Part shown: piece by piece, positions 1 to 54,105 of the stretch
How positions within the stretch are numbered: position 1 is the first letter of the stretch
Layout of the letters: every line of letters begins with the position of its first letter
Source of the DNA: an uncultured Clostridia bacterium
GTDB taxonomy: Bacteria; Bacillota; Clostridia; Oscillospirales; UBA644
Assembly (NCBI GenBank): GCA_944382895.1
Contig: CALWNV010000004.1
Span: forward strand, 1-54,105
Length of the DNA stretch: 54,105 nt
Direction of reading: 5' to 3'
Made by a program: the position numbers and the translations under genes
The notes under the pieces: model-generated
Database searches by the model: none
The model's input: only the letters and a program-made list of their open reading frames with translations
Told to the model about the DNA's origin: nothing

Positions 1-38
1 GATGATTTCCGGCAGGGATTGGACGGAGGTGGATTCTG

Positions 39-938
39 GTGCGAACGGTTGAAAAAGCGGTTTCGGTTGTACTTTGTGTTATTCTGTTTTTTGCGACTTT
101 ATATACCGGGATTTCCGTATCTCTCAAAATGACGGTTTTTGATAAGAATTTTTATGTGAAAAACGTTATTACGGATGAGTATATTAAAAGTCTTAGACTT
201 TATATCTCGGATATTATTTATAAGCAGCTTTTACTATATGAAACTGATCCTCAGAAAGTCTCGGAAAAAATTACGGAAGATGAACTTAGGCAACTTAGTG
301 AGGAAAATATTTTTTCTGCAGTCAATTCTGTTTTGAAAGGGGTCGATTATGAGATTGCTCGTTATGAAAATCCTGATATCCGCGCGGGGATTGAACAAGA
401 ACTTCAGTCTTTTGCTGAGGAAAACGATTTGAAGGTCGCTGACGGGGTGGTTGATGAGATATATCTTTCCGTTTGTAATACCGTTTCATTCAATACTGCG
501 GTTTTTTCTAAGTCTATGGTTGAGAAAGTTCCGGATATAAGCGGGTATGTTAAGATTTTTGACTATTGGTATCTTGGATTTGTAGTCTTCGTTTTATGTA
601 TATCGGGAATAATTTTTTTGAATCGTAAAAGGCTTTTTTCCGGATTATACTCATTGTTTACTTCTATATGGCTCGGTAGTGCGGTTTGTTTTATTCCTAT
701 GGCTATGTTGTCGCTATACGATCTTCCGTCCAGGCTTTCGTTGTCGGATGGGCCGATGCGCCTTTTTATGGAAGCTACAGTTTATGGGACACAAAATATT
801 TTTTTGTGGGTTTTCGGGTCGGTTTTTGTCTTTGCTTGTATAGGTTTAGGGCTGTCGATTTTTGTATTTGTAAGAAGGCATAATAAAGAAAAAAAAGCTT
901 CTGACAGATATTTTGCGGAAGTTGATGAACAAGCTTAA
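39..938 (+). CDS. Membrane protein of unknown function
   Basis: The 299-residue product is not recognised. It has one hydrophobic segment near residues 8-30, a polar and probably extracytoplasmic stretch at about 31-170 rich in Glu and Asp, and three further hydrophobic segments near 173-195, 203-226 and 253-280. A short charged tail rich in Lys and Glu ends the protein. The start is GTG at 39, chosen because a GGAGGT ribosome site lies at 25-30 with an 8-base gap. The layout suggests a four-pass membrane protein with an external sensing or binding domain. No catalytic motif was seen. It may continue an operon from outside the window. Confidence 0.75.
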   Translation: MRTVEKAVSVVLCVILFFATLYTGISVSLKMTVFDKNFYVKNVITDEYIKSLRLYISDIIYKQLLLYETDPQKVSEKITEDELRQLSEENIFSAVNSVLKGVDYEIARYENPDIRAGIEQELQSFAEENDLKVADGVVDEIYLSVCNTVSFNTAVFSKSMVEKVPDISGYVKIFDYWYLGFVVFVLCISGIIFLNRKRLFSGLYSLFTSIWLGSAVCFIPMAMLSLYDLPSRLSLSDGPMRLFMEATVYGTQNIFLWVFGSVFVFACIGLGLSIFVFVRRHNKEKKASDRYFAEVDEQA

Positions 939-990
939 AAATATTTGTTTTTTATTTTTTGAGAATATTTTTTTTGATGTAAATTTTTTA

Positions 991-1026
991 TCCGTGTCAA
1001 AACTTCTTAAGAAGTTTTGACACGGA
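991..1026. terminator. Perfect 36-bp palindrome, probable bidirectional terminator
   Basis: The two 18-base halves are exact reverse complements with no spacer. The left arm runs TCCGTGTCAAAACTTCTT. It sits 53 bases after the stop of the membrane-protein gene at 938 and is preceded by a T-rich run. The downstream T content is moderate (TCTTTGATTTG). A terminator is the simplest reading, but a regulator-binding site would also fit a perfect dyad. Confidence 0.55.
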
Positions 1027-1092
1027 TCTTTGATTTGTGAAAGTATTTGTAAAGCCTGATTTAACTTTATAATAGAATATTTTCAATAGAGA

Positions 1093-1132
1093 AAAACCCA
1101 TGAACATCAGGGGGGAGACGTTCATGGGTTTT
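1093..1132 (-). terminator. Terminator of the HtrA protease gene
   Basis: A 13-bp perfect stem (1093-1105 with 1120-1132) encloses a 14-base loop. On the minus strand the right arm runs directly into a T-run, as expected for an intrinsic terminator. It lies about 75 bases beyond the stop codon of the minus-strand protease gene. The plus-strand loop contains a G-rich run followed by an ATG (see findings). Confidence 0.7.
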
Positions 1133-1204
1133 GAAAATGTTCAGATAATCGGGAATGATTATCTAACAAATATATAAAGGAGGGAAGTTAAAAGCAAATT
1201 TATT

Positions 1205-2557
1205 TTAAAGGCTGGAGCGCAGATCCAGTGTAAAGGAAAGCATTTCGCCGTCGCGTATAACACTCAGGTTTATCTGGTCTCCTATTTTCATTTTTCTGAT
1301 CTCTGATGTAAGTTCTTCTATTGACCTGATTCGGGTATCGTTAAACTTTGTTATAACATCGTTTACTTGGATTCCGGCATCTTTTGCGGCCCCGCCTTCG
1401 GTTAATTCAACTACAAGAACTCCTCTGATCCCGGATTCTGTACGCCCGGTAATGCCTATTACAGGTTTTTCTACCGCACCTTTGGAAATCAAGTCTGACG
1501 CAACGGATAAAACGTTATTTATTTGAAGAGCAAAACTCAGATTTTCATATAAACCGGATATCTTTACTGAATTTATACCGATTACCTGTCCGTACATATT
1601 CACAAGCGGTCCGCCTGAATTACCTGAGTTTATCGCCGCATCGTGCTGAATCACGTTTATTGTAAGCCCGAGTGAGGAAAATGTCAGACTGTCTCTTTTT
1701 GCGCTTACTACACCTTTTGTGACTGTTTGAAAAAGATCGGAACTGTATGGGGTACCTATAGCTAAAACTTCTTCGCCCGGAACTACTTTTGAACTGTCCC
1801 CGAATGTTGCGGGAGTAAAAGTTCCTTCTATTTTTATGATCCCGACATCGCTTTCGCTGTCGTAGGCTATAAGCTCTGCTTGATGTTCGTTTTTATCGTT
1901 TGTTGTTACTGTTATAGAACGTGCATCTTCGACAACATGAGCGTTTGTAATGATATATCCGTCTTCGGACATTATTACTCCGCTTCCTCCGCTTATACCG
2001 GCCTGATTAGTCGCTTCTATTTGTACGACGCTCGGTAAAACCTTTTGTACAACTTGTTCGGATGAGAGCTTTCCGGTCTCGTCTGTGGTAAGAGTTTCGG
2101 AATTATCAGAGGAAGGAGTTTGCTGTTGGTTTATAACTACGTTCCCGCTTGGCCCAAATGTTTTTTCAATTGGGTTTACGAACACAGAAAATATAAACAT
2201 TCCCGCACATGCTACCGCACAGACCATTGAAATAATGGCAACGGGGATCCAGCCGTTTCTTTTCTTTTTGTCCTTTTTCGTATGTTTCTTTACAGGCTGC
2301 TCAGGAACCACTTGTGTTGTCGGTTGTGTATAAACAGTATTTGTCTGTATTGTTTCTGATGGGTAGGGGGAAACATATGGCTGTTCACGGAGGTCAGACG
2401 GATATGATGTGTAGCCGTCGGAGACCGTCTCATTGCTCATCTCTGTAAATACCCGGTTGTTTTCTTCTTGATTAAAAGGTTCTTTTGTTGAAGGGTCTTT
2501 GTCGTGCGTGTTTGTATTATCCGGGTTGACGTTGTTAGGATTGATTTGATCCGGCAT
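1205..2557 (-). CDS. HtrA/DegP-type membrane-anchored serine protease
   Basis: This is a 450-residue trypsin-like protease with a C-terminal PDZ domain, of the family that degrades or chaperones misfolded extracytoplasmic proteins. About 100 polar residues rich in Asn, Pro and Gln come first, then a Lys-rich patch and one membrane segment at about 103-125. The protease domain has the triad His207 (NAHVVED), Asp237 (ESDVGII) and Ser314 (GNSGGPL). The PDZ domain covers roughly 360-445. The ATG at 2557 has AGGAGG at the right spacing. The topology implies a cytoplasmic tail and an external protease domain. It appears monocistronic, with its own promoter and terminator. Confidence 0.95.
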   Translation of the reverse strand: MPDQINPNNVNPDNTNTHDKDPSTKEPFNQEENNRVFTEMSNETVSDGYTSYPSDLREQPYVSPYPSETIQTNTVYTQPTTQVVPEQPVKKHTKKDKKKRNGWIPVAIISMVCAVACAGMFIFSVFVNPIEKTFGPSGNVVINQQQTPSSDNSETLTTDETGKLSSEQVVQKVLPSVVQIEATNQAGISGGSGVIMSEDGYIITNAHVVEDARSITVTTNDKNEHQAELIAYDSESDVGIIKIEGTFTPATFGDSSKVVPGEEVLAIGTPYSSDLFQTVTKGVVSAKRDSLTFSSLGLTINVIQHDAAINSGNSGGPLVNMYGQVIGINSVKISGLYENLSFALQINNVLSVASDLISKGAVEKPVIGITGRTESGIRGVLVVELTEGGAAKDAGIQVNDVITKFNDTRIRSIEELTSEIRKMKIGDQINLSVIRDGEMLSFTLDLRSSL

Positions 2558-2587
2558 ATTTTTTCCTCCTGTCTGTTTTCTGATAAT

Positions 2588-2614
2588 ATTATATCATTAG
2601 TTTTCGTTTGTCAA
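2588..2614 (-). promoter_or_regulatory. Candidate promoter of the HtrA gene
   Basis: On the minus strand a TTGACA box (2609-2614) precedes a TATAAT box (2588-2593). Both boxes match the consensus, but the spacer is only 15 bases, shorter than the optimal 17. It lies about 30 bases upstream of the start codon. The short spacer could mean weak basal activity or help from a regulator. Confidence 0.5.
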
Positions 2615-2650
2615 ATGAAGAAAATTCAAACAAATTGGTGTCAATTTGTA

Positions 2651-3220
2651 TCATAAATGTTGAAATTCGTGTCTTAAAATTGAGAAAACCTTTATATCAC
2701 GGAATTCATTACCTATTTTAATATGTTGTCTAAGTGTCCCTTCATATGTCATGTTCAATTTACGTAAAAGTTTTTCTGAGCGTATGTTTTCGATATCGCA
2801 CATTCCGCAAACACGATTGAGTTTCATTACATTAAACGCAAAATTCAGTACGGCTATTGCACTTTCTTCGGCATATCCGTTATTCCAGTATTCTTCTCCC
2901 AGCCAAAAGCCTGTTTCCGCATAGAGATTCGGTTCCGCAATGTCGTGCAGATTTATCACGCCGATCGCGCGGTGATCAGATTTTCTTTCTATAATCCAAT
3001 CGGTACAGGAATTGTCATCGTATTTTGTTATCAGCGTGTTTATGAACCCGAGTGTTTCCAGCGCGGTTCGGTGAGCGTTCCAGACTTCATATTTGCAGAC
3101 ATTTTCGTTTTTCATACATATAAATAAGTCATCTGTATCCGTAAGATATGCTCGGCGCAGAAGAAGCCTTGTTGTTTCTATTACGGGAAGGGGTTTGAAA
3201 TATTTTAATAATCTGTTCAT
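2651..3220 (-). CDS. GNAT N-acetyltransferase, RimJ/RimL-like
   Basis: The 189-residue product resembles the Acetyltransf_3 group, which transfers acetyl from acetyl-CoA to protein N-termini or small amines. The opening ETTRLLLRRAYLTD and the central ETGFWLGEEYWNNGYAEE are typical, followed by a segment with N-x-RSEKLLRKLNM. The start at 3220 is preferred over an upstream one at 3274. It sits at an ATGA overlap with the stop of the preceding methyltransferase and has an AAGGAAGG ribosome site. Coupling to an rRNA methyltransferase hints at a ribosomal-protein substrate, but the substrate cannot be read from the sequence. Confidence 0.88.
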   Translation of the reverse strand: MNRLLKYFKPLPVIETTRLLLRRAYLTDTDDLFICMKNENVCKYEVWNAHRTALETLGFINTLITKYDDNSCTDWIIERKSDHRAIGVINLHDIAEPNLYAETGFWLGEEYWNNGYAEESAIAVLNFAFNVMKLNRVCGMCDIENIRSEKLLRKLNMTYEGTLRQHIKIGNEFRDIKVFSILRHEFQHL

Positions 3221-4356
3221 TTTGTGTTTTCCTTCCTTTTCGGGCTGTTTCCCAGAAATCTGTAATATTGACATTCGATCCGTCCATTAAAAAGTTTTCT
3301 TCTCTTGTCGGCTTTTCTTCCGAATATTTTTTCAAAACCTGTATATGCCGTCAGTATGTAATATGACCAGTTGTCAAGTTTCGAAAAAACTTCTGACATA
3401 GTCTTATACAGTTTTTCAGCCTGTTTTTCTGTTCCGAGTCGTTCTCCGTAGGGAGGATTTGTAATTATAAATCCGTAACTTTCTTCAGAATACAGGTTTT
3501 TTACGTCTTTTACTTTAAAATCAATATATTTGTCAAGCCCGGATTGTTTAGCATGTATAACGGACAGCTCAATGGCTTTTGGGTCCATGTCACTGCCGTA
3601 AATACTGAGCTTTTTATCTGGAGTATATAGCGATACCGCCTCGTCTCTTATTTCCTTCCATATTTTATCGGAGAAAAACGGCCATTGCTCACATACAAAC
3701 GATCTTTTTAATCCCGGAGCCCTATTAAGCGCGATCATCACGGCTTCAATGGGGATTGTTCCTGTTCCGCACAGTGGATCACAAAGTGTACGTTCTGCTT
3801 TCCAGTAGCTGAGCTGGATCAGTGCCGCCGCAAGAGTTTCTTTCAGAGGCGCCTCTCCCGCAAGCGCACGGTATCCTCTTTTATGCAGACCTTCTCCGGA
3901 AGTATCGATTGTAAGAGATACGGTATTTTTAACAATTGATACGGATATTTTGTATACAGGTCCGGTTTCTTCAAAATAATCCGTCCCGTATTTTTGCTTC
4001 ATTTTTTCAACAATTGCCTTTTTTGTGACCGACTGGCACGCCGGAACACTGGAAAGTGTGCTTTGTATAGATTTTCCGATTACATGCATTTTCGCATCTA
4101 TCGGCATGAACTCCCCCCACGCAACGGCTTTTACTCCTTGGAAAAGTTCTTCAAACGTCTCCGCATTAAATGATGCGACTTCCCATAATACCCTGTCTGC
4201 CGTACGTAGCCACATGTTTAATCTCGCGATATCTGTTTCCGTTCCATCTAAAACAACTTTCCCGTTTTCCGTGACGGCATTTTCATATCCTAAATTTTTT
4301 ATTTCTCTTGCTGTTATGCTTTCCAGCCCGAAAGCCGCGGTTGCAATTATTTTCAA
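3217..4356 (-). CDS. THUMP-domain rRNA guanine-N2 methyltransferase (RlmL/YpsC type)
   Basis: The 379-residue product has an N-terminal THUMP RNA-binding region (about 1-155) and a C-terminal class I SAM-dependent methyltransferase domain (UPF0020). Visible motifs are DPLCGTGTIPIEA for SAM binding and NPPYGER as the catalytic N-P-P-Y loop. Family members methylate a guanine of 23S rRNA. The start is TTG at 4354-4356 with a GAAGGG ribosome site upstream. The C-terminal GR-x-ECQYYRFLG segment matches the usual end of the family. The gene overlaps the acetyltransferase by 4 bases, so the two are probably translated together. Confidence 0.92.
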   Translation of the reverse strand: MKIIATAAFGLESITAREIKNLGYENAVTENGKVVLDGTETDIARLNMWLRTADRVLWEVASFNAETFEELFQGVKAVAWGEFMPIDAKMHVIGKSIQSTLSSVPACQSVTKKAIVEKMKQKYGTDYFEETGPVYKISVSIVKNTVSLTIDTSGEGLHKRGYRALAGEAPLKETLAAALIQLSYWKAERTLCDPLCGTGTIPIEAVMIALNRAPGLKRSFVCEQWPFFSDKIWKEIRDEAVSLYTPDKKLSIYGSDMDPKAIELSVIHAKQSGLDKYIDFKVKDVKNLYSEESYGFIITNPPYGERLGTEKQAEKLYKTMSEVFSKLDNWSYYILTAYTGFEKIFGRKADKRRKLFNGRIECQYYRFLGNSPKRKENTK

Positions 4357-4469
4357 GAAAATATCCCTTCTTCCAAAAATAGCATAAGTAGTTTGAGTTT
4401 AGACATCTGTTTTTATCTGACCTGATATCCGTGTGTTTTTTTTGATTTTTTTAAGTGTATGGCTTATTT

Positions 4470-4498
4470 ATTATACAATATATTTTTTCGTAAATCAA
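4470..4498 (-). promoter_or_regulatory. Promoter for the RlmL-type methyltransferase operon
   Basis: Minus-strand TTGATT (4493-4498) and TATAAT (4470-4475) boxes are separated by 17 bases. They point toward the methyltransferase and leave a leader of about 110 bases. This promoter is back-to-back with the one for rlmD in the same intergenic region. Confidence 0.7.
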
Positions 4499-4516
4499 GA
4501 ATATTTGGCTATTGAC

Positions 4517-4545
4517 TTGACAATTTTTTAATAATCATATATAAT
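4517..4545 (+). promoter_or_regulatory. Promoter for rlmD
   Basis: TTGACA (4517-4522) and TATAAT (4540-4545) are exact consensus boxes with a 17-base spacer. They lie about 30 bases before the rlmD start codon. Strong housekeeping expression is expected. Confidence 0.82.
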
Positions 4546-4577
4546 ATTATGGGTTTATATAAAGCGAGGCGAAAAAA

Positions 4578-5954
4578 ATGTTGAAAAAAAACGAAATAGT
4601 AAAACTCACCATTGATAAAATGACTTTTGAAGGCCTTGGTGTTGCGCGCTATAATGATGAAGACTGCAATAATTTTGCAGTTTTTGTTCATGCGGCAGCT
4701 GTGGGAGAAATACTGGATTGCCGGATAGTAAAGGTCTTGCCTAAATACGCTTTTGCTATTCCTGAAAGTTTCGATTTGCTTTCTGATATCCGCGTCGAGC
4801 CTGAATGTAAAACTTATCGCCGTTGTGGCGGGTGTAGTTTTTCAAATATTTCATATCCTGCCGAAGTTGAATTCAAAAAAGGCTTTGTCGAAGATGCTTT
4901 TCATAAAAATTTTCCTTCGAACGTTTGTAAAATAGAAGATGTGATAGCTTCTCCTCAGGATGAATTTTATCGTAATAAAGCGCAGTTCCCTGTTTCATTG
5001 AACGGTAAATGCGGATTTTTCGCAAAGAATACGCATCGTATAGTGGAAATTGAGAAATGTTTTCTTAACGATGAGGCGTTTTTGCCTTTGGTGGAAACAT
5101 TTGAAAGCTATATTTCCAGATATATGGTTTCGTGTTACAATGAGGAAACGGGGAAAGGTCTGCTTAGACATTTTTGCCTCAGAAAAGCTCCGGGAACCGG
5201 AGAAATAATGATAATAATTGTTGTAAACGGAAGAGATATTCCTCATAAAGAGCAGCTTACTTCCGCGCTTTCCGCTCATGACGGAGTTAAAAGCATTTAT
5301 ATGAACATAAACACAGCCAATACAAATGTTATTTTAAGCCGCGAATGTCGTCTTTTATGGGGGAAGGAGACGATCCGGGACAGGCTGTGCAGTATGTTCT
5401 TCGATATATCTCCTCTGTCTTTTTATCAGATAAATTCGCCTCAGGCCGAGAATATATATAACTATATAAAAGAAAACGCCGGTCTTACACAGGATGATAT
5501 TGTTTTGGATTTGTATTCCGGTATAGGAACGATAGGCCTTATATTGTCACGGCAGGTAAAAAAAGTGATTGCGATTGAGGTCGTGGAGCAAGCTGTTTCA
5601 AACGCTGCGCAAAATATGCTGCAGAACGATATTAGGAATTATCTTTTATATCTTGCGTCCGCGGCTGAAACAACGGACATACTGTCAGGACTGCCTTCCG
5701 CGGATATCCCCAATGTTGTGATTGTCGATCCCCCGAGAAAAGGTCTTGACGAAGAGACAATAAAAGCTATGTTGAAAATAAACCCGCGGAAAATCATCTA
5801 CGTCAGTTGCAATCCGGCAACTCTTGCGCGTGATCTTGAAATAATTACGCGTACGGAACCTTCATATAAACTGGATAAAATCCAGCCTTTTGACATGTTC
5901 CCAAGGACATCTCACGTCGAGACGGTAGTATTGATATCAAAAACAGAGATATAA
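4578..5954 (+). CDS. rlmD: 23S rRNA (uracil-C5)-methyltransferase, RlmD/RumA family
   Basis: The 458-residue enzyme makes 5-methyluridine in 23S rRNA using SAM. An N-terminal TRAM-like domain (about 1-65) is followed by a cluster of Cys77, Cys83 and Cys86 (C-x5-C-x2-C) plus Cys161, the expected [4Fe-4S] ligands. The SAM site DLYSGIGTIGL is at about 313-323. The catalytic loop YVSCNPATLARDL holds Cys411 as nucleophile, and DPPRKGLD is also present. The ATG at 4578 follows a GAGGCG ribosome site. It is transcribed divergently from another rRNA methyltransferase. Whether it modifies U747, U1939 or both cannot be told from sequence. Confidence 0.94.
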   Translation: MLKKNEIVKLTIDKMTFEGLGVARYNDEDCNNFAVFVHAAAVGEILDCRIVKVLPKYAFAIPESFDLLSDIRVEPECKTYRRCGGCSFSNISYPAEVEFKKGFVEDAFHKNFPSNVCKIEDVIASPQDEFYRNKAQFPVSLNGKCGFFAKNTHRIVEIEKCFLNDEAFLPLVETFESYISRYMVSCYNEETGKGLLRHFCLRKAPGTGEIMIIIVVNGRDIPHKEQLTSALSAHDGVKSIYMNINTANTNVILSRECRLLWGKETIRDRLCSMFFDISPLSFYQINSPQAENIYNYIKENAGLTQDDIVLDLYSGIGTIGLILSRQVKKVIAIEVVEQAVSNAAQNMLQNDIRNYLLYLASAAETTDILSGLPSADIPNVVIVDPPRKGLDEETIKAMLKINPRKIIYVSCNPATLARDLEIITRTEPSYKLDKIQPFDMFPRTSHVETVVLISKTEI

Positions 5955-6235
5955 AGATATGAAAAACTGCTTTTTGATATTTTGCGCATATTTTTAATCC
6001 TGACTGCAATACTCTTACAAGCAGAAAAAAGCCCTCTATGCGTTTATAAAACATTAAAATAATTTTGTACATGTTATATGTTGACTTTAATGAACACATA
6101 TTAATGTGAACACGGTTGCATGGACAACAAACTTACTGATATGCGAGAGGATCGAATAACAAGTAATTTTCATGATTGGAAAAAATAGGTTTTTATTATA
6201 TTGGATTGTTGTTGAGCGAAGATTAAAATTACAGT

Positions 6236-6273
6236 AAAGTCGCCCGGTCATATTATATAATGCAGGCGGCTTT
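6236..6273 (+). terminator. Terminator-like hairpin
   Basis: A 9-bp stem with one G-U pair (6236-6244 with 6265-6273) encloses an AT-rich 20-base loop. It is followed by GTTATTTTGATT. It lies 282 bases after the rlmD stop, so it either ends a long untranslated tail or an unrecognised short transcript in the gap. Confidence 0.5.
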
Positions 6274-6399
6274 GTTATTTTGATTAATAAAGTATCGATA
6301 TATGAGGTGTTTACTGTAAATGATACTAAGTTGTTTTTGCTTTGATTTTGTTATTTAATGAATGGTGTCTTTATATTACAACAAATAAACGATAAAATA

Positions 6400-6429
6400 T
6401 TGACAAATCCAGAGATTGTATGATATAAT
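6400..6429 (+). promoter_or_regulatory. Promoter for metF
   Basis: TTGACA (6400-6405) and TATAAT (6424-6429) are separated by 18 bases. The leader to metF is about 145 bases. No S-box (SAM-I) consensus and no terminator/antiterminator pair was seen in the leader, although it contains a possible 21-codon frame. Confidence 0.72.
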
Positions 6430-6579
6430 ATTTAATTATAAGATATGTCGGCAGAGAAGTCTATTTCCGAAATAAAATATAGTTTTTGAGGATAAAACGC
6501 TATGAGAAAGTTGTTCCTGAAAAATTTATATATTGGTCTTTTTGTCGGCATGAAAAAAATTGTATGAAAGCGAAATTAT

Positions 6580-7470
6580 ATGAATATTTCAGATAAGTTC
6601 AAACAGAAAAACGTTATTTTCTCAATGGAGGTCTTCCCTCCCAAAAAAACAAGCCCGATCGAAACCATATATTCTACTTTCTCGGATATATGGCAGGTTC
6701 CTGCTGATTTTATAAGTGTTACATACGGAGCCGGAGGGACTGAGGCTCAGAAAAACAAGACCTGTGCGATATCTTCATTGCTGAAGTCGGAGTATTCCGT
6801 TGAGCCGCTGGCTCATCTTACCTGTCTTACTTCAGATAAAGAGGAGATATGCTCTGCGCTCGAGCTCCTTAAACAAAACGGGATCACTAATGTTCTCGCT
6901 TTACGCGGAGACAGGAATCCGGAGATCTCTCCTAAAAATGTTTTTGAGCATGCGAGTGATCTGGTTTCATTTATAAAAAAATACGATCCCTCTTTTAATA
7001 TTGTAGGCGCTTGTTATCCTGAGGGACACGGTGAATGTGAGAGTCTGCAAAAGGATATTGAACATCTTAAGATCAAAGTGGAGGCGGGTGTTTCCCATCT
7101 TATAACACAGTTGTTTTTTGATAATGATCAGTTTTTTTCATTTATGGATATGCTTGAAAAAAACGGAATAGATGTACCTGTGGAAGCGGGGATAATGCCT
7201 GTAATAAACAAATCTCAGATTGAGAGAATCGTCACCATGTGCGGGTCATCGTTACCGCGAAGATTTTCACATATGATAAGCAGATATGCAGCTGATCCTC
7301 TTGCGCTGAGGGATGCAGGTATATCATATGCTACACAGCAGATAATTGAACTTGTGTCAAGCGGTGTTCGAGGGATACATCTTTATACCATGAATAATAT
7401 AGAGCTAGCTAAAAAAATAAATGAAAACATACGCAGCGTTATACGCTCCGCCAATAAAGAAAATGACTGA
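6580..7470 (+). CDS. metF: Methylenetetrahydrofolate reductase
   Basis: The 296-residue flavoprotein reduces 5,10-methylene-THF to 5-methyl-THF, which supplies methyl groups for methionine synthesis or enters the Wood-Ljungdahl pathway. The N-terminal FSMEVFPPKK carries the family's conserved Glu. LTCLTSDKEEI, VLALRGDR and HLITQLFFDN are typical barrel segments. The length matches bacterial MetF. The next gene starts inside its last codons, and its product resembles the MetH activation domain. This favours a role in cobalamin-dependent methionine synthesis. No metH is in the window. Confidence 0.95.
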   Translation: MNISDKFKQKNVIFSMEVFPPKKTSPIETIYSTFSDIWQVPADFISVTYGAGGTEAQKNKTCAISSLLKSEYSVEPLAHLTCLTSDKEEICSALELLKQNGITNVLALRGDRNPEISPKNVFEHASDLVSFIKKYDPSFNIVGACYPEGHGECESLQKDIEHLKIKVEAGVSHLITQLFFDNDQFFSFMDMLEKNGIDVPVEAGIMPVINKSQIERIVTMCGSSLPRRFSHMISRYAADPLALRDAGISYATQQIIELVSSGVRGIHLYTMNNIELAKKINENIRSVIRSANKEND

Positions 7471-8032
7471 CGAAAACAAAGCTTTGATTTATCTTGGATA
7501 CAGAGGCTCCGACATTCCGGAGGATGTCCGGGGTCTTATTGATTTTTGTAAAAAGAAAGTCGATGAAACGGCAGAAGAAAAATATGTGTATAAAAAATTC
7601 CGTTTGGCCAGAGACGATGATGGGATTTTATTTGCCGGGACAGGTCTTTATGTTGTCAGCAGAAATCTTTCCGATGTTCTTAAGGACTGTGAGGAAGCTT
7701 ACCTGCTGGCCGTGACTCTTGGCATAGGCGCAGATACGTTGATAAGAAAATATATGGTTTCAGAACCAGAAAAAGGTGTTTTGCTTGACAGCTTGTTTTC
7801 TGTTAAAGCAGACAAGCTTGCTGATAAAGCACAGCAAGAGATTGAAGGTTTATGTAAGAGATCTCTTTCGTTCAGATTTAGTCCGGGATATGGGGATCTT
7901 CCTCTCGAGTGTCAGAATGATATAATAGATATTTTGGACACGAGGAAAAGGATAGGTCTTTTTGTGACATCTTCTCAGATGATGACACCGACAAAGTCAG
8001 TGACGGCTATTCTGGGAGTAAAAAATATATAA
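7463..8032 (+). CDS. Stand-alone MetH activation-domain-like protein
   Basis: The 189-residue product resembles the B12-dependent methionine synthase activation domain (Met_synt_B12), which reactivates cob(II)alamin by SAM-dependent methylation. The diagnostic part is near the C-terminus: RFSPGYGDLPLE, then IGLFVTSSQMMTPTKSVTAI, corresponding to the SAM-binding loop of MetH. The start is placed at ATG 7463, which overlaps the metF stop by 8 bases, rather than at 7421. In many Clostridia MetH lacks this domain and a separate protein supplies it. That division of labour is inferred here. Confidence 0.85.
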   Translation: MTDENKALIYLGYRGSDIPEDVRGLIDFCKKKVDETAEEKYVYKKFRLARDDDGILFAGTGLYVVSRNLSDVLKDCEEAYLLAVTLGIGADTLIRKYMVSEPEKGVLLDSLFSVKADKLADKAQQEIEGLCKRSLSFRFSPGYGDLPLECQNDIIDILDTRKRIGLFVTSSQMMTPTKSVTAILGVKNI

Positions 8033-8056
8033 GGAAATGTTTTCCTTAATTTGTTT
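8033..8056 (+). terminator. Short terminator-like hairpin after the metF pair
   Basis: AAGGAAA and TTTCCTT arms lie immediately after the stop codon and are followed by AATTTGTTT. The stem is only 7-8 bp and AT-rich, so termination is probably partial. Confidence 0.4.
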
Positions 8057-8060
8057 ACTA

Positions 8061-8089
8061 TTGCAAAAAAAAGAAAAGTATGTTATACT
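8061..8089 (+). promoter_or_regulatory. Promoter for the lon operon
   Basis: TTGCAA (8061-8066) and TATACT (8084-8089) are separated by 17 bases, about 40 bases before the lon start. A small dyad, TGTTA at 8081-8085 and TAACA at 8096-8100, straddles the -10 box and could be an operator. It matches neither the CIRCE nor the CtsR consensus. Confidence 0.68.
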
Positions 8090-8129
8090 AAAACGTAACA
8101 TATATTAAGGTTATATGTGGAGTAGAATT

Positions 8130-10520
8130 ATGGAAGAAATATTGAATGACAGAAATTTTGATATTATGCCGGTGCTTTGTCTTCGGAATCTTGTTGCTCT
8201 TCCGGGAATGGCGCTTACGATAGATGTCGGTCGGGAAAAATCAATGGCAGCTGTGGATAACGCTTTGAAAGGCAGTCGTAATGTTTTCCTTGTTACACAA
8301 AGATTTGTGGAAACTGATGATCCGACACCGCGAGAGCTTTTTGACGTTGGATGTATTGCTTATGTCAGGCAGGTGCTGAAAACGCCTGCAAAAGAACTTC
8401 GTGTTACGCTGGATTGTCTTACCAGGGGTGTTTTTACCAGCGAACCTTTTGTTAAAGACGGTTCGTATTATGCCGCTGCGCAACGTATAGAAGAGACAGT
8501 TTGTCTTGAAAATGCAGATGTGAAGACCGCCGCGCTGATGCGTAAAGCGCGTGAAGCGTATGATACTCTTATGCAATATATGGAAAAATCGTCTCCGGAA
8601 GTTTTGCTGAGGATACAAAGTATTGATGATGCCGGTACGCTTGCGGATTATATAGCACAGAATGTTTTTTTGAAATATACGGACAGGCAGAAAATATTAC
8701 AGACCGTAAGACCGCGGGACAGGCTGGAAGAACTTATAGTTTTGCTTGTAAGGGAAGCGGATATATGCGCTGTCGAGGAAAAACTTGCAGGAAAAGTTCG
8801 CAGTCGGATAACAAAGAATCAAAGAGATATATATCTTCGTGAACAGCTTCATGCTTTGCAGGAGGAACTCGGTGATCAACAGGAAGAGTTCTTTGACGAT
8901 GAAGAAAATGAATACTATACTCGTATACGTAACGCTTCTATGCCGGAGGAGTGCCGTAAAAAGCTTTATAAAGAAGTTTCAAAACTTTCGAAAATGCCTT
9001 ATTCGTCTCAGGAAGGCGCGCTTATACAGAATTATCTGGATGTATGCCTCGAATTGCCCTGGGGGGTCTATTCCAAGGAAACTATAGATATGGTACGGGC
9101 TGAAAAGATTCTTGAAAGAGATCATTACGGGCTTGAGAAAGTTAAAGAAAGAATCCTTGAAACTCTTGCCGTAAAAAAACTCAATCCTTCACATAAAGGT
9201 CAGATATTATGTCTTGTAGGTCCTCCGGGAACTGGAAAAACTTCTGTGGCGGTAAGTGTCGCTTCTGCAATGCGCCGTAAGTTTGTTCGTGTATCTCTTG
9301 GCGGAGTCCATGATGAGAGTGAAATCAGAGGTCACCGTCGTACATATCTGGGTTCAATGCCCGGCAAGATAATTGCGGCGATTACGGAGGCAAAAGTAAG
9401 TAATCCGGTTATTCTTCTTGATGAAATTGATAAACTGGGGGCTGATTATAAAGGAGATCCTGCCGCTGCACTGCTTGAAGTTCTGGATCCTGAACAGAAT
9501 AATTCTTTCCGGGATCATTTTATTGATATGCCGTTTGATTTGTCCGGAGTGTTTTTTATTACGACTGCCAATACATCTCAGACGATTCCTGCACCTCTTT
9601 ATGACAGAATGGATATTATTGAACTTTCAAGTTATACGCAGGAAGAAAAATTTCATATTGCCAAACGTCATCTTATTAAAAAACAACTTAAAAAACACGG
9701 TCTGACTTCCCGAAAGTTAAAAATCACGGATGATGCTGTAGAGAAAATAATCACGGCGTATACGAAAGAGGCTGGTGTTCGTCGTCTTGAAGGCTGTATC
9801 GCGAAGATTTGTCGTAAGGCAGCGCGGCAGTTTACAGCGGAAAATCCTCCATCTTCCGTTACCGTAACTTTGAAAAATCTTGCGGATTTTCTCGGTTCGG
9901 AAAAGTTCAAACCTGATCACATCCCCGAAAAAGACAGTATAGGAACTGTGACAGGGCTGGCCTATACCACAGCAGGAGGAGAAATTATGCCTCTTGAAGT
10001 TTCCGTGATGCCGGGAACCGGTAAAATAGAGCTTACGGGTTCATTAGGTGATGTAATGAAAGAAAGCGCGAAAGCCGCGATAAGTTATATACGGAAAAAT
10101 TCTGAAAAATACGGGATAGATCCTAAATTTTACAAGGAAAAAGATATCCATGTCCACGCTCCTGAAGGCGCCGTTCCAAAAGACGGACCTTCAGCGGGAT
10201 GTGCAATGGCCACCGCGTTGCTGAGTGAGCTGACAGGGATGAAAATACGCCGTGATGTCGCGATGACCGGAGAAATAACCATACGCGGCAATGTATTGCC
10301 TATAGGAGGACTTAAGGAAAAAACTATGGCCGCATATAAGGCGGGGGTAAAAACTGTTATCATTCCTGCAGACAATGAAGGCGATATAGACGAGCTTTCG
10401 CCTGTTGTGAAAGATAGTCTGGAATTTATAACGGTAAATAGTATTGAAAAGGTTTTTGATATTGCTTTTGTCGAAAAGCCGGTGATAAAAACAATTTATC
10501 AGACGGTGACCGTCCAATGA
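8130..10520 (+). CDS. lon: ATP-dependent protease La (Lon)
   Basis: This is a LonA-type protease of 796 residues that unfolds and degrades damaged or regulatory cytosolic proteins. It has an N-terminal LAN substrate-binding domain (about 1-210), coiled coil, and an AAA+ module with Walker A GPPGTGKTS near 365 and Walker B ILLDEIDKL. The C-terminal protease domain carries the catalytic dyad Ser688 (DGPSAGC) and Lys731 (GGLKEK). The ATG at 8130 is preferred over 8115 because a GTGGAG ribosome site lies 7 bases before it. The gene overlaps engB by 4 bases. The lon-engB pairing is common in Firmicutes. Confidence 0.97.
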   Translation: MEEILNDRNFDIMPVLCLRNLVALPGMALTIDVGREKSMAAVDNALKGSRNVFLVTQRFVETDDPTPRELFDVGCIAYVRQVLKTPAKELRVTLDCLTRGVFTSEPFVKDGSYYAAAQRIEETVCLENADVKTAALMRKAREAYDTLMQYMEKSSPEVLLRIQSIDDAGTLADYIAQNVFLKYTDRQKILQTVRPRDRLEELIVLLVREADICAVEEKLAGKVRSRITKNQRDIYLREQLHALQEELGDQQEEFFDDEENEYYTRIRNASMPEECRKKLYKEVSKLSKMPYSSQEGALIQNYLDVCLELPWGVYSKETIDMVRAEKILERDHYGLEKVKERILETLAVKKLNPSHKGQILCLVGPPGTGKTSVAVSVASAMRRKFVRVSLGGVHDESEIRGHRRTYLGSMPGKIIAAITEAKVSNPVILLDEIDKLGADYKGDPAAALLEVLDPEQNNSFRDHFIDMPFDLSGVFFITTANTSQTIPAPLYDRMDIIELSSYTQEEKFHIAKRHLIKKQLKKHGLTSRKLKITDDAVEKIITAYTKEAGVRRLEGCIAKICRKAARQFTAENPPSSVTVTLKNLADFLGSEKFKPDHIPEKDSIGTVTGLAYTTAGGEIMPLEVSVMPGTGKIELTGSLGDVMKESAKAAISYIRKNSEKYGIDPKFYKEKDIHVHAPEGAVPKDGPSAGCAMATALLSELTGMKIRRDVAMTGEITIRGNVLPIGGLKEKTMAAYKAGVKTVIIPADNEGDIDELSPVVKDSLEFITVNSIEKVFDIAFVEKPVIKTIYQTVTVQ

Positions 10521-11155
10521 TCATAAATTACAATAATGCTGAGTTTATACAAAGTTGTTTTGATGTAAAGTCAGCGAAAACGAAAAACCTTCCGGAGATA
10601 GTTTTCGTCGGGCGTTCCAATGTTGGTAAATCCTCAATGATAAATGCTCTGCTTTACCGTAAAAATTTTGCCCGTGTCAGTTCTGTTCCGGGGAAAACCG
10701 CTGCGATAAATTTTTACGAGATTGACAGAAAAGTTAATTTTGTGGATCTGCCCGGATATGGGTTCGCAAAAAGGTCTGCAGCCGAAAGACGTGTATGGGG
10801 AAGACTTATAGGAGATTATCTCTCATCCGGCAGAGATATAAGGATGGTAGTCTTTCTTGTAGACAGCCGACATGACCCTTCGGAAAACGATATGCTGATG
10901 TATCGGTATCTTATGAATACACAGTTTCTTTTTACAGTAGCCGCTACGAAAACAGATAAACTTTCCTCCGCGGTAGCTTCTGCAAGGATCAAAGAACTTT
11001 CGGGTATTTTCGGTATAGATGTCATAGGGTTCTCTTCGCAGACAAAAAACGGTATAAGCGAAATTAGAAATATAATAGAGGATGTTATCGGGGTAGAACA
11101 CGATCCTGTCGAGATTAAAGCTGTTGATTACACTGTTTTGGAGGAGTTAGAATAA
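10517..11155 (+). CDS. engB: Ribosome-biogenesis GTPase EngB/YsxC
   Basis: The 212-residue TRAFAC-class GTPase takes part in late 50S subunit assembly. The G1 motif GRSNVGKSS, a G2-region Thr in PGKTAAINFY, G3 DLPGYG and G4 TKTDK are all visible, and SS in GFSSQTKNG fits G5. Its start overlaps the lon stop (ATGA). The C-terminal tail (HDPVEIKAVDYT) is slightly longer than in the shortest homologues but not unusual. Confidence 0.95.
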   Translation: MIINYNNAEFIQSCFDVKSAKTKNLPEIVFVGRSNVGKSSMINALLYRKNFARVSSVPGKTAAINFYEIDRKVNFVDLPGYGFAKRSAAERRVWGRLIGDYLSSGRDIRMVVFLVDSRHDPSENDMLMYRYLMNTQFLFTVAATKTDKLSSAVASARIKELSGIFGIDVIGFSSQTKNGISEIRNIIEDVIGVEHDPVEIKAVDYTVLEELE

Positions 11156-11157
11156 AA

Positions 11158-12468
11158 ATGAAATTCAACAATTATATGGGGCGGTATTTCGAAGAAAAAA
11201 ACAATATCCTTTATATAGACGGTGTTTCTGCGGCGGATCTGGTGAAAGAGTACGGAACCCCACTGTATGTTTTTTCGGAACGTGCGATCAGAGAGAACTG
11301 TCGTTCGTATAAATATTCTATAGAAAAAAATTATAACGGTAAAGGGCTCGCTCTGTATGCTTCAAAAGCGTTTTCATGTTTGGCCATTTACCATATAATT
11401 GCAGAAGAAGGTTTAGGCGCTGACGTTGTTTCGGGAGGAGAACTTTACACTGCTTTGAAGGCGGGAATGGATCCTTCTTTGATATATTTTCACGGCAATA
11501 ATAAAACAGACGATGAACTTCGTATGGCCGCGGAAAGCGGGATAGGACATGTTGTTGTAGACAATCGTGAGGAACTTATTCGTTTGAACAGCATCGCGGC
11601 TGAGACCGGAAGGATAATTAATATTTCTTTCCGTATAAAACCCGGTATAGATGCGCATACACATGAAGCGGTCATGACAGGCCAGATAGACTCAAAATTC
11701 GGAGTCGCGCTTGAAAACGGAGAAGCTTTTGAGATATGTGATTTCGCGCGTACGCTCCCGAATGTTAATCTTGTAGGAGTTCATTGTCATATAGGTTCTC
11801 AGATATTTGATACGGAACCTTTTACAGCCGCGGCAGAGGTAATGATAAATTTTATGGCTGAACTTCGTGAAAAAACAGGTACAGAGCTTAAAGAGCTTAA
11901 TCTCGGAGGAGGATTCGGTATACGCTATTTACCATCTGACAATCATAAAAGTTACGAGGAGTTTATGTCGAAAGTTTCGGCAAAAATTAAAGAGATTTGC
12001 AAAGAAAGAGATTTTCCTGTTCCTTTTGTTCTTGTGGAGCCGGGTAGAAGCATAGTGGGAACGGCGGGAATAACTCTTTATACGATTGGTTCAGTGAAAA
12101 ATATAAAAAATGTGCGTACATATGTTTCTGTGGACGGCGGTATGACCGATAATCCGAGATTCGCTCTTTACGGATCTGCTTATAATATGGATATCGCCAC
12201 TCGTCTTACAGATAAAAAAGATACTAAGGTTACTGTAGCCGGCAAATGTTGTGAGAGCGGTGACCTGCTCGCGAAAGATATCTATCTGCAGTATCCTGTA
12301 GGCGGTGATATTTTGGCGGTATATTGTACCGGAGCGTATAATTATTCCATGGCGTCAAATTATAACAGGATACCGCGTCCTGCGGTTGCGTTGATAAATG
12401 ACGGGGAAAGCAGGATAATAGTAAAGAAGGAAAAATATTCCGATCTTATTATTAATGATGTGCCATGA
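11158..12468 (+). CDS. lysA: Diaminopimelate decarboxylase
   Basis: The 436-residue PLP enzyme converts meso-diaminopimelate to lysine. The PLP-binding Lys70 is in LYASKAF. HCHIGSQI and GGGFGIRY are the conserved phosphate-binding segments, VEPGRSIVG follows, and the C-terminal CESGDLLAKD carries the active-site Cys of the partner subunit. The length is typical. It sits 2 bases after engB with a GGAG ribosome site, and its stop overlaps the rlmB start. Confidence 0.96.
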   Translation: MKFNNYMGRYFEEKNNILYIDGVSAADLVKEYGTPLYVFSERAIRENCRSYKYSIEKNYNGKGLALYASKAFSCLAIYHIIAEEGLGADVVSGGELYTALKAGMDPSLIYFHGNNKTDDELRMAAESGIGHVVVDNREELIRLNSIAAETGRIINISFRIKPGIDAHTHEAVMTGQIDSKFGVALENGEAFEICDFARTLPNVNLVGVHCHIGSQIFDTEPFTAAAEVMINFMAELREKTGTELKELNLGGGFGIRYLPSDNHKSYEEFMSKVSAKIKEICKERDFPVPFVLVEPGRSIVGTAGITLYTIGSVKNIKNVRTYVSVDGGMTDNPRFALYGSAYNMDIATRLTDKKDTKVTVAGKCCESGDLLAKDIYLQYPVGGDILAVYCTGAYNYSMASNYNRIPRPAVALINDGESRIIVKKEKYSDLIINDVP

Positions 12469-13247
12469 TGGGGAAAAAAAGTATATCCGATAAAAAGTTT
12501 TCTGAAAAAAACGAGAAAGAAAATATTGTATGCGGAAGAAATTCCGTTATTGAGCTTCTCGCTTCAGAGCGTACGGTCGATAAAATTTTTATTCGGAGAG
12601 GGCAGAGAGAAGGCTCTCTACTTAGAATTTTCGCGATGGCGAAAGAACGACATATACCTGTTGTTGAGGCTGACAAGTTAAAGCTTGATACAATGAGCGG
12701 AAACGCTAATCATCAGGGCGTGGTCGCGTTTGCGACTGATTTTATTTATTGTTCTCCGGATGATATAATAAGTTTCGCGGTGTCACGGGGTGAAGAGCCG
12801 TTTATACTTATGATTGACGGTATAAACGATCCTCATAATCTTGGGGCTCTTATCCGTACTGCGCACGCGGTCGGAGTGCACGGCATTATACTTCCGAAAC
12901 GCAATGCTTGCGGACTTACTGCGGCGGTATATAAAGCTGCGGCGGGAAGTTGTGAACATGTAATGATATCTCGTGTTGCTAATATAGCGGAAACGATATC
13001 ATATATAAAAGAGAAAAATATATGGGTTTACGGTGCTGACGGGAAAGCGGAATCCGATATATATAAAACTGATTTCAGTGGTGCGGTTGCACTTGTTTTG
13101 GGGGATGAAGGCCGGGGCATCTCGCGGCTTGTTCGTGACAGATGTGATATTCTCGTGAAAATTCCTATGAGGGAGAACGCGAATTCTCTAAACGTTTCCG
13201 TTGCGGGCGGCGTGCTGATGTATGAAATTTTTCGGCAAAGGGGGTAA
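12465..13247 (+). CDS. rlmB: TrmH/RlmB-family RNA 2'-O-ribose methyltransferase
   Basis: The 260-residue SpoU-type methyltransferase has an N-terminal substrate-binding domain (ENIVCGRNSVIELL, about 20-95) and a SPOUT knot domain. The knot motifs are DGINDPHNLGALIRTAHAVG (motif 1), LVLGDEGRGISRL (motif 2) and IPMRENANSLNVSVA (motif 3). The usual target is G2251 of 23S rRNA, though some relatives act on tRNA. The start overlaps the lysA stop, and a second ATG follows directly at 12468. Confidence 0.9.
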   Translation: MMGKKSISDKKFSEKNEKENIVCGRNSVIELLASERTVDKIFIRRGQREGSLLRIFAMAKERHIPVVEADKLKLDTMSGNANHQGVVAFATDFIYCSPDDIISFAVSRGEEPFILMIDGINDPHNLGALIRTAHAVGVHGIILPKRNACGLTAAVYKAAAGSCEHVMISRVANIAETISYIKEKNIWVYGADGKAESDIYKTDFSGAVALVLGDEGRGISRLVRDRCDILVKIPMRENANSLNVSVAGGVLMYEIFRQRG

Positions 13248-13252
13248 AAACT

Positions 13253-14878
13253 TTGTCTGACAGCTATAGTCGCCAATATCGTCTGGCAATGGAAAGCAAG
13301 GATTTTCTTACGGTAAAAACCGCGGTTTCTTTTATTGCCGCAGTTGTTGCGTTTATCGTTTCACTCCTGCCTTTGCCGCAAATTGCGATATCAGTTATTT
13401 CAATCATTCTGATTGCAATTGTTTATGGTGTGTGTTTCCACGAACTTACGGATGGGATAGTTTCGTTGTTCGGTAAAATGCCCTCCAACGACAGCCTTTG
13501 TGCGGTTGCTTTGATTTTTTCTTTAGCGCGTTCGGTATGGCTTATTTTTGCTGAAAGTGAATTTCCCGGAATGGTAGTTTGGATAGTCTTTCTTGCAATA
13601 GGCGTGTCAATGTTTATGAAGCTGTTATATATTTTACAGATAGTAAAAAACATTGAGTTTATAGAAGAAAACAATACTTATTCAGTAGAAGCTGCTGACG
13701 CTGATCTGAAAAAAAGGCTTATCTCAAAAGTATTTATGGTTAATCCGGTGATCTCTTTCCCGGACGTTGTTTCATGCTCATATGAGCAGGATCCGGCAGA
13801 AAAAAATAACAGGATTTTTGTCCCTGTCTTTATTGTTTGCACAATAACGGTTTCAATTATCGCGTTTATTTTGGGTGGGGCTGATTCATTTTTCCTTATG
13901 CTGGCTAGCGTAGGTGCATGCGGAGCGTCATTTACGGGAGAAGCGGCTTTTATTCTTCCGTATATTGTTGCACAGCAAAGACTGAGAAAATTAGGGAGTG
14001 TTTTACTCGGTGCAGAATCTATAGACCGGCTTAAGGATATAGATACGCTGGTGGTTGAGGATTCTGATCTTTTCACGGATGAATATTCAGGTATAGTCAA
14101 TATAAGGTTTTTTAAGAAAAGCTATGTTTCAAAATCGTTGGAATATGCAGCAGTTTTACTTGATGAGATAAAATCGCCTATTGCCCCGTCTGTTTTTGAT
14201 ATCCTGGAATGTGAGCGTGAGTCGCTTCCTCATGTATCATTTGTCAAAAATATTCAAAACCACGGAGTTTATGCGAAAGTTAACGGCGAGGATGTTTTGT
14301 TGGGAAACAGAAATTTGCTGTTGTCACATAATATATCGCCTCTGTCTCAAGAACAGGAGGCTGCGTATATGACAATGAACCGCAATCTTTTTTATCTCGC
14401 TGTGCGGGGTGAACTTGCGGCTGTTTTACTGGTGCAGTATTCTGCTAATCCGGCATTGAAACAGATCGCTGAACGTATAGGTCAGGATTTTAATTTGATT
14501 GTTGAAACTCGAGACTGTAATATAAATGAGTATACTGTCCAGACCAGATACGATTTGAAAAAAGCCCATATCCTTGTACCTGAAGGAGAGGAACGGAAAC
14601 TTCTTAAAAAAACGAGAGAAGATTTGCTGCGCAAAAAATCTAATCCGGTTATGATAACCACTAAAAATGCGATAGGTATCCTTACATCCGTGGAGCGTGC
14701 AAAAAAACTTTCCGGAATTATTGGCGCGACGGTTTTTTTGAAGACTTTTTCTATTATATTAGGCGCTGTGCTGACTGCGGTCGCGGTATTTGCCGTTTCT
14801 CAGGTTGTTCCTGTCATGTGGATTTTCATCTATGCTCTTATATGGTTAATTCCTGTTATATATCTTGCATTACAATAA
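13253..14878 (+). CDS. Degenerate P-type ATPase-like membrane protein (probable pseudoenzyme)
   Basis: The 541-residue product follows the layout of P1B-type metal ATPases but lacks the catalytic residues. Hydrophobic segments lie at about 20-70, 75-125, 180-235 and 485-541. The segment LLGAESIDRLKDIDTLVVEDSDLFT aligns by eye with the family's GGEAIERL-x-DT-x-V-x-DKTGTLT region, but Glu269 replaces the phosphorylated Asp and the DKTG core is gone. The CPC metal site appears as Cys223-Gly-Ala-Ser. HGVYAKVNGEDVLLGNRNLL matches the nucleotide domain. TGD is Thr419-Arg-Asp and GDGxND is missing. The start is TTG at 13253 behind AAAGGGGG. Function is unknown; a regulatory or structural role is possible. 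Confidence 0.75.
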   Translation: MSDSYSRQYRLAMESKDFLTVKTAVSFIAAVVAFIVSLLPLPQIAISVISIILIAIVYGVCFHELTDGIVSLFGKMPSNDSLCAVALIFSLARSVWLIFAESEFPGMVVWIVFLAIGVSMFMKLLYILQIVKNIEFIEENNTYSVEAADADLKKRLISKVFMVNPVISFPDVVSCSYEQDPAEKNNRIFVPVFIVCTITVSIIAFILGGADSFFLMLASVGACGASFTGEAAFILPYIVAQQRLRKLGSVLLGAESIDRLKDIDTLVVEDSDLFTDEYSGIVNIRFFKKSYVSKSLEYAAVLLDEIKSPIAPSVFDILECERESLPHVSFVKNIQNHGVYAKVNGEDVLLGNRNLLLSHNISPLSQEQEAAYMTMNRNLFYLAVRGELAAVLLVQYSANPALKQIAERIGQDFNLIVETRDCNINEYTVQTRYDLKKAHILVPEGEERKLLKKTREDLLRKKSNPVMITTKNAIGILTSVERAKKLSGIIGATVFLKTFSIILGAVLTAVAVFAVSQVVPVMWIFIYALIWLIPVIYLALQ

Positions 14879-14901
14879 ATTTATTCGGAGGTAAAACAAA
14901 T

Positions 14902-15630
14902 ATGTCCGGGCACTCAAAATGGAAAAATATAATGCATAAAAAAGAAAAGACAGACAGTCAGCGCGCTTCTGTTTTTACAAAAATAGGAAGAGAGATATCT
15001 CTTTGTGTTAAACAATTTGGACCGGATCCCGCTTCCAATTCGAAGCTCAAGGATCTTATAGCCAAAGCGAAACAGAACAATGTTCCCAATGAAAATATTG
15101 AAAGAGTTATCAAAAAAGCTGCCGGCGGTGCGGATGATACGAATTATGAAGAAATAACTTATGAAGGCTACGGTCCTGCCGGTATCGCGGTTCTTGTGAA
15201 ATGTCTTACTGATAACAGAAACAGAACAGCAGGGAATCTTCGTCATTATTTTGATAAAAATAACGGAAATCTCGGTCAGACGGGCTCTGTCAATTGGATG
15301 TTTTCCAGAAAAGGTGTTATTGTAATTGAAAAAGAGTTGTATGACGAGGATAAGCTGATGGAGCTTCTTATGCAAACGCCATGTGAGGATTTTGTTACGG
15401 AACCCGAGGTTTATGAAATCTATACTCAACCTGACGATGATTTCTTGGGAACAAAAAAAATGCTTGAAGATGCCGGATATCAGTTTCTGTCCGCTGAAGA
15501 AGAAATGATTCCTTCAAATTATTCCGGGATACAAGATCAGGAAAACCGTGAAAAGATGCAAAAATTACTTGATATGCTCGAGGATGATGATGATGTCCAG
15601 AACGTATATCATAATTGGGACGAAGAATGA
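14902..15630 (+). CDS. yebC: YebC/PmpR-family protein
   Basis: The 242-residue product belongs to the YebC/PmpR (TACO1) family, described both as transcription regulators and as factors that help ribosomes through difficult sequences. The N-terminus SGHSKWKNIMHKKEKTD is diagnostic, followed by RNRTAGNLRHYFDK and NLGQTGSVNWMF. The start is ATG 14902 with GGAGGT at 14887-14892. An upstream in-frame start at 14818 lies inside the preceding gene and is rejected. Its stop overlaps the start of the XRE gene. Confidence 0.96.
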   Translation: MSGHSKWKNIMHKKEKTDSQRASVFTKIGREISLCVKQFGPDPASNSKLKDLIAKAKQNNVPNENIERVIKKAAGGADDTNYEEITYEGYGPAGIAVLVKCLTDNRNRTAGNLRHYFDKNNGNLGQTGSVNWMFSRKGVIVIEKELYDEDKLMELLMQTPCEDFVTEPEVYEIYTQPDDDFLGTKKMLEDAGYQFLSAEEEMIPSNYSGIQDQENREKMQKLLDMLEDDDDVQNVYHNWDEE

Positions 15631-15965
15631 TGGAAAAGAAATCGTTTGAACAAATTCTTATAAGCGAAAGAAAAAAACGTAAGCTCAGCCTGAGGGAAGC
15701 CAGCGCTATAATAGGTATATGCCATACATATCTTTCTGCTCTTGAAAAAGGCAAAGATCCGAGAACCGGGATGCGTCCGGAACCGTCACAGGATGTAGTT
15801 TTGAAAATATGCAAAGCGTATGATTTGGATCTGTCGGATTCCATCCCTCTTTTCAGGTTTCATGATATGAACGATCTATACCTTTTTGTAGCGCACAGGA
15901 TAAATGAGTTGAAGTACAGCAGACCTTCTCAATATAAAGAGCTTTTGAAAATAATAGAGAAATAA
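15627..15965 (+). CDS. Small XRE-type helix-turn-helix regulator
   Basis: The 112-residue product has an HTH_3 domain at about 8-70. The recognition part is SLREASAIIGICHTYLSALE, and a GKDPRTG-x-RPEPS insertion precedes the last helices. The C-terminal 40 residues are helical and may dimerise. The start overlaps the yebC stop (ATGA), so it is probably co-expressed as the last gene of the lon operon. Its targets are unknown. Confidence 0.85.
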   Translation: MMEKKSFEQILISERKKRKLSLREASAIIGICHTYLSALEKGKDPRTGMRPEPSQDVVLKICKAYDLDLSDSIPLFRFHDMNDLYLFVAHRINELKYSRPSQYKELLKIIEK

Positions 15966-16014
15966 TTTGTGTAAAATAAACAATAAAAAAATGAAATTTT
16001 CTACATGCTTTTCA

Positions 16015-16043
16015 TTGACAATTTCTCCTTTCTCTGGTATAAT
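16015..16043 (+). promoter_or_regulatory. Strong promoter for the CBM9-like secreted protein
   Basis: TTGACA (16015-16020) and TATAAT (16038-16043) are exact consensus boxes 17 bases apart. The leader to the ATG at 16127 is about 75 bases. This promoter also excludes the longer reading frame that begins at 16043. Confidence 0.85.
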
Positions 16044-16126
16044 TGATTAAGAGAATTGTTATTCTCTTTCTTTTTATTCCGGAGAATGTTTCTCTGTATT
16101 TCTATTTTATGAAAGGACGAACAGTT

Positions 16127-18757
16127 ATGCAAAAAAAAGTTCTGGCAATCTTTCTTGCGCTGGCCATGTTCGCGACATTTTTAACGGCATTTGCCGTCCC
16201 TTCTGCGGCAGTTGTCCCTCAAGGTGAATATGCGACTGATGCTGAAGGGAATATGGTGATCCCGTACGCGTCCTCCACTCCGGTAATCGATGGTATAGTC
16301 GATGAAGGTGAATGGGACAATGCATTGACATTGTCGGTGACACATGATAATGCAACATGGTTTACATCTGAAAGAACCTATACTCCTACATATGCTTCAT
16401 CTGCGCTTGTCAAGAGCCAAGATTACGCAAGTGCGACTTTTTCTTATATGTGGGGAGATGAAGGGCTCTATCTTAAGGTTAATGTAAACGACCCGACTCC
16501 TTCGTGGACTAATACCTATATGTCTCCTAACAATGGTGCGGACGGTGTTCAGATAGTTCTTGACCCCACCGGTAATGATGTAAGCGGCGAAAAGGCGATC
16601 CTTACTCTTTCGGCATACTCAACATTTTCCGGAAACGGCGACAGCACGGTTTGTTTACCGAGTGATGATCTGTATCCCGATAAACCGTTTTGGTCTGAGC
16701 TTTGGGGATATTGTCCTGATTGGGCTGAGTCCGATACCAATGATGACGGAGAGATTATTTATCCCACACAGGCGCTGATTCCTATGAGGTCAAAGGTTGA
16801 GCGTTATGATGCTTCGGGCACCGGAGCAGGTCTTGACAGTGTATCGACAGTCGTTTCTTCTTATGTTATTGAGTTATGTATAACAAATGAATTTTTCTCA
16901 TATAATGACAAGAATTATACTGTTCAGGAAGGCGGAACAATTAAACTTGGGAATATAGTTCTTGATTATTTCCATCGTATAGCGGGAGCTTTTACGAATA
17001 CACAGGGCGGTCCGTCATATCAGAGACTTCATGACTGCTACGGCGATATCAATCAAAATACTTCCCTTGAAAGCAATGGACTTGGTTTTTCCTCTACTTA
17101 TAATACGTTTGTATTCGGAGAGAGAACTGAAGTTCATGAACATTCATATGCAAACTGGGTCCACGACGTTGACAGCGCTCCCTCTACTCATACCGGTACA
17201 TGCAGCTGCGGAGATACATTAACAGAAGCTTGCGTGTTTGATGAAGGAGTCTTGTCAGAGGATCAGACATATATCACATACACTTGCACGGTGTGCGGTT
17301 ATTCTTATATTGAAAACAATGTCTCTGTTTCAATTACGGGGAATCCGTATTACGGAGAAACAGTTACCGCAACAGTAGCCAATGCTCCCGAAGGCGCGGA
17401 ACTTCATTATCAGTGGACTCTTGACGGAGAGAATATTGGTAAAGATGTTGCTACATATACAATTTACACTGCGGCGTTGAATAAAAATCTTGCCGTGACA
17501 GTTACAAGCAGTGATGGAACTGTTAATGTTACGTCTGAATCGGTTCTCCTTACCAAGGCCCCACAGGCTGCTCCTGGTATGCCTATTCTTGTATCTAAAA
17601 CCGATACAAGCGTGACGCTTCAGGCTATTCCCAGCCGTGAGTATTCTAAAGACGGAATAAACTGGCAGTCCTCAAATGTATTTACTGATTTGTGGCAGAA
17701 TACAGAATATAATTTCTATGCGCGTATGGCTGAAACTGCCGGATATCAGGCAAGCCCGGCAAGCTCGGAACTTGTTGTTTTCACAGAAAGAACACCTTCT
17801 GATATAACGGTTGACTTATCTTCTGATGCTCTTTATGCGGAAACATTGACTCCTGTTATAACTGGTGCGCCCGAAGATGCTGAGATATCATATGTATGGT
17901 ATCTTGATGATGTTCCCACTAAGAACTATACGTCTGCGTACACCGTGTATATGGCGGCATATGGCAAGATCGTTACATGTGTTGTAACAATCGATGGTGT
18001 TGAATACCGTTCCGGCGGATATATTGCGAAACCTTCTCAGAAAACCCCGCCACAGCCTCCAGTACTCGAGAGCAGAACGTCAACAAGCATATCCGTGGTA
18101 ACTGTTCCCGGTGTTGAATATACGATAGATAACGGGAAAACTTGGCAGACAAGCGGAACATTTACCGACCTTGAACCGGGAACAATATATACGATTTATA
18201 ATCGTCGTCCCGCGACATTACCTAATTATGCAGCGTCAATTGCGAGAAAACTCAAGGTGATAACAGAAGTTGAGGAATCTGATTTTACCGTGACATTGAG
18301 CGGAAACGGCGCATATGCGACGGATCTTAAAGCTGAGATAAGCGGAATATCGACCGAAGGTCAGACGATAACTTATCAGTGGCAGCGCGGTGATGCGGCT
18401 GTAGGTGCGGATAGTGACAGTTACACATGCTATCTTGCGGACATAGGTCAGGAAGTTACCGTAACTGTAATAATAGGTGATAAAGTAGCTGTTTCTAATG
18501 CGGTCATAGGTACGAAAGGAGAAAATGCTCCTTCTGTTGCGCCTGTTCTCATGAGTCGGACTGCGACGGAAATAACTCTTGAGCCGGTTGCTGGTCGTGA
18601 ATATTCAATAGACGGCATAACATGGCAGACCTCCAATGTATTCACTGGACTTACTCCCGATACTGAATACAGCGTATATATGCGCAGAGGCGAATCTAAA
18701 GCTTATTTTGCCGGGGCTCCGAGCAAACCTTGTGTTGTCAGAACACTTGCTGAATAA
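16127..18757 (+). CDS. Secreted multidomain protein with CBM9-like domain and three Ig/FN3-like repeats
   Basis: The 876-residue product starts with a signal peptide (MQKKVLAIFLALAMF, cleavage near 23-28). Residues about 40-300 look like a family 9 carbohydrate-binding or DOMON-like domain: VIDGIVDEGEWDNAL, YMWGDEGLYLKVNVND, NNGADGVQIVLDP. A short Cys-rich part (TCSCGD, CTVCGY; about 345-400) could bind a metal. Three tandem units of about 159 residues follow (about 400-557, 558-716, 717-876). Each pairs an Ig-like half with an FN3-like half containing W-Q-x-S-N/G-x-F-T-x-L. No sortase motif or dockerin is present. The ATG at 16127 has GAAAGGA upstream. Polysaccharide binding is inferred. Confidence 0.82.
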   Translation: MQKKVLAIFLALAMFATFLTAFAVPSAAVVPQGEYATDAEGNMVIPYASSTPVIDGIVDEGEWDNALTLSVTHDNATWFTSERTYTPTYASSALVKSQDYASATFSYMWGDEGLYLKVNVNDPTPSWTNTYMSPNNGADGVQIVLDPTGNDVSGEKAILTLSAYSTFSGNGDSTVCLPSDDLYPDKPFWSELWGYCPDWAESDTNDDGEIIYPTQALIPMRSKVERYDASGTGAGLDSVSTVVSSYVIELCITNEFFSYNDKNYTVQEGGTIKLGNIVLDYFHRIAGAFTNTQGGPSYQRLHDCYGDINQNTSLESNGLGFSSTYNTFVFGERTEVHEHSYANWVHDVDSAPSTHTGTCSCGDTLTEACVFDEGVLSEDQTYITYTCTVCGYSYIENNVSVSITGNPYYGETVTATVANAPEGAELHYQWTLDGENIGKDVATYTIYTAALNKNLAVTVTSSDGTVNVTSESVLLTKAPQAAPGMPILVSKTDTSVTLQAIPSREYSKDGINWQSSNVFTDLWQNTEYNFYARMAETAGYQASPASSELVVFTERTPSDITVDLSSDALYAETLTPVITGAPEDAEISYVWYLDDVPTKNYTSAYTVYMAAYGKIVTCVVTIDGVEYRSGGYIAKPSQKTPPQPPVLESRTSTSISVVTVPGVEYTIDNGKTWQTSGTFTDLEPGTIYTIYNRRPATLPNYAASIARKLKVITEVEESDFTVTLSGNGAYATDLKAEISGISTEGQTITYQWQRGDAAVGADSDSYTCYLADIGQEVTVTVIIGDKVAVSNAVIGTKGENAPSVAPVLMSRTATEITLEPVAGREYSIDGITWQTSNVFTGLTPDTEYSVYMRRGESKAYFAGAPSKPCVVRTLAE

Positions 18758-18769
18758 GATAGATTTATT

Positions 18770-18812
18770 AACAAAACACAGTCTGCAAAAGCGTGTTGTC
18801 CTTAACGGAGTA
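18770..18812 (+). repeat. Left inverted-repeat copy
   Basis: AACAAAACACAGTCTGC at 18770-18786 and CTTAACGGAGTA at 18801-18812 are both found exactly, as reverse complement, at the right end. The 14 bases between them differ, apart from a shared TTGT. It starts 12 bases after the stop of the CBM9-like gene. Confidence 0.7.
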
Positions 18813-18839
18813 TAGCGCAAACCGAGTGGGATAGTACAG

Positions 18840-18874
18840 AAAAGACAGTATGGCAAATTGCTATACTGTCTTTT
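18840..18874 (+). terminator. Hairpin terminator downstream of the CBM9-like gene
   Basis: A perfect 12-bp stem (18840-18851 with 18863-18874) encloses an 11-base loop. The 3' arm ends in TTTT followed by CTTGT. The A-rich 5' arm makes it usable in both directions. It lies inside the left repeat, so it belongs to the inserted segment. Confidence 0.65.
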
Positions 18875-18974
18875 CTTGTAAATGTGCTTTTGTCACTAGT
18901 TTTCTGCTTTTATTTGTAGAATTTTTCGCAATTGTATGATATAATACTTTTAAAATCTGTATAGGAGCATAGGA

Positions 18975-19856
18975 ATGAAGAATTTATTGAAAGAATTAAA
19001 AAAACTAAAGTGGCAAAACTTTATTATGCTCCTCATTGCAGGTTGCATAAACGCCTTTGGCGTAACGGTGTTTCTTGCGCCTGTAAAGTTATACGACAGC
19101 GGCATTTCGGGAACGTCTATGCTTTTATCCCAAATTACACCGGAACGCATGACACTTTCGATTTTTTTACTGCTTCTGAATATACCCTTGTTTTTGTTTG
19201 GATTGAAAAAGCAGGGCGTAGTATTCACAATTTACTCTATCTTTGCCGTTGCGGTATATTCGGTGGGCTCGTGGCTGATAACCGATGTCCTGCCTATTGA
19301 CGTCAGTATGGTGTCTCCTCTTGCGGGAGAAGACTTGCTCCTTTGTGCGTTGTTTGGCGGACTGATTTCCGGTTGCGGAAGCGGTCTTACTATTCGATAC
19401 GGTGGTGCTATTGATGGAGTCGAGGTTATGGCTGTTATCTTTGCAAAGAAACTCAACATTACTGTTGGAACCTTTGTAATGATCTACAATGTGGTTCTTT
19501 ACATTGTTTGTGGATTTGTCATTCAAAGCTGGATTTTGCCTCTTTATTCTATCGTTACCTATATGGCCGCAATCAAGACGGTGGACTTCATCGTAGAAGG
19601 TATTGATCGTTCTAAAGAAGTTATGATTATTACGGATAAAGCGGATGAGGTGAACGAAGCTCTGCTGAAGGAGTTCGGATGCGGTACCACCAAGATTACG
19701 GCAACCGGTGGTTATTCTAACGCTGATAAAACCATAATTTATTTCGTAGTAAACCGCTTTCAGATATCGAAGATGCGCGATATCGTACATACCATTGATC
19801 CAAAGGCTTTCGTGACCATTAGCGAGGTTGCGGATATGTTTAAGGCGAACGATTAA
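18975..19856 (+). CDS. YitT-family membrane protein (DUF161/DUF2179)
   Basis: The 293-residue product has about five or six hydrophobic segments in residues 15-200 (the YitT membrane domain) and a soluble C-terminal DUF2179 domain at about 215-290. That domain contains RSKEVMIITDKADEV, GCGTTKITATGGYS and DPKAFVTISEVADM. The GGAIDGVEVMAVIFAKK loop is typical. The family's function is not established. The ATG at 18975 has AGGAG upstream and a TATAAT box at 18940-18945 with a poor -35. It stands alone, with its own terminator. Confidence 0.9.
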   Translation: MKNLLKELKKLKWQNFIMLLIAGCINAFGVTVFLAPVKLYDSGISGTSMLLSQITPERMTLSIFLLLLNIPLFLFGLKKQGVVFTIYSIFAVAVYSVGSWLITDVLPIDVSMVSPLAGEDLLLCALFGGLISGCGSGLTIRYGGAIDGVEVMAVIFAKKLNITVGTFVMIYNVVLYIVCGFVIQSWILPLYSIVTYMAAIKTVDFIVEGIDRSKEVMIITDKADEVNEALLKEFGCGTTKITATGGYSNADKTIIYFVVNRFQISKMRDIVHTIDPKAFVTISEVADMFKAND

Positions 19857-19926
19857 ATTTAATAACGTGACATATGGATATGTAAAGGATTTTAATATAT
19901 GAAATAATAGTTTGCATAAAAGCATT

Positions 19927-19956
19927 GCGGCAGGGGGATTAACTTCTCTCTGCCGC
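19927..19956 (+). terminator. Terminator of the YitT-family gene
   Basis: A GC-rich stem (19927-19938 with 19945-19956, 12 bp including two G-U pairs) has a 6-base loop and is followed by CGTATTTTATT. It lies 70 bases after the stop codon. Confidence 0.7.
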
Positions 19957-19989
19957 CGTATTTTATTATTGGAAACTTATCTCAAAAAC

Positions 19990-20020
19990 AAGAGGGCAGT
20001 TCACAGTGAACCACCCTCTT
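19990..20020 (-). terminator. Terminator of the COG2426 gene
   Basis: Arms AAGAGGG/CCCTCTT and GTTC/GAAC with a small internal CA/CA loop form a hairpin. On the minus strand it runs into TGTTTTTGAG. It lies about 75 bases after the stop of the small membrane protein gene. Confidence 0.65.
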
Positions 20021-20094
20021 AGCTCTGTTTTAATTCAATTATTTCAATATGATTTAGAGCTACTCTTCAATTTGTAAGTTTAGCTTGGGATTGG

Positions 20095-20580
20095 TCACAG
20101 AATTCCATACATAAGCAAACTTACAATAACAGTTGCCATTGCAACACCAAGCAGTATTGCAATCGATGCTTTTTTCACTCGAATACCAAGCAGTGCAGCA
20201 ATTAAAGCACCCGTCCAAGCACCTGTACCCGGGAGAGGTATACCAACGAATAAGGAAAGTCCCCAAAATTCACCTTTCGATAAGGAACTGCTTTTTTTCA
20301 TTGCCCTGTCTTCAAGTTTGCAAACCAATTTTCCAAACAGTTTGGTTGGTTTTAACCATTTGAAAATTCGCTTAATAAACAAAAGAATGAACGGTATCGG
20401 CAAAACGTTCCCAATAACGGAAATTATGATGGTAGAAGCCAGAGGTAGTCCCAATAATCGTCCAACAACAATACCACCACGGCATTCCAATATCGGCAAT
20501 AATGATACTATAAACGTCACCAGTTCTGCCGGTATGTATTGACCAAGGGTTTCACCAAACCAAATTGCTATTGAATCCAT
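20095..20580 (-). CDS. COG2426 small multidrug-export-like membrane protein
   Basis: The 161-residue product has about four hydrophobic stretches. The segments ELVTFIVSLLPILECRGG and GIPLPGTGAWTGALIAALLG are the signature parts of the family named small multidrug export protein. The name is historical and the true substrate is unknown. The ATG at 20580 has only a weak GCGAGA ribosome site. It lies in the inverted-repeat-bounded segment next to pyk but is separated from it by 95 bases. Confidence 0.88.
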   Translation of the reverse strand: MDSIAIWFGETLGQYIPAELVTFIVSLLPILECRGGIVVGRLLGLPLASTIIISVIGNVLPIPFILLFIKRIFKWLKPTKLFGKLVCKLEDRAMKKSSSLSKGEFWGLSLFVGIPLPGTGAWTGALIAALLGIRVKKASIAILLGVAMATVIVSLLMYGIL

Positions 20581-20675
20581 ATTTTTATCTCGCTTTATAT
20601 AGTTCTATTCAATTAAAATCCACCGACAATCACACCAATTATGGTAGAAAAGACTATAAATTGCAAAAACCTCTT

Positions 20676-22088
20676 TTATATCTCCTCAACCTTAATCAGA
20701 TTCGTGTTGCCGGATCTGCCGTTAATTTGTCCGCCGGTAAGCACGACGTTATCACCTTTTTTAAGATTAAAGACCTTTTTGACTTCCTTCATGCTGTTGT
20801 ACAGCATTACCTCCAAGGAGGTAAATTCCTCGCAGAGCAGTGGCTTTACGCCCCAGCTCAAATTTAGCTTGCGCCACACCTTCTCAGAGGTGGTAGTGCC
20901 CAAAATGTCGATAGGACAACGGAAACGGCTGACCATTCTGGCGGTGCGTCCACTGAGCGAGTTTACAACAATGGCTTTCGCCTCCAAATCAATTGCCATA
21001 GAACAGGTGGAGTGAGAAATGGCGTCCAGTTTATTCTTGATCTCAAAATCTGCCGCCTTAAAGTGTTGGATGTAATGAATCTTGTTTTCGGTAAACTCAG
21101 CGATCTCTGCCATGTTCTTTACTGCCAGAGCAGGATACTTGCCGGAGGCCGTTTCACCGGAGAGCATAATGGCAGACGTTCCATCATACACCGCATTTGC
21201 CACGTCGGACAGCTCGGCTCTTGTTGGACGAGGATTTTGTATCATAGATTCCAGCATCTCGGTTGCGGTAATAACACGGATGCCCAGCATTCTGCATTTG
21301 TTGATCAGATGCTTTTGAATGGACGGAACTTCAATAAACGGAATCTCAACGCCAAGGTCACCACGTGCTATCATAATACCGTCAGCGACCTCACAAATCT
21401 CCTCGACGTTATCTACACCGGAACGGTTTTCAATTTTTGCAATGATGTCGATATCCTCGCCACCATTCTCATTCAAAAAGGTTCTCAGATCAACAACGTC
21501 CTTTTTGCAGGATACAAAGGAAGCAGCAACGTAATCCACGTCGTTTTGAATACCGAAGAGAAGATCCAGCTTATCCTGTTCACTCAGAAAATCGTGCTTC
21601 ATTACAATATCGGGGAAATGCATACTCTTTCTGTCGGAGATCTCTCCGCCAATCACTACTTTACAGCGCACGTCATTCCCGACGACTTCCACGACCTTAA
21701 AACTGACCAGGCCGTTGTTAACGGTGATGATATCGCCCAGGGAAATATCTCTTGTCAGGTGCTTATAGCTGACAGAAACACGTTCTTGATTGCCGACAAT
21801 ATCATCGGTGGTAAAGGTGAACTCGTCTCCATCGTTTAATATAATCTTTCCGTTTTCAAAGGTCTTGACTCGATATTCGGGGCCTTTGGTATCCAGCATA
21901 ATAGGGATAGGAAGTCCCAGCTTTTCTCGTACTTTTTTTAGAACGTCGATTTTGGCTTGATGTTCTTCGTGAGTTCCGTGGGAGAAATTCAGTCTGGCAA
22001 CATCCATTCCTTCCTTGCACATTTTAGTTAAGGTCGTCTCGTCTTCACAGGCGGGACCAATCGTACAAATAATTTTGGTTTTTCTCAA
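20676..22088 (-). CDS. pyk: Pyruvate kinase
   Basis: The 470-residue enzyme transfers phosphate from phosphoenolpyruvate to ADP in glycolysis. RLNFSHGTHEEH, MLDTKGPE, AKIENRSGVDNVEEI (with the catalytic Lys), MIARGDLGVEIPF and ITATEMLESM are all intact. It is the short form without the extra C-terminal PEP-utiliser-like domain found in Bacillus. The start is TTG at 22088 behind AAAGGACGG. Sixteen bases upstream lies the stop of a minus-strand remnant, which suggests it was once second in an operon. Its place inside a probable insertion makes it a candidate transferred copy. Confidence 0.95.
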   Translation of the reverse strand: MRKTKIICTIGPACEDETTLTKMCKEGMDVARLNFSHGTHEEHQAKIDVLKKVREKLGLPIPIMLDTKGPEYRVKTFENGKIILNDGDEFTFTTDDIVGNQERVSVSYKHLTRDISLGDIITVNNGLVSFKVVEVVGNDVRCKVVIGGEISDRKSMHFPDIVMKHDFLSEQDKLDLLFGIQNDVDYVAASFVSCKKDVVDLRTFLNENGGEDIDIIAKIENRSGVDNVEEICEVADGIMIARGDLGVEIPFIEVPSIQKHLINKCRMLGIRVITATEMLESMIQNPRPTRAELSDVANAVYDGTSAIMLSGETASGKYPALAVKNMAEIAEFTENKIHYIQHFKAADFEIKNKLDAISHSTCSMAIDLEAKAIVVNSLSGRTARMVSRFRCPIDILGTTTSEKVWRKLNLSWGVKPLLCEEFTSLEVMLYNSMKEVKKVFNLKKGDNVVLTGGQINGRSGNTNLIKVEEI

Positions 22089-22103
22089 AGCAACTACCGT
22101 CCT

Positions 22104-22196
22104 TTACATAGCATATTTCTTGGAATATTCTTCAAACTTAGCATCGAATTCTGCATTGTCTTTTTTCATCAAGCGCAGGGATTCGTGTACGTTCAT
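22104..22196 (-). pseudogene. Orphan C-terminal tail of an unidentified gene upstream of pyk
   Basis: This frame reads MNVHESLRLMKKDNAEFDAK and ends SKKYAM before the stop at 22104. The composition is protein-like: charged, helical, with no rare-codon clutter. The open frame continues a little upstream of the ATG (LCVLDTNENN) toward the recombinase remnant. No good ribosome site precedes the ATG. It may be the surviving end of a gene cut by the recombination that truncated the neighbouring recombinase. The parent family was not recognised. An intact 30-residue small protein is the alternative. Confidence 0.4.
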
Positions 22197-22270
22197 ATTG
22201 TTTTCGTTGGTATCTAATACACATAAAAGACCAATCCCGTCTCGGCAGAGAACACATCAAAACCAATCAT

Positions 22271-23680
22271 TTGATGGAAATTGCATTTCACCTCTATAAC
22301 GTGAGATTTATCGCCATCAATGACGGGTATGACAGCCTTCATATTAAGGATATGGACTTCTCCGGCATCCGCAATTATTTCAACGACTTTTATGCTGCCG
22401 ATACAAGCAAGAAAATCCGTGCAGTGCAACAAGCAAAAGGTCAGCGCGGCGAACATTTAGGTACGGCAATTCCTTATGGGTATCTCAAGAACCCCGAATA
22501 CAAGGGCAACCAAAAGGAACACCCCTATCTGATCACCGATCCGCAGACCGCGCCTATCGTAAAACGGATATTCGAGTTATACGCCGGAGGAACGGGAATC
22601 CGTAAGATCTGTGCCATCTTTGAACAAGAGCAGATTGTAAGTCCAAGCGTGTACGCCTTCCGCAGAACAGGCAGTCGTGTAGGACACCCCGACCTCGACA
22701 ACCCGTACCGTTGGACACAGACAACCGTCAGAGGAATGTTATCCAATCAGGAATACTGCGGTGATACCGTGAACTTTAAAACATATTCGAAATCGAATAA
22801 ATTAAAGAAACGGTTAAAAAATGATCCCGACAAGGTTCTCATATTTGAGAACACTCACGAAGCCATCATCAGCCGCGGTTTGTTCAGCGAAGTACAAAAG
22901 CACTTCGAAGGCCGTAAGCGTCCCGACCAACAAGGCGAGATGGACAAGTATGCCGGATACCTCTTCTGCGGTGAATGCGGTCAGAAATTATATCTGCACC
23001 GTTGCAAGACACTTGCTCCCGAAAAGAACTTCTTCCAATGCGGCGGATATCAGACCAAGGGCGGTACGCATTGCACCGCTCATTATATCCGAGAGCAGAT
23101 ATTGGATGAAATCGTGCTTGGCAGAGTACAAAAGATGACCGCATTTGCAAGAGAGAAGCCCGAAGAATTTTATGCGATGGCAACCGAAAACGGTGAAGCC
23201 GAAGCAAAGAAATTCTATGCAACGGCAGAACGGCATAAGAGCAGCTTGGTCAGTCGTATGAAGGAGATTGATAAAATCATCCGCTGTCTGTATGAGGACA
23301 GAGTGGTTGAAAGAATCACTCCCGAACGGTACGATGAACTGGCAAGCGGATATGAGTTGGAACAAGCGGAGATCAAGCAGGAACTCGAAAGCATCACCGC
23401 GCGAATCGAAGAAATGGATATGCGTGAGATCTGTATTCGAGAGTTTATGGAAAAGGCAAAGGAAATTGTGGATATGGATAAGCTGACACCCCAAATCCTT
23501 CGGGCGTTCGTCCTCCGCATCGATGTATATGAGAAAGAGGAAAAATTCTCCCGTAAATGCGGTAACTTCATCAAAGTTCACTATACCTTCCAACCAAAAC
23601 CGCGCACCACATCCAAGACGGCGATATCGACAATTGCGATACTACCGATGGAACTGCAAATGGCAACGGCAAATGCCTAA
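22271..23680 (+). pseudogene. 5'-truncated large serine recombinase
   Basis: The remaining 469 codons start at VRFIAINDGYDS, which is the end of the resolvase catalytic domain. The N-terminal portion of about 100 residues with the nucleophilic Ser is absent, and no matching frame lies upstream. Still present are the Recombinase domain (IPYGYLKNPEYKG, RWTQTTVRGMLSNQEYCGDTV), the zinc ribbon (CGECGQKL then CGGYQTKGGTHC) and a long coiled coil at about 285-400. Such enzymes integrate and excise Tn4451-like and phage elements. Without the catalytic part it should be inactive. It may be the relic that brought in this segment. Confidence 0.85.
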
Positions 23681-23688
23681 AAACAGCA

Positions 23689-23719
23689 GTAACCGGAAGG
23701 CATTACGCCTTCCGGTTAC
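23689..23719 (+). terminator. GC-rich hairpin after the recombinase remnant
   Basis: A perfect 13-bp stem (23689-23701 with 23707-23719) has a 5-base ATTAC loop. It starts 8 bases after the stop codon and has no T-run. It may still end or stabilise the transcript. Confidence 0.55.
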
Positions 23720-23732
23720 ATACCGCACCATT

Positions 23733-23776
23733 TACTCCGTTAAGAACAACGGGCAAATCGCAGACTGTGTTTTGTT
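23733..23776 (-). repeat. Right inverted-repeat copy
   Basis: TACTCCGTTAAG and GCAGACTGTGTTTTGTT are the reverse complements of the conserved blocks at the left end. The middle is 15 bases here against 14 on the left. Confidence 0.7.
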
Positions 23777-23837
23777 TTAGAAGAATCTTTTTAGTTTGAA
23801 AAAACTGATATAATCTGTAAATATATTATAAAAAAAC

Positions 23838-24728
23838 TTACCCGAAAAGGGGTGTGGAAAGGTATTTCTCGCCTCTGTCGGGAAATATAACGACTATTTT
23901 AGCGTTTTCGGTTTCCTCCGCGATTTTAAGTGCGGCAAGCATCGCCGCGCCTGAAGACATACCTACGAAAATCCCTTCTTTTGCAACGATATCTCGCGCT
24001 GTCGCAAACGCATCTTCACTGTCTATCATAATGTGTCTGTCGATTTCATTAGGCTTGTAAATAGACGGAACAATTGCTTCTTTCATATTTTTAAGCCCTT
24101 GTATATAATGTCCTTCAACGGGTTGCGCTTCTATAATACGTATTTTTTTGTTGTGTTCACGAAGCCCCATTCCGACACCCATAATGGTCCCGGATGTACC
24201 GAGAGCTGAAACAAAATGTGTTAATTTCCCGTTTGTTTGCTGCCATATTTCTTCTGCTGTTGTACGGTAATGAGCAAGTTTATTATATTCGTTTGAGAAT
24301 TGATCACAGTTGAAATATTTGTCCGGATTTTCTTTTACGCGTCTTTTGCATTCCCTTATAGCACCGTCTGTCCCCTGATTTTCATCTGTAAGTATTATTT
24401 TACCTCCGAAAGCTTCTATCATTTTCCTTCGTTCTACAGAAACGGCGGAGCTCATAACGATTTCAACTTTATAGCCAAGGACCCTTCCTATCATCGCTAA
24501 AGAAATGCCGGTATTACCGCTTGTTGCTTCTATGATAGTCTTTCCCTTATATAATTGTTCGCTTTGTTCTGCCTGTTCTATCATCTTGACTGCTATTCGG
24601 TCTTTGATACTGCCGGAGGGATTGAATCCCTCAAGTTTTGCGAATATCTCAATCCCCGGTTTGCTGCACATGTTATTTATTTTGACCAACGGGGTATTCC
24701 CGATAGTCTGTAAAATATTTTCAAACAT
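23838..24728 (-). CDS. cysK: Cysteine synthase (O-acetylserine sulfhydrylase)
   Basis: The 296-residue PLP enzyme makes cysteine from O-acetylserine and sulfide. The PLP Lys is in NPSGSIKDR. EATSGNTGISLAMIG binds the substrate carboxylate, GTSGTIMGVG binds the PLP phosphate, and SSGAAMLAAL follows. The length is slightly below the usual 305-310. The ATG at 24728 follows GAGG, only 9 bases after the ABC permease stop, so it is probably co-transcribed with the exporter. The link between the two functions is not obvious. Confidence 0.93.
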   Translation of the reverse strand: MFENILQTIGNTPLVKINNMCSKPGIEIFAKLEGFNPSGSIKDRIAVKMIEQAEQSEQLYKGKTIIEATSGNTGISLAMIGRVLGYKVEIVMSSAVSVERRKMIEAFGGKIILTDENQGTDGAIRECKRRVKENPDKYFNCDQFSNEYNKLAHYRTTAEEIWQQTNGKLTHFVSALGTSGTIMGVGMGLREHNKKIRIIEAQPVEGHYIQGLKNMKEAIVPSIYKPNEIDRHIMIDSEDAFATARDIVAKEGIFVGMSSGAAMLAALKIAEETENAKIVVIFPDRGEKYLSTPLFG

Positions 24729-24737
24729 TTATATTCC

Positions 24738-26342
24738 TCAATAAACTATTTTATTAAATAACTTTTCGCTTTTATATTTTAAAATTATGTATATTACAAA
24801 AGCTATCAATACATAAAATATAAATATTGCCGTTGCAGGAAGCAGCGGAGATATAGCGCAAAGAAAATATGCACAGATAAAAATGGGTACGGATATTATC
24901 CATCCTCCAAATATACCGAGAAAAGCGGAAAGACTTTGTTTTACTATCTGGGTATCGTTACCGACGTTAAGCTTGGGAAACAGCAGATTGACGAGTAAAC
25001 CGAGTAAAGCACATACGACTGCCGCTGCGGTTCCTGATAAAAACAGGAGCAACCAATTGATTATATCTAATTTCAGACTTACAGACAGTAAAATACTTGA
25101 AATGATCCATAACGGTTCAGTGACTAAAATGTTGACCATTGCTTTCCCGAGCAGTATTTCACGCGAAGAAATTGGAGCTGAACGTATTATCCAGAAGTTT
25201 TTCCCCTCAAGAGATATTGAAACACATGTAGTGGATACGGTAAGGATTATTCCGCAACATACCGCGCATGCAAAAAATAAAAGCAATCCACTTTCTTTGA
25301 AAATACTTACATACGCCTGAAATCCCGGCACAAGACTTTCGCCGAAGAGAGAGGCTATGGCGAGTGCAAAGAGAATAATCGTTCCGAAAGCTGTATTGAC
25401 TACATATATACTTGTGGAAAAGTATTTTCCTAGTTCCTTTTTGAAAACCGCGAGCCACACCGGGCTTTTTTTTGTTTCTTTTTCGGAAATAACTCTTTTT
25501 TTTGTTTTAGTGCGAAAATTTTTTCTTATAAGTGGAAAATAGATTTTTGAAAGTATATACATGAAAACAAGAAAAATAAGTATTGAAATTGCTGCGAGAC
25601 CGCCGAGGCTTAGAATATTTCCTTCGAGTGCCTCATTCAGGAATTTTATAGGTAGGTAATACCTGCCGGCTGTTTCTATAAATAATGCTTGATTTGAGGC
25701 AAATTCGTTCATAATATCTAAAAATCGGCTGTAAAAAACGAGATACAAGCCGAGGAAAAGAAATGAGATAAATATTGTGAAAAAACGATTAAATTTCGAT
25801 TTTTCAGGAATAAGCGAAAGCAAGAATGCGATTATAAACGAAATAGTCATTGTTATACAAGGGAGAGTAACTGCATTTATCAGTAAAACAAAAAATAAAT
25901 AAAAAGAAAACCCGTCGCACATGAATGTCGCAATCGCGGCCGGCGCAAGTACAAGAGCTCCAAATAAAAGATTTGAAAGATAAAATGCTCCTATTTTTGA
26001 TATAAGTATTTGGAAAGGTGTGACAGGCATCGCCATGAGCAAGTCAAGGTCTTTTGCTCTAAATACGGTTGCCTGAGCCTGAAAAGCGGTAAAAAACAGC
26101 ATGATTACGGCGGCAATGATATACGCTACTATCTGGATTTTATATGTTGGCACGGAGGTTTCTTTGAGTATCGTTGAAATCCCAAAAAACATTGAGAAAA
26201 ACGAGAAAGCGATAAGCAGACCCAAAAGACCGAGCAAAACGACTGCTCCCGTTTTAGGTAGAGATGATTTTTTACGTTTTGTTCCATATGTCCAAAATGT
26301 GCTTCTGAATTGGATTTTTGTCAGTACAAAAATATTATTCAT
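24738..26342 (-). CDS. ABC-type exporter membrane subunit
   Basis: The 534-residue product has about twelve hydrophobic segments in two halves, separated by a Lys-rich loop near 270-295. It resembles the large ABC-2-like permeases that pair with a single ATPase (putative ABC exporter group). RAKDLDLLMAMPVTPFQILISK and the second-half FWIIRSAPISSREILLGK are matching helix-entry segments in the two halves, which supports an internal duplication. The start overlaps the end of the ATPase gene by 8 bases. The substrate is unknown. Confidence 0.85.
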   Translation of the reverse strand: MNNIFVLTKIQFRSTFWTYGTKRKKSSLPKTGAVVLLGLLGLLIAFSFFSMFFGISTILKETSVPTYKIQIVAYIIAAVIMLFFTAFQAQATVFRAKDLDLLMAMPVTPFQILISKIGAFYLSNLLFGALVLAPAAIATFMCDGFSFYLFFVLLINAVTLPCITMTISFIIAFLLSLIPEKSKFNRFFTIFISFLFLGLYLVFYSRFLDIMNEFASNQALFIETAGRYYLPIKFLNEALEGNILSLGGLAAISILIFLVFMYILSKIYFPLIRKNFRTKTKKRVISEKETKKSPVWLAVFKKELGKYFSTSIYVVNTAFGTIILFALAIASLFGESLVPGFQAYVSIFKESGLLLFFACAVCCGIILTVSTTCVSISLEGKNFWIIRSAPISSREILLGKAMVNILVTEPLWIISSILLSVSLKLDIINWLLLFLSGTAAAVVCALLGLLVNLLFPKLNVGNDTQIVKQSLSAFLGIFGGWIISVPIFICAYFLCAISPLLPATAIFIFYVLIAFVIYIILKYKSEKLFNKIVY

Positions 26343-27045
26343 TGATAAGTTCCATAAACACGTCTTCCAAAGACTCTGTCCCTTTCACTTCTTCTGTAGT
26401 CCCGCAGGCCACAAGTTTACCGTGCATAATAATTGCAATTCTGTTACAAAGTTTTTCGGCAACTTCAAGTACATGTGTGGAAAAAAGGACCGCTCCGCCT
26501 TTATCACACATTTCATGCATTATATTTTTGAATACAAGTGCGCTTTTAGGGTCAAGACCTACAAAAGGCTCATCACATATGAGAAGTTTCGGCTCATGTA
26601 TAAGTGCGCCGATAATTGCGAGTTTTTGTTTCATTCCGTGTGAATAAGTGTCTATGCCTGCCGACAGATTTTCCGAAAACTCAAAGGCGGACGAGTATTT
26701 TTTTATAAGCTCTCCGCGGATGTCTGTCGGAACAGAATATATATCTGCGATAAAATTAAGATATTTAATACCTGTCAAGAATTCATATAAATCCGGATTA
26801 TCCGGTAAATAAGCGATTTCTTTCTTACATTCGATAGGGTCTGTTTTTATGGATTTTCCGTTGATTGTGATTTCTCCACCCTCAAAATCAAGAATGCCGA
26901 CACAGGATTTTATCGTTGTTGTTTTCCCTGCGCCGTTATGTCCTATAAATCCGAAAATATCTCCGCTGTTGACTTCAAAAGAAACGTTTTCAACCGCGTT
27001 TTTTTTGCCGTCATATGATTTAGTGTAGTTTTTTATACACAGCAT
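26335..27045 (-). CDS. ABC transporter ATP-binding subunit
   Basis: The 236-residue ATPase has Walker A GHNGAGKTTT, signature YSHGMKQKL (a variant of LSGGQ), Walker B LLICDEPFVGLD and the switch His in FSTHVLE. It energises the adjacent membrane subunit. The ATG at 27045 is preceded by AAAGGGGG. It is the first gene of a three-gene minus-strand operon that ends in cysK. Confidence 0.93.
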   Translation of the reverse strand: MLCIKNYTKSYDGKKNAVENVSFEVNSGDIFGFIGHNGAGKTTTIKSCVGILDFEGGEITINGKSIKTDPIECKKEIAYLPDNPDLYEFLTGIKYLNFIADIYSVPTDIRGELIKKYSSAFEFSENLSAGIDTYSHGMKQKLAIIGALIHEPKLLICDEPFVGLDPKSALVFKNIMHEMCDKGGAVLFSTHVLEVAEKLCNRIAIIMHGKLVACGTTEEVKGTESLEDVFMELINE

Positions 27046-27093
27046 TGCGAAAAATCCCCCTTTAATTGATTTTTAAAACGCTCTTTATCTGAT

Positions 27094-27122
27094 ATTCTAT
27101 CATAACAGTAATATAAAATCAA
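27094..27122 (-). promoter_or_regulatory. Promoter for the ABC exporter-cysK operon
   Basis: Minus-strand TTGATT (27117-27122) and TAGAAT (27094-27099) boxes are 17 bases apart, about 50 bases upstream of the ATPase start. Confidence 0.65.
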
Positions 27123-27181
27123 GTACTTGAATGGAATTTTTTATTTTACTATATTGTTCCGTTATTTCATACATTTTTGTA

Positions 27182-27210
27182 TTGATTTTTATTTAGAAAT
27201 ATGGTAATAT
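27182..27210 (+). promoter_or_regulatory. Candidate promoter for the maf-mre operon
   Basis: TTGATT (27182-27187) and TAATAT (27205-27210) are 17 bases apart and about 30 bases before the maf start. The -10 box departs from consensus, so other placements in this AT-rich stretch are possible. Confidence 0.5.
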
Positions 27211-27241
27211 TAAGTATTATAAGGTAAAGTGGGAGAATATA

Positions 27242-27802
27242 TTGAAAATTATTCTTGCGTCCGCCTCTCCGAGAAGAAGAGATTTATTAAAACAGATGGG
27301 TGTAAAGTTTGAAGTCCGTGTTCCCGACGCTGATGAAACTGGCATTTACGGTCCTCCGGAAGAGGTTGTGAAAACTCTTGCGGTGCGCAAGGCAGAGAAG
27401 GTCTTTTGTGCGCAGGATGAGGTAATCGTTTCTGCGGACACTGTTGTTTTTATTGACGGAAGAATATTGAATAAACCTTCCGGATATTCTGAAGCATTTC
27501 GTATGTTGGAATTTCTTTCCGGCCGCCGTCATGAGGTTTTTACCGGAGTATGTGTCCGAACGCACGGCGGTAAGATTTTTACTGATGTATGCAGGACTAA
27601 TGTGTTTTTCAGAAAACTCAGTAAAGATGAGATTGATGAGTATATAAAAACAGGAGAGGCGTCTGATAAAGCCGGTTCTTATGCGATACAGGGCAGAGGA
27701 GCTTTGTTTGTGGAGAAAATTGAAGGCGATTATAATAATGTAGTCGGCTTACCTCTTGTTACTCTGGCAGGCCTTCTTAAAAAAGCGGGGGTGAAGATTT
27801 GA
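27242..27802 (+). CDS. maf: Maf-type nucleoside triphosphate pyrophosphatase
   Basis: The 186-residue product is a house-cleaning pyrophosphatase that hydrolyses non-canonical or UTP/dTTP-type nucleotides and is linked to septum formation. SASPRRRDLL is the substrate-binding loop. ADTVV carries the metal-binding Asp, and the KAGSYAIQGRGA segment closes the site. The start is TTG at 27242 after GGGAG. It opens the cell-shape operon, as in Bacillus and many Clostridia, and overlaps mreB by 4 bases. Confidence 0.93.
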   Translation: MKIILASASPRRRDLLKQMGVKFEVRVPDADETGIYGPPEEVVKTLAVRKAEKVFCAQDEVIVSADTVVFIDGRILNKPSGYSEAFRMLEFLSGRRHEVFTGVCVRTHGGKIFTDVCRTNVFFRKLSKDEIDEYIKTGEASDKAGSYAIQGRGALFVEKIEGDYNNVVGLPLVTLAGLLKKAGVKI

Positions 27803-28800
27803 ATTCTTCTAATTTTATAGGTTTATCACTCGGGACATGTAACACATATATATATAAACGTTCTAAAGGCATTGTTTTGGGTGAGCCTTCCGCGGTTGCG
27901 TGCGATGCTTATGACGAAGATAAAATCATCGCCATGGGATACCGCGCGAAGAAAATGCGAGGCAGAACTCCGGATACGATAAAGTTGGTATTCCCGGTAA
28001 ACAAGGGAGTTATTGCCGATTTCAAAAAAACAGTAATTATGTTGAATGCATATATTGAACGTGTTAAAAGAAACCGATGGGGCCTTGATGTTTTTATTGC
28101 GGTTCCTTCTTCTGCGACGGCTGTTGAGCGTCGGGCTGCAAGCGATGCGGTGGTAGCAGCGGGAGCTTCAAAGGCGACTATCGTGGATTCGGCGATTGCA
28201 GCGGCATTAGGCTGTGACCTTGATATTTTTGATGAGAAGGGGCAAATGATTATTGATATAGGCGCAGGGAATACAGGTATATCGGTCCTTTCTTTTGGTG
28301 GAGTTGCATATTCGATAAAATCGGATATCTGTTCTTCGACATTTGATAATGATATTATCAATTATTTGCGGAAAAACAATCGTATCCTTATAGGCGCTGA
28401 AACTGCTGAGGATATAAAAATAAAACTCGGTTCCGTGATTTCAGACGGGACGATGGATTTTATGACAGTAAGTGGCCGGGATATACTGCGCGGGCTTCCG
28501 GTCGAATCGGTCATATCAAGTGATGATGTCAGAGCGGCGTTGCAGAACAGTGTGAACGGAATAGTAGATTCAGTTTTATATGTGTTGGAACATATTGCTC
28601 CTGAGCTTTCTTCCGATATAGTAAAAAATAAGATTCATCTTACCGGAGGAGGATCCCTTCTTCGAGGTTGGGAGGCTCTTATATTGAAAAAAACAGGAAT
28701 AAATGCCATGGTTGCCGAAAATCCTCTTGAATGTTGCGCGATAGGGGCCGGTAAGGCGAACGGTCTTATGCGCAGGATAAAAAACAATATATACGTTTGA
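27799..28800 (+). CDS. mreB: Divergent MreB-family actin-like protein
   Basis: The 333-residue product occupies the mreB place and has the MreB fold pattern, with unusual nucleotide-site residues. The first phosphate loop reads SLGTCNT where DLGTANT is usual, so the conserved Asp is replaced by Ser. The second reads IDIGAGNT instead of DIGGGTT. The HLTGGGSLLRGWE segment is normal. MreB filaments guide lateral wall synthesis. Here polymerisation may work differently, or this may be a paralogue. The start is TTG at 27799, overlapping the maf stop. Confidence 0.85.
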   Translation: MNSSNFIGLSLGTCNTYIYKRSKGIVLGEPSAVACDAYDEDKIIAMGYRAKKMRGRTPDTIKLVFPVNKGVIADFKKTVIMLNAYIERVKRNRWGLDVFIAVPSSATAVERRAASDAVVAAGASKATIVDSAIAAALGCDLDIFDEKGQMIIDIGAGNTGISVLSFGGVAYSIKSDICSSTFDNDIINYLRKNNRILIGAETAEDIKIKLGSVISDGTMDFMTVSGRDILRGLPVESVISSDDVRAALQNSVNGIVDSVLYVLEHIAPELSSDIVKNKIHLTGGGSLLRGWEALILKKTGINAMVAENPLECCAIGAGKANGLMRRIKNNIYV

Positions 28801-28862
28801 CTTTTATTTTTTAATAATTGTATAAATTTTGAAGAGGCTCGTATTTTTAAGGAGGCCATGCT

Positions 28863-29717
28863 GTGAAAAAGTCGTTTTTCCGGTCAAAACTTTTTGTTGT
28901 GTTGATATTTATTATATTGTTTTTATCTGGGTTTATGCTTTCTGTTGCGATAGGTGGCGGGACTATGCCTCATAAACAGCTGGTGGGAATTGTAATGACC
29001 CCGGTAGAAACGTTTTTTTCAAAGGTAGGAAACGGGATTTCAGGTTTTTTTTCCTCGTTTTCCGGATATTCAGAACTTGAAAAAGAAAACGGGGAATTAA
29101 AGAGTAAAATAAACGATTTGCAGACCAGGCTTAACGATGTTTTATATTTGGAACAGGAGAATGAACAGCTTAGAGAGATTCTTGGAGTAAAAGAGGAGAA
29201 TCCTGATTTTGAGTTCGCTTTTGCGGATGTGGTTTCGCGCAGCGATGACGGTTATGGAGGAAAACTTACAATCAATGCCGGAACAAATGCCGGGATAAAA
29301 AATAAAAATATTGTTATTACAGGGGAAGGTCTTGTCGGAATGGTGACAGATGTCGGTCTGAATTGGGCGACAGTGACAACTATTCTTGATCCGCAGATGG
29401 CAGTCGGCGCGGCTGTTTCGTCTACTATGGATATGGGTATGATTGAGGGATCAGCTGACCTTAAGGCAGAAGGGTTGTGCAGACTTTCATATATGGATGT
29501 TTCCGCAGTTGTAACACGGGGTGATATTGTTGAGACATCTGGATTAGGAGGCACATTCCCTAAAAATCTTACGATCGGGACCATAACTGATATAGTTTCG
29601 GAGACTCAGGGGCTTTCTATGTATGCTAAGGTAAAACCCGCTGTGGACATGTCTTCGGTGAAAATGGTGTATATCATAACAAATTTTGATAACACGGGAG
29701 TTCTTGATGAAGATTAG
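28863..29717 (+). CDS. mreC: Rod-shape protein MreC
   Basis: The 284-residue product has an N-terminal membrane anchor (about 10-30), a coiled coil at about 62-100 (ELEKENGELKSKINDLQTRL) and a C-terminal beta domain with GDGYGGKLTINAGTNAGIKN and GEGLVGMVTDVG. MreC scaffolds the elongation complex outside the membrane. The start is GTG at 28863 behind AAGGAGG; an ATG just upstream is in another frame and meets a stop at once. The mreD start lies within its final codons. Confidence 0.94.
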   Translation: MKKSFFRSKLFVVLIFIILFLSGFMLSVAIGGGTMPHKQLVGIVMTPVETFFSKVGNGISGFFSSFSGYSELEKENGELKSKINDLQTRLNDVLYLEQENEQLREILGVKEENPDFEFAFADVVSRSDDGYGGKLTINAGTNAGIKNKNIVITGEGLVGMVTDVGLNWATVTTILDPQMAVGAAVSSTMDMGMIEGSADLKAEGLCRLSYMDVSAVVTRGDIVETSGLGGTFPKNLTIGTITDIVSETQGLSMYAKVKPAVDMSSVKMVYIITNFDNTGVLDED

Positions 29718-30213
29718 GATTACGCTTTATGCTGTTGTTTTTTTCATAATGTATCTTATAATGTGTATTATGCCTCCATTTCTTCTTAACGGGGTGTCTC
29801 CTCGACTTTTGTATTGCGGTATTCTTGCTTTATGTATGTTCGAAAGAGAAGGTATATGCGCTGTTTTCTGCATTGTTTTCGGATTGATGACGGATTTTGC
29901 AGAGGGAATCATTTTTGGGCTTAATACAGTTTTTATGCTTTTGCTTATGTTCGCCTGTTCATTTTTATTTACCAAGCTTTTATCTGTAAATATACTAACA
30001 TACCATATTTGTGGTGTTATGATGATTTTTTTATGTGATATCGTATATTTTTTGCTTGGTTTCATGTTCGGAGGGAGCGGAGATATCGGGATGTTTTTAC
30101 TTAGGGTGACATTGCCGAAATTATTTACAACGATTCCGTTTATGTTTTTGATATATTTTATTATAAAATCTATTGCTTTAAAAAAAGAATGGAGGGCGTA
30201 TAATGAAGAATAA
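29707..30213 (+). CDS. mreD: Rod-shape protein MreD
   Basis: The 168-residue product is almost wholly hydrophobic, with about five membrane spans. RLLYCGILALCMFEREG and GLMTDFAEGIIFGLNT correspond to the family's conserved loops. The start is set at ATG 29707, with GGGAG six bases upstream and overlapping the mreC end, rather than 29686. It overlaps pbp2 by 11 bases. Low sequence conservation is normal for MreD, so position in the operon supports the call. Confidence 0.9.
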   Translation: MKIRITLYAVVFFIMYLIMCIMPPFLLNGVSPRLLYCGILALCMFEREGICAVFCIVFGLMTDFAEGIIFGLNTVFMLLLMFACSFLFTKLLSVNILTYHICGVMMIFLCDIVYFLLGFMFGGSGDIGMFLLRVTLPKLFTTIPFMFLIYFIIKSIALKKEWRAYNEE

Positions 30214-32221
30214 CAGCCGAGTTCTGCGTCCTTTGGCGGTTCTGATCGTTTTTGTTCTTATTTTTTCTCTTTTTGTTTTTCGCCTTGTAAAGCTTCAGTT
30301 GATCGACGGCGAGTCATATAGAGCGGCTTCTGAACAAAGCGTGGTTACGACAAGCGTTGTTAAAGCTTCGCGCGGGGATATCCTGGACAGGTTTTGTCGT
30401 CCTATAGTTCAGAGTACAAAAACTTTATCCGTGGTTATCAACAGAAATGCGACAACTGATTTTAATCAGACGGTCTATGATTTGATAAGAGTTTTTGAAA
30501 GCTGCGATGAGGAGTATATAAATACTTTTCCTATTTCCGTGACTCAACCTTACACTTATCTTGAATATGCGGAAATCGGGTCAAAGTTTAAAACTTATCT
30601 TTCCGAAAAGAAAATTTCGGAAGACCTTTCTGCGGAAGAAATCATGGGAAAACTTATAGATTATTATGGGCTTGAAAACTTTGAAAACGAATATCAGGGT
30701 AAGATCGTTTCAGTTAGATACGAGGCTGAGCTCAGAACTTCGGGGAATCTGTTTATTTTCGCATCCGATGTAGGAACGACCGCGTCAACTTTGGTAAAAG
30801 AAAACGGAGAAAAGCTTTCCGGAGTCTATCTTGACGTTGAGCCGACCAGGGTGTATACGTATGATTATTTTGCTTCACATATTCTCGGAACAGTCGGAAG
30901 AATTTCTGCGGAGGAATATTCACAGCTTTCTTCTGAAGGATATGCTATTGATGATTTTATAGGCAAGTCCGGTGTGGAAAAAAGCATGGAACAATATCTT
31001 AGGGGAATAAACGGGCAGCAATCTACCGTGCGAGACAGCACCGGAACCGTTACCGATGTTTTGCGGGAAATAGAGCCTGAGCCTGGAGACGATCTTATTC
31101 TTACTATAGATACGTATATGCAGTCTATAGTTGAAAAAGGCTTTGAATCACTTGTTTCTGATTATAAGGAGCTTAACGGGGAAGAAGCCGCGAGGTCAGC
31201 TGCGGCTGTTTTTATAGAGGTTGAGACAGGCGATGTCCTTGCGATGGGAAGCTGGCCCACATATAATCTTGCGACATATAATAATGATTTCGCGGAATTG
31301 TCGGCAGATCCCGGGAAACCGTTCGTCAACAGAGCAATATCCGGACTTTTTTCAGAGGGTTCCACTTTCAAAATGGTCACGGCTATCGCAGGACTTGAAA
31401 CCGGGATAATAAATAAAAATTCCAGTCGTATTTGTACAGGTGTTTATACGTATTTTCCTACCTATCAGCCTTCATGTTTTAATCGTACAGCGCATGGTGA
31501 GGTAACGGTGGAGACAGCTTTGCAGAAATCTTGTAACGTGTTCTTTTTTGATGTCGGACGTCTTGTTGGAATAGATACCTTAAATGAATATGCAGAGATG
31601 CTGGGCTTTGGGCAAAAAACCGGAATAGAACTTACCGGAGAAGTATCCGGGACTGTTGCTGGAAGAAAAGACAGAGAATCCAAAGGCCAGAGCTGGGAAG
31701 AGGGGGAAACTCTTCTTGCCGCGGTCGGACAAACCGACAATACTGCCACCCCGCTTCAGCTTGCAAGTTATATTGCGACCATAGCTTCCGGTGGACAAAA
31801 GCATACTCCGCATATCGTGAAAGCCGTGCGTGATCGTGAAACAGGCGATATCATCATGGAAACATCAACAGACTCGATCGATTTGGGGATAAGTTCGGAA
31901 ACGATCGAGACGGTCATTGACGGGATGAAGTTGGTTACTGACCCTGGCGGTTCCGCATATTCCGGTTTCAGAGATTTCACATATTGTAAAGTAGCCGCTA
32001 AAACCGGGACAGCAGAAGTAGCTGAGGGGCTTCCGGGATCTCTTTTGGTAGGATTTGCGCCCGCCGATGATCCGAAAATAGCTTTTGCGGTCGTTGTTGA
32101 AAACGGAGGAGCTAATTCAACATCTATAAATGCGGCGCTTGTCAAAGATGTCTTGTCATATTATTTTTCCGGTTATGGTTCGGTAGCGGAATATGAAAAT
32201 GAGGGCGAGCTGCTTCGTTGA
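30203..32221 (+). CDS. mrdA: Penicillin-binding protein 2, elongation transpeptidase
   Basis: The 672-residue class B PBP has an N-terminal membrane anchor (about 12-32), a dimerisation domain (starting SRGDILDRFCRP) and a transpeptidase domain. The active-site motifs are Ser387-T-F-Lys390, SCN (KSCNVFF) and Lys600-Thr-Gly. It cross-links lateral wall peptidoglycan with the MreBCD complex and RodA; rodA is not in the window. The ATG at 30203 has GGAGGG upstream. The cell-shape operon appears to end here, because the next gene has its own promoter. Confidence 0.95.
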   Translation: MKNNSRVLRPLAVLIVFVLIFSLFVFRLVKLQLIDGESYRAASEQSVVTTSVVKASRGDILDRFCRPIVQSTKTLSVVINRNATTDFNQTVYDLIRVFESCDEEYINTFPISVTQPYTYLEYAEIGSKFKTYLSEKKISEDLSAEEIMGKLIDYYGLENFENEYQGKIVSVRYEAELRTSGNLFIFASDVGTTASTLVKENGEKLSGVYLDVEPTRVYTYDYFASHILGTVGRISAEEYSQLSSEGYAIDDFIGKSGVEKSMEQYLRGINGQQSTVRDSTGTVTDVLREIEPEPGDDLILTIDTYMQSIVEKGFESLVSDYKELNGEEAARSAAAVFIEVETGDVLAMGSWPTYNLATYNNDFAELSADPGKPFVNRAISGLFSEGSTFKMVTAIAGLETGIINKNSSRICTGVYTYFPTYQPSCFNRTAHGEVTVETALQKSCNVFFFDVGRLVGIDTLNEYAEMLGFGQKTGIELTGEVSGTVAGRKDRESKGQSWEEGETLLAAVGQTDNTATPLQLASYIATIASGGQKHTPHIVKAVRDRETGDIIMETSTDSIDLGISSETIETVIDGMKLVTDPGGSAYSGFRDFTYCKVAAKTGTAEVAEGLPGSLLVGFAPADDPKIAFAVVVENGGANSTSINAALVKDVLSYYFSGYGSVAEYENEGELLR

Positions 32222-32266
32222 CAAAATAAATACTGATTTTTTGTATAGTTTTTTACCTGAAATATA

Positions 32267-32310
32267 TTGATTTGGTAACAAAATTATAGTATACTTAATT
32301 ATAAGTATAC
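32267..32310 (+). promoter_or_regulatory. Promoter with a palindrome over the -10 box
   Basis: TTGATT (32267-32272) and TATACT (32290-32295) are 17 bases apart. A perfect 8-bp inverted repeat, GTATACTT at 32289-32296 and AAGTATAC at 32303-32310, covers the -10 box and the probable start site. This is a good position for a repressor operator. The downstream gene encodes the glycosidase-like lipoprotein. Confidence 0.65.
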
Positions 32311-32325
32311 GTGGGGGTGTTTTTC

Positions 32326-34149
32326 GTGAAAAAAAAGTTTATTCTGTTGATTTTAATGGTTTCAGCGCTTTTTGTTACATTGACGTTTTCTTCATGCAGT
32401 GTTTTAAGAAGTGTTAAATATGACGGTCCTTATTCGGAGGTAAACGGCGCGTATGCCGCCGTCGACGATTTGGGAAGAGAGCTGGTTATGGATTCCGAAA
32501 AGCCCCAGACGGAAAAAATTGTCGGGATTTTTTATTTTTTGTGGCAGGGCGAACATGGTACGGCCGGCCCTTATGATAATGAAAAGATTGTTTCTTCCAA
32601 TCCTGACGCGGTTTTAAGTGAGGATAACTGGCTTGCGAGCGGGGGCGGAGCTGTTGGCGCTCATCATTTTTGGGGAGAACCTCTTTTCGGTTATTATACC
32701 TCAAAAGATAAATGGGTAATGCGTAAGCATGTGCAGATGCTTACTGATGCAGACGTTGATTTTATTTTGATAGATGCGACAAACGGTTATGCGTATACCG
32801 AGAGAGTGAAAGATTTGATTTCAGTTTGGTATGAATATTATGAGTTGGGATATGATGTGCCCAGAATCGCGTTTTATACGAATTCTTCGGCAGTTCAGAC
32901 GATGACAACTTTATACAATGATATATATACGAATGCGTATCTAAATTATAAATATCCCGATCTCGATCAATTATGGTTTGAATGGGACGGCAAACCTATG
33001 ATAGTAGGTACATCAAGCGGGGTAAGTGATTCAATCAAGGAATATTTTACGATAAAAGATAGCCAATGGCCTAATGCCGCAAGGAAAGATAACGGATTTC
33101 CGTGGATGGAATTTGACCGATCTCTTAAAACTTCTTCTGTTTACGGGGTTGATGGCCGAAAAGAAGTTATAAATGTATCGATTGCTCAGCACAGTAATAC
33201 GGTTAAATTCAGCGATACCGCATGGTACGGCGGAAATGACCGTACGAGAAGCTGGCATGACGGTAAAAACGAGACAGGTGAAGACGCTCTGCTTTACGGA
33301 TATAATTTTGCTGAGCAATGGGAGTTTGCTATTGATCAGGACACTGAAATGATATTTATAACAGGGTGGAACGAATGGGTGGCTCAACGTCAACAAAGCA
33401 CTTATGACAGGCCCAGAGGACCTATAGTTTTTGTGGACTGTGCTGACCCGAATACCAGTAGGGACGCAGAGCCTACAGCAGGCGCTATGGGTGATAATTA
33501 CTATCTGCAGATGACGGATTATATTCGGGAATATAAAGGTACAGAATCCAGGGTATATGTCGGAGATAATATAACCATCGATATATCGGGAAGTTTTGAC
33601 CAGTGGGAAAATGAAAAGATAACCGCTAAATATCTTGATTATACAAACGATACAGTTAACCGTTACGCATCAGGATTTGGTTCTATTGTTTATACTGATT
33701 ATACCGGACGTAATGATTTTCATAATATGAAGACGGCACGTGACGATAACTATATTTATTTTTATGCCGATACTGTAGCGGATATCAAATTCACGGATGA
33801 TGTTCCCATGATCCTTTATATCAATTCCGGTGCCGATAGCTCCGTTTCATGGTATGGTTATGATTTTCGTGTATGTATAAATGATGCCGCGTCTGCCGTT
33901 CTCCAGAAATACGACGGTTCGGTTTGGCAGGATTTGGGGAGTGTTGATGTTAAAACTGAGGGAAATAAGGTCATGCTTTCGGTTTTGAGATCTTCTATTG
34001 GTGTGGAGACATCGGTTCGTGACAATATTCTCGACATCCAGTTCAAATGGACGGATAATTGTACTGATGGTGATATTTGGTCTTTCTATAAAAACGGGGA
34101 TTGTGCTCCGCTTGGCAGGATGAATTATGTTTATTCAGAGTTGAAATAA
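32326..34149 (+). CDS. Lipoprotein with GH99/WbsX-like glycosidase domain
   Basis: The product has 607 residues if the GTG at 32326 is used, which gives a normal GTGGGGG ribosome spacing and starts with KKK. A lipoprotein signal ends at TLTFSSC. Residues about 55-370 resemble the TIM-barrel families GH71/GH99 and WbsX. KIVGIFYFLWQGEHG, a GAHHFWGEPLFGYY segment, DADVDFILIDATNGYAY and the late FITGWNEW are the family-like points. The remaining 200 residues contain a beta-rich domain (TAKYLDYTNDT) like a carbohydrate-binding DOMON/CBM9 type. A cell-surface alpha-mannan-active enzyme is a guess. It interrupts the usual pbp2-minD order. Confidence 0.7.
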   Translation: MKKKFILLILMVSALFVTLTFSSCSVLRSVKYDGPYSEVNGAYAAVDDLGRELVMDSEKPQTEKIVGIFYFLWQGEHGTAGPYDNEKIVSSNPDAVLSEDNWLASGGGAVGAHHFWGEPLFGYYTSKDKWVMRKHVQMLTDADVDFILIDATNGYAYTERVKDLISVWYEYYELGYDVPRIAFYTNSSAVQTMTTLYNDIYTNAYLNYKYPDLDQLWFEWDGKPMIVGTSSGVSDSIKEYFTIKDSQWPNAARKDNGFPWMEFDRSLKTSSVYGVDGRKEVINVSIAQHSNTVKFSDTAWYGGNDRTRSWHDGKNETGEDALLYGYNFAEQWEFAIDQDTEMIFITGWNEWVAQRQQSTYDRPRGPIVFVDCADPNTSRDAEPTAGAMGDNYYLQMTDYIREYKGTESRVYVGDNITIDISGSFDQWENEKITAKYLDYTNDTVNRYASGFGSIVYTDYTGRNDFHNMKTARDDNYIYFYADTVADIKFTDDVPMILYINSGADSSVSWYGYDFRVCINDAASAVLQKYDGSVWQDLGSVDVKTEGNKVMLSVLRSSIGVETSVRDNILDIQFKWTDNCTDGDIWSFYKNGDCAPLGRMNYVYSELK

Positions 34150-34211
34150 CTCTTTTATGCGAAGCTTTGTGATTTTATCATTCGGGATTTTGTGCGGTAG
34201 GAGGTAAAAGT

Positions 34212-34961
34212 TTGGGAAAGGTGATTTTATTTGCCTCCGGTAAGGGCGGGGTCGGGAAAACTACCCTGACTGCCGGTATAGGGTTTGCCCTTGCTGATCT
34301 TGGTAAAAAAGTCCTGTTGATTGATGCGGATATAAGACTGAGAAATCTTGATCTGGTTTTAGGCGCGCATGACAGAACCATTTATGATATTCAGGATATT
34401 TATTTCGGTCGTTGCAAAGAAGAAATGGCAGTTCTTGCTTCTACTTCGCATCCCGGACTCCATTTCCTTTCCGCGCCTTTGGTTTTGACTGAAGACTCAG
34501 GTAAGATGTATTCGTTTATCCGTGATTATGCGGTTAAAAAAACTTCCTCGTATGATTATGTCCTTGTCGATTGCCCTGCGGGGATTGATCCTGATATGAA
34601 AAATATGTTTTGCCGTAAAGTTGGCCTTATCTGTGTCGCGACACCTGATATTGCTTCTGTACGGGACGCTGAGAAAGTCGCGTATGAAGCTTCTGATGAG
34701 GGAGTTACGTATATACGGCTTGTGGTGAACAGGGTAAGTAAAAAAGCGATGAGGAGAAACAAATCTCCGGATATTGACGAAGTCATAGACGGGACAAAGA
34801 TCCAGTTGATAGGTCTTGTTCCGGAGGACAGATATGCGGCATATGCTGTCAACATACATAAACCTCTTTTTGATATTAAAAAATCGCACGCGCGAATAAC
34901 TTTTACCAATATAGCAAAACGTATTGACGGCGCGGAAAAAAGTTTATACAAGAAATTTTAG
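34212..34961 (+). CDS. minD: MinD-type septum-site ATPase
   Basis: The 249-residue ParA/MinD ATPase has the deviant Walker A GKGGVGKTT, the IDADIRLRNLDL segment and the DCPAGID motif typical of MinD. The family dimerises on the membrane and positions the division septum with MinC. No minC or minE is present here. The protein is about 15 residues shorter than usual MinD, and the C-terminal membrane helix is reduced to about AKRIDGAEKSLYKKF. The start is TTG at 34212 after AGGAGGT. mgsA follows 10 bases later. Confidence 0.9.
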   Translation: MGKVILFASGKGGVGKTTLTAGIGFALADLGKKVLLIDADIRLRNLDLVLGAHDRTIYDIQDIYFGRCKEEMAVLASTSHPGLHFLSAPLVLTEDSGKMYSFIRDYAVKKTSSYDYVLVDCPAGIDPDMKNMFCRKVGLICVATPDIASVRDAEKVAYEASDEGVTYIRLVVNRVSKKAMRRNKSPDIDEVIDGTKIQLIGLVPEDRYAAYAVNIHKPLFDIKKSHARITFTNIAKRIDGAEKSLYKKF

Positions 34962-34971
34962 GAGGCATAAA

Positions 34972-35391
34972 ATGAATATTGCTTTGATAGCACATGATAA
35001 AAAGAAAGAGCTTATGGTTCAGTTCTGTATTGCGTATTGCGGGATACTTTCAAAGCACAGGGTCTGCGCTACTGCGACTACAGGGAAGCTTGTTGCTGAT
35101 ACTACTGGACTTGATGTTTATTGTTTTATGAGCGGGCAGCGCGGCGGCGATCAGCAGATAGCTTCACGTATAGCGTATGATGAAATAGATATGCTTCTTT
35201 TTTTCCGGGATACGATGACTATGCAGCCGCATGAGATAGATGAGGTAAATCTTCTGCGACTTTGTGATATGCACAATATTCCTGTTGCGACAAATATAGC
35301 CACGGCCGAAATACTTATTCGAGCGCTTGAGCGAGGAGATCTTGAATGGAGAGAAATTTTTGCGGAAAACCGTGGGAGAACTGATTTTTGA
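34972..35391 (+). CDS. mgsA: Methylglyoxal synthase
   Basis: The 139-residue enzyme converts dihydroxyacetone phosphate to methylglyoxal and phosphate, a bypass that relieves sugar-phosphate stress. ALIAHDKKKELM, the phosphate site ATATTGKL and the GGDQQI segment with the catalytic Asp are intact, and NIATAEILI closes the domain. The ATG at 34972 has GGAGG upstream; the longer frame from 34924 overlaps minD and is not preferred. Linkage to minD is common in Clostridia. Confidence 0.93.
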   Translation: MNIALIAHDKKKELMVQFCIAYCGILSKHRVCATATTGKLVADTTGLDVYCFMSGQRGGDQQIASRIAYDEIDMLLFFRDTMTMQPHEIDEVNLLRLCDMHNIPVATNIATAEILIRALERGDLEWREIFAENRGRTDF

Positions 35392-35487
35392 GTTTTTAAG
35401 AGCTGATGCTGCATAACGTGGTATGTTTAGCATATTGTTTTATTTATATTTCTGCTGTTTGTAGTTGGCGAAAGGATGTTTATATAT

Positions 35488-36744
35488 ATGGCGAATCTTA
35501 AATATGAGGCAGTACGGGGGACGAATGACGTTCTCCCGTGTGAAAGCGCGAAATGGCAGTATGTGGAAAAGTCTCTTTCCGATGTTGCGTACCGATACGG
35601 TTTTCGTGAGGTACGCTTTCCAACTTTTGAGAAAACTGAGCTTTTTCAGCGAAGCGTTGGCGATACAACGGATGTTGTCCAAAAGGAAATGTATACTTTT
35701 TGCACAAAAGGCGGGACAAGTATAACTTTGAGACCAGAGGGTACGGCCTCGGTCGCGCGTCTTTGTCTTCAGAACGGGCTTTTTGCGGGGCTTATGCCTT
35801 TGAAATTGTTTTATATAATTTCATGTTTCCGTTATGAAAAACCTCAAGCGGGTAGATACAGAGAGTTTCATCAATTCGGCGCCGAACTTTACGGAACTCA
35901 GGAACCGTCAAGTGATTGTGAGGTAATCTCTTTTGCAGACACGGCGTTAAAAACGCTTGGCATTACGGATTATGTTTTGAAAATCAATTCTATCGGATGT
36001 CCTGAATGCAGAAAAAATTTTCTTGACGCTCTCAGAAAGTATTTTGACGGATACAGAGACGATCTTTGTCAGACATGTCAGGAGCGTCTTGAAAAAAATC
36101 CCATGCGTATCCTTGACTGTAAAAGCGATATATGCGGAAAGATCGCGGCAGGAGCGCCCCGTATCACGGAGTATTTGTGTGACGGTTGTTCCCGGCATTT
36201 TGAGGCGCTTAAGGCAGCCCTTGACAACATAGGTTTAAGATACGAAACAGATACTTCGATAGTTCGGGGCCTTGATTATTATACGAAAACAGTATTTGAG
36301 TTTGTAGAAAACAGTACGGGGCTCACTCTTCTTGCCGGTGGGCGTTATGACGGGTTGATAAATGAGCTTGACGGTAATAAAAACATTTGCGGGCTTGGGT
36401 TTGCGAGCGGAATAGAAAGACTGATATCCGCAATGGAAAACGCACACGCATCTTTTGGCGAAGATCGGAAGTGTAAGATTTTCATAGGTTATATCGGGGA
36501 AAAAGGTGCTGCCAAAGCGGCAAAAACAGTAAAATATCTTCGTGATAATGGTGTGTCTGCGGAGACGGATATTTCCGGCCGTTCGCTTAAAGCTCAGATG
36601 AAATATGCCGATAAGATCGGTGCTGAAAACACACTTATTCTCGGTGATGACGAGGTTGATAAAGGTTCTGGGGCAATAAGGAACATGCGTACTGGAGAAT
36701 GTTCGGAAATTGATCTTGATGACATTCTTGATACTGTTAGATAA
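35488..36744 (+). CDS. hisS: Histidyl-tRNA synthetase
   Basis: The 418-residue class II synthetase charges tRNA-His. Motif 2 (FRYEKPQAGRYREFHQFGAE), RPEGTASVAR and the histidine-specific GLDYYTKTVFE are present. The C-terminal anticodon-binding domain starts near 330. A start at ATG 35488 (MANLKYE) is preferred over 35476, which would touch the AAAGGA ribosome site. No T-box leader was seen in the 96 bases upstream. aspS follows after 30 bases. Confidence 0.96.
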   Translation: MANLKYEAVRGTNDVLPCESAKWQYVEKSLSDVAYRYGFREVRFPTFEKTELFQRSVGDTTDVVQKEMYTFCTKGGTSITLRPEGTASVARLCLQNGLFAGLMPLKLFYIISCFRYEKPQAGRYREFHQFGAELYGTQEPSSDCEVISFADTALKTLGITDYVLKINSIGCPECRKNFLDALRKYFDGYRDDLCQTCQERLEKNPMRILDCKSDICGKIAAGAPRITEYLCDGCSRHFEALKAALDNIGLRYETDTSIVRGLDYYTKTVFEFVENSTGLTLLAGGRYDGLINELDGNKNICGLGFASGIERLISAMENAHASFGEDRKCKIFIGYIGEKGAAKAAKTVKYLRDNGVSAETDISGRSLKAQMKYADKIGAENTLILGDDEVDKGSGAIRNMRTGECSEIDLDDILDTVR

Positions 36745-36774
36745 AATGATAAAAACGAAATGGGGATATTTGAA

Positions 36775-38553
36775 ATGCAGGGCTTTGAGACGCTTAAACA
36801 TAAACGCAGCGGTTATTGCGGGAGTTTTCGAAAAAACGATGCAGGCAGAAAAATAACGGTTTACGGATGGGTTCAGCGGCGCCGCGCTCTTGGCGGTCTG
36901 ATATTTGTAGATATCCGTGACAGGACCGGTATATTACAGATAACTTTTGACGAGACTTTGAATAAAGAGATTTTTGATAGGGCGTATACGCTTAGAGCTG
37001 AAGACGTTATAGGCGTTACCGGAACGGTAAGAGAAAGAGGCGATGCCAATACAAAAATAGCAACCGGCGATATAGAGCTTCTTGCCGAGGATCTTCAAAT
37101 CTTTTCAAAAAGCGAAACGCCCCCGTTTGAAATCGTGGAAAGCTCCAATGTAAATGAAGAACTCAGGCTTAAATATCGTTATCTCGATCTTCGCAGACCT
37201 GATGTACAGAAACCTATTATTTTCCGTTCCGCCCTTGCGGCTCTTGCGAGAGAGTATTTTATCAGAAATGATTTTATTGAGATCGAGACCCCTTATCTTA
37301 TAAAAAGCACCCCTGAGGGCGCAAGGGATTATCTTGTTCCCTCACGTGTACACCCCGGTTCTTTTTATGCTCTGCCTCAATCTCCGCAGTTATATAAGCA
37401 GCTTTTGATGGTGTCTGGATTTGACAGATATATCCAGATAGCACGTTGTTTTCGTGATGAGGATCTTCGGGCGGAGAGGCAGCCTGAGTTCACCCAGATA
37501 GATATGGAAATGTCTTTTGTTGACGTTGATGATGTTATAGAGATGAACGAAGGGTTTGTTAAACGCGCGTTCAACGACTTTCTCGGCATTGAACTTTCTT
37601 TGCCTCTTCCGAGGATGACTTACCGAGAGGCTATGGAGCGTTTCGGTTCTGATAAGCCGGATACGAGATTCGGGCTTGAGCTTGTCAATATTTCGGAAAC
37701 AGTAAAAGATTTCGGTTTCAAAGTTTTTGCCGATACGGTTGCAGCAGGAGGTTCTGTAAGAGCTGTTGTTGCGGAAAATTCGGCGGACAGACTTTCCAGA
37801 AGGGAAATCGACTCATTGACTGAATTTGTAAAGACATACCGGGCAAAAGGTCTCGCCTGGATAAAATACGGGGAACAGATAAGTTCGTCGTTTATGAAAT
37901 TTTTGTCTGAAAATGAACAGCAGCGACTTATTGAGAAACTTGATATGAAACCCGGTGATACTGCGTTTATAATCGCGGACAGGGATCAGGTGGTATTTGC
38001 GGCTCTCGGTGCCCTCCGGCTTGAGATTGCTAAAAGATTTTCGCTTATTCCCGAAAACAGATACGATGTTTTATGGGTGACGGAATTTCCTCTTTTTGAA
38101 TATTCTGAGGAAGAGAAGCGCTTTGTTGCGGAGCATCATCCGTTTACTTCGCCTATGCAGGAGGATTTACATTATATGGACAGTGATCCCGTCAGAGTAC
38201 GCTCAAAAACGTATGATCTTGTTATAAACGGTATGGAAGCCGGAGGCGGGTCGATAAGGATATATAATCCTCAGTTGCAGCAAAAGATGTTTGAAGTTCT
38301 TGGTTTTACCCAGGAAGATGCTCAGGCCAGATTCGGTTTTTTGATTAATGCGTTTAAATACGGTGTTCCGCCTCATGGAGGAATGGCCTACGGTTTGGAC
38401 AGGCTTGTCATGATTTTTACCGGATGTGACAGTATAAAAGATGTTATCGCTTTCCCAAAAGTACAAAATGCCTCGGAGCTCATGAGCGGGTGTCCGTCTT
38501 GCGTGGATTGCAAGCAGCTCGAGGAACTTCATATTAAACTTACAGAGGAATAA
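36775..38553 (+). CDS. aspS: Aspartyl-tRNA synthetase
   Basis: The 592-residue bacterial-type enzyme has an N-terminal OB anticodon-binding domain (VYGWVQRRRALGGLIFVDIRD), a class II core with PQSPQLYKQLLM and RCFRDEDLRAERQPEFTQID, and the bacterial GAD insertion at about 300-420. The C-terminal motif 3 is GMAYGLDRLVM. The ATG at 36775 is chosen over 36760 for the GGGGA ribosome site 8 bases upstream. Only 3 bases separate it from the ABC ATPase gene. Confidence 0.95.
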   Translation: MQGFETLKHKRSGYCGSFRKNDAGRKITVYGWVQRRRALGGLIFVDIRDRTGILQITFDETLNKEIFDRAYTLRAEDVIGVTGTVRERGDANTKIATGDIELLAEDLQIFSKSETPPFEIVESSNVNEELRLKYRYLDLRRPDVQKPIIFRSALAALAREYFIRNDFIEIETPYLIKSTPEGARDYLVPSRVHPGSFYALPQSPQLYKQLLMVSGFDRYIQIARCFRDEDLRAERQPEFTQIDMEMSFVDVDDVIEMNEGFVKRAFNDFLGIELSLPLPRMTYREAMERFGSDKPDTRFGLELVNISETVKDFGFKVFADTVAAGGSVRAVVAENSADRLSRREIDSLTEFVKTYRAKGLAWIKYGEQISSSFMKFLSENEQQRLIEKLDMKPGDTAFIIADRDQVVFAALGALRLEIAKRFSLIPENRYDVLWVTEFPLFEYSEEEKRFVAEHHPFTSPMQEDLHYMDSDPVRVRSKTYDLVINGMEAGGGSIRIYNPQLQQKMFEVLGFTQEDAQARFGFLINAFKYGVPPHGGMAYGLDRLVMIFTGCDSIKDVIAFPKVQNASELMSGCPSCVDCKQLEELHIKLTEE

Positions 38554-38556
38554 ATC

Positions 38557-39531
38557 ATGATTGATGTCGAAAATCTGACAAAGCATTACGGAAAAAAACT
38601 TGCGGTAAATGATGTCTCTTTTAGAATTGAAAAGGGTGAGATAGTAGGATTTCTCGGGCCTAACGGAGCCGGCAAAACAACGGTTATGAATATTCTTACC
38701 GGATATATATCATCGGATGAAGGGAAAGTCTCTGTCGCCGGTTTTGACATGCTTGAAGATCCTTTACACGCGAAGAAAAACATAGGTTATCTTCCCGAGA
38801 TCCCTCCTTTATATCCGGATATGACGGTATTGGAATATCTTTCTTTTGTTTATGACCTTAAAAAATGTACCCTGAAAAAAGACGAGCACATCACTGAAAT
38901 ATGTGCGGTAACGTCTATTATTGATATTGCGAGGCGCAGGATAGGGAATCTTTCAAAAGGATATAAACAGAGAGTAGGTTTTGCCCAGGCTCTTATGGGT
39001 GATCCCGAAATACTTATTTTTGATGAGCCTACGATAGGGCTTGATCCGCGTGAGATCATAGAGATACGTAATCTTATCAGACGTCTTGGCGCATATCACA
39101 CGGTTATACTGAGTTCTCATATTCTTTCGGAGGTCCAACAGGTTTGTGAAAGAGTAATCATCATCAACAACGGTGAGATCATTCGTGATGAAGGTGTAGG
39201 AGGGCTTTTGGACGCGGCGACTCCGACAGATAGGTATGCGGTACGCATAGCCGGTACGGGAGATGAGGTTATGCGGATGCTAAAAGGTATTGCGGGAATA
39301 TTGAAGGTAGAATATATCGGGACAAAAGAGAAGGATTCCTATGATTTTATTGTGGAATCCAATAAAGATATTGACATACGGAGAGTTTTGTTTACTGAGT
39401 GCGCAAAACGTGGGTGGTTCGTTTTGTTGTTGTCTCGGCTCGGTCTCGCGCTGGAGGACATATTTTTAAATATTATAGATTCCGATGACAGAAAAAAATT
39501 ATCCGGGTCAGACGATGAGAAAAATATCTGA
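38557..39531 (+). CDS. Gld-like ABC transporter ATPase
   Basis: The 324-residue ATPase resembles GldA and other ABC-2 exporter ATPases. It has Walker A GPNGAGKTT, signature LSKGYKQRVG, Walker B ILIFDEPTIGLDP and the switch His in LSSHILSE. The C-terminal 100 residues form the extra domain usual in this group. Four consecutive genes (ATPase, permease, GldG-like, DUF4340) form one unit. The role is not established outside Bacteroidetes gliding; export or envelope work is inferred. Confidence 0.92.
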   Translation: MIDVENLTKHYGKKLAVNDVSFRIEKGEIVGFLGPNGAGKTTVMNILTGYISSDEGKVSVAGFDMLEDPLHAKKNIGYLPEIPPLYPDMTVLEYLSFVYDLKKCTLKKDEHITEICAVTSIIDIARRRIGNLSKGYKQRVGFAQALMGDPEILIFDEPTIGLDPREIIEIRNLIRRLGAYHTVILSSHILSEVQQVCERVIIINNGEIIRDEGVGGLLDAATPTDRYAVRIAGTGDEVMRMLKGIAGILKVEYIGTKEKDSYDFIVESNKDIDIRRVLFTECAKRGWFVLLLSRLGLALEDIFLNIIDSDDRKKLSGSDDEKNI

Positions 39532-39549
39532 AAGAGGTTTTGAGAAGAC

Positions 39550-40278
39550 ATGATATCTATAATAGGGCGTGAAATTACGGCATATTTCGTAAATCCTGCC
39601 GGATATGTTCTGATAGGATCATACGGGATATTGTCCGGCATATGCTTTGTATTGTCGGTTGTGGCGAATATGTCAAGCAATATGATATCATATTTCGGTG
39701 TATGGCTGTATTTTGTGAATGTTATTCTTGTATGTCTTTTATCTTTTCGGTTTTTCAGCGAAGAGAAAAAAAATAAGACGGATCAGTTGCTGCTTACGGC
39801 TCCCATCAGCCTTTTTTCTATTGTAATGGGTAAATTTTTAAGCGCTGTGATTATTTTTACCGTGGCAACGCTTATAAATCTTTTTTATGCGTTTATAATT
39901 TTATTGTTTTCTTCTTCTACCACAAATGATTTTATAATACAGTTTATATGTAATTTTTTAATACAGTTTATAGGGATATTGCTTGAAGGATATGCCATGA
40001 TAGCCGTTTCGGTTTTTATTTCGTCGCTTACTGAAAGCCAGATAGGGACAGTCGCGGCGACATTTGCGGTTTTGATAGTTATGTTTGTTGCGGACAGTAT
40101 AGCCGGTTTTTTGCCCGGATGGGCAGAGATTGCTCTTAAAAGTATAAGTATGTATTCACGTTACAGTGATTTTTCACTGGGGATTCTCAGCTTGTTCCCG
40201 ACTGTATTTTATATTAGCATTACGGCTTTGTTCATATTTCTGACAATGCGTGTTATTGAAAAAAGACGTTGGGCCTGA
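39550..40278 (+). CDS. Gld-like ABC-2 permease
   Basis: The 242-residue product has six hydrophobic segments and starts with SIIGREITAYFVNPAGYVLIG, the amphipathic entry typical of GldF-like permeases. FRFFSEEKKNKTDQLLLTAPIS is the conserved cytoplasmic loop. It partners the ATPase 18 bases upstream (ribosome site AGAGG) and the GldG-like protein downstream. Confidence 0.9.
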   Translation: MISIIGREITAYFVNPAGYVLIGSYGILSGICFVLSVVANMSSNMISYFGVWLYFVNVILVCLLSFRFFSEEKKNKTDQLLLTAPISLFSIVMGKFLSAVIIFTVATLINLFYAFIILLFSSSTTNDFIIQFICNFLIQFIGILLEGYAMIAVSVFISSLTESQIGTVAATFAVLIVMFVADSIAGFLPGWAEIALKSISMYSRYSDFSLGILSLFPTVFYISITALFIFLTMRVIEKRRWA

Positions 40279-40319
40279 CGTTTTTATAAAAAATATGGTT
40301 TTTGTCGAGAGGAAATTTT

Positions 40320-41888
40320 ATGAAAACGAAAACAAAGAAAATAATTAAATACGGGTCTATCACCACGGTTTCGGTCGCGGTGGTAACCGCGGCAGTTATC
40401 GCCTTGAATGTGATGCTGACGGTGCTTGACGCTGCGTTTGGGCTGAGCCTTGATTTTTCACAATTCGGATTAACGGAAATAGACGATGTTTCAAAGGATT
40501 TTCTTAAAACTCTTGATACGGATATAGAAATAATAATAAACGGCAATGAGGACGAATTCAAAGCTTCGACATGGGATTCCGTTACGGTAACGAACGATGA
40601 GGACGGAACAGAATCCAATCAGTCAGGTGTTTCGGGGAAAAGATACACTTATGAGCTCGTTGACAGTTTTCGTAAAAACAGTGATAAGATTACAGTGTAT
40701 TATATCGATTCACGTTATAATCCGGGATTTTTCAAAGAACGCGGGATATCTCTTGAGGAAGATGATTTTATTATAATTTATTGCCCGTACAGCGGAAGAT
40801 CATTTTCTATAACAAACGATGTTTTCACATATTATACGATGATTTCTCTCGAGCGCAGGATCGCGGCGGGAATATACCAGACGACAAAAGATGATCTTCG
40901 CCGTGTTGCCATTATTTCCGGACATAATGAAAAAATTTCGGAATATCCGTATATATATGAACTTTTGACAAATAACGCATATTTGGTTGAGACGCTCGAT
41001 CTTACTTCCGTCGATGAAATTGACGGGGATATTGATATCCTTGTTGTTATTTCACCGCAGCTGACATACAGTTCAAATGATATTCTCAAACTTCGTGCAT
41101 ATATGAACGGTGGAGAGAATCTCGGACGTAACATGGTCGTTTTTACCGACACAGAAACTCCGGACAATCCGTTTCTTGAGGATTTTCTGTCAACGGAGTG
41201 GGGGCTTGAGATAGGAGACGAAGTCGTGTACGATCCGGCAAATTCCAGCACCGTGCTCAATACTACAGAGCCTTTTCTGAAAGTTGCATATCCTGCTAAT
41301 TCCGTTGCGCAGGCGGCTGCCGGGGATCTTTATTCGGCAAACGCTTATCAATTCCTTGCTCTGGGTAAAACACGCAATATAAACAGATCGTTTGAAAGCA
41401 AAAACGGTGTCCAGACTGCGGCTTTGCTGTCTACTTTTGATTCAAATTCGTTTGGCAGACCGATTTCTCAGAATATAGTCGATTCCTTTGATTTCAAAAA
41501 TGTCACAAAACAAGAAGGGGACTCGACAGGTCCGTTTAATGTGGCGGCGATGTCATATATTCAGAAATCCGGCGATACAGACAAAGTATATTCATTATAT
41601 TCTTCCAATGTTGTATTGTTTGGCTCGACTGCCGTACTTGATACCAGGTATATGGCGAATATGACAGGTTCTACTCAAAGTACAGCAGAATATATACTGT
41701 CTTTATTTGAATTTCTTGTAAACGATGATAATGTTATAGATATCGGTTCAACATCCCTTATTCACTCTGGCATATTCTTTGACAGCGATTTTGTTGCGTA
41801 TGTGACTATAGGTGTTATCATATGCCTTATTCCCTCCGTATGTGCTGTTTTCGCTGTAATGACATGGAGGCGCAGGAAAAACTTATGA
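40320..41888 (+). CDS. GldG-like ABC-associated membrane protein
   Basis: The 522-residue product has a membrane segment at each end (about 11-33 and 492-513) and a large external domain between them. ITVYYIDSRYNPGFFKERGI and VVISPQLTYSSNDILKLRAYMNGGENL match the GldG/ABC-type uncharacterised transport system domain, a glutamine-amidotransferase-like fold without an obvious catalytic Cys. The start is ATG 40320 behind GAGAGGA. It overlaps the DUF4340 gene by 4 bases. Confidence 0.88.
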   Translation: MKTKTKKIIKYGSITTVSVAVVTAAVIALNVMLTVLDAAFGLSLDFSQFGLTEIDDVSKDFLKTLDTDIEIIINGNEDEFKASTWDSVTVTNDEDGTESNQSGVSGKRYTYELVDSFRKNSDKITVYYIDSRYNPGFFKERGISLEEDDFIIIYCPYSGRSFSITNDVFTYYTMISLERRIAAGIYQTTKDDLRRVAIISGHNEKISEYPYIYELLTNNAYLVETLDLTSVDEIDGDIDILVVISPQLTYSSNDILKLRAYMNGGENLGRNMVVFTDTETPDNPFLEDFLSTEWGLEIGDEVVYDPANSSTVLNTTEPFLKVAYPANSVAQAAAGDLYSANAYQFLALGKTRNINRSFESKNGVQTAALLSTFDSNSFGRPISQNIVDSFDFKNVTKQEGDSTGPFNVAAMSYIQKSGDTDKVYSLYSSNVVLFGSTAVLDTRYMANMTGSTQSTAEYILSLFEFLVNDDNVIDIGSTSLIHSGIFFDSDFVAYVTIGVIICLIPSVCAVFAVMTWRRRKNL

Positions 41889-43384
41889 CGAAGAAAAATA
41901 TATTGCTTATAATAATAGCCGCGCTTTTATTGCTTATCATGACAGGCGGAGCGATTTTGGTAAAGACTGTCTTTTGGGAAAAAGAGCAGACAGATCCGAC
42001 GATAGATCCTGATGTATCCCCGTCATATGACAGAGAGGGGACGGAGATATATTCGGTAAATTCTTATGTATATCAGGGGCTTACGGTAAAAAACGCCTCA
42101 GGTGAATATACGATACGTAAAAACGGAGATAACTATTATTTTGAGGGAAAAGAAAATGTTCCGCTCCTGTCGGCCACATCGAAGGCGTTATATGAGTGTG
42201 TTTTGTCTCTTAAAAATGAGAGTACTATAACAATGGACGCGCAGAAAATGTCTGATTACGGGCTTGAAGAGCCTCAGGCTGTTATTACTGTTTTGAAGGA
42301 ATCGGGGAATGATGATATTCTTTTATTGGGAGATAAAACCCCGGACGGAGGCGGTTATTATTTTTGTAAGCAGGGAGAAAAAGCTGTTTTTGTTGTGAGT
42401 TCGTATTTCGGCGATCGTGTTTTGAAGTCGAGAACAGATTTCTATGTTACCGATCTGAGTATCAATTTTGATGTTTCTTACCTCAGAAAACTTGAAATAT
42501 CCCGTTCTTCCGGTTATGAACTTCTTTTAAGATACGGAACTGATGAAGAGATCGCTTCAGGGAAATATGAAAGCACTATGTTGTTAGAGAAACCGTTTGA
42601 GGTAGGAGCGAACAATGCAAATGCGCGGGCGGCGGTTGAAGATCTTTCTCATCTGGATGCCGATAAGATAATATGTGATGAATTAACCGATGAAAATCTT
42701 GAAAAATATGGGTTTACAGACCCTGTGACAGTCACTGTTGAAGCGGATGTCGATGTTTCGAGCACTTCGGCCGGAAATTATACTAACGATATTTTTGATC
42801 AAAGCGTTACGACCCAAACTTTTGACAGGGTATCTTCTACCTATTATGTGGGGGACACTGACGGGCGTGATACTTATGTGATGTACGGTGACCGTAAGGT
42901 TATTTATGCGGTCGATAAAGATGTTTTCGCGTTTCTTGATAAGAATATCGATTATTTTTGCCAAACTCTTGTTTCTATAAAATATCTTCGTGATCTGAAG
43001 GAAATCGATATAATGTTTGACGGCAGAACATATTCTATAAAAACATGGACCGAAACTGATGAAGAAGGAAATACATCGTATAATGCATCATATCAGAACG
43101 CTCCGAGAAAAGGTTCCGATATCCAGGCTCTTTACGGACTGATAGTCGGGGTGGTCCAATACGGTATGGCAGAAACTCCTGGTACGGAGTCTATATTGAC
43201 AATAACGCTCAAGAGTAAGGACGGGATCGATCAGGTCATAGAATTTTTGCCTTATGACGGAGGAATTTATGCGTTTTGCGCGATCGATGGAAGCGGGACT
43301 TTTAGAGTTATTACTTCCCAATTGGATAAGATAAAGGCTGCTACTTTACAATTTGTCAACGGCGAAACCGTGACGGTAAGTTGA
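41885..43384 (+). CDS. DUF4340-domain membrane-anchored protein
   Basis: The 499-residue product has one N-terminal anchor (about 5-28), and the rest is external with repeated beta-rich DUF4340-like units. Pieces such as TIRKNGDNYYFEGKENVPL and MSDYGLEEPQAVITV recur in weaker form at DENLEKYGFTDPVTVTVEA. DUF4340 proteins regularly accompany GldG-like proteins. The start is ATG 41885, overlapping the GldG stop (ATGA), rather than 41822. The biochemical role is unknown. Confidence 0.86.
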   Translation: MTKKNILLIIIAALLLLIMTGGAILVKTVFWEKEQTDPTIDPDVSPSYDREGTEIYSVNSYVYQGLTVKNASGEYTIRKNGDNYYFEGKENVPLLSATSKALYECVLSLKNESTITMDAQKMSDYGLEEPQAVITVLKESGNDDILLLGDKTPDGGGYYFCKQGEKAVFVVSSYFGDRVLKSRTDFYVTDLSINFDVSYLRKLEISRSSGYELLLRYGTDEEIASGKYESTMLLEKPFEVGANNANARAAVEDLSHLDADKIICDELTDENLEKYGFTDPVTVTVEADVDVSSTSAGNYTNDIFDQSVTTQTFDRVSSTYYVGDTDGRDTYVMYGDRKVIYAVDKDVFAFLDKNIDYFCQTLVSIKYLRDLKEIDIMFDGRTYSIKTWTETDEEGNTSYNASYQNAPRKGSDIQALYGLIVGVVQYGMAETPGTESILTITLKSKDGIDQVIEFLPYDGGIYAFCAIDGSGTFRVITSQLDKIKAATLQFVNGETVTVS

Positions 43385-43443
43385 CAGACATTAAATTATC
43401 GGTAAATCTGGTTCTTAAAGCACAACAAGGAGAGATGATATAT

Positions 43444-45378
43444 ATGACAATTAAGTTACCTGACGGTGAAATTTCAGCCGTTGAAAATGAAAGCGCGTTC
43501 AGCGTTCTTATGAAAAAAGATCCGCAAACAGCGAGAGCTGCCCTTGCATGCGAAATCAACGGTAAAGTAACTGAGCTTTCGTCTTCGCTTAAAGACGGCG
43601 ATGAGCTGAAACCTCTTACTTTTGCAGATGAGGAAGGAAGAAAAGTTTTTTGGCATACAACCTCTCATGTTCTTGCCCAGGCGGTTAAAAGGTTATATCC
43701 TGAGGTAAAGCTTGCTATAGGTCCCGCTATAGAGACGGGGTTTTATTACGATTTTGATACTGACACCCCGTTTACGCCGGAAATGCTTGACAACATTGAG
43801 GGAGAGATGAAAAAAATCGTTAAGGAAGGTCTGAAACTTGAAAGATTTGTCCTCTCGAGAAATGAGGCTTTGGAATTGATGAAGGATGAGCCTTATAAGA
43901 CAGAGCTGATCAATGAACTTGGCTCTTCCGCAGAGATAAGTTTTTATAAACAGGGTGATTTTACCGATCTTTGTGCCGGGCCGCATCTTTTTGATGTTTC
44001 TAAAATAAAAGCTATAAAACTTCTTTCGGCGACGGGCGCATATTGGCGTGGCGACAGCAATAAAAAAATGCTTCAGCGTATATACGGGGTTTCGTTTATG
44101 AAAACAGCCGAGCTTGAAGATCATTTGCAAAAGCTTGAGGAGGCGAAGAAACGTGATCACAATAAACTCGGAAGAGAACTTGAACTTTTCACTACCTCAG
44201 ATCTTATAGGTCAGGGGCTTCCTGTTTTGTTGCCTAAAGGCGCGCGCATAATACAGATTCTTCAGCGCTTTGTTGAAGATGAGGAGCAGAAACGCGGATG
44301 GCTCTTGACAAAGACACCATATATGGCGAAAAGTGATTTATACAAAGTTTCCGGGCATTGGGATCATTATCTTGACGGAATGTTTGTCCTCGGGGACCCG
44401 GCAAAAGACGGAGAAGAGGAAGTCTTTGCTCTTCGTCCCATGACATGTCCGTTCCAGTATCAAGCATATCTGAATAAAAGCAGATCTTATCGCGATCTCC
44501 CGTTGCGTTATAATGAAACCTCTACACTTTTCCGCAATGAGGCTTCCGGTGAAATGCACGGGCTTATTCGTGTAAGACAGTTTACTATTTCGGAAGGACA
44601 TCTTATGTGTCTTCCTGAACAGCTTGAAGATGAGTTTAGAGGTTGTCTGGAGCTTGCTATTTTTATGCTGAAAACATTAGGTCTTTATGAAGATGTGTCT
44701 TACAGATTTTCTCAATGGGACCCGGATGACCGTGAAAAATATATTGGGACAGAGGAGCAGTGGAACGAAGCGCAAAATGTTATGCAGAGGATACTCGATC
44801 ATCTTGAGATCCCTTATAAAATAGGAAAGGGTGAAGCTGCGTTTTATGGTCCGAAACTTGATATACAGATAAGAAATGTTCACGGTAAAGAAGATACTCT
44901 TATCACCATCCAGATCGACCAGATGCTTGCGGAAAATTTCGGGATGGAGTATGTTGACAGAGACGGGGAAAAGAAGCATCCATATATTATTCATCGTACA
45001 TCTATCGGGTGTTATGAAAGGACATTGGCTTTACTTATAGAAAAATATGCCGGCGCGTTCCCGACATGGCTTGCCCCTGTCCAGGTAAAAATATTGCCTA
45101 TCTCTGAAAAATTTATGGAGTATGCTTATAATATCAAAAAAGAGCTTGAAACTATCGGTATACGGGTCGAACTTGACGACCGTAATGAAAAGATAGGCTA
45201 TAAAATCCGTGAGGCGCAACTTGAAAAAGTACCTTATATGCTTATTGCGGGCGAGAAAGAACAGAGCGGTGGCTTGGTAAGCGTTCGTGCAAGGAAAGAC
45301 GGAGATCGGGGACAGATGCTTCTTTCTGAATTTATAGGTATTATTTCCGAAGAGATAAAAACAAAGGAGATAAACTGA
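43444..45378 (+). CDS. thrS: Threonyl-tRNA synthetase
   Basis: The 644-residue synthetase has a TGS domain (TIKLPDGEI, about 1-62), a second additional (editing) domain with HTTSHVLAQAVKRLYP and DLCAGPHL, a class II core (RPMTCPFQYQAY, RNEASGEMHGLIRVRQF, HRTSIGCYERTLALLIE) and an anticodon domain from about 545. The ATG at 43444 with AAGGAGAG nine bases upstream is preferred over the TTG at 43381, although the latter overlaps the DUF4340 stop. No T-box is possible in the short spacer, which is unusual for thrS in Firmicutes. Confidence 0.96.
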   Translation: MTIKLPDGEISAVENESAFSVLMKKDPQTARAALACEINGKVTELSSSLKDGDELKPLTFADEEGRKVFWHTTSHVLAQAVKRLYPEVKLAIGPAIETGFYYDFDTDTPFTPEMLDNIEGEMKKIVKEGLKLERFVLSRNEALELMKDEPYKTELINELGSSAEISFYKQGDFTDLCAGPHLFDVSKIKAIKLLSATGAYWRGDSNKKMLQRIYGVSFMKTAELEDHLQKLEEAKKRDHNKLGRELELFTTSDLIGQGLPVLLPKGARIIQILQRFVEDEEQKRGWLLTKTPYMAKSDLYKVSGHWDHYLDGMFVLGDPAKDGEEEVFALRPMTCPFQYQAYLNKSRSYRDLPLRYNETSTLFRNEASGEMHGLIRVRQFTISEGHLMCLPEQLEDEFRGCLELAIFMLKTLGLYEDVSYRFSQWDPDDREKYIGTEEQWNEAQNVMQRILDHLEIPYKIGKGEAAFYGPKLDIQIRNVHGKEDTLITIQIDQMLAENFGMEYVDRDGEKKHPYIIHRTSIGCYERTLALLIEKYAGAFPTWLAPVQVKILPISEKFMEYAYNIKKELETIGIRVELDDRNEKIGYKIREAQLEKVPYMLIAGEKEQSGGLVSVRARKDGDRGQMLLSEFIGIISEEIKTKEIN

Positions 45379-45433
45379 TAAAGCTGATATGATTTTCTGT
45401 CGTTTATAAATGCGTTGGTATTACCATAATATA

Positions 45434-45474
45434 AAAAACTCGGGAGAAAAAATTTACTTTTCTCCCGAGTTTTT
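45434..45474. terminator. Strong bidirectional terminator between thrS and the MFS gene
   Basis: A perfect 17-bp stem (45434-45450 with 45458-45474) has a 7-base loop. The core is ACTCGGGAGAAAA, with A-runs on the left and T-runs on the right. It ends thrS transcription on the plus strand and can serve the convergent transporter gene. Confidence 0.88.
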
Positions 45475-45586
45475 ATTAAAAATAATTTCTATAAATGATT
45501 TGTTAGTAAAAGCGTATGATTAAAAATAATTGAGCCTGCTTCCCGTGAATATATGTAAAGGATGGCTCGGTTGAGAATAGTATACA

Positions 45587-46744
45587 TCAGCTGTTTGTTT
45601 CTTGATAAGGATTTTTTTTATGCCAAACCAACAAAAGAAACAGACTCAGTGTACAAATTCCTGAGCCGAAAAGGAATGCCAACGTAAGACTTTTTTCAGA
45701 TAACGCTCCAAAAATAAGATTTGTTCCGATGGCAACACAGTTTATGATAATGGAATTCACGCTCAATGCTGTTGCGCGGTTAGCTGTTTTGATTTGTCTG
45801 TTCTGTATCTCAGATTGAAACGGCTGAAACATTGTGTCGGAAATACGTAATGTCAGGATGCTGATAACAGAAGGAATTGCGTATTGTGTTACTGCAAGTG
45901 TCAAACAAGAGAGTATGGATAAAACGCAAAAAAGAAAAAATGACAGGAGTATCCCTATTCGTTTGGTAATTGAGGATGAATAGCCTCCAAGCAGGCCAAG
46001 CATAGTGACAATAATATAAATTACCCCGATAGCGGCATTATTAAGACCGCATTGTTCGTATTGCAGTTGATTTAAAAATACGGTGATTGTCTGATGTGCT
46101 TCCGATAAAAATGCCACTGAAATGAGAAATAAAATCAAAGTGCGGTTATGTAATGTTTTTCTCAAAGTAACTCTGAATGGTTCCTGACAGAGCTTATTTG
46201 ATTTTTTTTGTTTTACTTCTGTAAGAAAAAAAGAAAGAAATGCGGCGATTCCGTAGCTGACGACCGTCAGAAACCCGGCCATGTGGTAATAATTTTGTAT
46301 TAATAAAGAAAATATCAATGAGGCAATCAAAAGACCGGCCATTCCCATACTGTTATAAATGCCAAAGGCTTTTTGACTGTTGCCATTTTTACACGATAAA
46401 TAAATAATACCGGAGTCTACACCGGAAAACCCGGCCAGTACTATGCTTAACATAATACGTTCCGATAGAAAATCAAAAAAACCGGTTGCTTGCCAAAAGA
46501 TAATTTTAGAGATAAAATATAATCCGCAGCAAAAAATCATCGTTTTTTTGTATCCGATTTTGTCAGCCACAATTCCCCATGGTATTTCAAGTAATATGCA
46601 TAATGCCAGAGAAATGCTTTCAATGACCGTAATCTGAAAGACGGAAATCCCCTGTGCTTGTCGGTATAAAGTAGCTATAGGTCCATAAAAAACCATGCCT
46701 TGCAAAAAAGCAATAGCGTACATTATATATAAATTTTTTTTCAT
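45587..46744 (-). CDS. Major facilitator superfamily transporter
   Basis: The 385-residue product has about twelve membrane spans. The loop after span 2, WGIVADKIGYKKTM, is the MFS signature (G-x3-D-x2-G-x-R/K-x2). The family includes drug and sugar exporters; the substrate cannot be assigned. The start at 46744 is used because GAGAGG lies 6-7 bases upstream and the sequence opens with KKNLYIMYAIAFLQG. A small hairpin lies in its leader at 46782-46801. It is flanked by terminators and stands alone. Confidence 0.9.
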   Translation of the reverse strand: MKKNLYIMYAIAFLQGMVFYGPIATLYRQAQGISVFQITVIESISLALCILLEIPWGIVADKIGYKKTMIFCCGLYFISKIIFWQATGFFDFLSERIMLSIVLAGFSGVDSGIIYLSCKNGNSQKAFGIYNSMGMAGLLIASLIFSLLIQNYYHMAGFLTVVSYGIAAFLSFFLTEVKQKKSNKLCQEPFRVTLRKTLHNRTLILFLISVAFLSEAHQTITVFLNQLQYEQCGLNNAAIGVIYIIVTMLGLLGGYSSSITKRIGILLSFFLFCVLSILSCLTLAVTQYAIPSVISILTLRISDTMFQPFQSEIQNRQIKTANRATALSVNSIIINCVAIGTNLIFGALSEKSLTLAFLFGSGICTLSLFLLLVWHKKNPYQETNS

Positions 46745-46910
46745 AAAAAAGCCTCTCTGAAATTTTTCAACACAACAACATGACACCTTTTACTCGGTGT
46801 CGTCGCAACTAAGAATAATGTTGATGTGATTAAATCAGATAGGACAATTCATAGCGATTATTCTCTTTCGTTGGATATAATTTTATATGTATTTTATATG
46901 TATCCGAATT

Positions 46911-48677
46911 TTAACTCAAATCGATTTTCCCCGCCACTATCCTGAATATTACCATCGCGTCAGTGATATTGACTTTTTTATCGGAGTTGATATCTCCGGT
47001 ATCTTCGTTTTCAAGAAACTGTTTTCCCGCTACATGTCTGAATACCATCATTGCATCCGTAATGTTTATGCTCATATTATTATCAACATCGCCTGACATA
47101 TGGGTGGCGGTAATTATAATCAGCGGATCGCTTAAGGGCCCTTCTGTTTCTTTTGAAACCGACGATACAGCTACCGTATAAAGTGTTTGAGGTTTAAGGT
47201 TTTTATATGTGTAGAAAGAATTTGTTACGGTGTCTGTTCCTTCCCCGTTAAGGTATATTTTATATTCTTGTGTTTTAGAAATCTCATCCCATTCTATATA
47301 AATTATACTGTCGGATATGTATACTGCTCTTACTTTTGGTTTTTGAGGTGTCAGCGGCTCTGTGATATTCCCGTTTTTTGTGAAATAATCGAAAACAGGC
47401 GTATCTGCTATGCATTTAATTATTGGTACGGACGAAACTATTTCTTCACCAAACAATATTTCTTCAGCCGCTATTTCCATTTCTGCAAGCGAGGAAGTGT
47501 TATAAAATGCCCGGTCACATATAAATCTGACTGATTCGGGGATTTTTACAGAAGAAATATCTGTATCGTAAAATGCATAAGCTGCAATCACTTTCGTTCC
47601 TTCTTTTACAGATATCTCTCCGGATATCTGTCCGTTTTTGCCACAAAGAACATCCCCGAAATATATAAGCCCCTGTCCAAGTGAATTCTGCCATAACGTG
47701 TTTTTGAAAACGTCTGCTCCAAAATAGGTTGGCAGATTTTCAAACGAAACGGTTTCAAGGTTTATACAATCAGCGAAAGCATAGTGTCCGACGCTTTCGA
47801 TACCTTCATAAAATGATATTTTTTTAAGGTTTTTCGCTCCTCTGAAAGCACTGTTTCCTATTTTAGTTATCGGAACGGGAACAGTATATTCCGTATCGGC
47901 ACGCCCGTGTGCGTAGGATATGATTTCCGTTTGGTCATAATTATAGAGTATTCCGTCCTTGACGGAGAAAAATCTGTTGTATTCATGTACACTGAACCAT
48001 TCAAGATTTTCACATCCTGCGAAAGCTCCTGCTTCAATAGATGTAACAGTTTCTGTAAACGTTACGGAGGTAACACTTCGGCAGTTTGCAAAAGCTCCTG
48101 CTGCAATCGTCATGACGGGGCGACCTCCCAGTGTTGTTGGGATTTCCACGTCCCCGCCTGTCCCTATGTATCTGGTAAGTGTTGCTGCTGAGGCGTTGGT
48201 GGTATACTCAAATTCTGCTTCGACACCTTCTGCGTCAAGAAGAGAAAATTTCATATTGTACCTTAACGCATAATCATGTGCGGCAGACCCTCTGTAACAA
48301 AGTATTGTGAGGTCTTCGCATAAGTCAAAAGCGTAAAATCCTATTGACGTGACTCCGGAAGGTATTTCTATGGTTGTCAGCCCGCGACACGCGCGAAATG
48401 CGCATTCTCCGATTTTTTGCAGAGATTGAGGCAATATAAGAGACGTTATCCCTGCCTTTTTATCAAAAGCAAAATCTCCTATTTCCGTAACTTTTAATCC
48501 GTTTATTTCTTCCGGAACAGTTACGGATGTTTCTGAGCCTTTATATGCTGTAATTTTTACTGTATCTGTCATCTCATATTCAAAATAATCGTTTTGCTCG
48601 GCAAAAATACCGGTCTGAAAAAAGACTGCAATAGCGATTATCATTGAAACAGCCGTAAAATATTTCGCGCGGCGCAC
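46911..48677 (-). CDS. Secreted LRR-FN3-dockerin protein
   Basis: The 588-residue product has a signal peptide (about 1-26), then BspA-type leucine-rich repeats (LRR_5) at about 30-420 with units such as LTTIEIPSGVTSIGFYAFDLC and KNLKKISFYEGIESVGHYAF. An FN3-like domain covers about 428-520. The last 65 residues form a type I dockerin with two calcium loops, GDVDNNMSINITDAMMVFR and GDINSDKKVNITDAMVIFR. Dockerins bind cohesins in cellulosome-like assemblies. The start is GTG at 48677 after GGGAGG. It lies 14 bases downstream of the phosphatase gene in the same operon. Confidence 0.9.
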   Translation of the reverse strand: MRRAKYFTAVSMIIAIAVFFQTGIFAEQNDYFEYEMTDTVKITAYKGSETSVTVPEEINGLKVTEIGDFAFDKKAGITSLILPQSLQKIGECAFRACRGLTTIEIPSGVTSIGFYAFDLCEDLTILCYRGSAAHDYALRYNMKFSLLDAEGVEAEFEYTTNASAATLTRYIGTGGDVEIPTTLGGRPVMTIAAGAFANCRSVTSVTFTETVTSIEAGAFAGCENLEWFSVHEYNRFFSVKDGILYNYDQTEIISYAHGRADTEYTVPVPITKIGNSAFRGAKNLKKISFYEGIESVGHYAFADCINLETVSFENLPTYFGADVFKNTLWQNSLGQGLIYFGDVLCGKNGQISGEISVKEGTKVIAAYAFYDTDISSVKIPESVRFICDRAFYNTSSLAEMEIAAEEILFGEEIVSSVPIIKCIADTPVFDYFTKNGNITEPLTPQKPKVRAVYISDSIIYIEWDEISKTQEYKIYLNGEGTDTVTNSFYTYKNLKPQTLYTVAVSSVSKETEGPLSDPLIIITATHMSGDVDNNMSINITDAMMVFRHVAGKQFLENEDTGDINSDKKVNITDAMVIFRIVAGKIDLS

Positions 48678-48691
48678 GGGACATCCTCCCT

Positions 48692-50800
48692 TTAATTTTT
48701 ATAGAATACATAACCGTTTGTTATTGTAAACAAATCAGTTTTTTCAGCTATGATACGTATTGTTCTGATATCTTCAAATATATTTTCACCGTAAGCGGCG
48801 GTATTGTAAAAATAATCAACGGTTGCGGAGGATTGCGGCAAAACAGTTTTTTGTGACGGAGAGATCGGGATGGTTGTCGTGGCTGAAGAAAGGACTATTG
48901 AAGGGACTGTTATTTCATGATCTAAAGTATTTTCATATGTTATACGTATTCCGTTATATCCAGAGAAGTCTTTCCCTGTCAGTAGACTGTCGGCCGGGAT
49001 AGTAAACCTTGAAACACCTTTCGAAAAATCTATATATAATTTGTTGTTTTCTATTTTGAAGGCTTTGTTTTCAAAATTATTGGAAGAAATGTTTTTGAGA
49101 GCGTCATACGTCTTTTCCGAGGATAAATCAAATAAATCACTGAACGCCGAATACTCGGAAAATATAAGATGTTTTATTGTGTTTGTTTTTCCCCGATATC
49201 TTAATGTGAATTCAAATGTAAAATCAATTATATCCTTTCCTATTTCAAACTTTCCGGAAAACTTGTTTCCCGAAAGCTCTTGCTCAACTCCGTTTATCAA
49301 TAGCGTTGTCCCTGGCATAACGGTGATATCAACAATTATATAAGGAGAAAACATTTCTTCTTCGTTATCTTCTTTTGTTTTTATAATAAACGGTATGTCA
49401 CAGTTTATAACGGTATCAAGTTTTTGTTTTATTTGTTCCGCTTCTGATGGTGTAGTTGCTATACGGCTTTCGCTGATTACGGCTTTTTCTATATATTCAG
49501 TCAAAGCGTCGTTTATCGGGATATCCAGTAGATATGCCGAAAGCGAGACTCTGTTTTTAAGTTTATTGATATACTCTCTGTCGCTTTCTCTGCCGAAATC
49601 GTTGTTCCCCATTAACTCTGCGATAAATTTTGCTATATCGGTGTTGTCTACTCCTCCGAGAAGAGTCTGAGTCCCGTATCCAATCGCAAAAAGAGGAACA
49701 TCCACACCTGTATGCCCGGTGGTTGTGTAAATAATATCTTCCTCATTAAAATCGCCGTCCGGCAGCGAGATCCCGCCTGTTTCATGGTCAGCCGTGACTA
49801 TCAGGACTGTATCCGGATTTTCTGCCACAAAACGCATGGCTATTTCCACCGCAGCGTCAAAAGCCCTGAATTCCTCGGCCATAGCATATTCATTATTGGA
49901 ATGGTTCGATGTGTCTATTTGGGAGCCTTCCACCATCAAAAAGAATCCCTCATCACATTTAAGTGCGTCTATCGCTGTCTGTGTCATAAAAGCGAGATTT
50001 GTTTCCGCTTCAAATCCCACATAAAGCGCACCGGTATCAAACAGACCGAGTACAGGTGTTTCCCCTGATGCGGCATCTTCTTTTTCTGTTACATAATTCA
50101 GACCGTTTTCAATAGCATTGTCAAGTATAGGTTGATTTTTTTCTGTTGTGAAGTAATGACTTCCTCCTCCGAATAAAAGATCCAGAGTTCCGTCCTGGAG
50201 TTTTTCAAGTTGTTGAGTTGCTATGATTTCCTCATTTGAACGGGAGTCTGTATGTGCCGTAAAACCCGCCGGAGTTGCGTCTGTTACGTTTTTTGTTGCA
50301 ATTACTCCTGTCTTCATTCCCGTGTCAGCTGCTACTTCAAGAACAGATGTCAGAGGTTTTCCCTCATCGGAAGATACTGAGATTTTACCGTTTTCGGTTT
50401 TGAATCCTGTGGCAAGAGCTGTTGCGGCAGCTGCGCTGTCCGTGATTTCTTCGGTTGAATATGTTGAAGCACTGCTTTTTATCGGCAAATGTTCCATTGC
50501 GGCGTTGCCTTCAACCTTATTTATGAGCTTTGCTGCTCTTATAGAATTAAAGCCCATCCCGTCGCCGATCATAAGTATGATGTTTTTGGGTTTTGTAAAT
50601 TCTTCTGTTTCAAGCCTGTCTATGAGTTCTTGTGTCAGATTCGAGGAACTTCCGTCCAAGACCGGAGCGTTGCTGTTTATAAAAGGTTCCTCCTGTTGGG
50701 GGGGGATCCATGTCGGATCGTCTTTTTTATCGGATACGGTGCATCCTGAAAAACCCGAAAGAAAAACGAGTACAGAAAGAAAAAATGCAGCTTTTTTCAT
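48692..50800 (-). CDS. Alkaline phosphatase lipoprotein with extra C-terminal region
   Basis: The product is 702 residues from ATG 50800 (AAAGGA upstream). A lipoprotein signal ends at LSGFSGC. The PhoA-type phosphatase core covers about 50-420. It has IILMIGDGMGFNS (metal ligand Asp), DSAAAATALATG with the nucleophilic Ser, and TADHETGG with zinc ligands. The remaining 280 or so residues are not part of the usual family: a helical linker, a TLLING-type beta segment, and a C-terminal beta domain (YNGIRITYENTLDHEI) like a carbohydrate-binding fold. It hydrolyses phosphomonoesters at the cell surface. It is co-transcribed with the dockerin protein. Confidence 0.9.
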   Translation of the reverse strand: MKKAAFFLSVLVFLSGFSGCTVSDKKDDPTWIPPQQEEPFINSNAPVLDGSSSNLTQELIDRLETEEFTKPKNIILMIGDGMGFNSIRAAKLINKVEGNAAMEHLPIKSSASTYSTEEITDSAAAATALATGFKTENGKISVSSDEGKPLTSVLEVAADTGMKTGVIATKNVTDATPAGFTAHTDSRSNEEIIATQQLEKLQDGTLDLLFGGGSHYFTTEKNQPILDNAIENGLNYVTEKEDAASGETPVLGLFDTGALYVGFEAETNLAFMTQTAIDALKCDEGFFLMVEGSQIDTSNHSNNEYAMAEEFRAFDAAVEIAMRFVAENPDTVLIVTADHETGGISLPDGDFNEEDIIYTTTGHTGVDVPLFAIGYGTQTLLGGVDNTDIAKFIAELMGNNDFGRESDREYINKLKNRVSLSAYLLDIPINDALTEYIEKAVISESRIATTPSEAEQIKQKLDTVINCDIPFIIKTKEDNEEEMFSPYIIVDITVMPGTTLLINGVEQELSGNKFSGKFEIGKDIIDFTFEFTLRYRGKTNTIKHLIFSEYSAFSDLFDLSSEKTYDALKNISSNNFENKAFKIENNKLYIDFSKGVSRFTIPADSLLTGKDFSGYNGIRITYENTLDHEITVPSIVLSSATTTIPISPSQKTVLPQSSATVDYFYNTAAYGENIFEDIRTIRIIAEKTDLFTITNGYVFYKN

Positions 50801-50832
50801 GTAAATCGTCCTTTTTATCATTATATACTGTT

Positions 50833-50861
50833 ATTATACAATATAAAGGTTTTTTTTGCAA
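50833..50861 (-). promoter_or_regulatory. Promoter for the phosphatase-dockerin operon
   Basis: Minus-strand TTGCAA (50856-50861) and TATAAT (50833-50838) are 17 bases apart and about 30 bases upstream of the ATG. No Pho-box-like direct repeats were recognised next to it. Confidence 0.7.
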
Positions 50862-51082
50862 TAGCATTATAAAAAATTTACAGCATTTTTTATGTAAAAA
50901 TTTGACGGGAATATAAAAAATTAATCCCTGTATTTCAATTATTTTTGTAAAAACAATCTTGTTAAAATAACTAAAAAAATGAATATCTCTGTATTTTAAG
51001 TTTTGAAAATTGTTTTTACATTACGGTTTATGTGATTTACGTTTTTTATTGTATTGGAAGTAATAGTTAAACAAATATAAAA

Positions 51083-51111
51083 ACCGGATCCGTGTTATTG
51101 TCGGACCCGGT
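51083..51111 (-). terminator. Terminator of the sugar-related operon
   Basis: A 10-bp stem with one A-C mismatch has arms ACCGGATCCG and CGGACCCGGT and a 9-base loop. On the minus strand it runs into TTTTTATA. It lies 36 bases after the acetyltransferase stop. Confidence 0.75.
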
Positions 51112-51146
51112 ACGAATAAATAAGACCTGTTTTTTGTAAAAGCGGT

Positions 51147-51731
51147 TTATTCTGACCGCATGTATTTGTATTTATCTTCTTTTTTTATTTTTCTTATGAC
51201 TTTGCATGGATTGCCTGCCGCAAGAACATTTTCCGGAATATCCCGCAATACTACGCTTCCCGCTCCGATAACCGAATTGCTGCCGATAGTCACTCCTCCG
51301 ATTATTGTCACGGAGCCGCCTATCCACACATTATCCCCGATTGTAACGGGGAAAGCATATTCAAGCCCGTTTATTCTGTCTTCGGTATCAAACGGATGTC
51401 CGGCAGCGTAAATGCTTACATTCGGTGCAATAAGAACATTATCACCTATCCTGATATAATTTCCGTCAAGGACGGTGAAGTTATAATTCGCAAAAAAATT
51501 TTCTCCGACTTCGATATGATAACCGTAATCGCATTTGAACGGAGGGAGAACATCTATTTTCTCTCCGGTTTTGCCAAGTATTTTTTTGATTGCATGTAAT
51601 CGTTCGGTATAGTGTGATGGCGGAATTTTATTATATTCAAATACCGCGTCCTGTATTTTATAGCGGTGTTCAACAAGCTCTCCGCCCGGAAGATACAGAT
51701 ATCCCCGCTCCATTTTTTCTTTTTCCGTCAT
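51147..51731 (-). CDS. Sugar O-acetyltransferase (maltose/galactoside acetyltransferase family)
   Basis: The 194-residue left-handed beta-helix enzyme transfers acetyl from acetyl-CoA to a sugar hydroxyl. An N-terminal Mac domain (MERGYLYLPGGELVEHR) precedes hexapeptide repeats. YAAGHPFDTEDR carries the catalytic His, and GDNVWIGGSVTIIGGVTIG is the coil region. The start overlaps the stop of the upstream isomerase gene by 4 bases. It is the last gene of a short operon with two isomerase-like genes. Confidence 0.93.
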   Translation of the reverse strand: MTEKEKMERGYLYLPGGELVEHRYKIQDAVFEYNKIPPSHYTERLHAIKKILGKTGEKIDVLPPFKCDYGYHIEVGENFFANYNFTVLDGNYIRIGDNVLIAPNVSIYAAGHPFDTEDRINGLEYAFPVTIGDNVWIGGSVTIIGGVTIGSNSVIGAGSVVLRDIPENVLAAGNPCKVIRKIKKEDKYKYMRSE

Positions 51732-52582
51732 GATGTCATATTTTCGTGGCGGTCAAGATAGGCTTTTGTGAGTTCCATTGCCGTATAGCAGTCTTCAAGC
51801 CCTTCAAATTCAAGAGAGTAGTTGCCTGTATATCCTTTGCTTTTGAGTATGCGCAGGCATTGAAGTACGGGAACCGCTCCGTGTCCGACGATCGTCCCTC
51901 TGAGCCAATTCCCGGCGCGGGAACAAATCCATCCGTTTCCCGGAGACGGTTCTGTCCCGGGTTTGAACAAAAAATCTTTTATATGGACATGAAAAGCATA
52001 CGGAGCCATCCTTGCCACCGCTTTAGCCGGCTCCTCATCAGCGCATAAAAAATTTCCCATGTCTATAAGCGCACCGAAATTTTCGCTGTTGACAGCGTTT
52101 ATAAGTTTTTCAACGCGACAACTGTCCTGACTGAAAAAACCGTGGTTTTCGGTCATTGTCTTGATCCCCATTTCCTTTGCGTGGTCAGTGACACGGCGGA
52201 TTTTTGGGGCCGCGATCGGGATAAGATCGTCATATGTGCATTTTCTTATACGATCCGAAAATCCGTTTGAAACATCGTGACGCATCAATGGCGCGCCGAG
52301 AATTTTTGCAATTTCCAGTTCGCCGATGAGCCGATCATCTTCTCCTTCCGCGAGGAAATCAGCGCCGATCGTATATGCGGTGATCTCCATGTTTTCATCT
52401 GCACAGAAATCACGTAAGGTTTTTTTTTTTTTTTAGGGAAAAACACCTTCCGGAGCGTATGTTGAAATAAATTCTACTTGGGTGTACCCCAGGCTTTTTG
52501 CCGCTTTTATCGCGGCAAATATATCACAATTATGCCGTCCCATATACGGATGAAGTGCGTATGAGCTGATACCCAGTTTCAT
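51728..52582 (-). pseudogene. Sugar-phosphate isomerase/epimerase interrupted by an in-frame stop
   Basis: Read through, this is a protein of about 284 residues of the xylose-isomerase-like TIM-barrel family (AP endonuclease 2 fold). The front part, from ATG 52582 with AGAGGT upstream, reads MKLGISSYALHPYMG and ends at VFP. A TAA then occurs at 52433-52435, at the start of a 15-A tract (52420-52434). The rest continues in the same frame as LRDFCADENMEITAYTIGAD, with metal-site parts such as ENHGFFSQ, ALIDMGNF and HVHIKDF. It is either a real nonsense mutation or a homopolymer sequencing error. An internal ATG at 52390 could restart translation. Confidence 0.8.
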
Positions 52583-52604
52583 TTTTTAAGACCTCTTTAT
52601 AAAA

Positions 52605-53405
52605 TTAATATAGTTTTTTTAGATTTTCGGTCAAAAAGTCCATCGCGAGTTTTATGTCTTTTTCCGGATTAACACCGACTTCTCTTTCAATTGTCAAAAA
52701 TCCGTCGTACCCTATATCTTTAAGTGCCGCAAGATATTCGGGGAAAGGAACATCTCCTGTGCCAAGCGGTTTTTCTTCAAAGTCATCAAGCTTCGGGCTT
52801 GTTGATATACCGTCTTTTGCATGTGTGTGGACTATATAATCTTTAAGTGTGTAAACGGCTTTTACCGGGTCGTCACCGCAAAGCATTACGAAATTTGCGG
52901 GGTCAAGATTGACTTTTGCGCTTTTAACCCCGGCTTCTTCAAGACATTTTTTCAGTACGATCGCGGGTTCGGGTCCTGTTTCAAGCGCGAATGAACATCC
53001 TATCTCGTCACCGTATCTGCCTAAAGCAGTTACAGCTTTCACAATAGTTTTGAATGTGGGATGATTTTCATCTGACGGAATAAGCCCTACATGTGTGGTA
53101 ATAATGTCAGAACCTAATTCAAGGGCAAAATCCATAACTTTTTTTGTCATATCGACAACTTCGTCATTTTTTTCTTCATGTTCAAAGCCCAGCCCGAAAT
53201 CTCCGCAGATCGCAGAAAAAACAAGCCCGTTATCCGCTACAAATTTTTTGATATCGCGGATTTCTTCTTTTGTAAATTTGCCCGGGCCGAAATCTTTGCC
53301 CGTGGCGTAAGGTTGTATGCCCTGTGCCCCTATCTCCCTTGCTTTTATTACGGCTTCTCTGAACGGGAGCCTGAAACTGTCGGTTATAACGCCTATTTTC
53401 ATCAT
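52605..53405 (-). CDS. Sugar-phosphate isomerase/epimerase family protein
   Basis: The 266-residue product is a TIM-barrel protein of the xylose-isomerase-like/hydroxypyruvate-isomerase group. [18 protein letters not shown] opens the barrel. Likely metal ligands are the Glu in ALETGPEP, the Asp in NLDPANF, the His in VHTHAKDG and the Glu in FLTIERE. The substrate is probably a sugar, inosose or related ketose, not determinable here. The ATG at 53405 has GGAGGG 7 bases upstream. The longer frame to 53468 is excluded because the promoter lies inside it. The next gene, of the same broad family, starts 22 bases later. Confidence 0.92.
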
Positions 53406-53439
53406 ATAAAATCCCTCCGGATAATTTTTGTACAGAAGA

Positions 53440-53468
53440 AGTATATCACAGTGCTTTATATAAGTCAA
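53440..53468 (-). promoter_or_regulatory. Promoter for the isomerase-acetyltransferase operon
   Basis: Minus-strand TTGACT (53463-53468) and TATACT (53440-53445) are 17 bases apart, about 35 bases upstream of the first isomerase. The -35 box overlaps the last codons of the preceding membrane-protein gene. Confidence 0.75.
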
Positions 53469-53929
53469 GAGCGAGATTGTGTATGTTTTTTGTTTTTAAG
53501 ATTTTGTCTGAGATAAAAAAGAAAAAGAATGTATGCCGTGTCAAGCACGAAAGACAAAACAGTCCCTATGGTCCTTCCCGCAAGCATTACAAAGGTTGTA
53601 AGAAGGAGATCGGCACATATAAAAACCATAGATGGTATTATAAACAATGTGACTCTTTTTTTCAGGGTAAAAAAACAGTTTATTATCAGACATACATATG
53701 CGAGTACGGGCACTGAGATAAACAGGATTTTCCACAGGACGGAAATATTTCCTTCGGATAGTGAGAAAAGAGGAAAAAATGTCAAACTGTAAAGTATCCT
53801 CGGAATATATAAAAAGACGTCTGTGATTCCGATCCAGATCAGGCCAACCCCCGCCAGAGGTGCCGCAATACTGTAAATAAGTATCCAGAAAATCGCTTTA
53901 GCCGGATTGATTAGCTTTGAGTCTTTCAT
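53465..53929 (-). CDS. Small membrane protein of unknown function
   Basis: The 154-residue product has four hydrophobic segments at about 12-35, 65-88, 93-118 and 122-143, and a basic C-terminus ([14 protein letters not shown]). The family is not recognised. The ATG at 53929 overlaps the stop of the upstream membrane-protein gene by one base (TGATG), with AAGGAGAA as ribosome site inside that gene's end. The two are therefore translationally coupled and may form a membrane complex. Confidence 0.75.
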
Positions 53930-54105
53930 CAGTTCTCCTTTTTTGACAGAGCATATATTGCGGCCGCGCCTGCGATAAGTAACAAAAGAGATGCTGTTAT
54001 ATTAATGATCCACCAGAGTGTGCCGGATGAAAGGTTTGTGCTTATTTCTGGGATAATAGATTGAGTAAATATTGCAAGAGGTGAACCGATTACAAATCCA
54101 AGAAT
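53929..54105 (-). CDS. C-terminal part of a membrane protein, cut by the window edge
   Basis: Fifty-eight codons of an open frame enter from the right edge and end at the TGA at 53929-53931. They encode a hydrophobic entry (ILGFVIGSPLAIF), a short loop (EISTNLSSG) and a final span (WWIINITASLLLLIAGAAA) with the tail YALSKKEN. The family is not recognisable from this part. It is coupled to the four-span protein that follows. Confidence 0.7.
   Translation of the reverse strand: MLGFVIGSPLAIFTQSIIPEISTNLSSGTLWWIINITASLLLLIAGAAAIYALSKKEN

Follow-up and report, generated by a model that had tools for sequence, protein, structure and literature searches.

The window, by which we mean the whole 54,105-nt stretch of DNA that we analysed, comes from an uncultured Clostridia bacterium of the order Oscillospirales. 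At the locus of interest it carries, in order, lon, a ysxC-like GTPase gene, a lysA-like decarboxylase gene, rlmB, the gene that is our subject (hereafter the pseudo-ATPase gene), yebC and an HTH gene. The pseudo-ATPase frame begins with TTG and is open across 541 codons, in agreement with the original prediction, which had been made from the letters alone. A Shine-Dalgarno-like stretch in the last codons of rlmB is its candidate ribosome binding site, and yebC has a Shine-Dalgarno sequence of its own ahead of its ATG.

12465 to 13247, + strand: rlmB, SpoU/TrmH-family 23S rRNA methyltransferase (PF00588, 4e-42; PF08032, 2e-19), the conserved upstream partner
13237 to 13244, + strand: Shine-Dalgarno-like AAAGGGGG, within the last rlmB codons and 8 nt 5' of the TTG (from sequence)
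13253 to 14878, + strand: pseudo-P1B-ATPase gene, 541 aa, TTG start (ORF call, profile match to LpCopA, Foldseek, order-wide orthologues)
14902 to 15630, + strand: yebC (PF01709, 7e-59), true ATG at 14902, downstream of the pseudo-ATPase gene

Farther along the same strand, a perfect consensus promoter (TTGACA-17-TATAAT with an extended TG, 16015 to 16043) directly precedes a 904-aa secreted repeat protein (16043 to 18757).

Homology to copper P1B ATPases

The protein had been described as a relative of P-type ATPases, and both profile and fold comparisons agree. Searched singly against the PDB, the window protein matched Legionella LpCopA at an E value of 2.4e-8; a profile built from 33 diverse homologues matched the same protein (3rfu) at 6.2e-33, with P1B-type proteins heading the list. 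The NCBIfam model for CopA (PRK10671) was matched by 20 of these 33 members; for the window protein itself the score was 51.7 bits, far below the curated cut-off of 1316, and a further match scored 44.9 against a cut-off of 346. A Pfam search of the pseudo-ATPase returned no match, the A-domain family PF00122 included.

We ran the Foldseek comparison that had been proposed for the predicted structure. The AlphaFold2 model of the window protein (pLDDT 86.8, pTM 0.79) matched the copper P1B ATPase 4bbj best among PDB entries (E 6e-18, probability 1.0, TM 0.60), and matches 1 to 13 were all P1B. In the model and the profile alignment the P and N domains follow M4 and precede M5, within the P1B set of eight membrane helices, which bears out the predicted order of membrane segments, phosphorylation-loop lead-in, nucleotide-domain segment and final membrane pair. 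The distance from the DKTG position to TGD is 150 residues in the window protein and has a median of 151 in 25 genuine P1B ATPases; this unchanged spacing shows the alignment to be right and the P/N head to have kept its full size. Homology to P1B ATPases is far beyond chance, and the P1B helix order together with the MB-kink glycine favours a P1B origin over the other P types.

Loss of catalytic and metal-binding sites

Along the gene we distinguish the following segments.

13310 to 13657, + strand: first four membrane helices (MA, MB, M1 and M2 equivalents), from AF2 helices 2-38, 43-60, 62-73, 79-99 and 109-139 and the profile alignment to LpCopA
13667 to 13813, + strand: A-domain slot, 49 residues forming two strands and a short helix, TGE loop absent
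13811 to 13990, + strand: M3 and M4 equivalents, CPC metal site lost (A225-S226-F227)
14057 to 14077, + strand: degenerate motif I, E269-D270-S-D-L-F-T replacing DKTGTLT (homologue alignment)
14090 to 14437, + strand: N-domain-like region, SEHP His lost (S308-P309), G338 and G351-N352 kept
14507 to 14521, + strand: TGD remnant T419-R-D421-C-N423 (homologue alignment)
14522 to 14668, + strand: end of the P domain without motif III Lys or GDGxND, profile gap of 9 against 41 aa in LpCopA
14669 to 14872, + strand: last membrane pair (M5 and M6 equivalents), AF2 helices 473-514 and 521-540, with conserved W531 and P534

In the membrane body, G68, at the MB-kink or platform position, is kept in 33 of 39 homologues and W531 in 38. 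The A domain has shrunk to about 49 residues, against about 118 in LpCopA, and the TGE loop has gone with it. The SEHP motif was found in 25 of 25 genuine P1B ATPases, and no His was counted at position 308 of the homologues. The original list of losses named neither the A domain and TGE loop nor this nucleotide-binding His. The CPC motif had been read as reduced to CGAS (residues 223-226). Its loss stands, but ungapped alignment from the P-domain lead-in puts the site at A225-S226-F227; HMMER aligns the position with a two-residue gap, so that the placement is ambiguous. The window protein has A-S-F where genuine P1B ATPases have CPC, SPC or TPC, and homologues mostly have [A/S/T]-[P/S]-[F/L].

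The P-domain lead-in, GAESIDRLKDIDTLVV, runs into E269 where P-type ATPases carry the phosphorylated Asp; the further motif HGVYAKVNGEDVLLGNRNLL is present as first described. Glu269 and the vanished DKTG core had both been noted at first. Among the 39 homologues, residue 269 can be T, S, D, R, K, Y, E or A, with others more rarely, and no family member has DKTG or GDGxND at the aligned site. The sole DKTG string in a member lies at residue 192 of L047, within a disordered tail. Next to the lost Asp, an Asp occupies the Lys position of DKTG (D270) in 34 of 39 homologues, position 272 is D or E in 35, and F274 is kept in 33. TGD has become TxD (TRD at 419-421 in the window protein, as predicted), with D421 retained in all homologues save one (38/39). 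After this remnant the 39 homologues have no conserved K/R or D/E column, so both the motif III Lys and GDGxND, the latter already reported missing, are gone.

The surviving acidic residues invite two other readings. D270-x-D272 could form a HAD active site shifted by one residue, leaving the protein an enzyme: D-x-[DE] looks like motif I of HAD proteins in general, and the T and D of TGD survive. However, past residue 421 the P domain conserves neither a Lys/Arg for motif III nor an acidic pair for motif IV, and in the model the strand stops at 269, just as it does in P-type ATPases, which puts D270 at the Lys position. We rejected a cryptic HAD enzyme because motifs III and IV are missing, and consider it very improbable. 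Alternatively, a remodelled P-domain pocket (D270, D272, T419, D421, N423) could bind Mg2+, another cation, phosphate or nucleotide, with the P/N head signalling the bound state. The Asp/Glu residues at 270, 272 and 421 are among the best kept despite the loss of catalysis, and they sit in the loops of motifs I and II, which the P-type fold brings side by side. Against such a ligand sensor, CPC, the SEHP His and GDGxND have all been lost, the first Asp moves between 269 and 270 among families, which is unusual for a strict binding site, and no known signalling domain is attached. Sensing of metal or nucleotide, one of the roles first proposed, is therefore weakened by the loss of CPC and the N-domain His; we keep it as an unlikely alternative.

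Set beside the copper P1B-1 ATPases (CopA, Legionella LpCopA [3rfu/4bbj] and ATP7B), the pseudo-ATPase shares the order and number of membrane helices, the MB-kink glycine, the P and N domain folds, the DKTG-to-TGD spacing and the N-domain GN. Unlike them, it has no catalytic Asp, DKTG, CPC, SEHP His or GDGxND, its A domain is a remnant, and it carries no N-terminal metal-binding domain. As the defining features we looked for are absent, it should not be classed as a P1B ATPase, and similarity in the P/N domains alone can steer annotation wrongly to copper export. It keeps an eight-helix membrane body with its platform glycine and the folds of the P and N domains. With CPC, the SEHP His, the A domain and TGE, GDGxND, the motif III Lys and the catalytic Asp all absent, neither phosphorylation, dephosphorylation nor P1B-style ATP binding would be expected, and the protein is predicted to lack transport and ATPase activity.

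Distribution and selection

Of 197 genomes of the order, spanning 26 families, 192 gave a full-length match to a family profile; the five others gave only ordinary P1B-type matches. The 142 genomes surveyed from the rest of the class gave no full-length homologue by profile; the matches listed there were all restricted to the P/N region, with E values no better than 2e-41, and were genuine P1B ATPases where read. A profile search of 197 more genomes across the phylum at E<=1e-50 likewise found no homologue. With the window protein as query, all 43 relatives searched (completeness at least 90%) gave a match at E<=0.001, some of these matches being ordinary P1B ATPases. Most genomes surveyed were metagenome-assembled, and the close relatives include Oscillospiraceae bacterium SIG520, Ruminococcaceae bacterium RUG12846 and other gut and rumen assemblies, names that point to Oscillospiraceae-type Clostridia.

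In a tree of the P/N region, 39 members formed one clade (support 1.0) apart from 35 genuine P-type ATPases, and the family would go back to one copper-type P1B ancestor that lost its function at the root of the order or close to it. Between closer orthologues dN/dS was 0.04 to 0.25, indicating purifying selection; rlmB evolves more slowly still. Because five of the 197 genomes have no full-length match, the gene is probably not absolutely essential.

The loss of every catalytic motif could suggest that the gene is decaying or has only recently lost its function. The order-wide presence, a dN/dS well below 1, the fixed place after rlmB and frames intact in nearly all relatives speak against decay, to which we give next to no probability; a recent mutant or pseudogene is excluded by the presence in 192 of 197 genomes and by dN/dS. 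The search for orthologues that had been proposed as a check turned up none with an intact DKTGT, and position 269 varies across the homologues. A maintained pseudoenzyme had been predicted in place of decay, on the understanding that a structure without the P/N fold or orthologues with intact DKTGT would count against it; the fold is present and such orthologues were not found. The fold is kept, the catalytic residues are lost, the loss is common to orthologues and selection is purifying: the protein is, with near certainty, a maintained pseudoenzyme derived from a P1B ATPase.

In two loci, L051 (4164-6560) and L077 (6321-8548), the pseudo-ATPase frame is split into two ORFs, which may reflect sequencing error or local decay.

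An acidic N-terminal tail

Most members outside the window's family carry 140 to 650 extra N-terminal residues that are acidic, often Pro/Ala-rich and of low hydrophobicity. At their start there is often a short motif, for example FSLDDILREV or FSIDDILAEF; across the N-termini of L047 to L076 it takes the amphipathic form F-S-[LIV]-[DE]-[DE]-I-L-x-E-F and variants. In an AlphaFold2 model of the distant member L093, which we left out of claims about the fold (overall pLDDT 45, head mostly 68-87), the tail has pLDDT below 50 nearly throughout, with a short helix at residues 7-20. A DNA pattern for the strict motif gave four matches in 59 genomes, all in the pseudo-ATPase gene; we accordingly set aside a generic docking peptide common to other proteins. 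The window's own family has no long tail, having either lost it or never had it, and the tail therefore cannot be essential to the core role.

Position behind rlmB and possible role

The gene had been placed in a housekeeping operon between rlmB and yebC. The rlmB side of this holds across the order: among 42 other loci that carry the gene, rlmB is the gene immediately before it, on the same strand, in 41 (the exception is L075), and the next commonest neighbour clusters are each present at 8 of 44 loci. The yebC side holds in the window's own family only. Several other families have an EF-G-like GTPase downstream, and GTPases, lon and other genes follow elsewhere, so that an operon with yebC as conserved context is ruled out and rlmB alone is conserved.

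In B. subtilis the gene after rlmB is that of Rae1/YacP. We compared class genomes with YacP (L158, L160-L162, L166-L171): in four, from other families of the class, a stand-alone YacP (Rae1) directly follows rlmB, and in three others with a stand-alone YacP, rlmB was not within the flank examined. In the order, an NYN_YacP domain occurs in 17 of 59 genomes, always as part of a longer open frame (over 860 aa), perhaps through fusion to an EF-G/TetM-like protein; members of the order thus seem to have no stand-alone YacP/Rae1. Together these observations place the pseudo-ATPase in a slot that elsewhere can hold the ribosome-associated nuclease Rae1, which is suggestive only. The likeness is one of position directly downstream of rlmB; Rae1/YacP is an NYN ribonuclease of unrelated fold.

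Membrane scaffolding, also among the roles first proposed, is the most plausible option. Our preferred reading, to which we give a tentative probability of roughly 0.45, is that the pseudo-P1B-ATPase is anchored in the membrane and serves there as a docking scaffold or a regulator, with a link to RlmB or translation. The P/N head, together in most families with the acidic disordered tail and its FSLDDILxEF-like helical motif, would bind a cytosolic partner. That partner would act at the membrane in ribosome maturation or in translation, as the conserved position behind rlmB suggests. We infer partner, scaffold role and ribosome link from position and structure; adjacency to rlmB could also come from translational coupling or simple inheritance. 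A more specific version, in which a dead copper pump took the Rae1 slot at the origin of the order and turned into a factor for translation or ribosome maturation, bound to the membrane and equipped with a docking motif unique to this protein, seems doubtful to us, at rather long odds.

The protein might instead pair with a genuine P-type ATPase in a pseudo-heterodimer, as its partner or inhibitory subunit, or be a passive membrane channel. The window's genome has five ordinary P-type ATPases, active paralogues are often regulated by pseudoenzymes, and one family has a second degenerate P-type ATPase beside rlmB. In the loci examined, however, the gene is linked to rlmB and not directly to a pump, and apart from E230 in the window's family, we saw no metal path of conserved charged or Cys residues in the M4 region. 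We regard these roles as quite unlikely; pairing with a true pump and ligand sensing through the acidic pocket are nevertheless the chief competitors of our preferred reading.

Pseudoenzymes are a familiar class of proteins. Scaffold roles independent of transport have been reported for P4 ATPases (PMC10654040), and apicomplexan guanylate cyclases such as PfGC-beta contain a degenerate P4-type ATPase domain (PMC6592433). There, as here, the P-type ATPase fold outlives its signature motifs; the PfGC-beta domain, however, is eukaryotic, P4-type and fused to cyclase domains, whereas the window protein is stand-alone, bacterial and P1B-derived. Our literature search found no stand-alone, order-wide bacterial P-type pseudoenzyme, and no Pfam or NCBIfam family covers this one, so bacterial P-type ATPase pseudoenzymes of the stand-alone kind seem not to have been described before. 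Since the catalytic parts have been lost and the gene is nonetheless kept behind rlmB across almost the whole order, it very probably does a new, so far undescribed job. Near-universal in an order that the names of its nearest relatives assign to the Oscillospiraceae-type gut and rumen Clostridia, it is a lineage marker with strict rlmB linkage and a direct test case for the recruitment of a pump fold to scaffolding.

The second degenerate P-type ATPase belongs to family f18 (L056, 11122-13578, - strand; L063, 10851-13061, - strand; also G213:C19). Having been seen in this one family only, it is ruled out as an order-wide partner. It is apparently P2-like (PF00122, with PF00690 also in one copy), has likewise lost DKTG and lies directly upstream of rlmB, which in f18 is thus flanked by two dead P-type ATPases.
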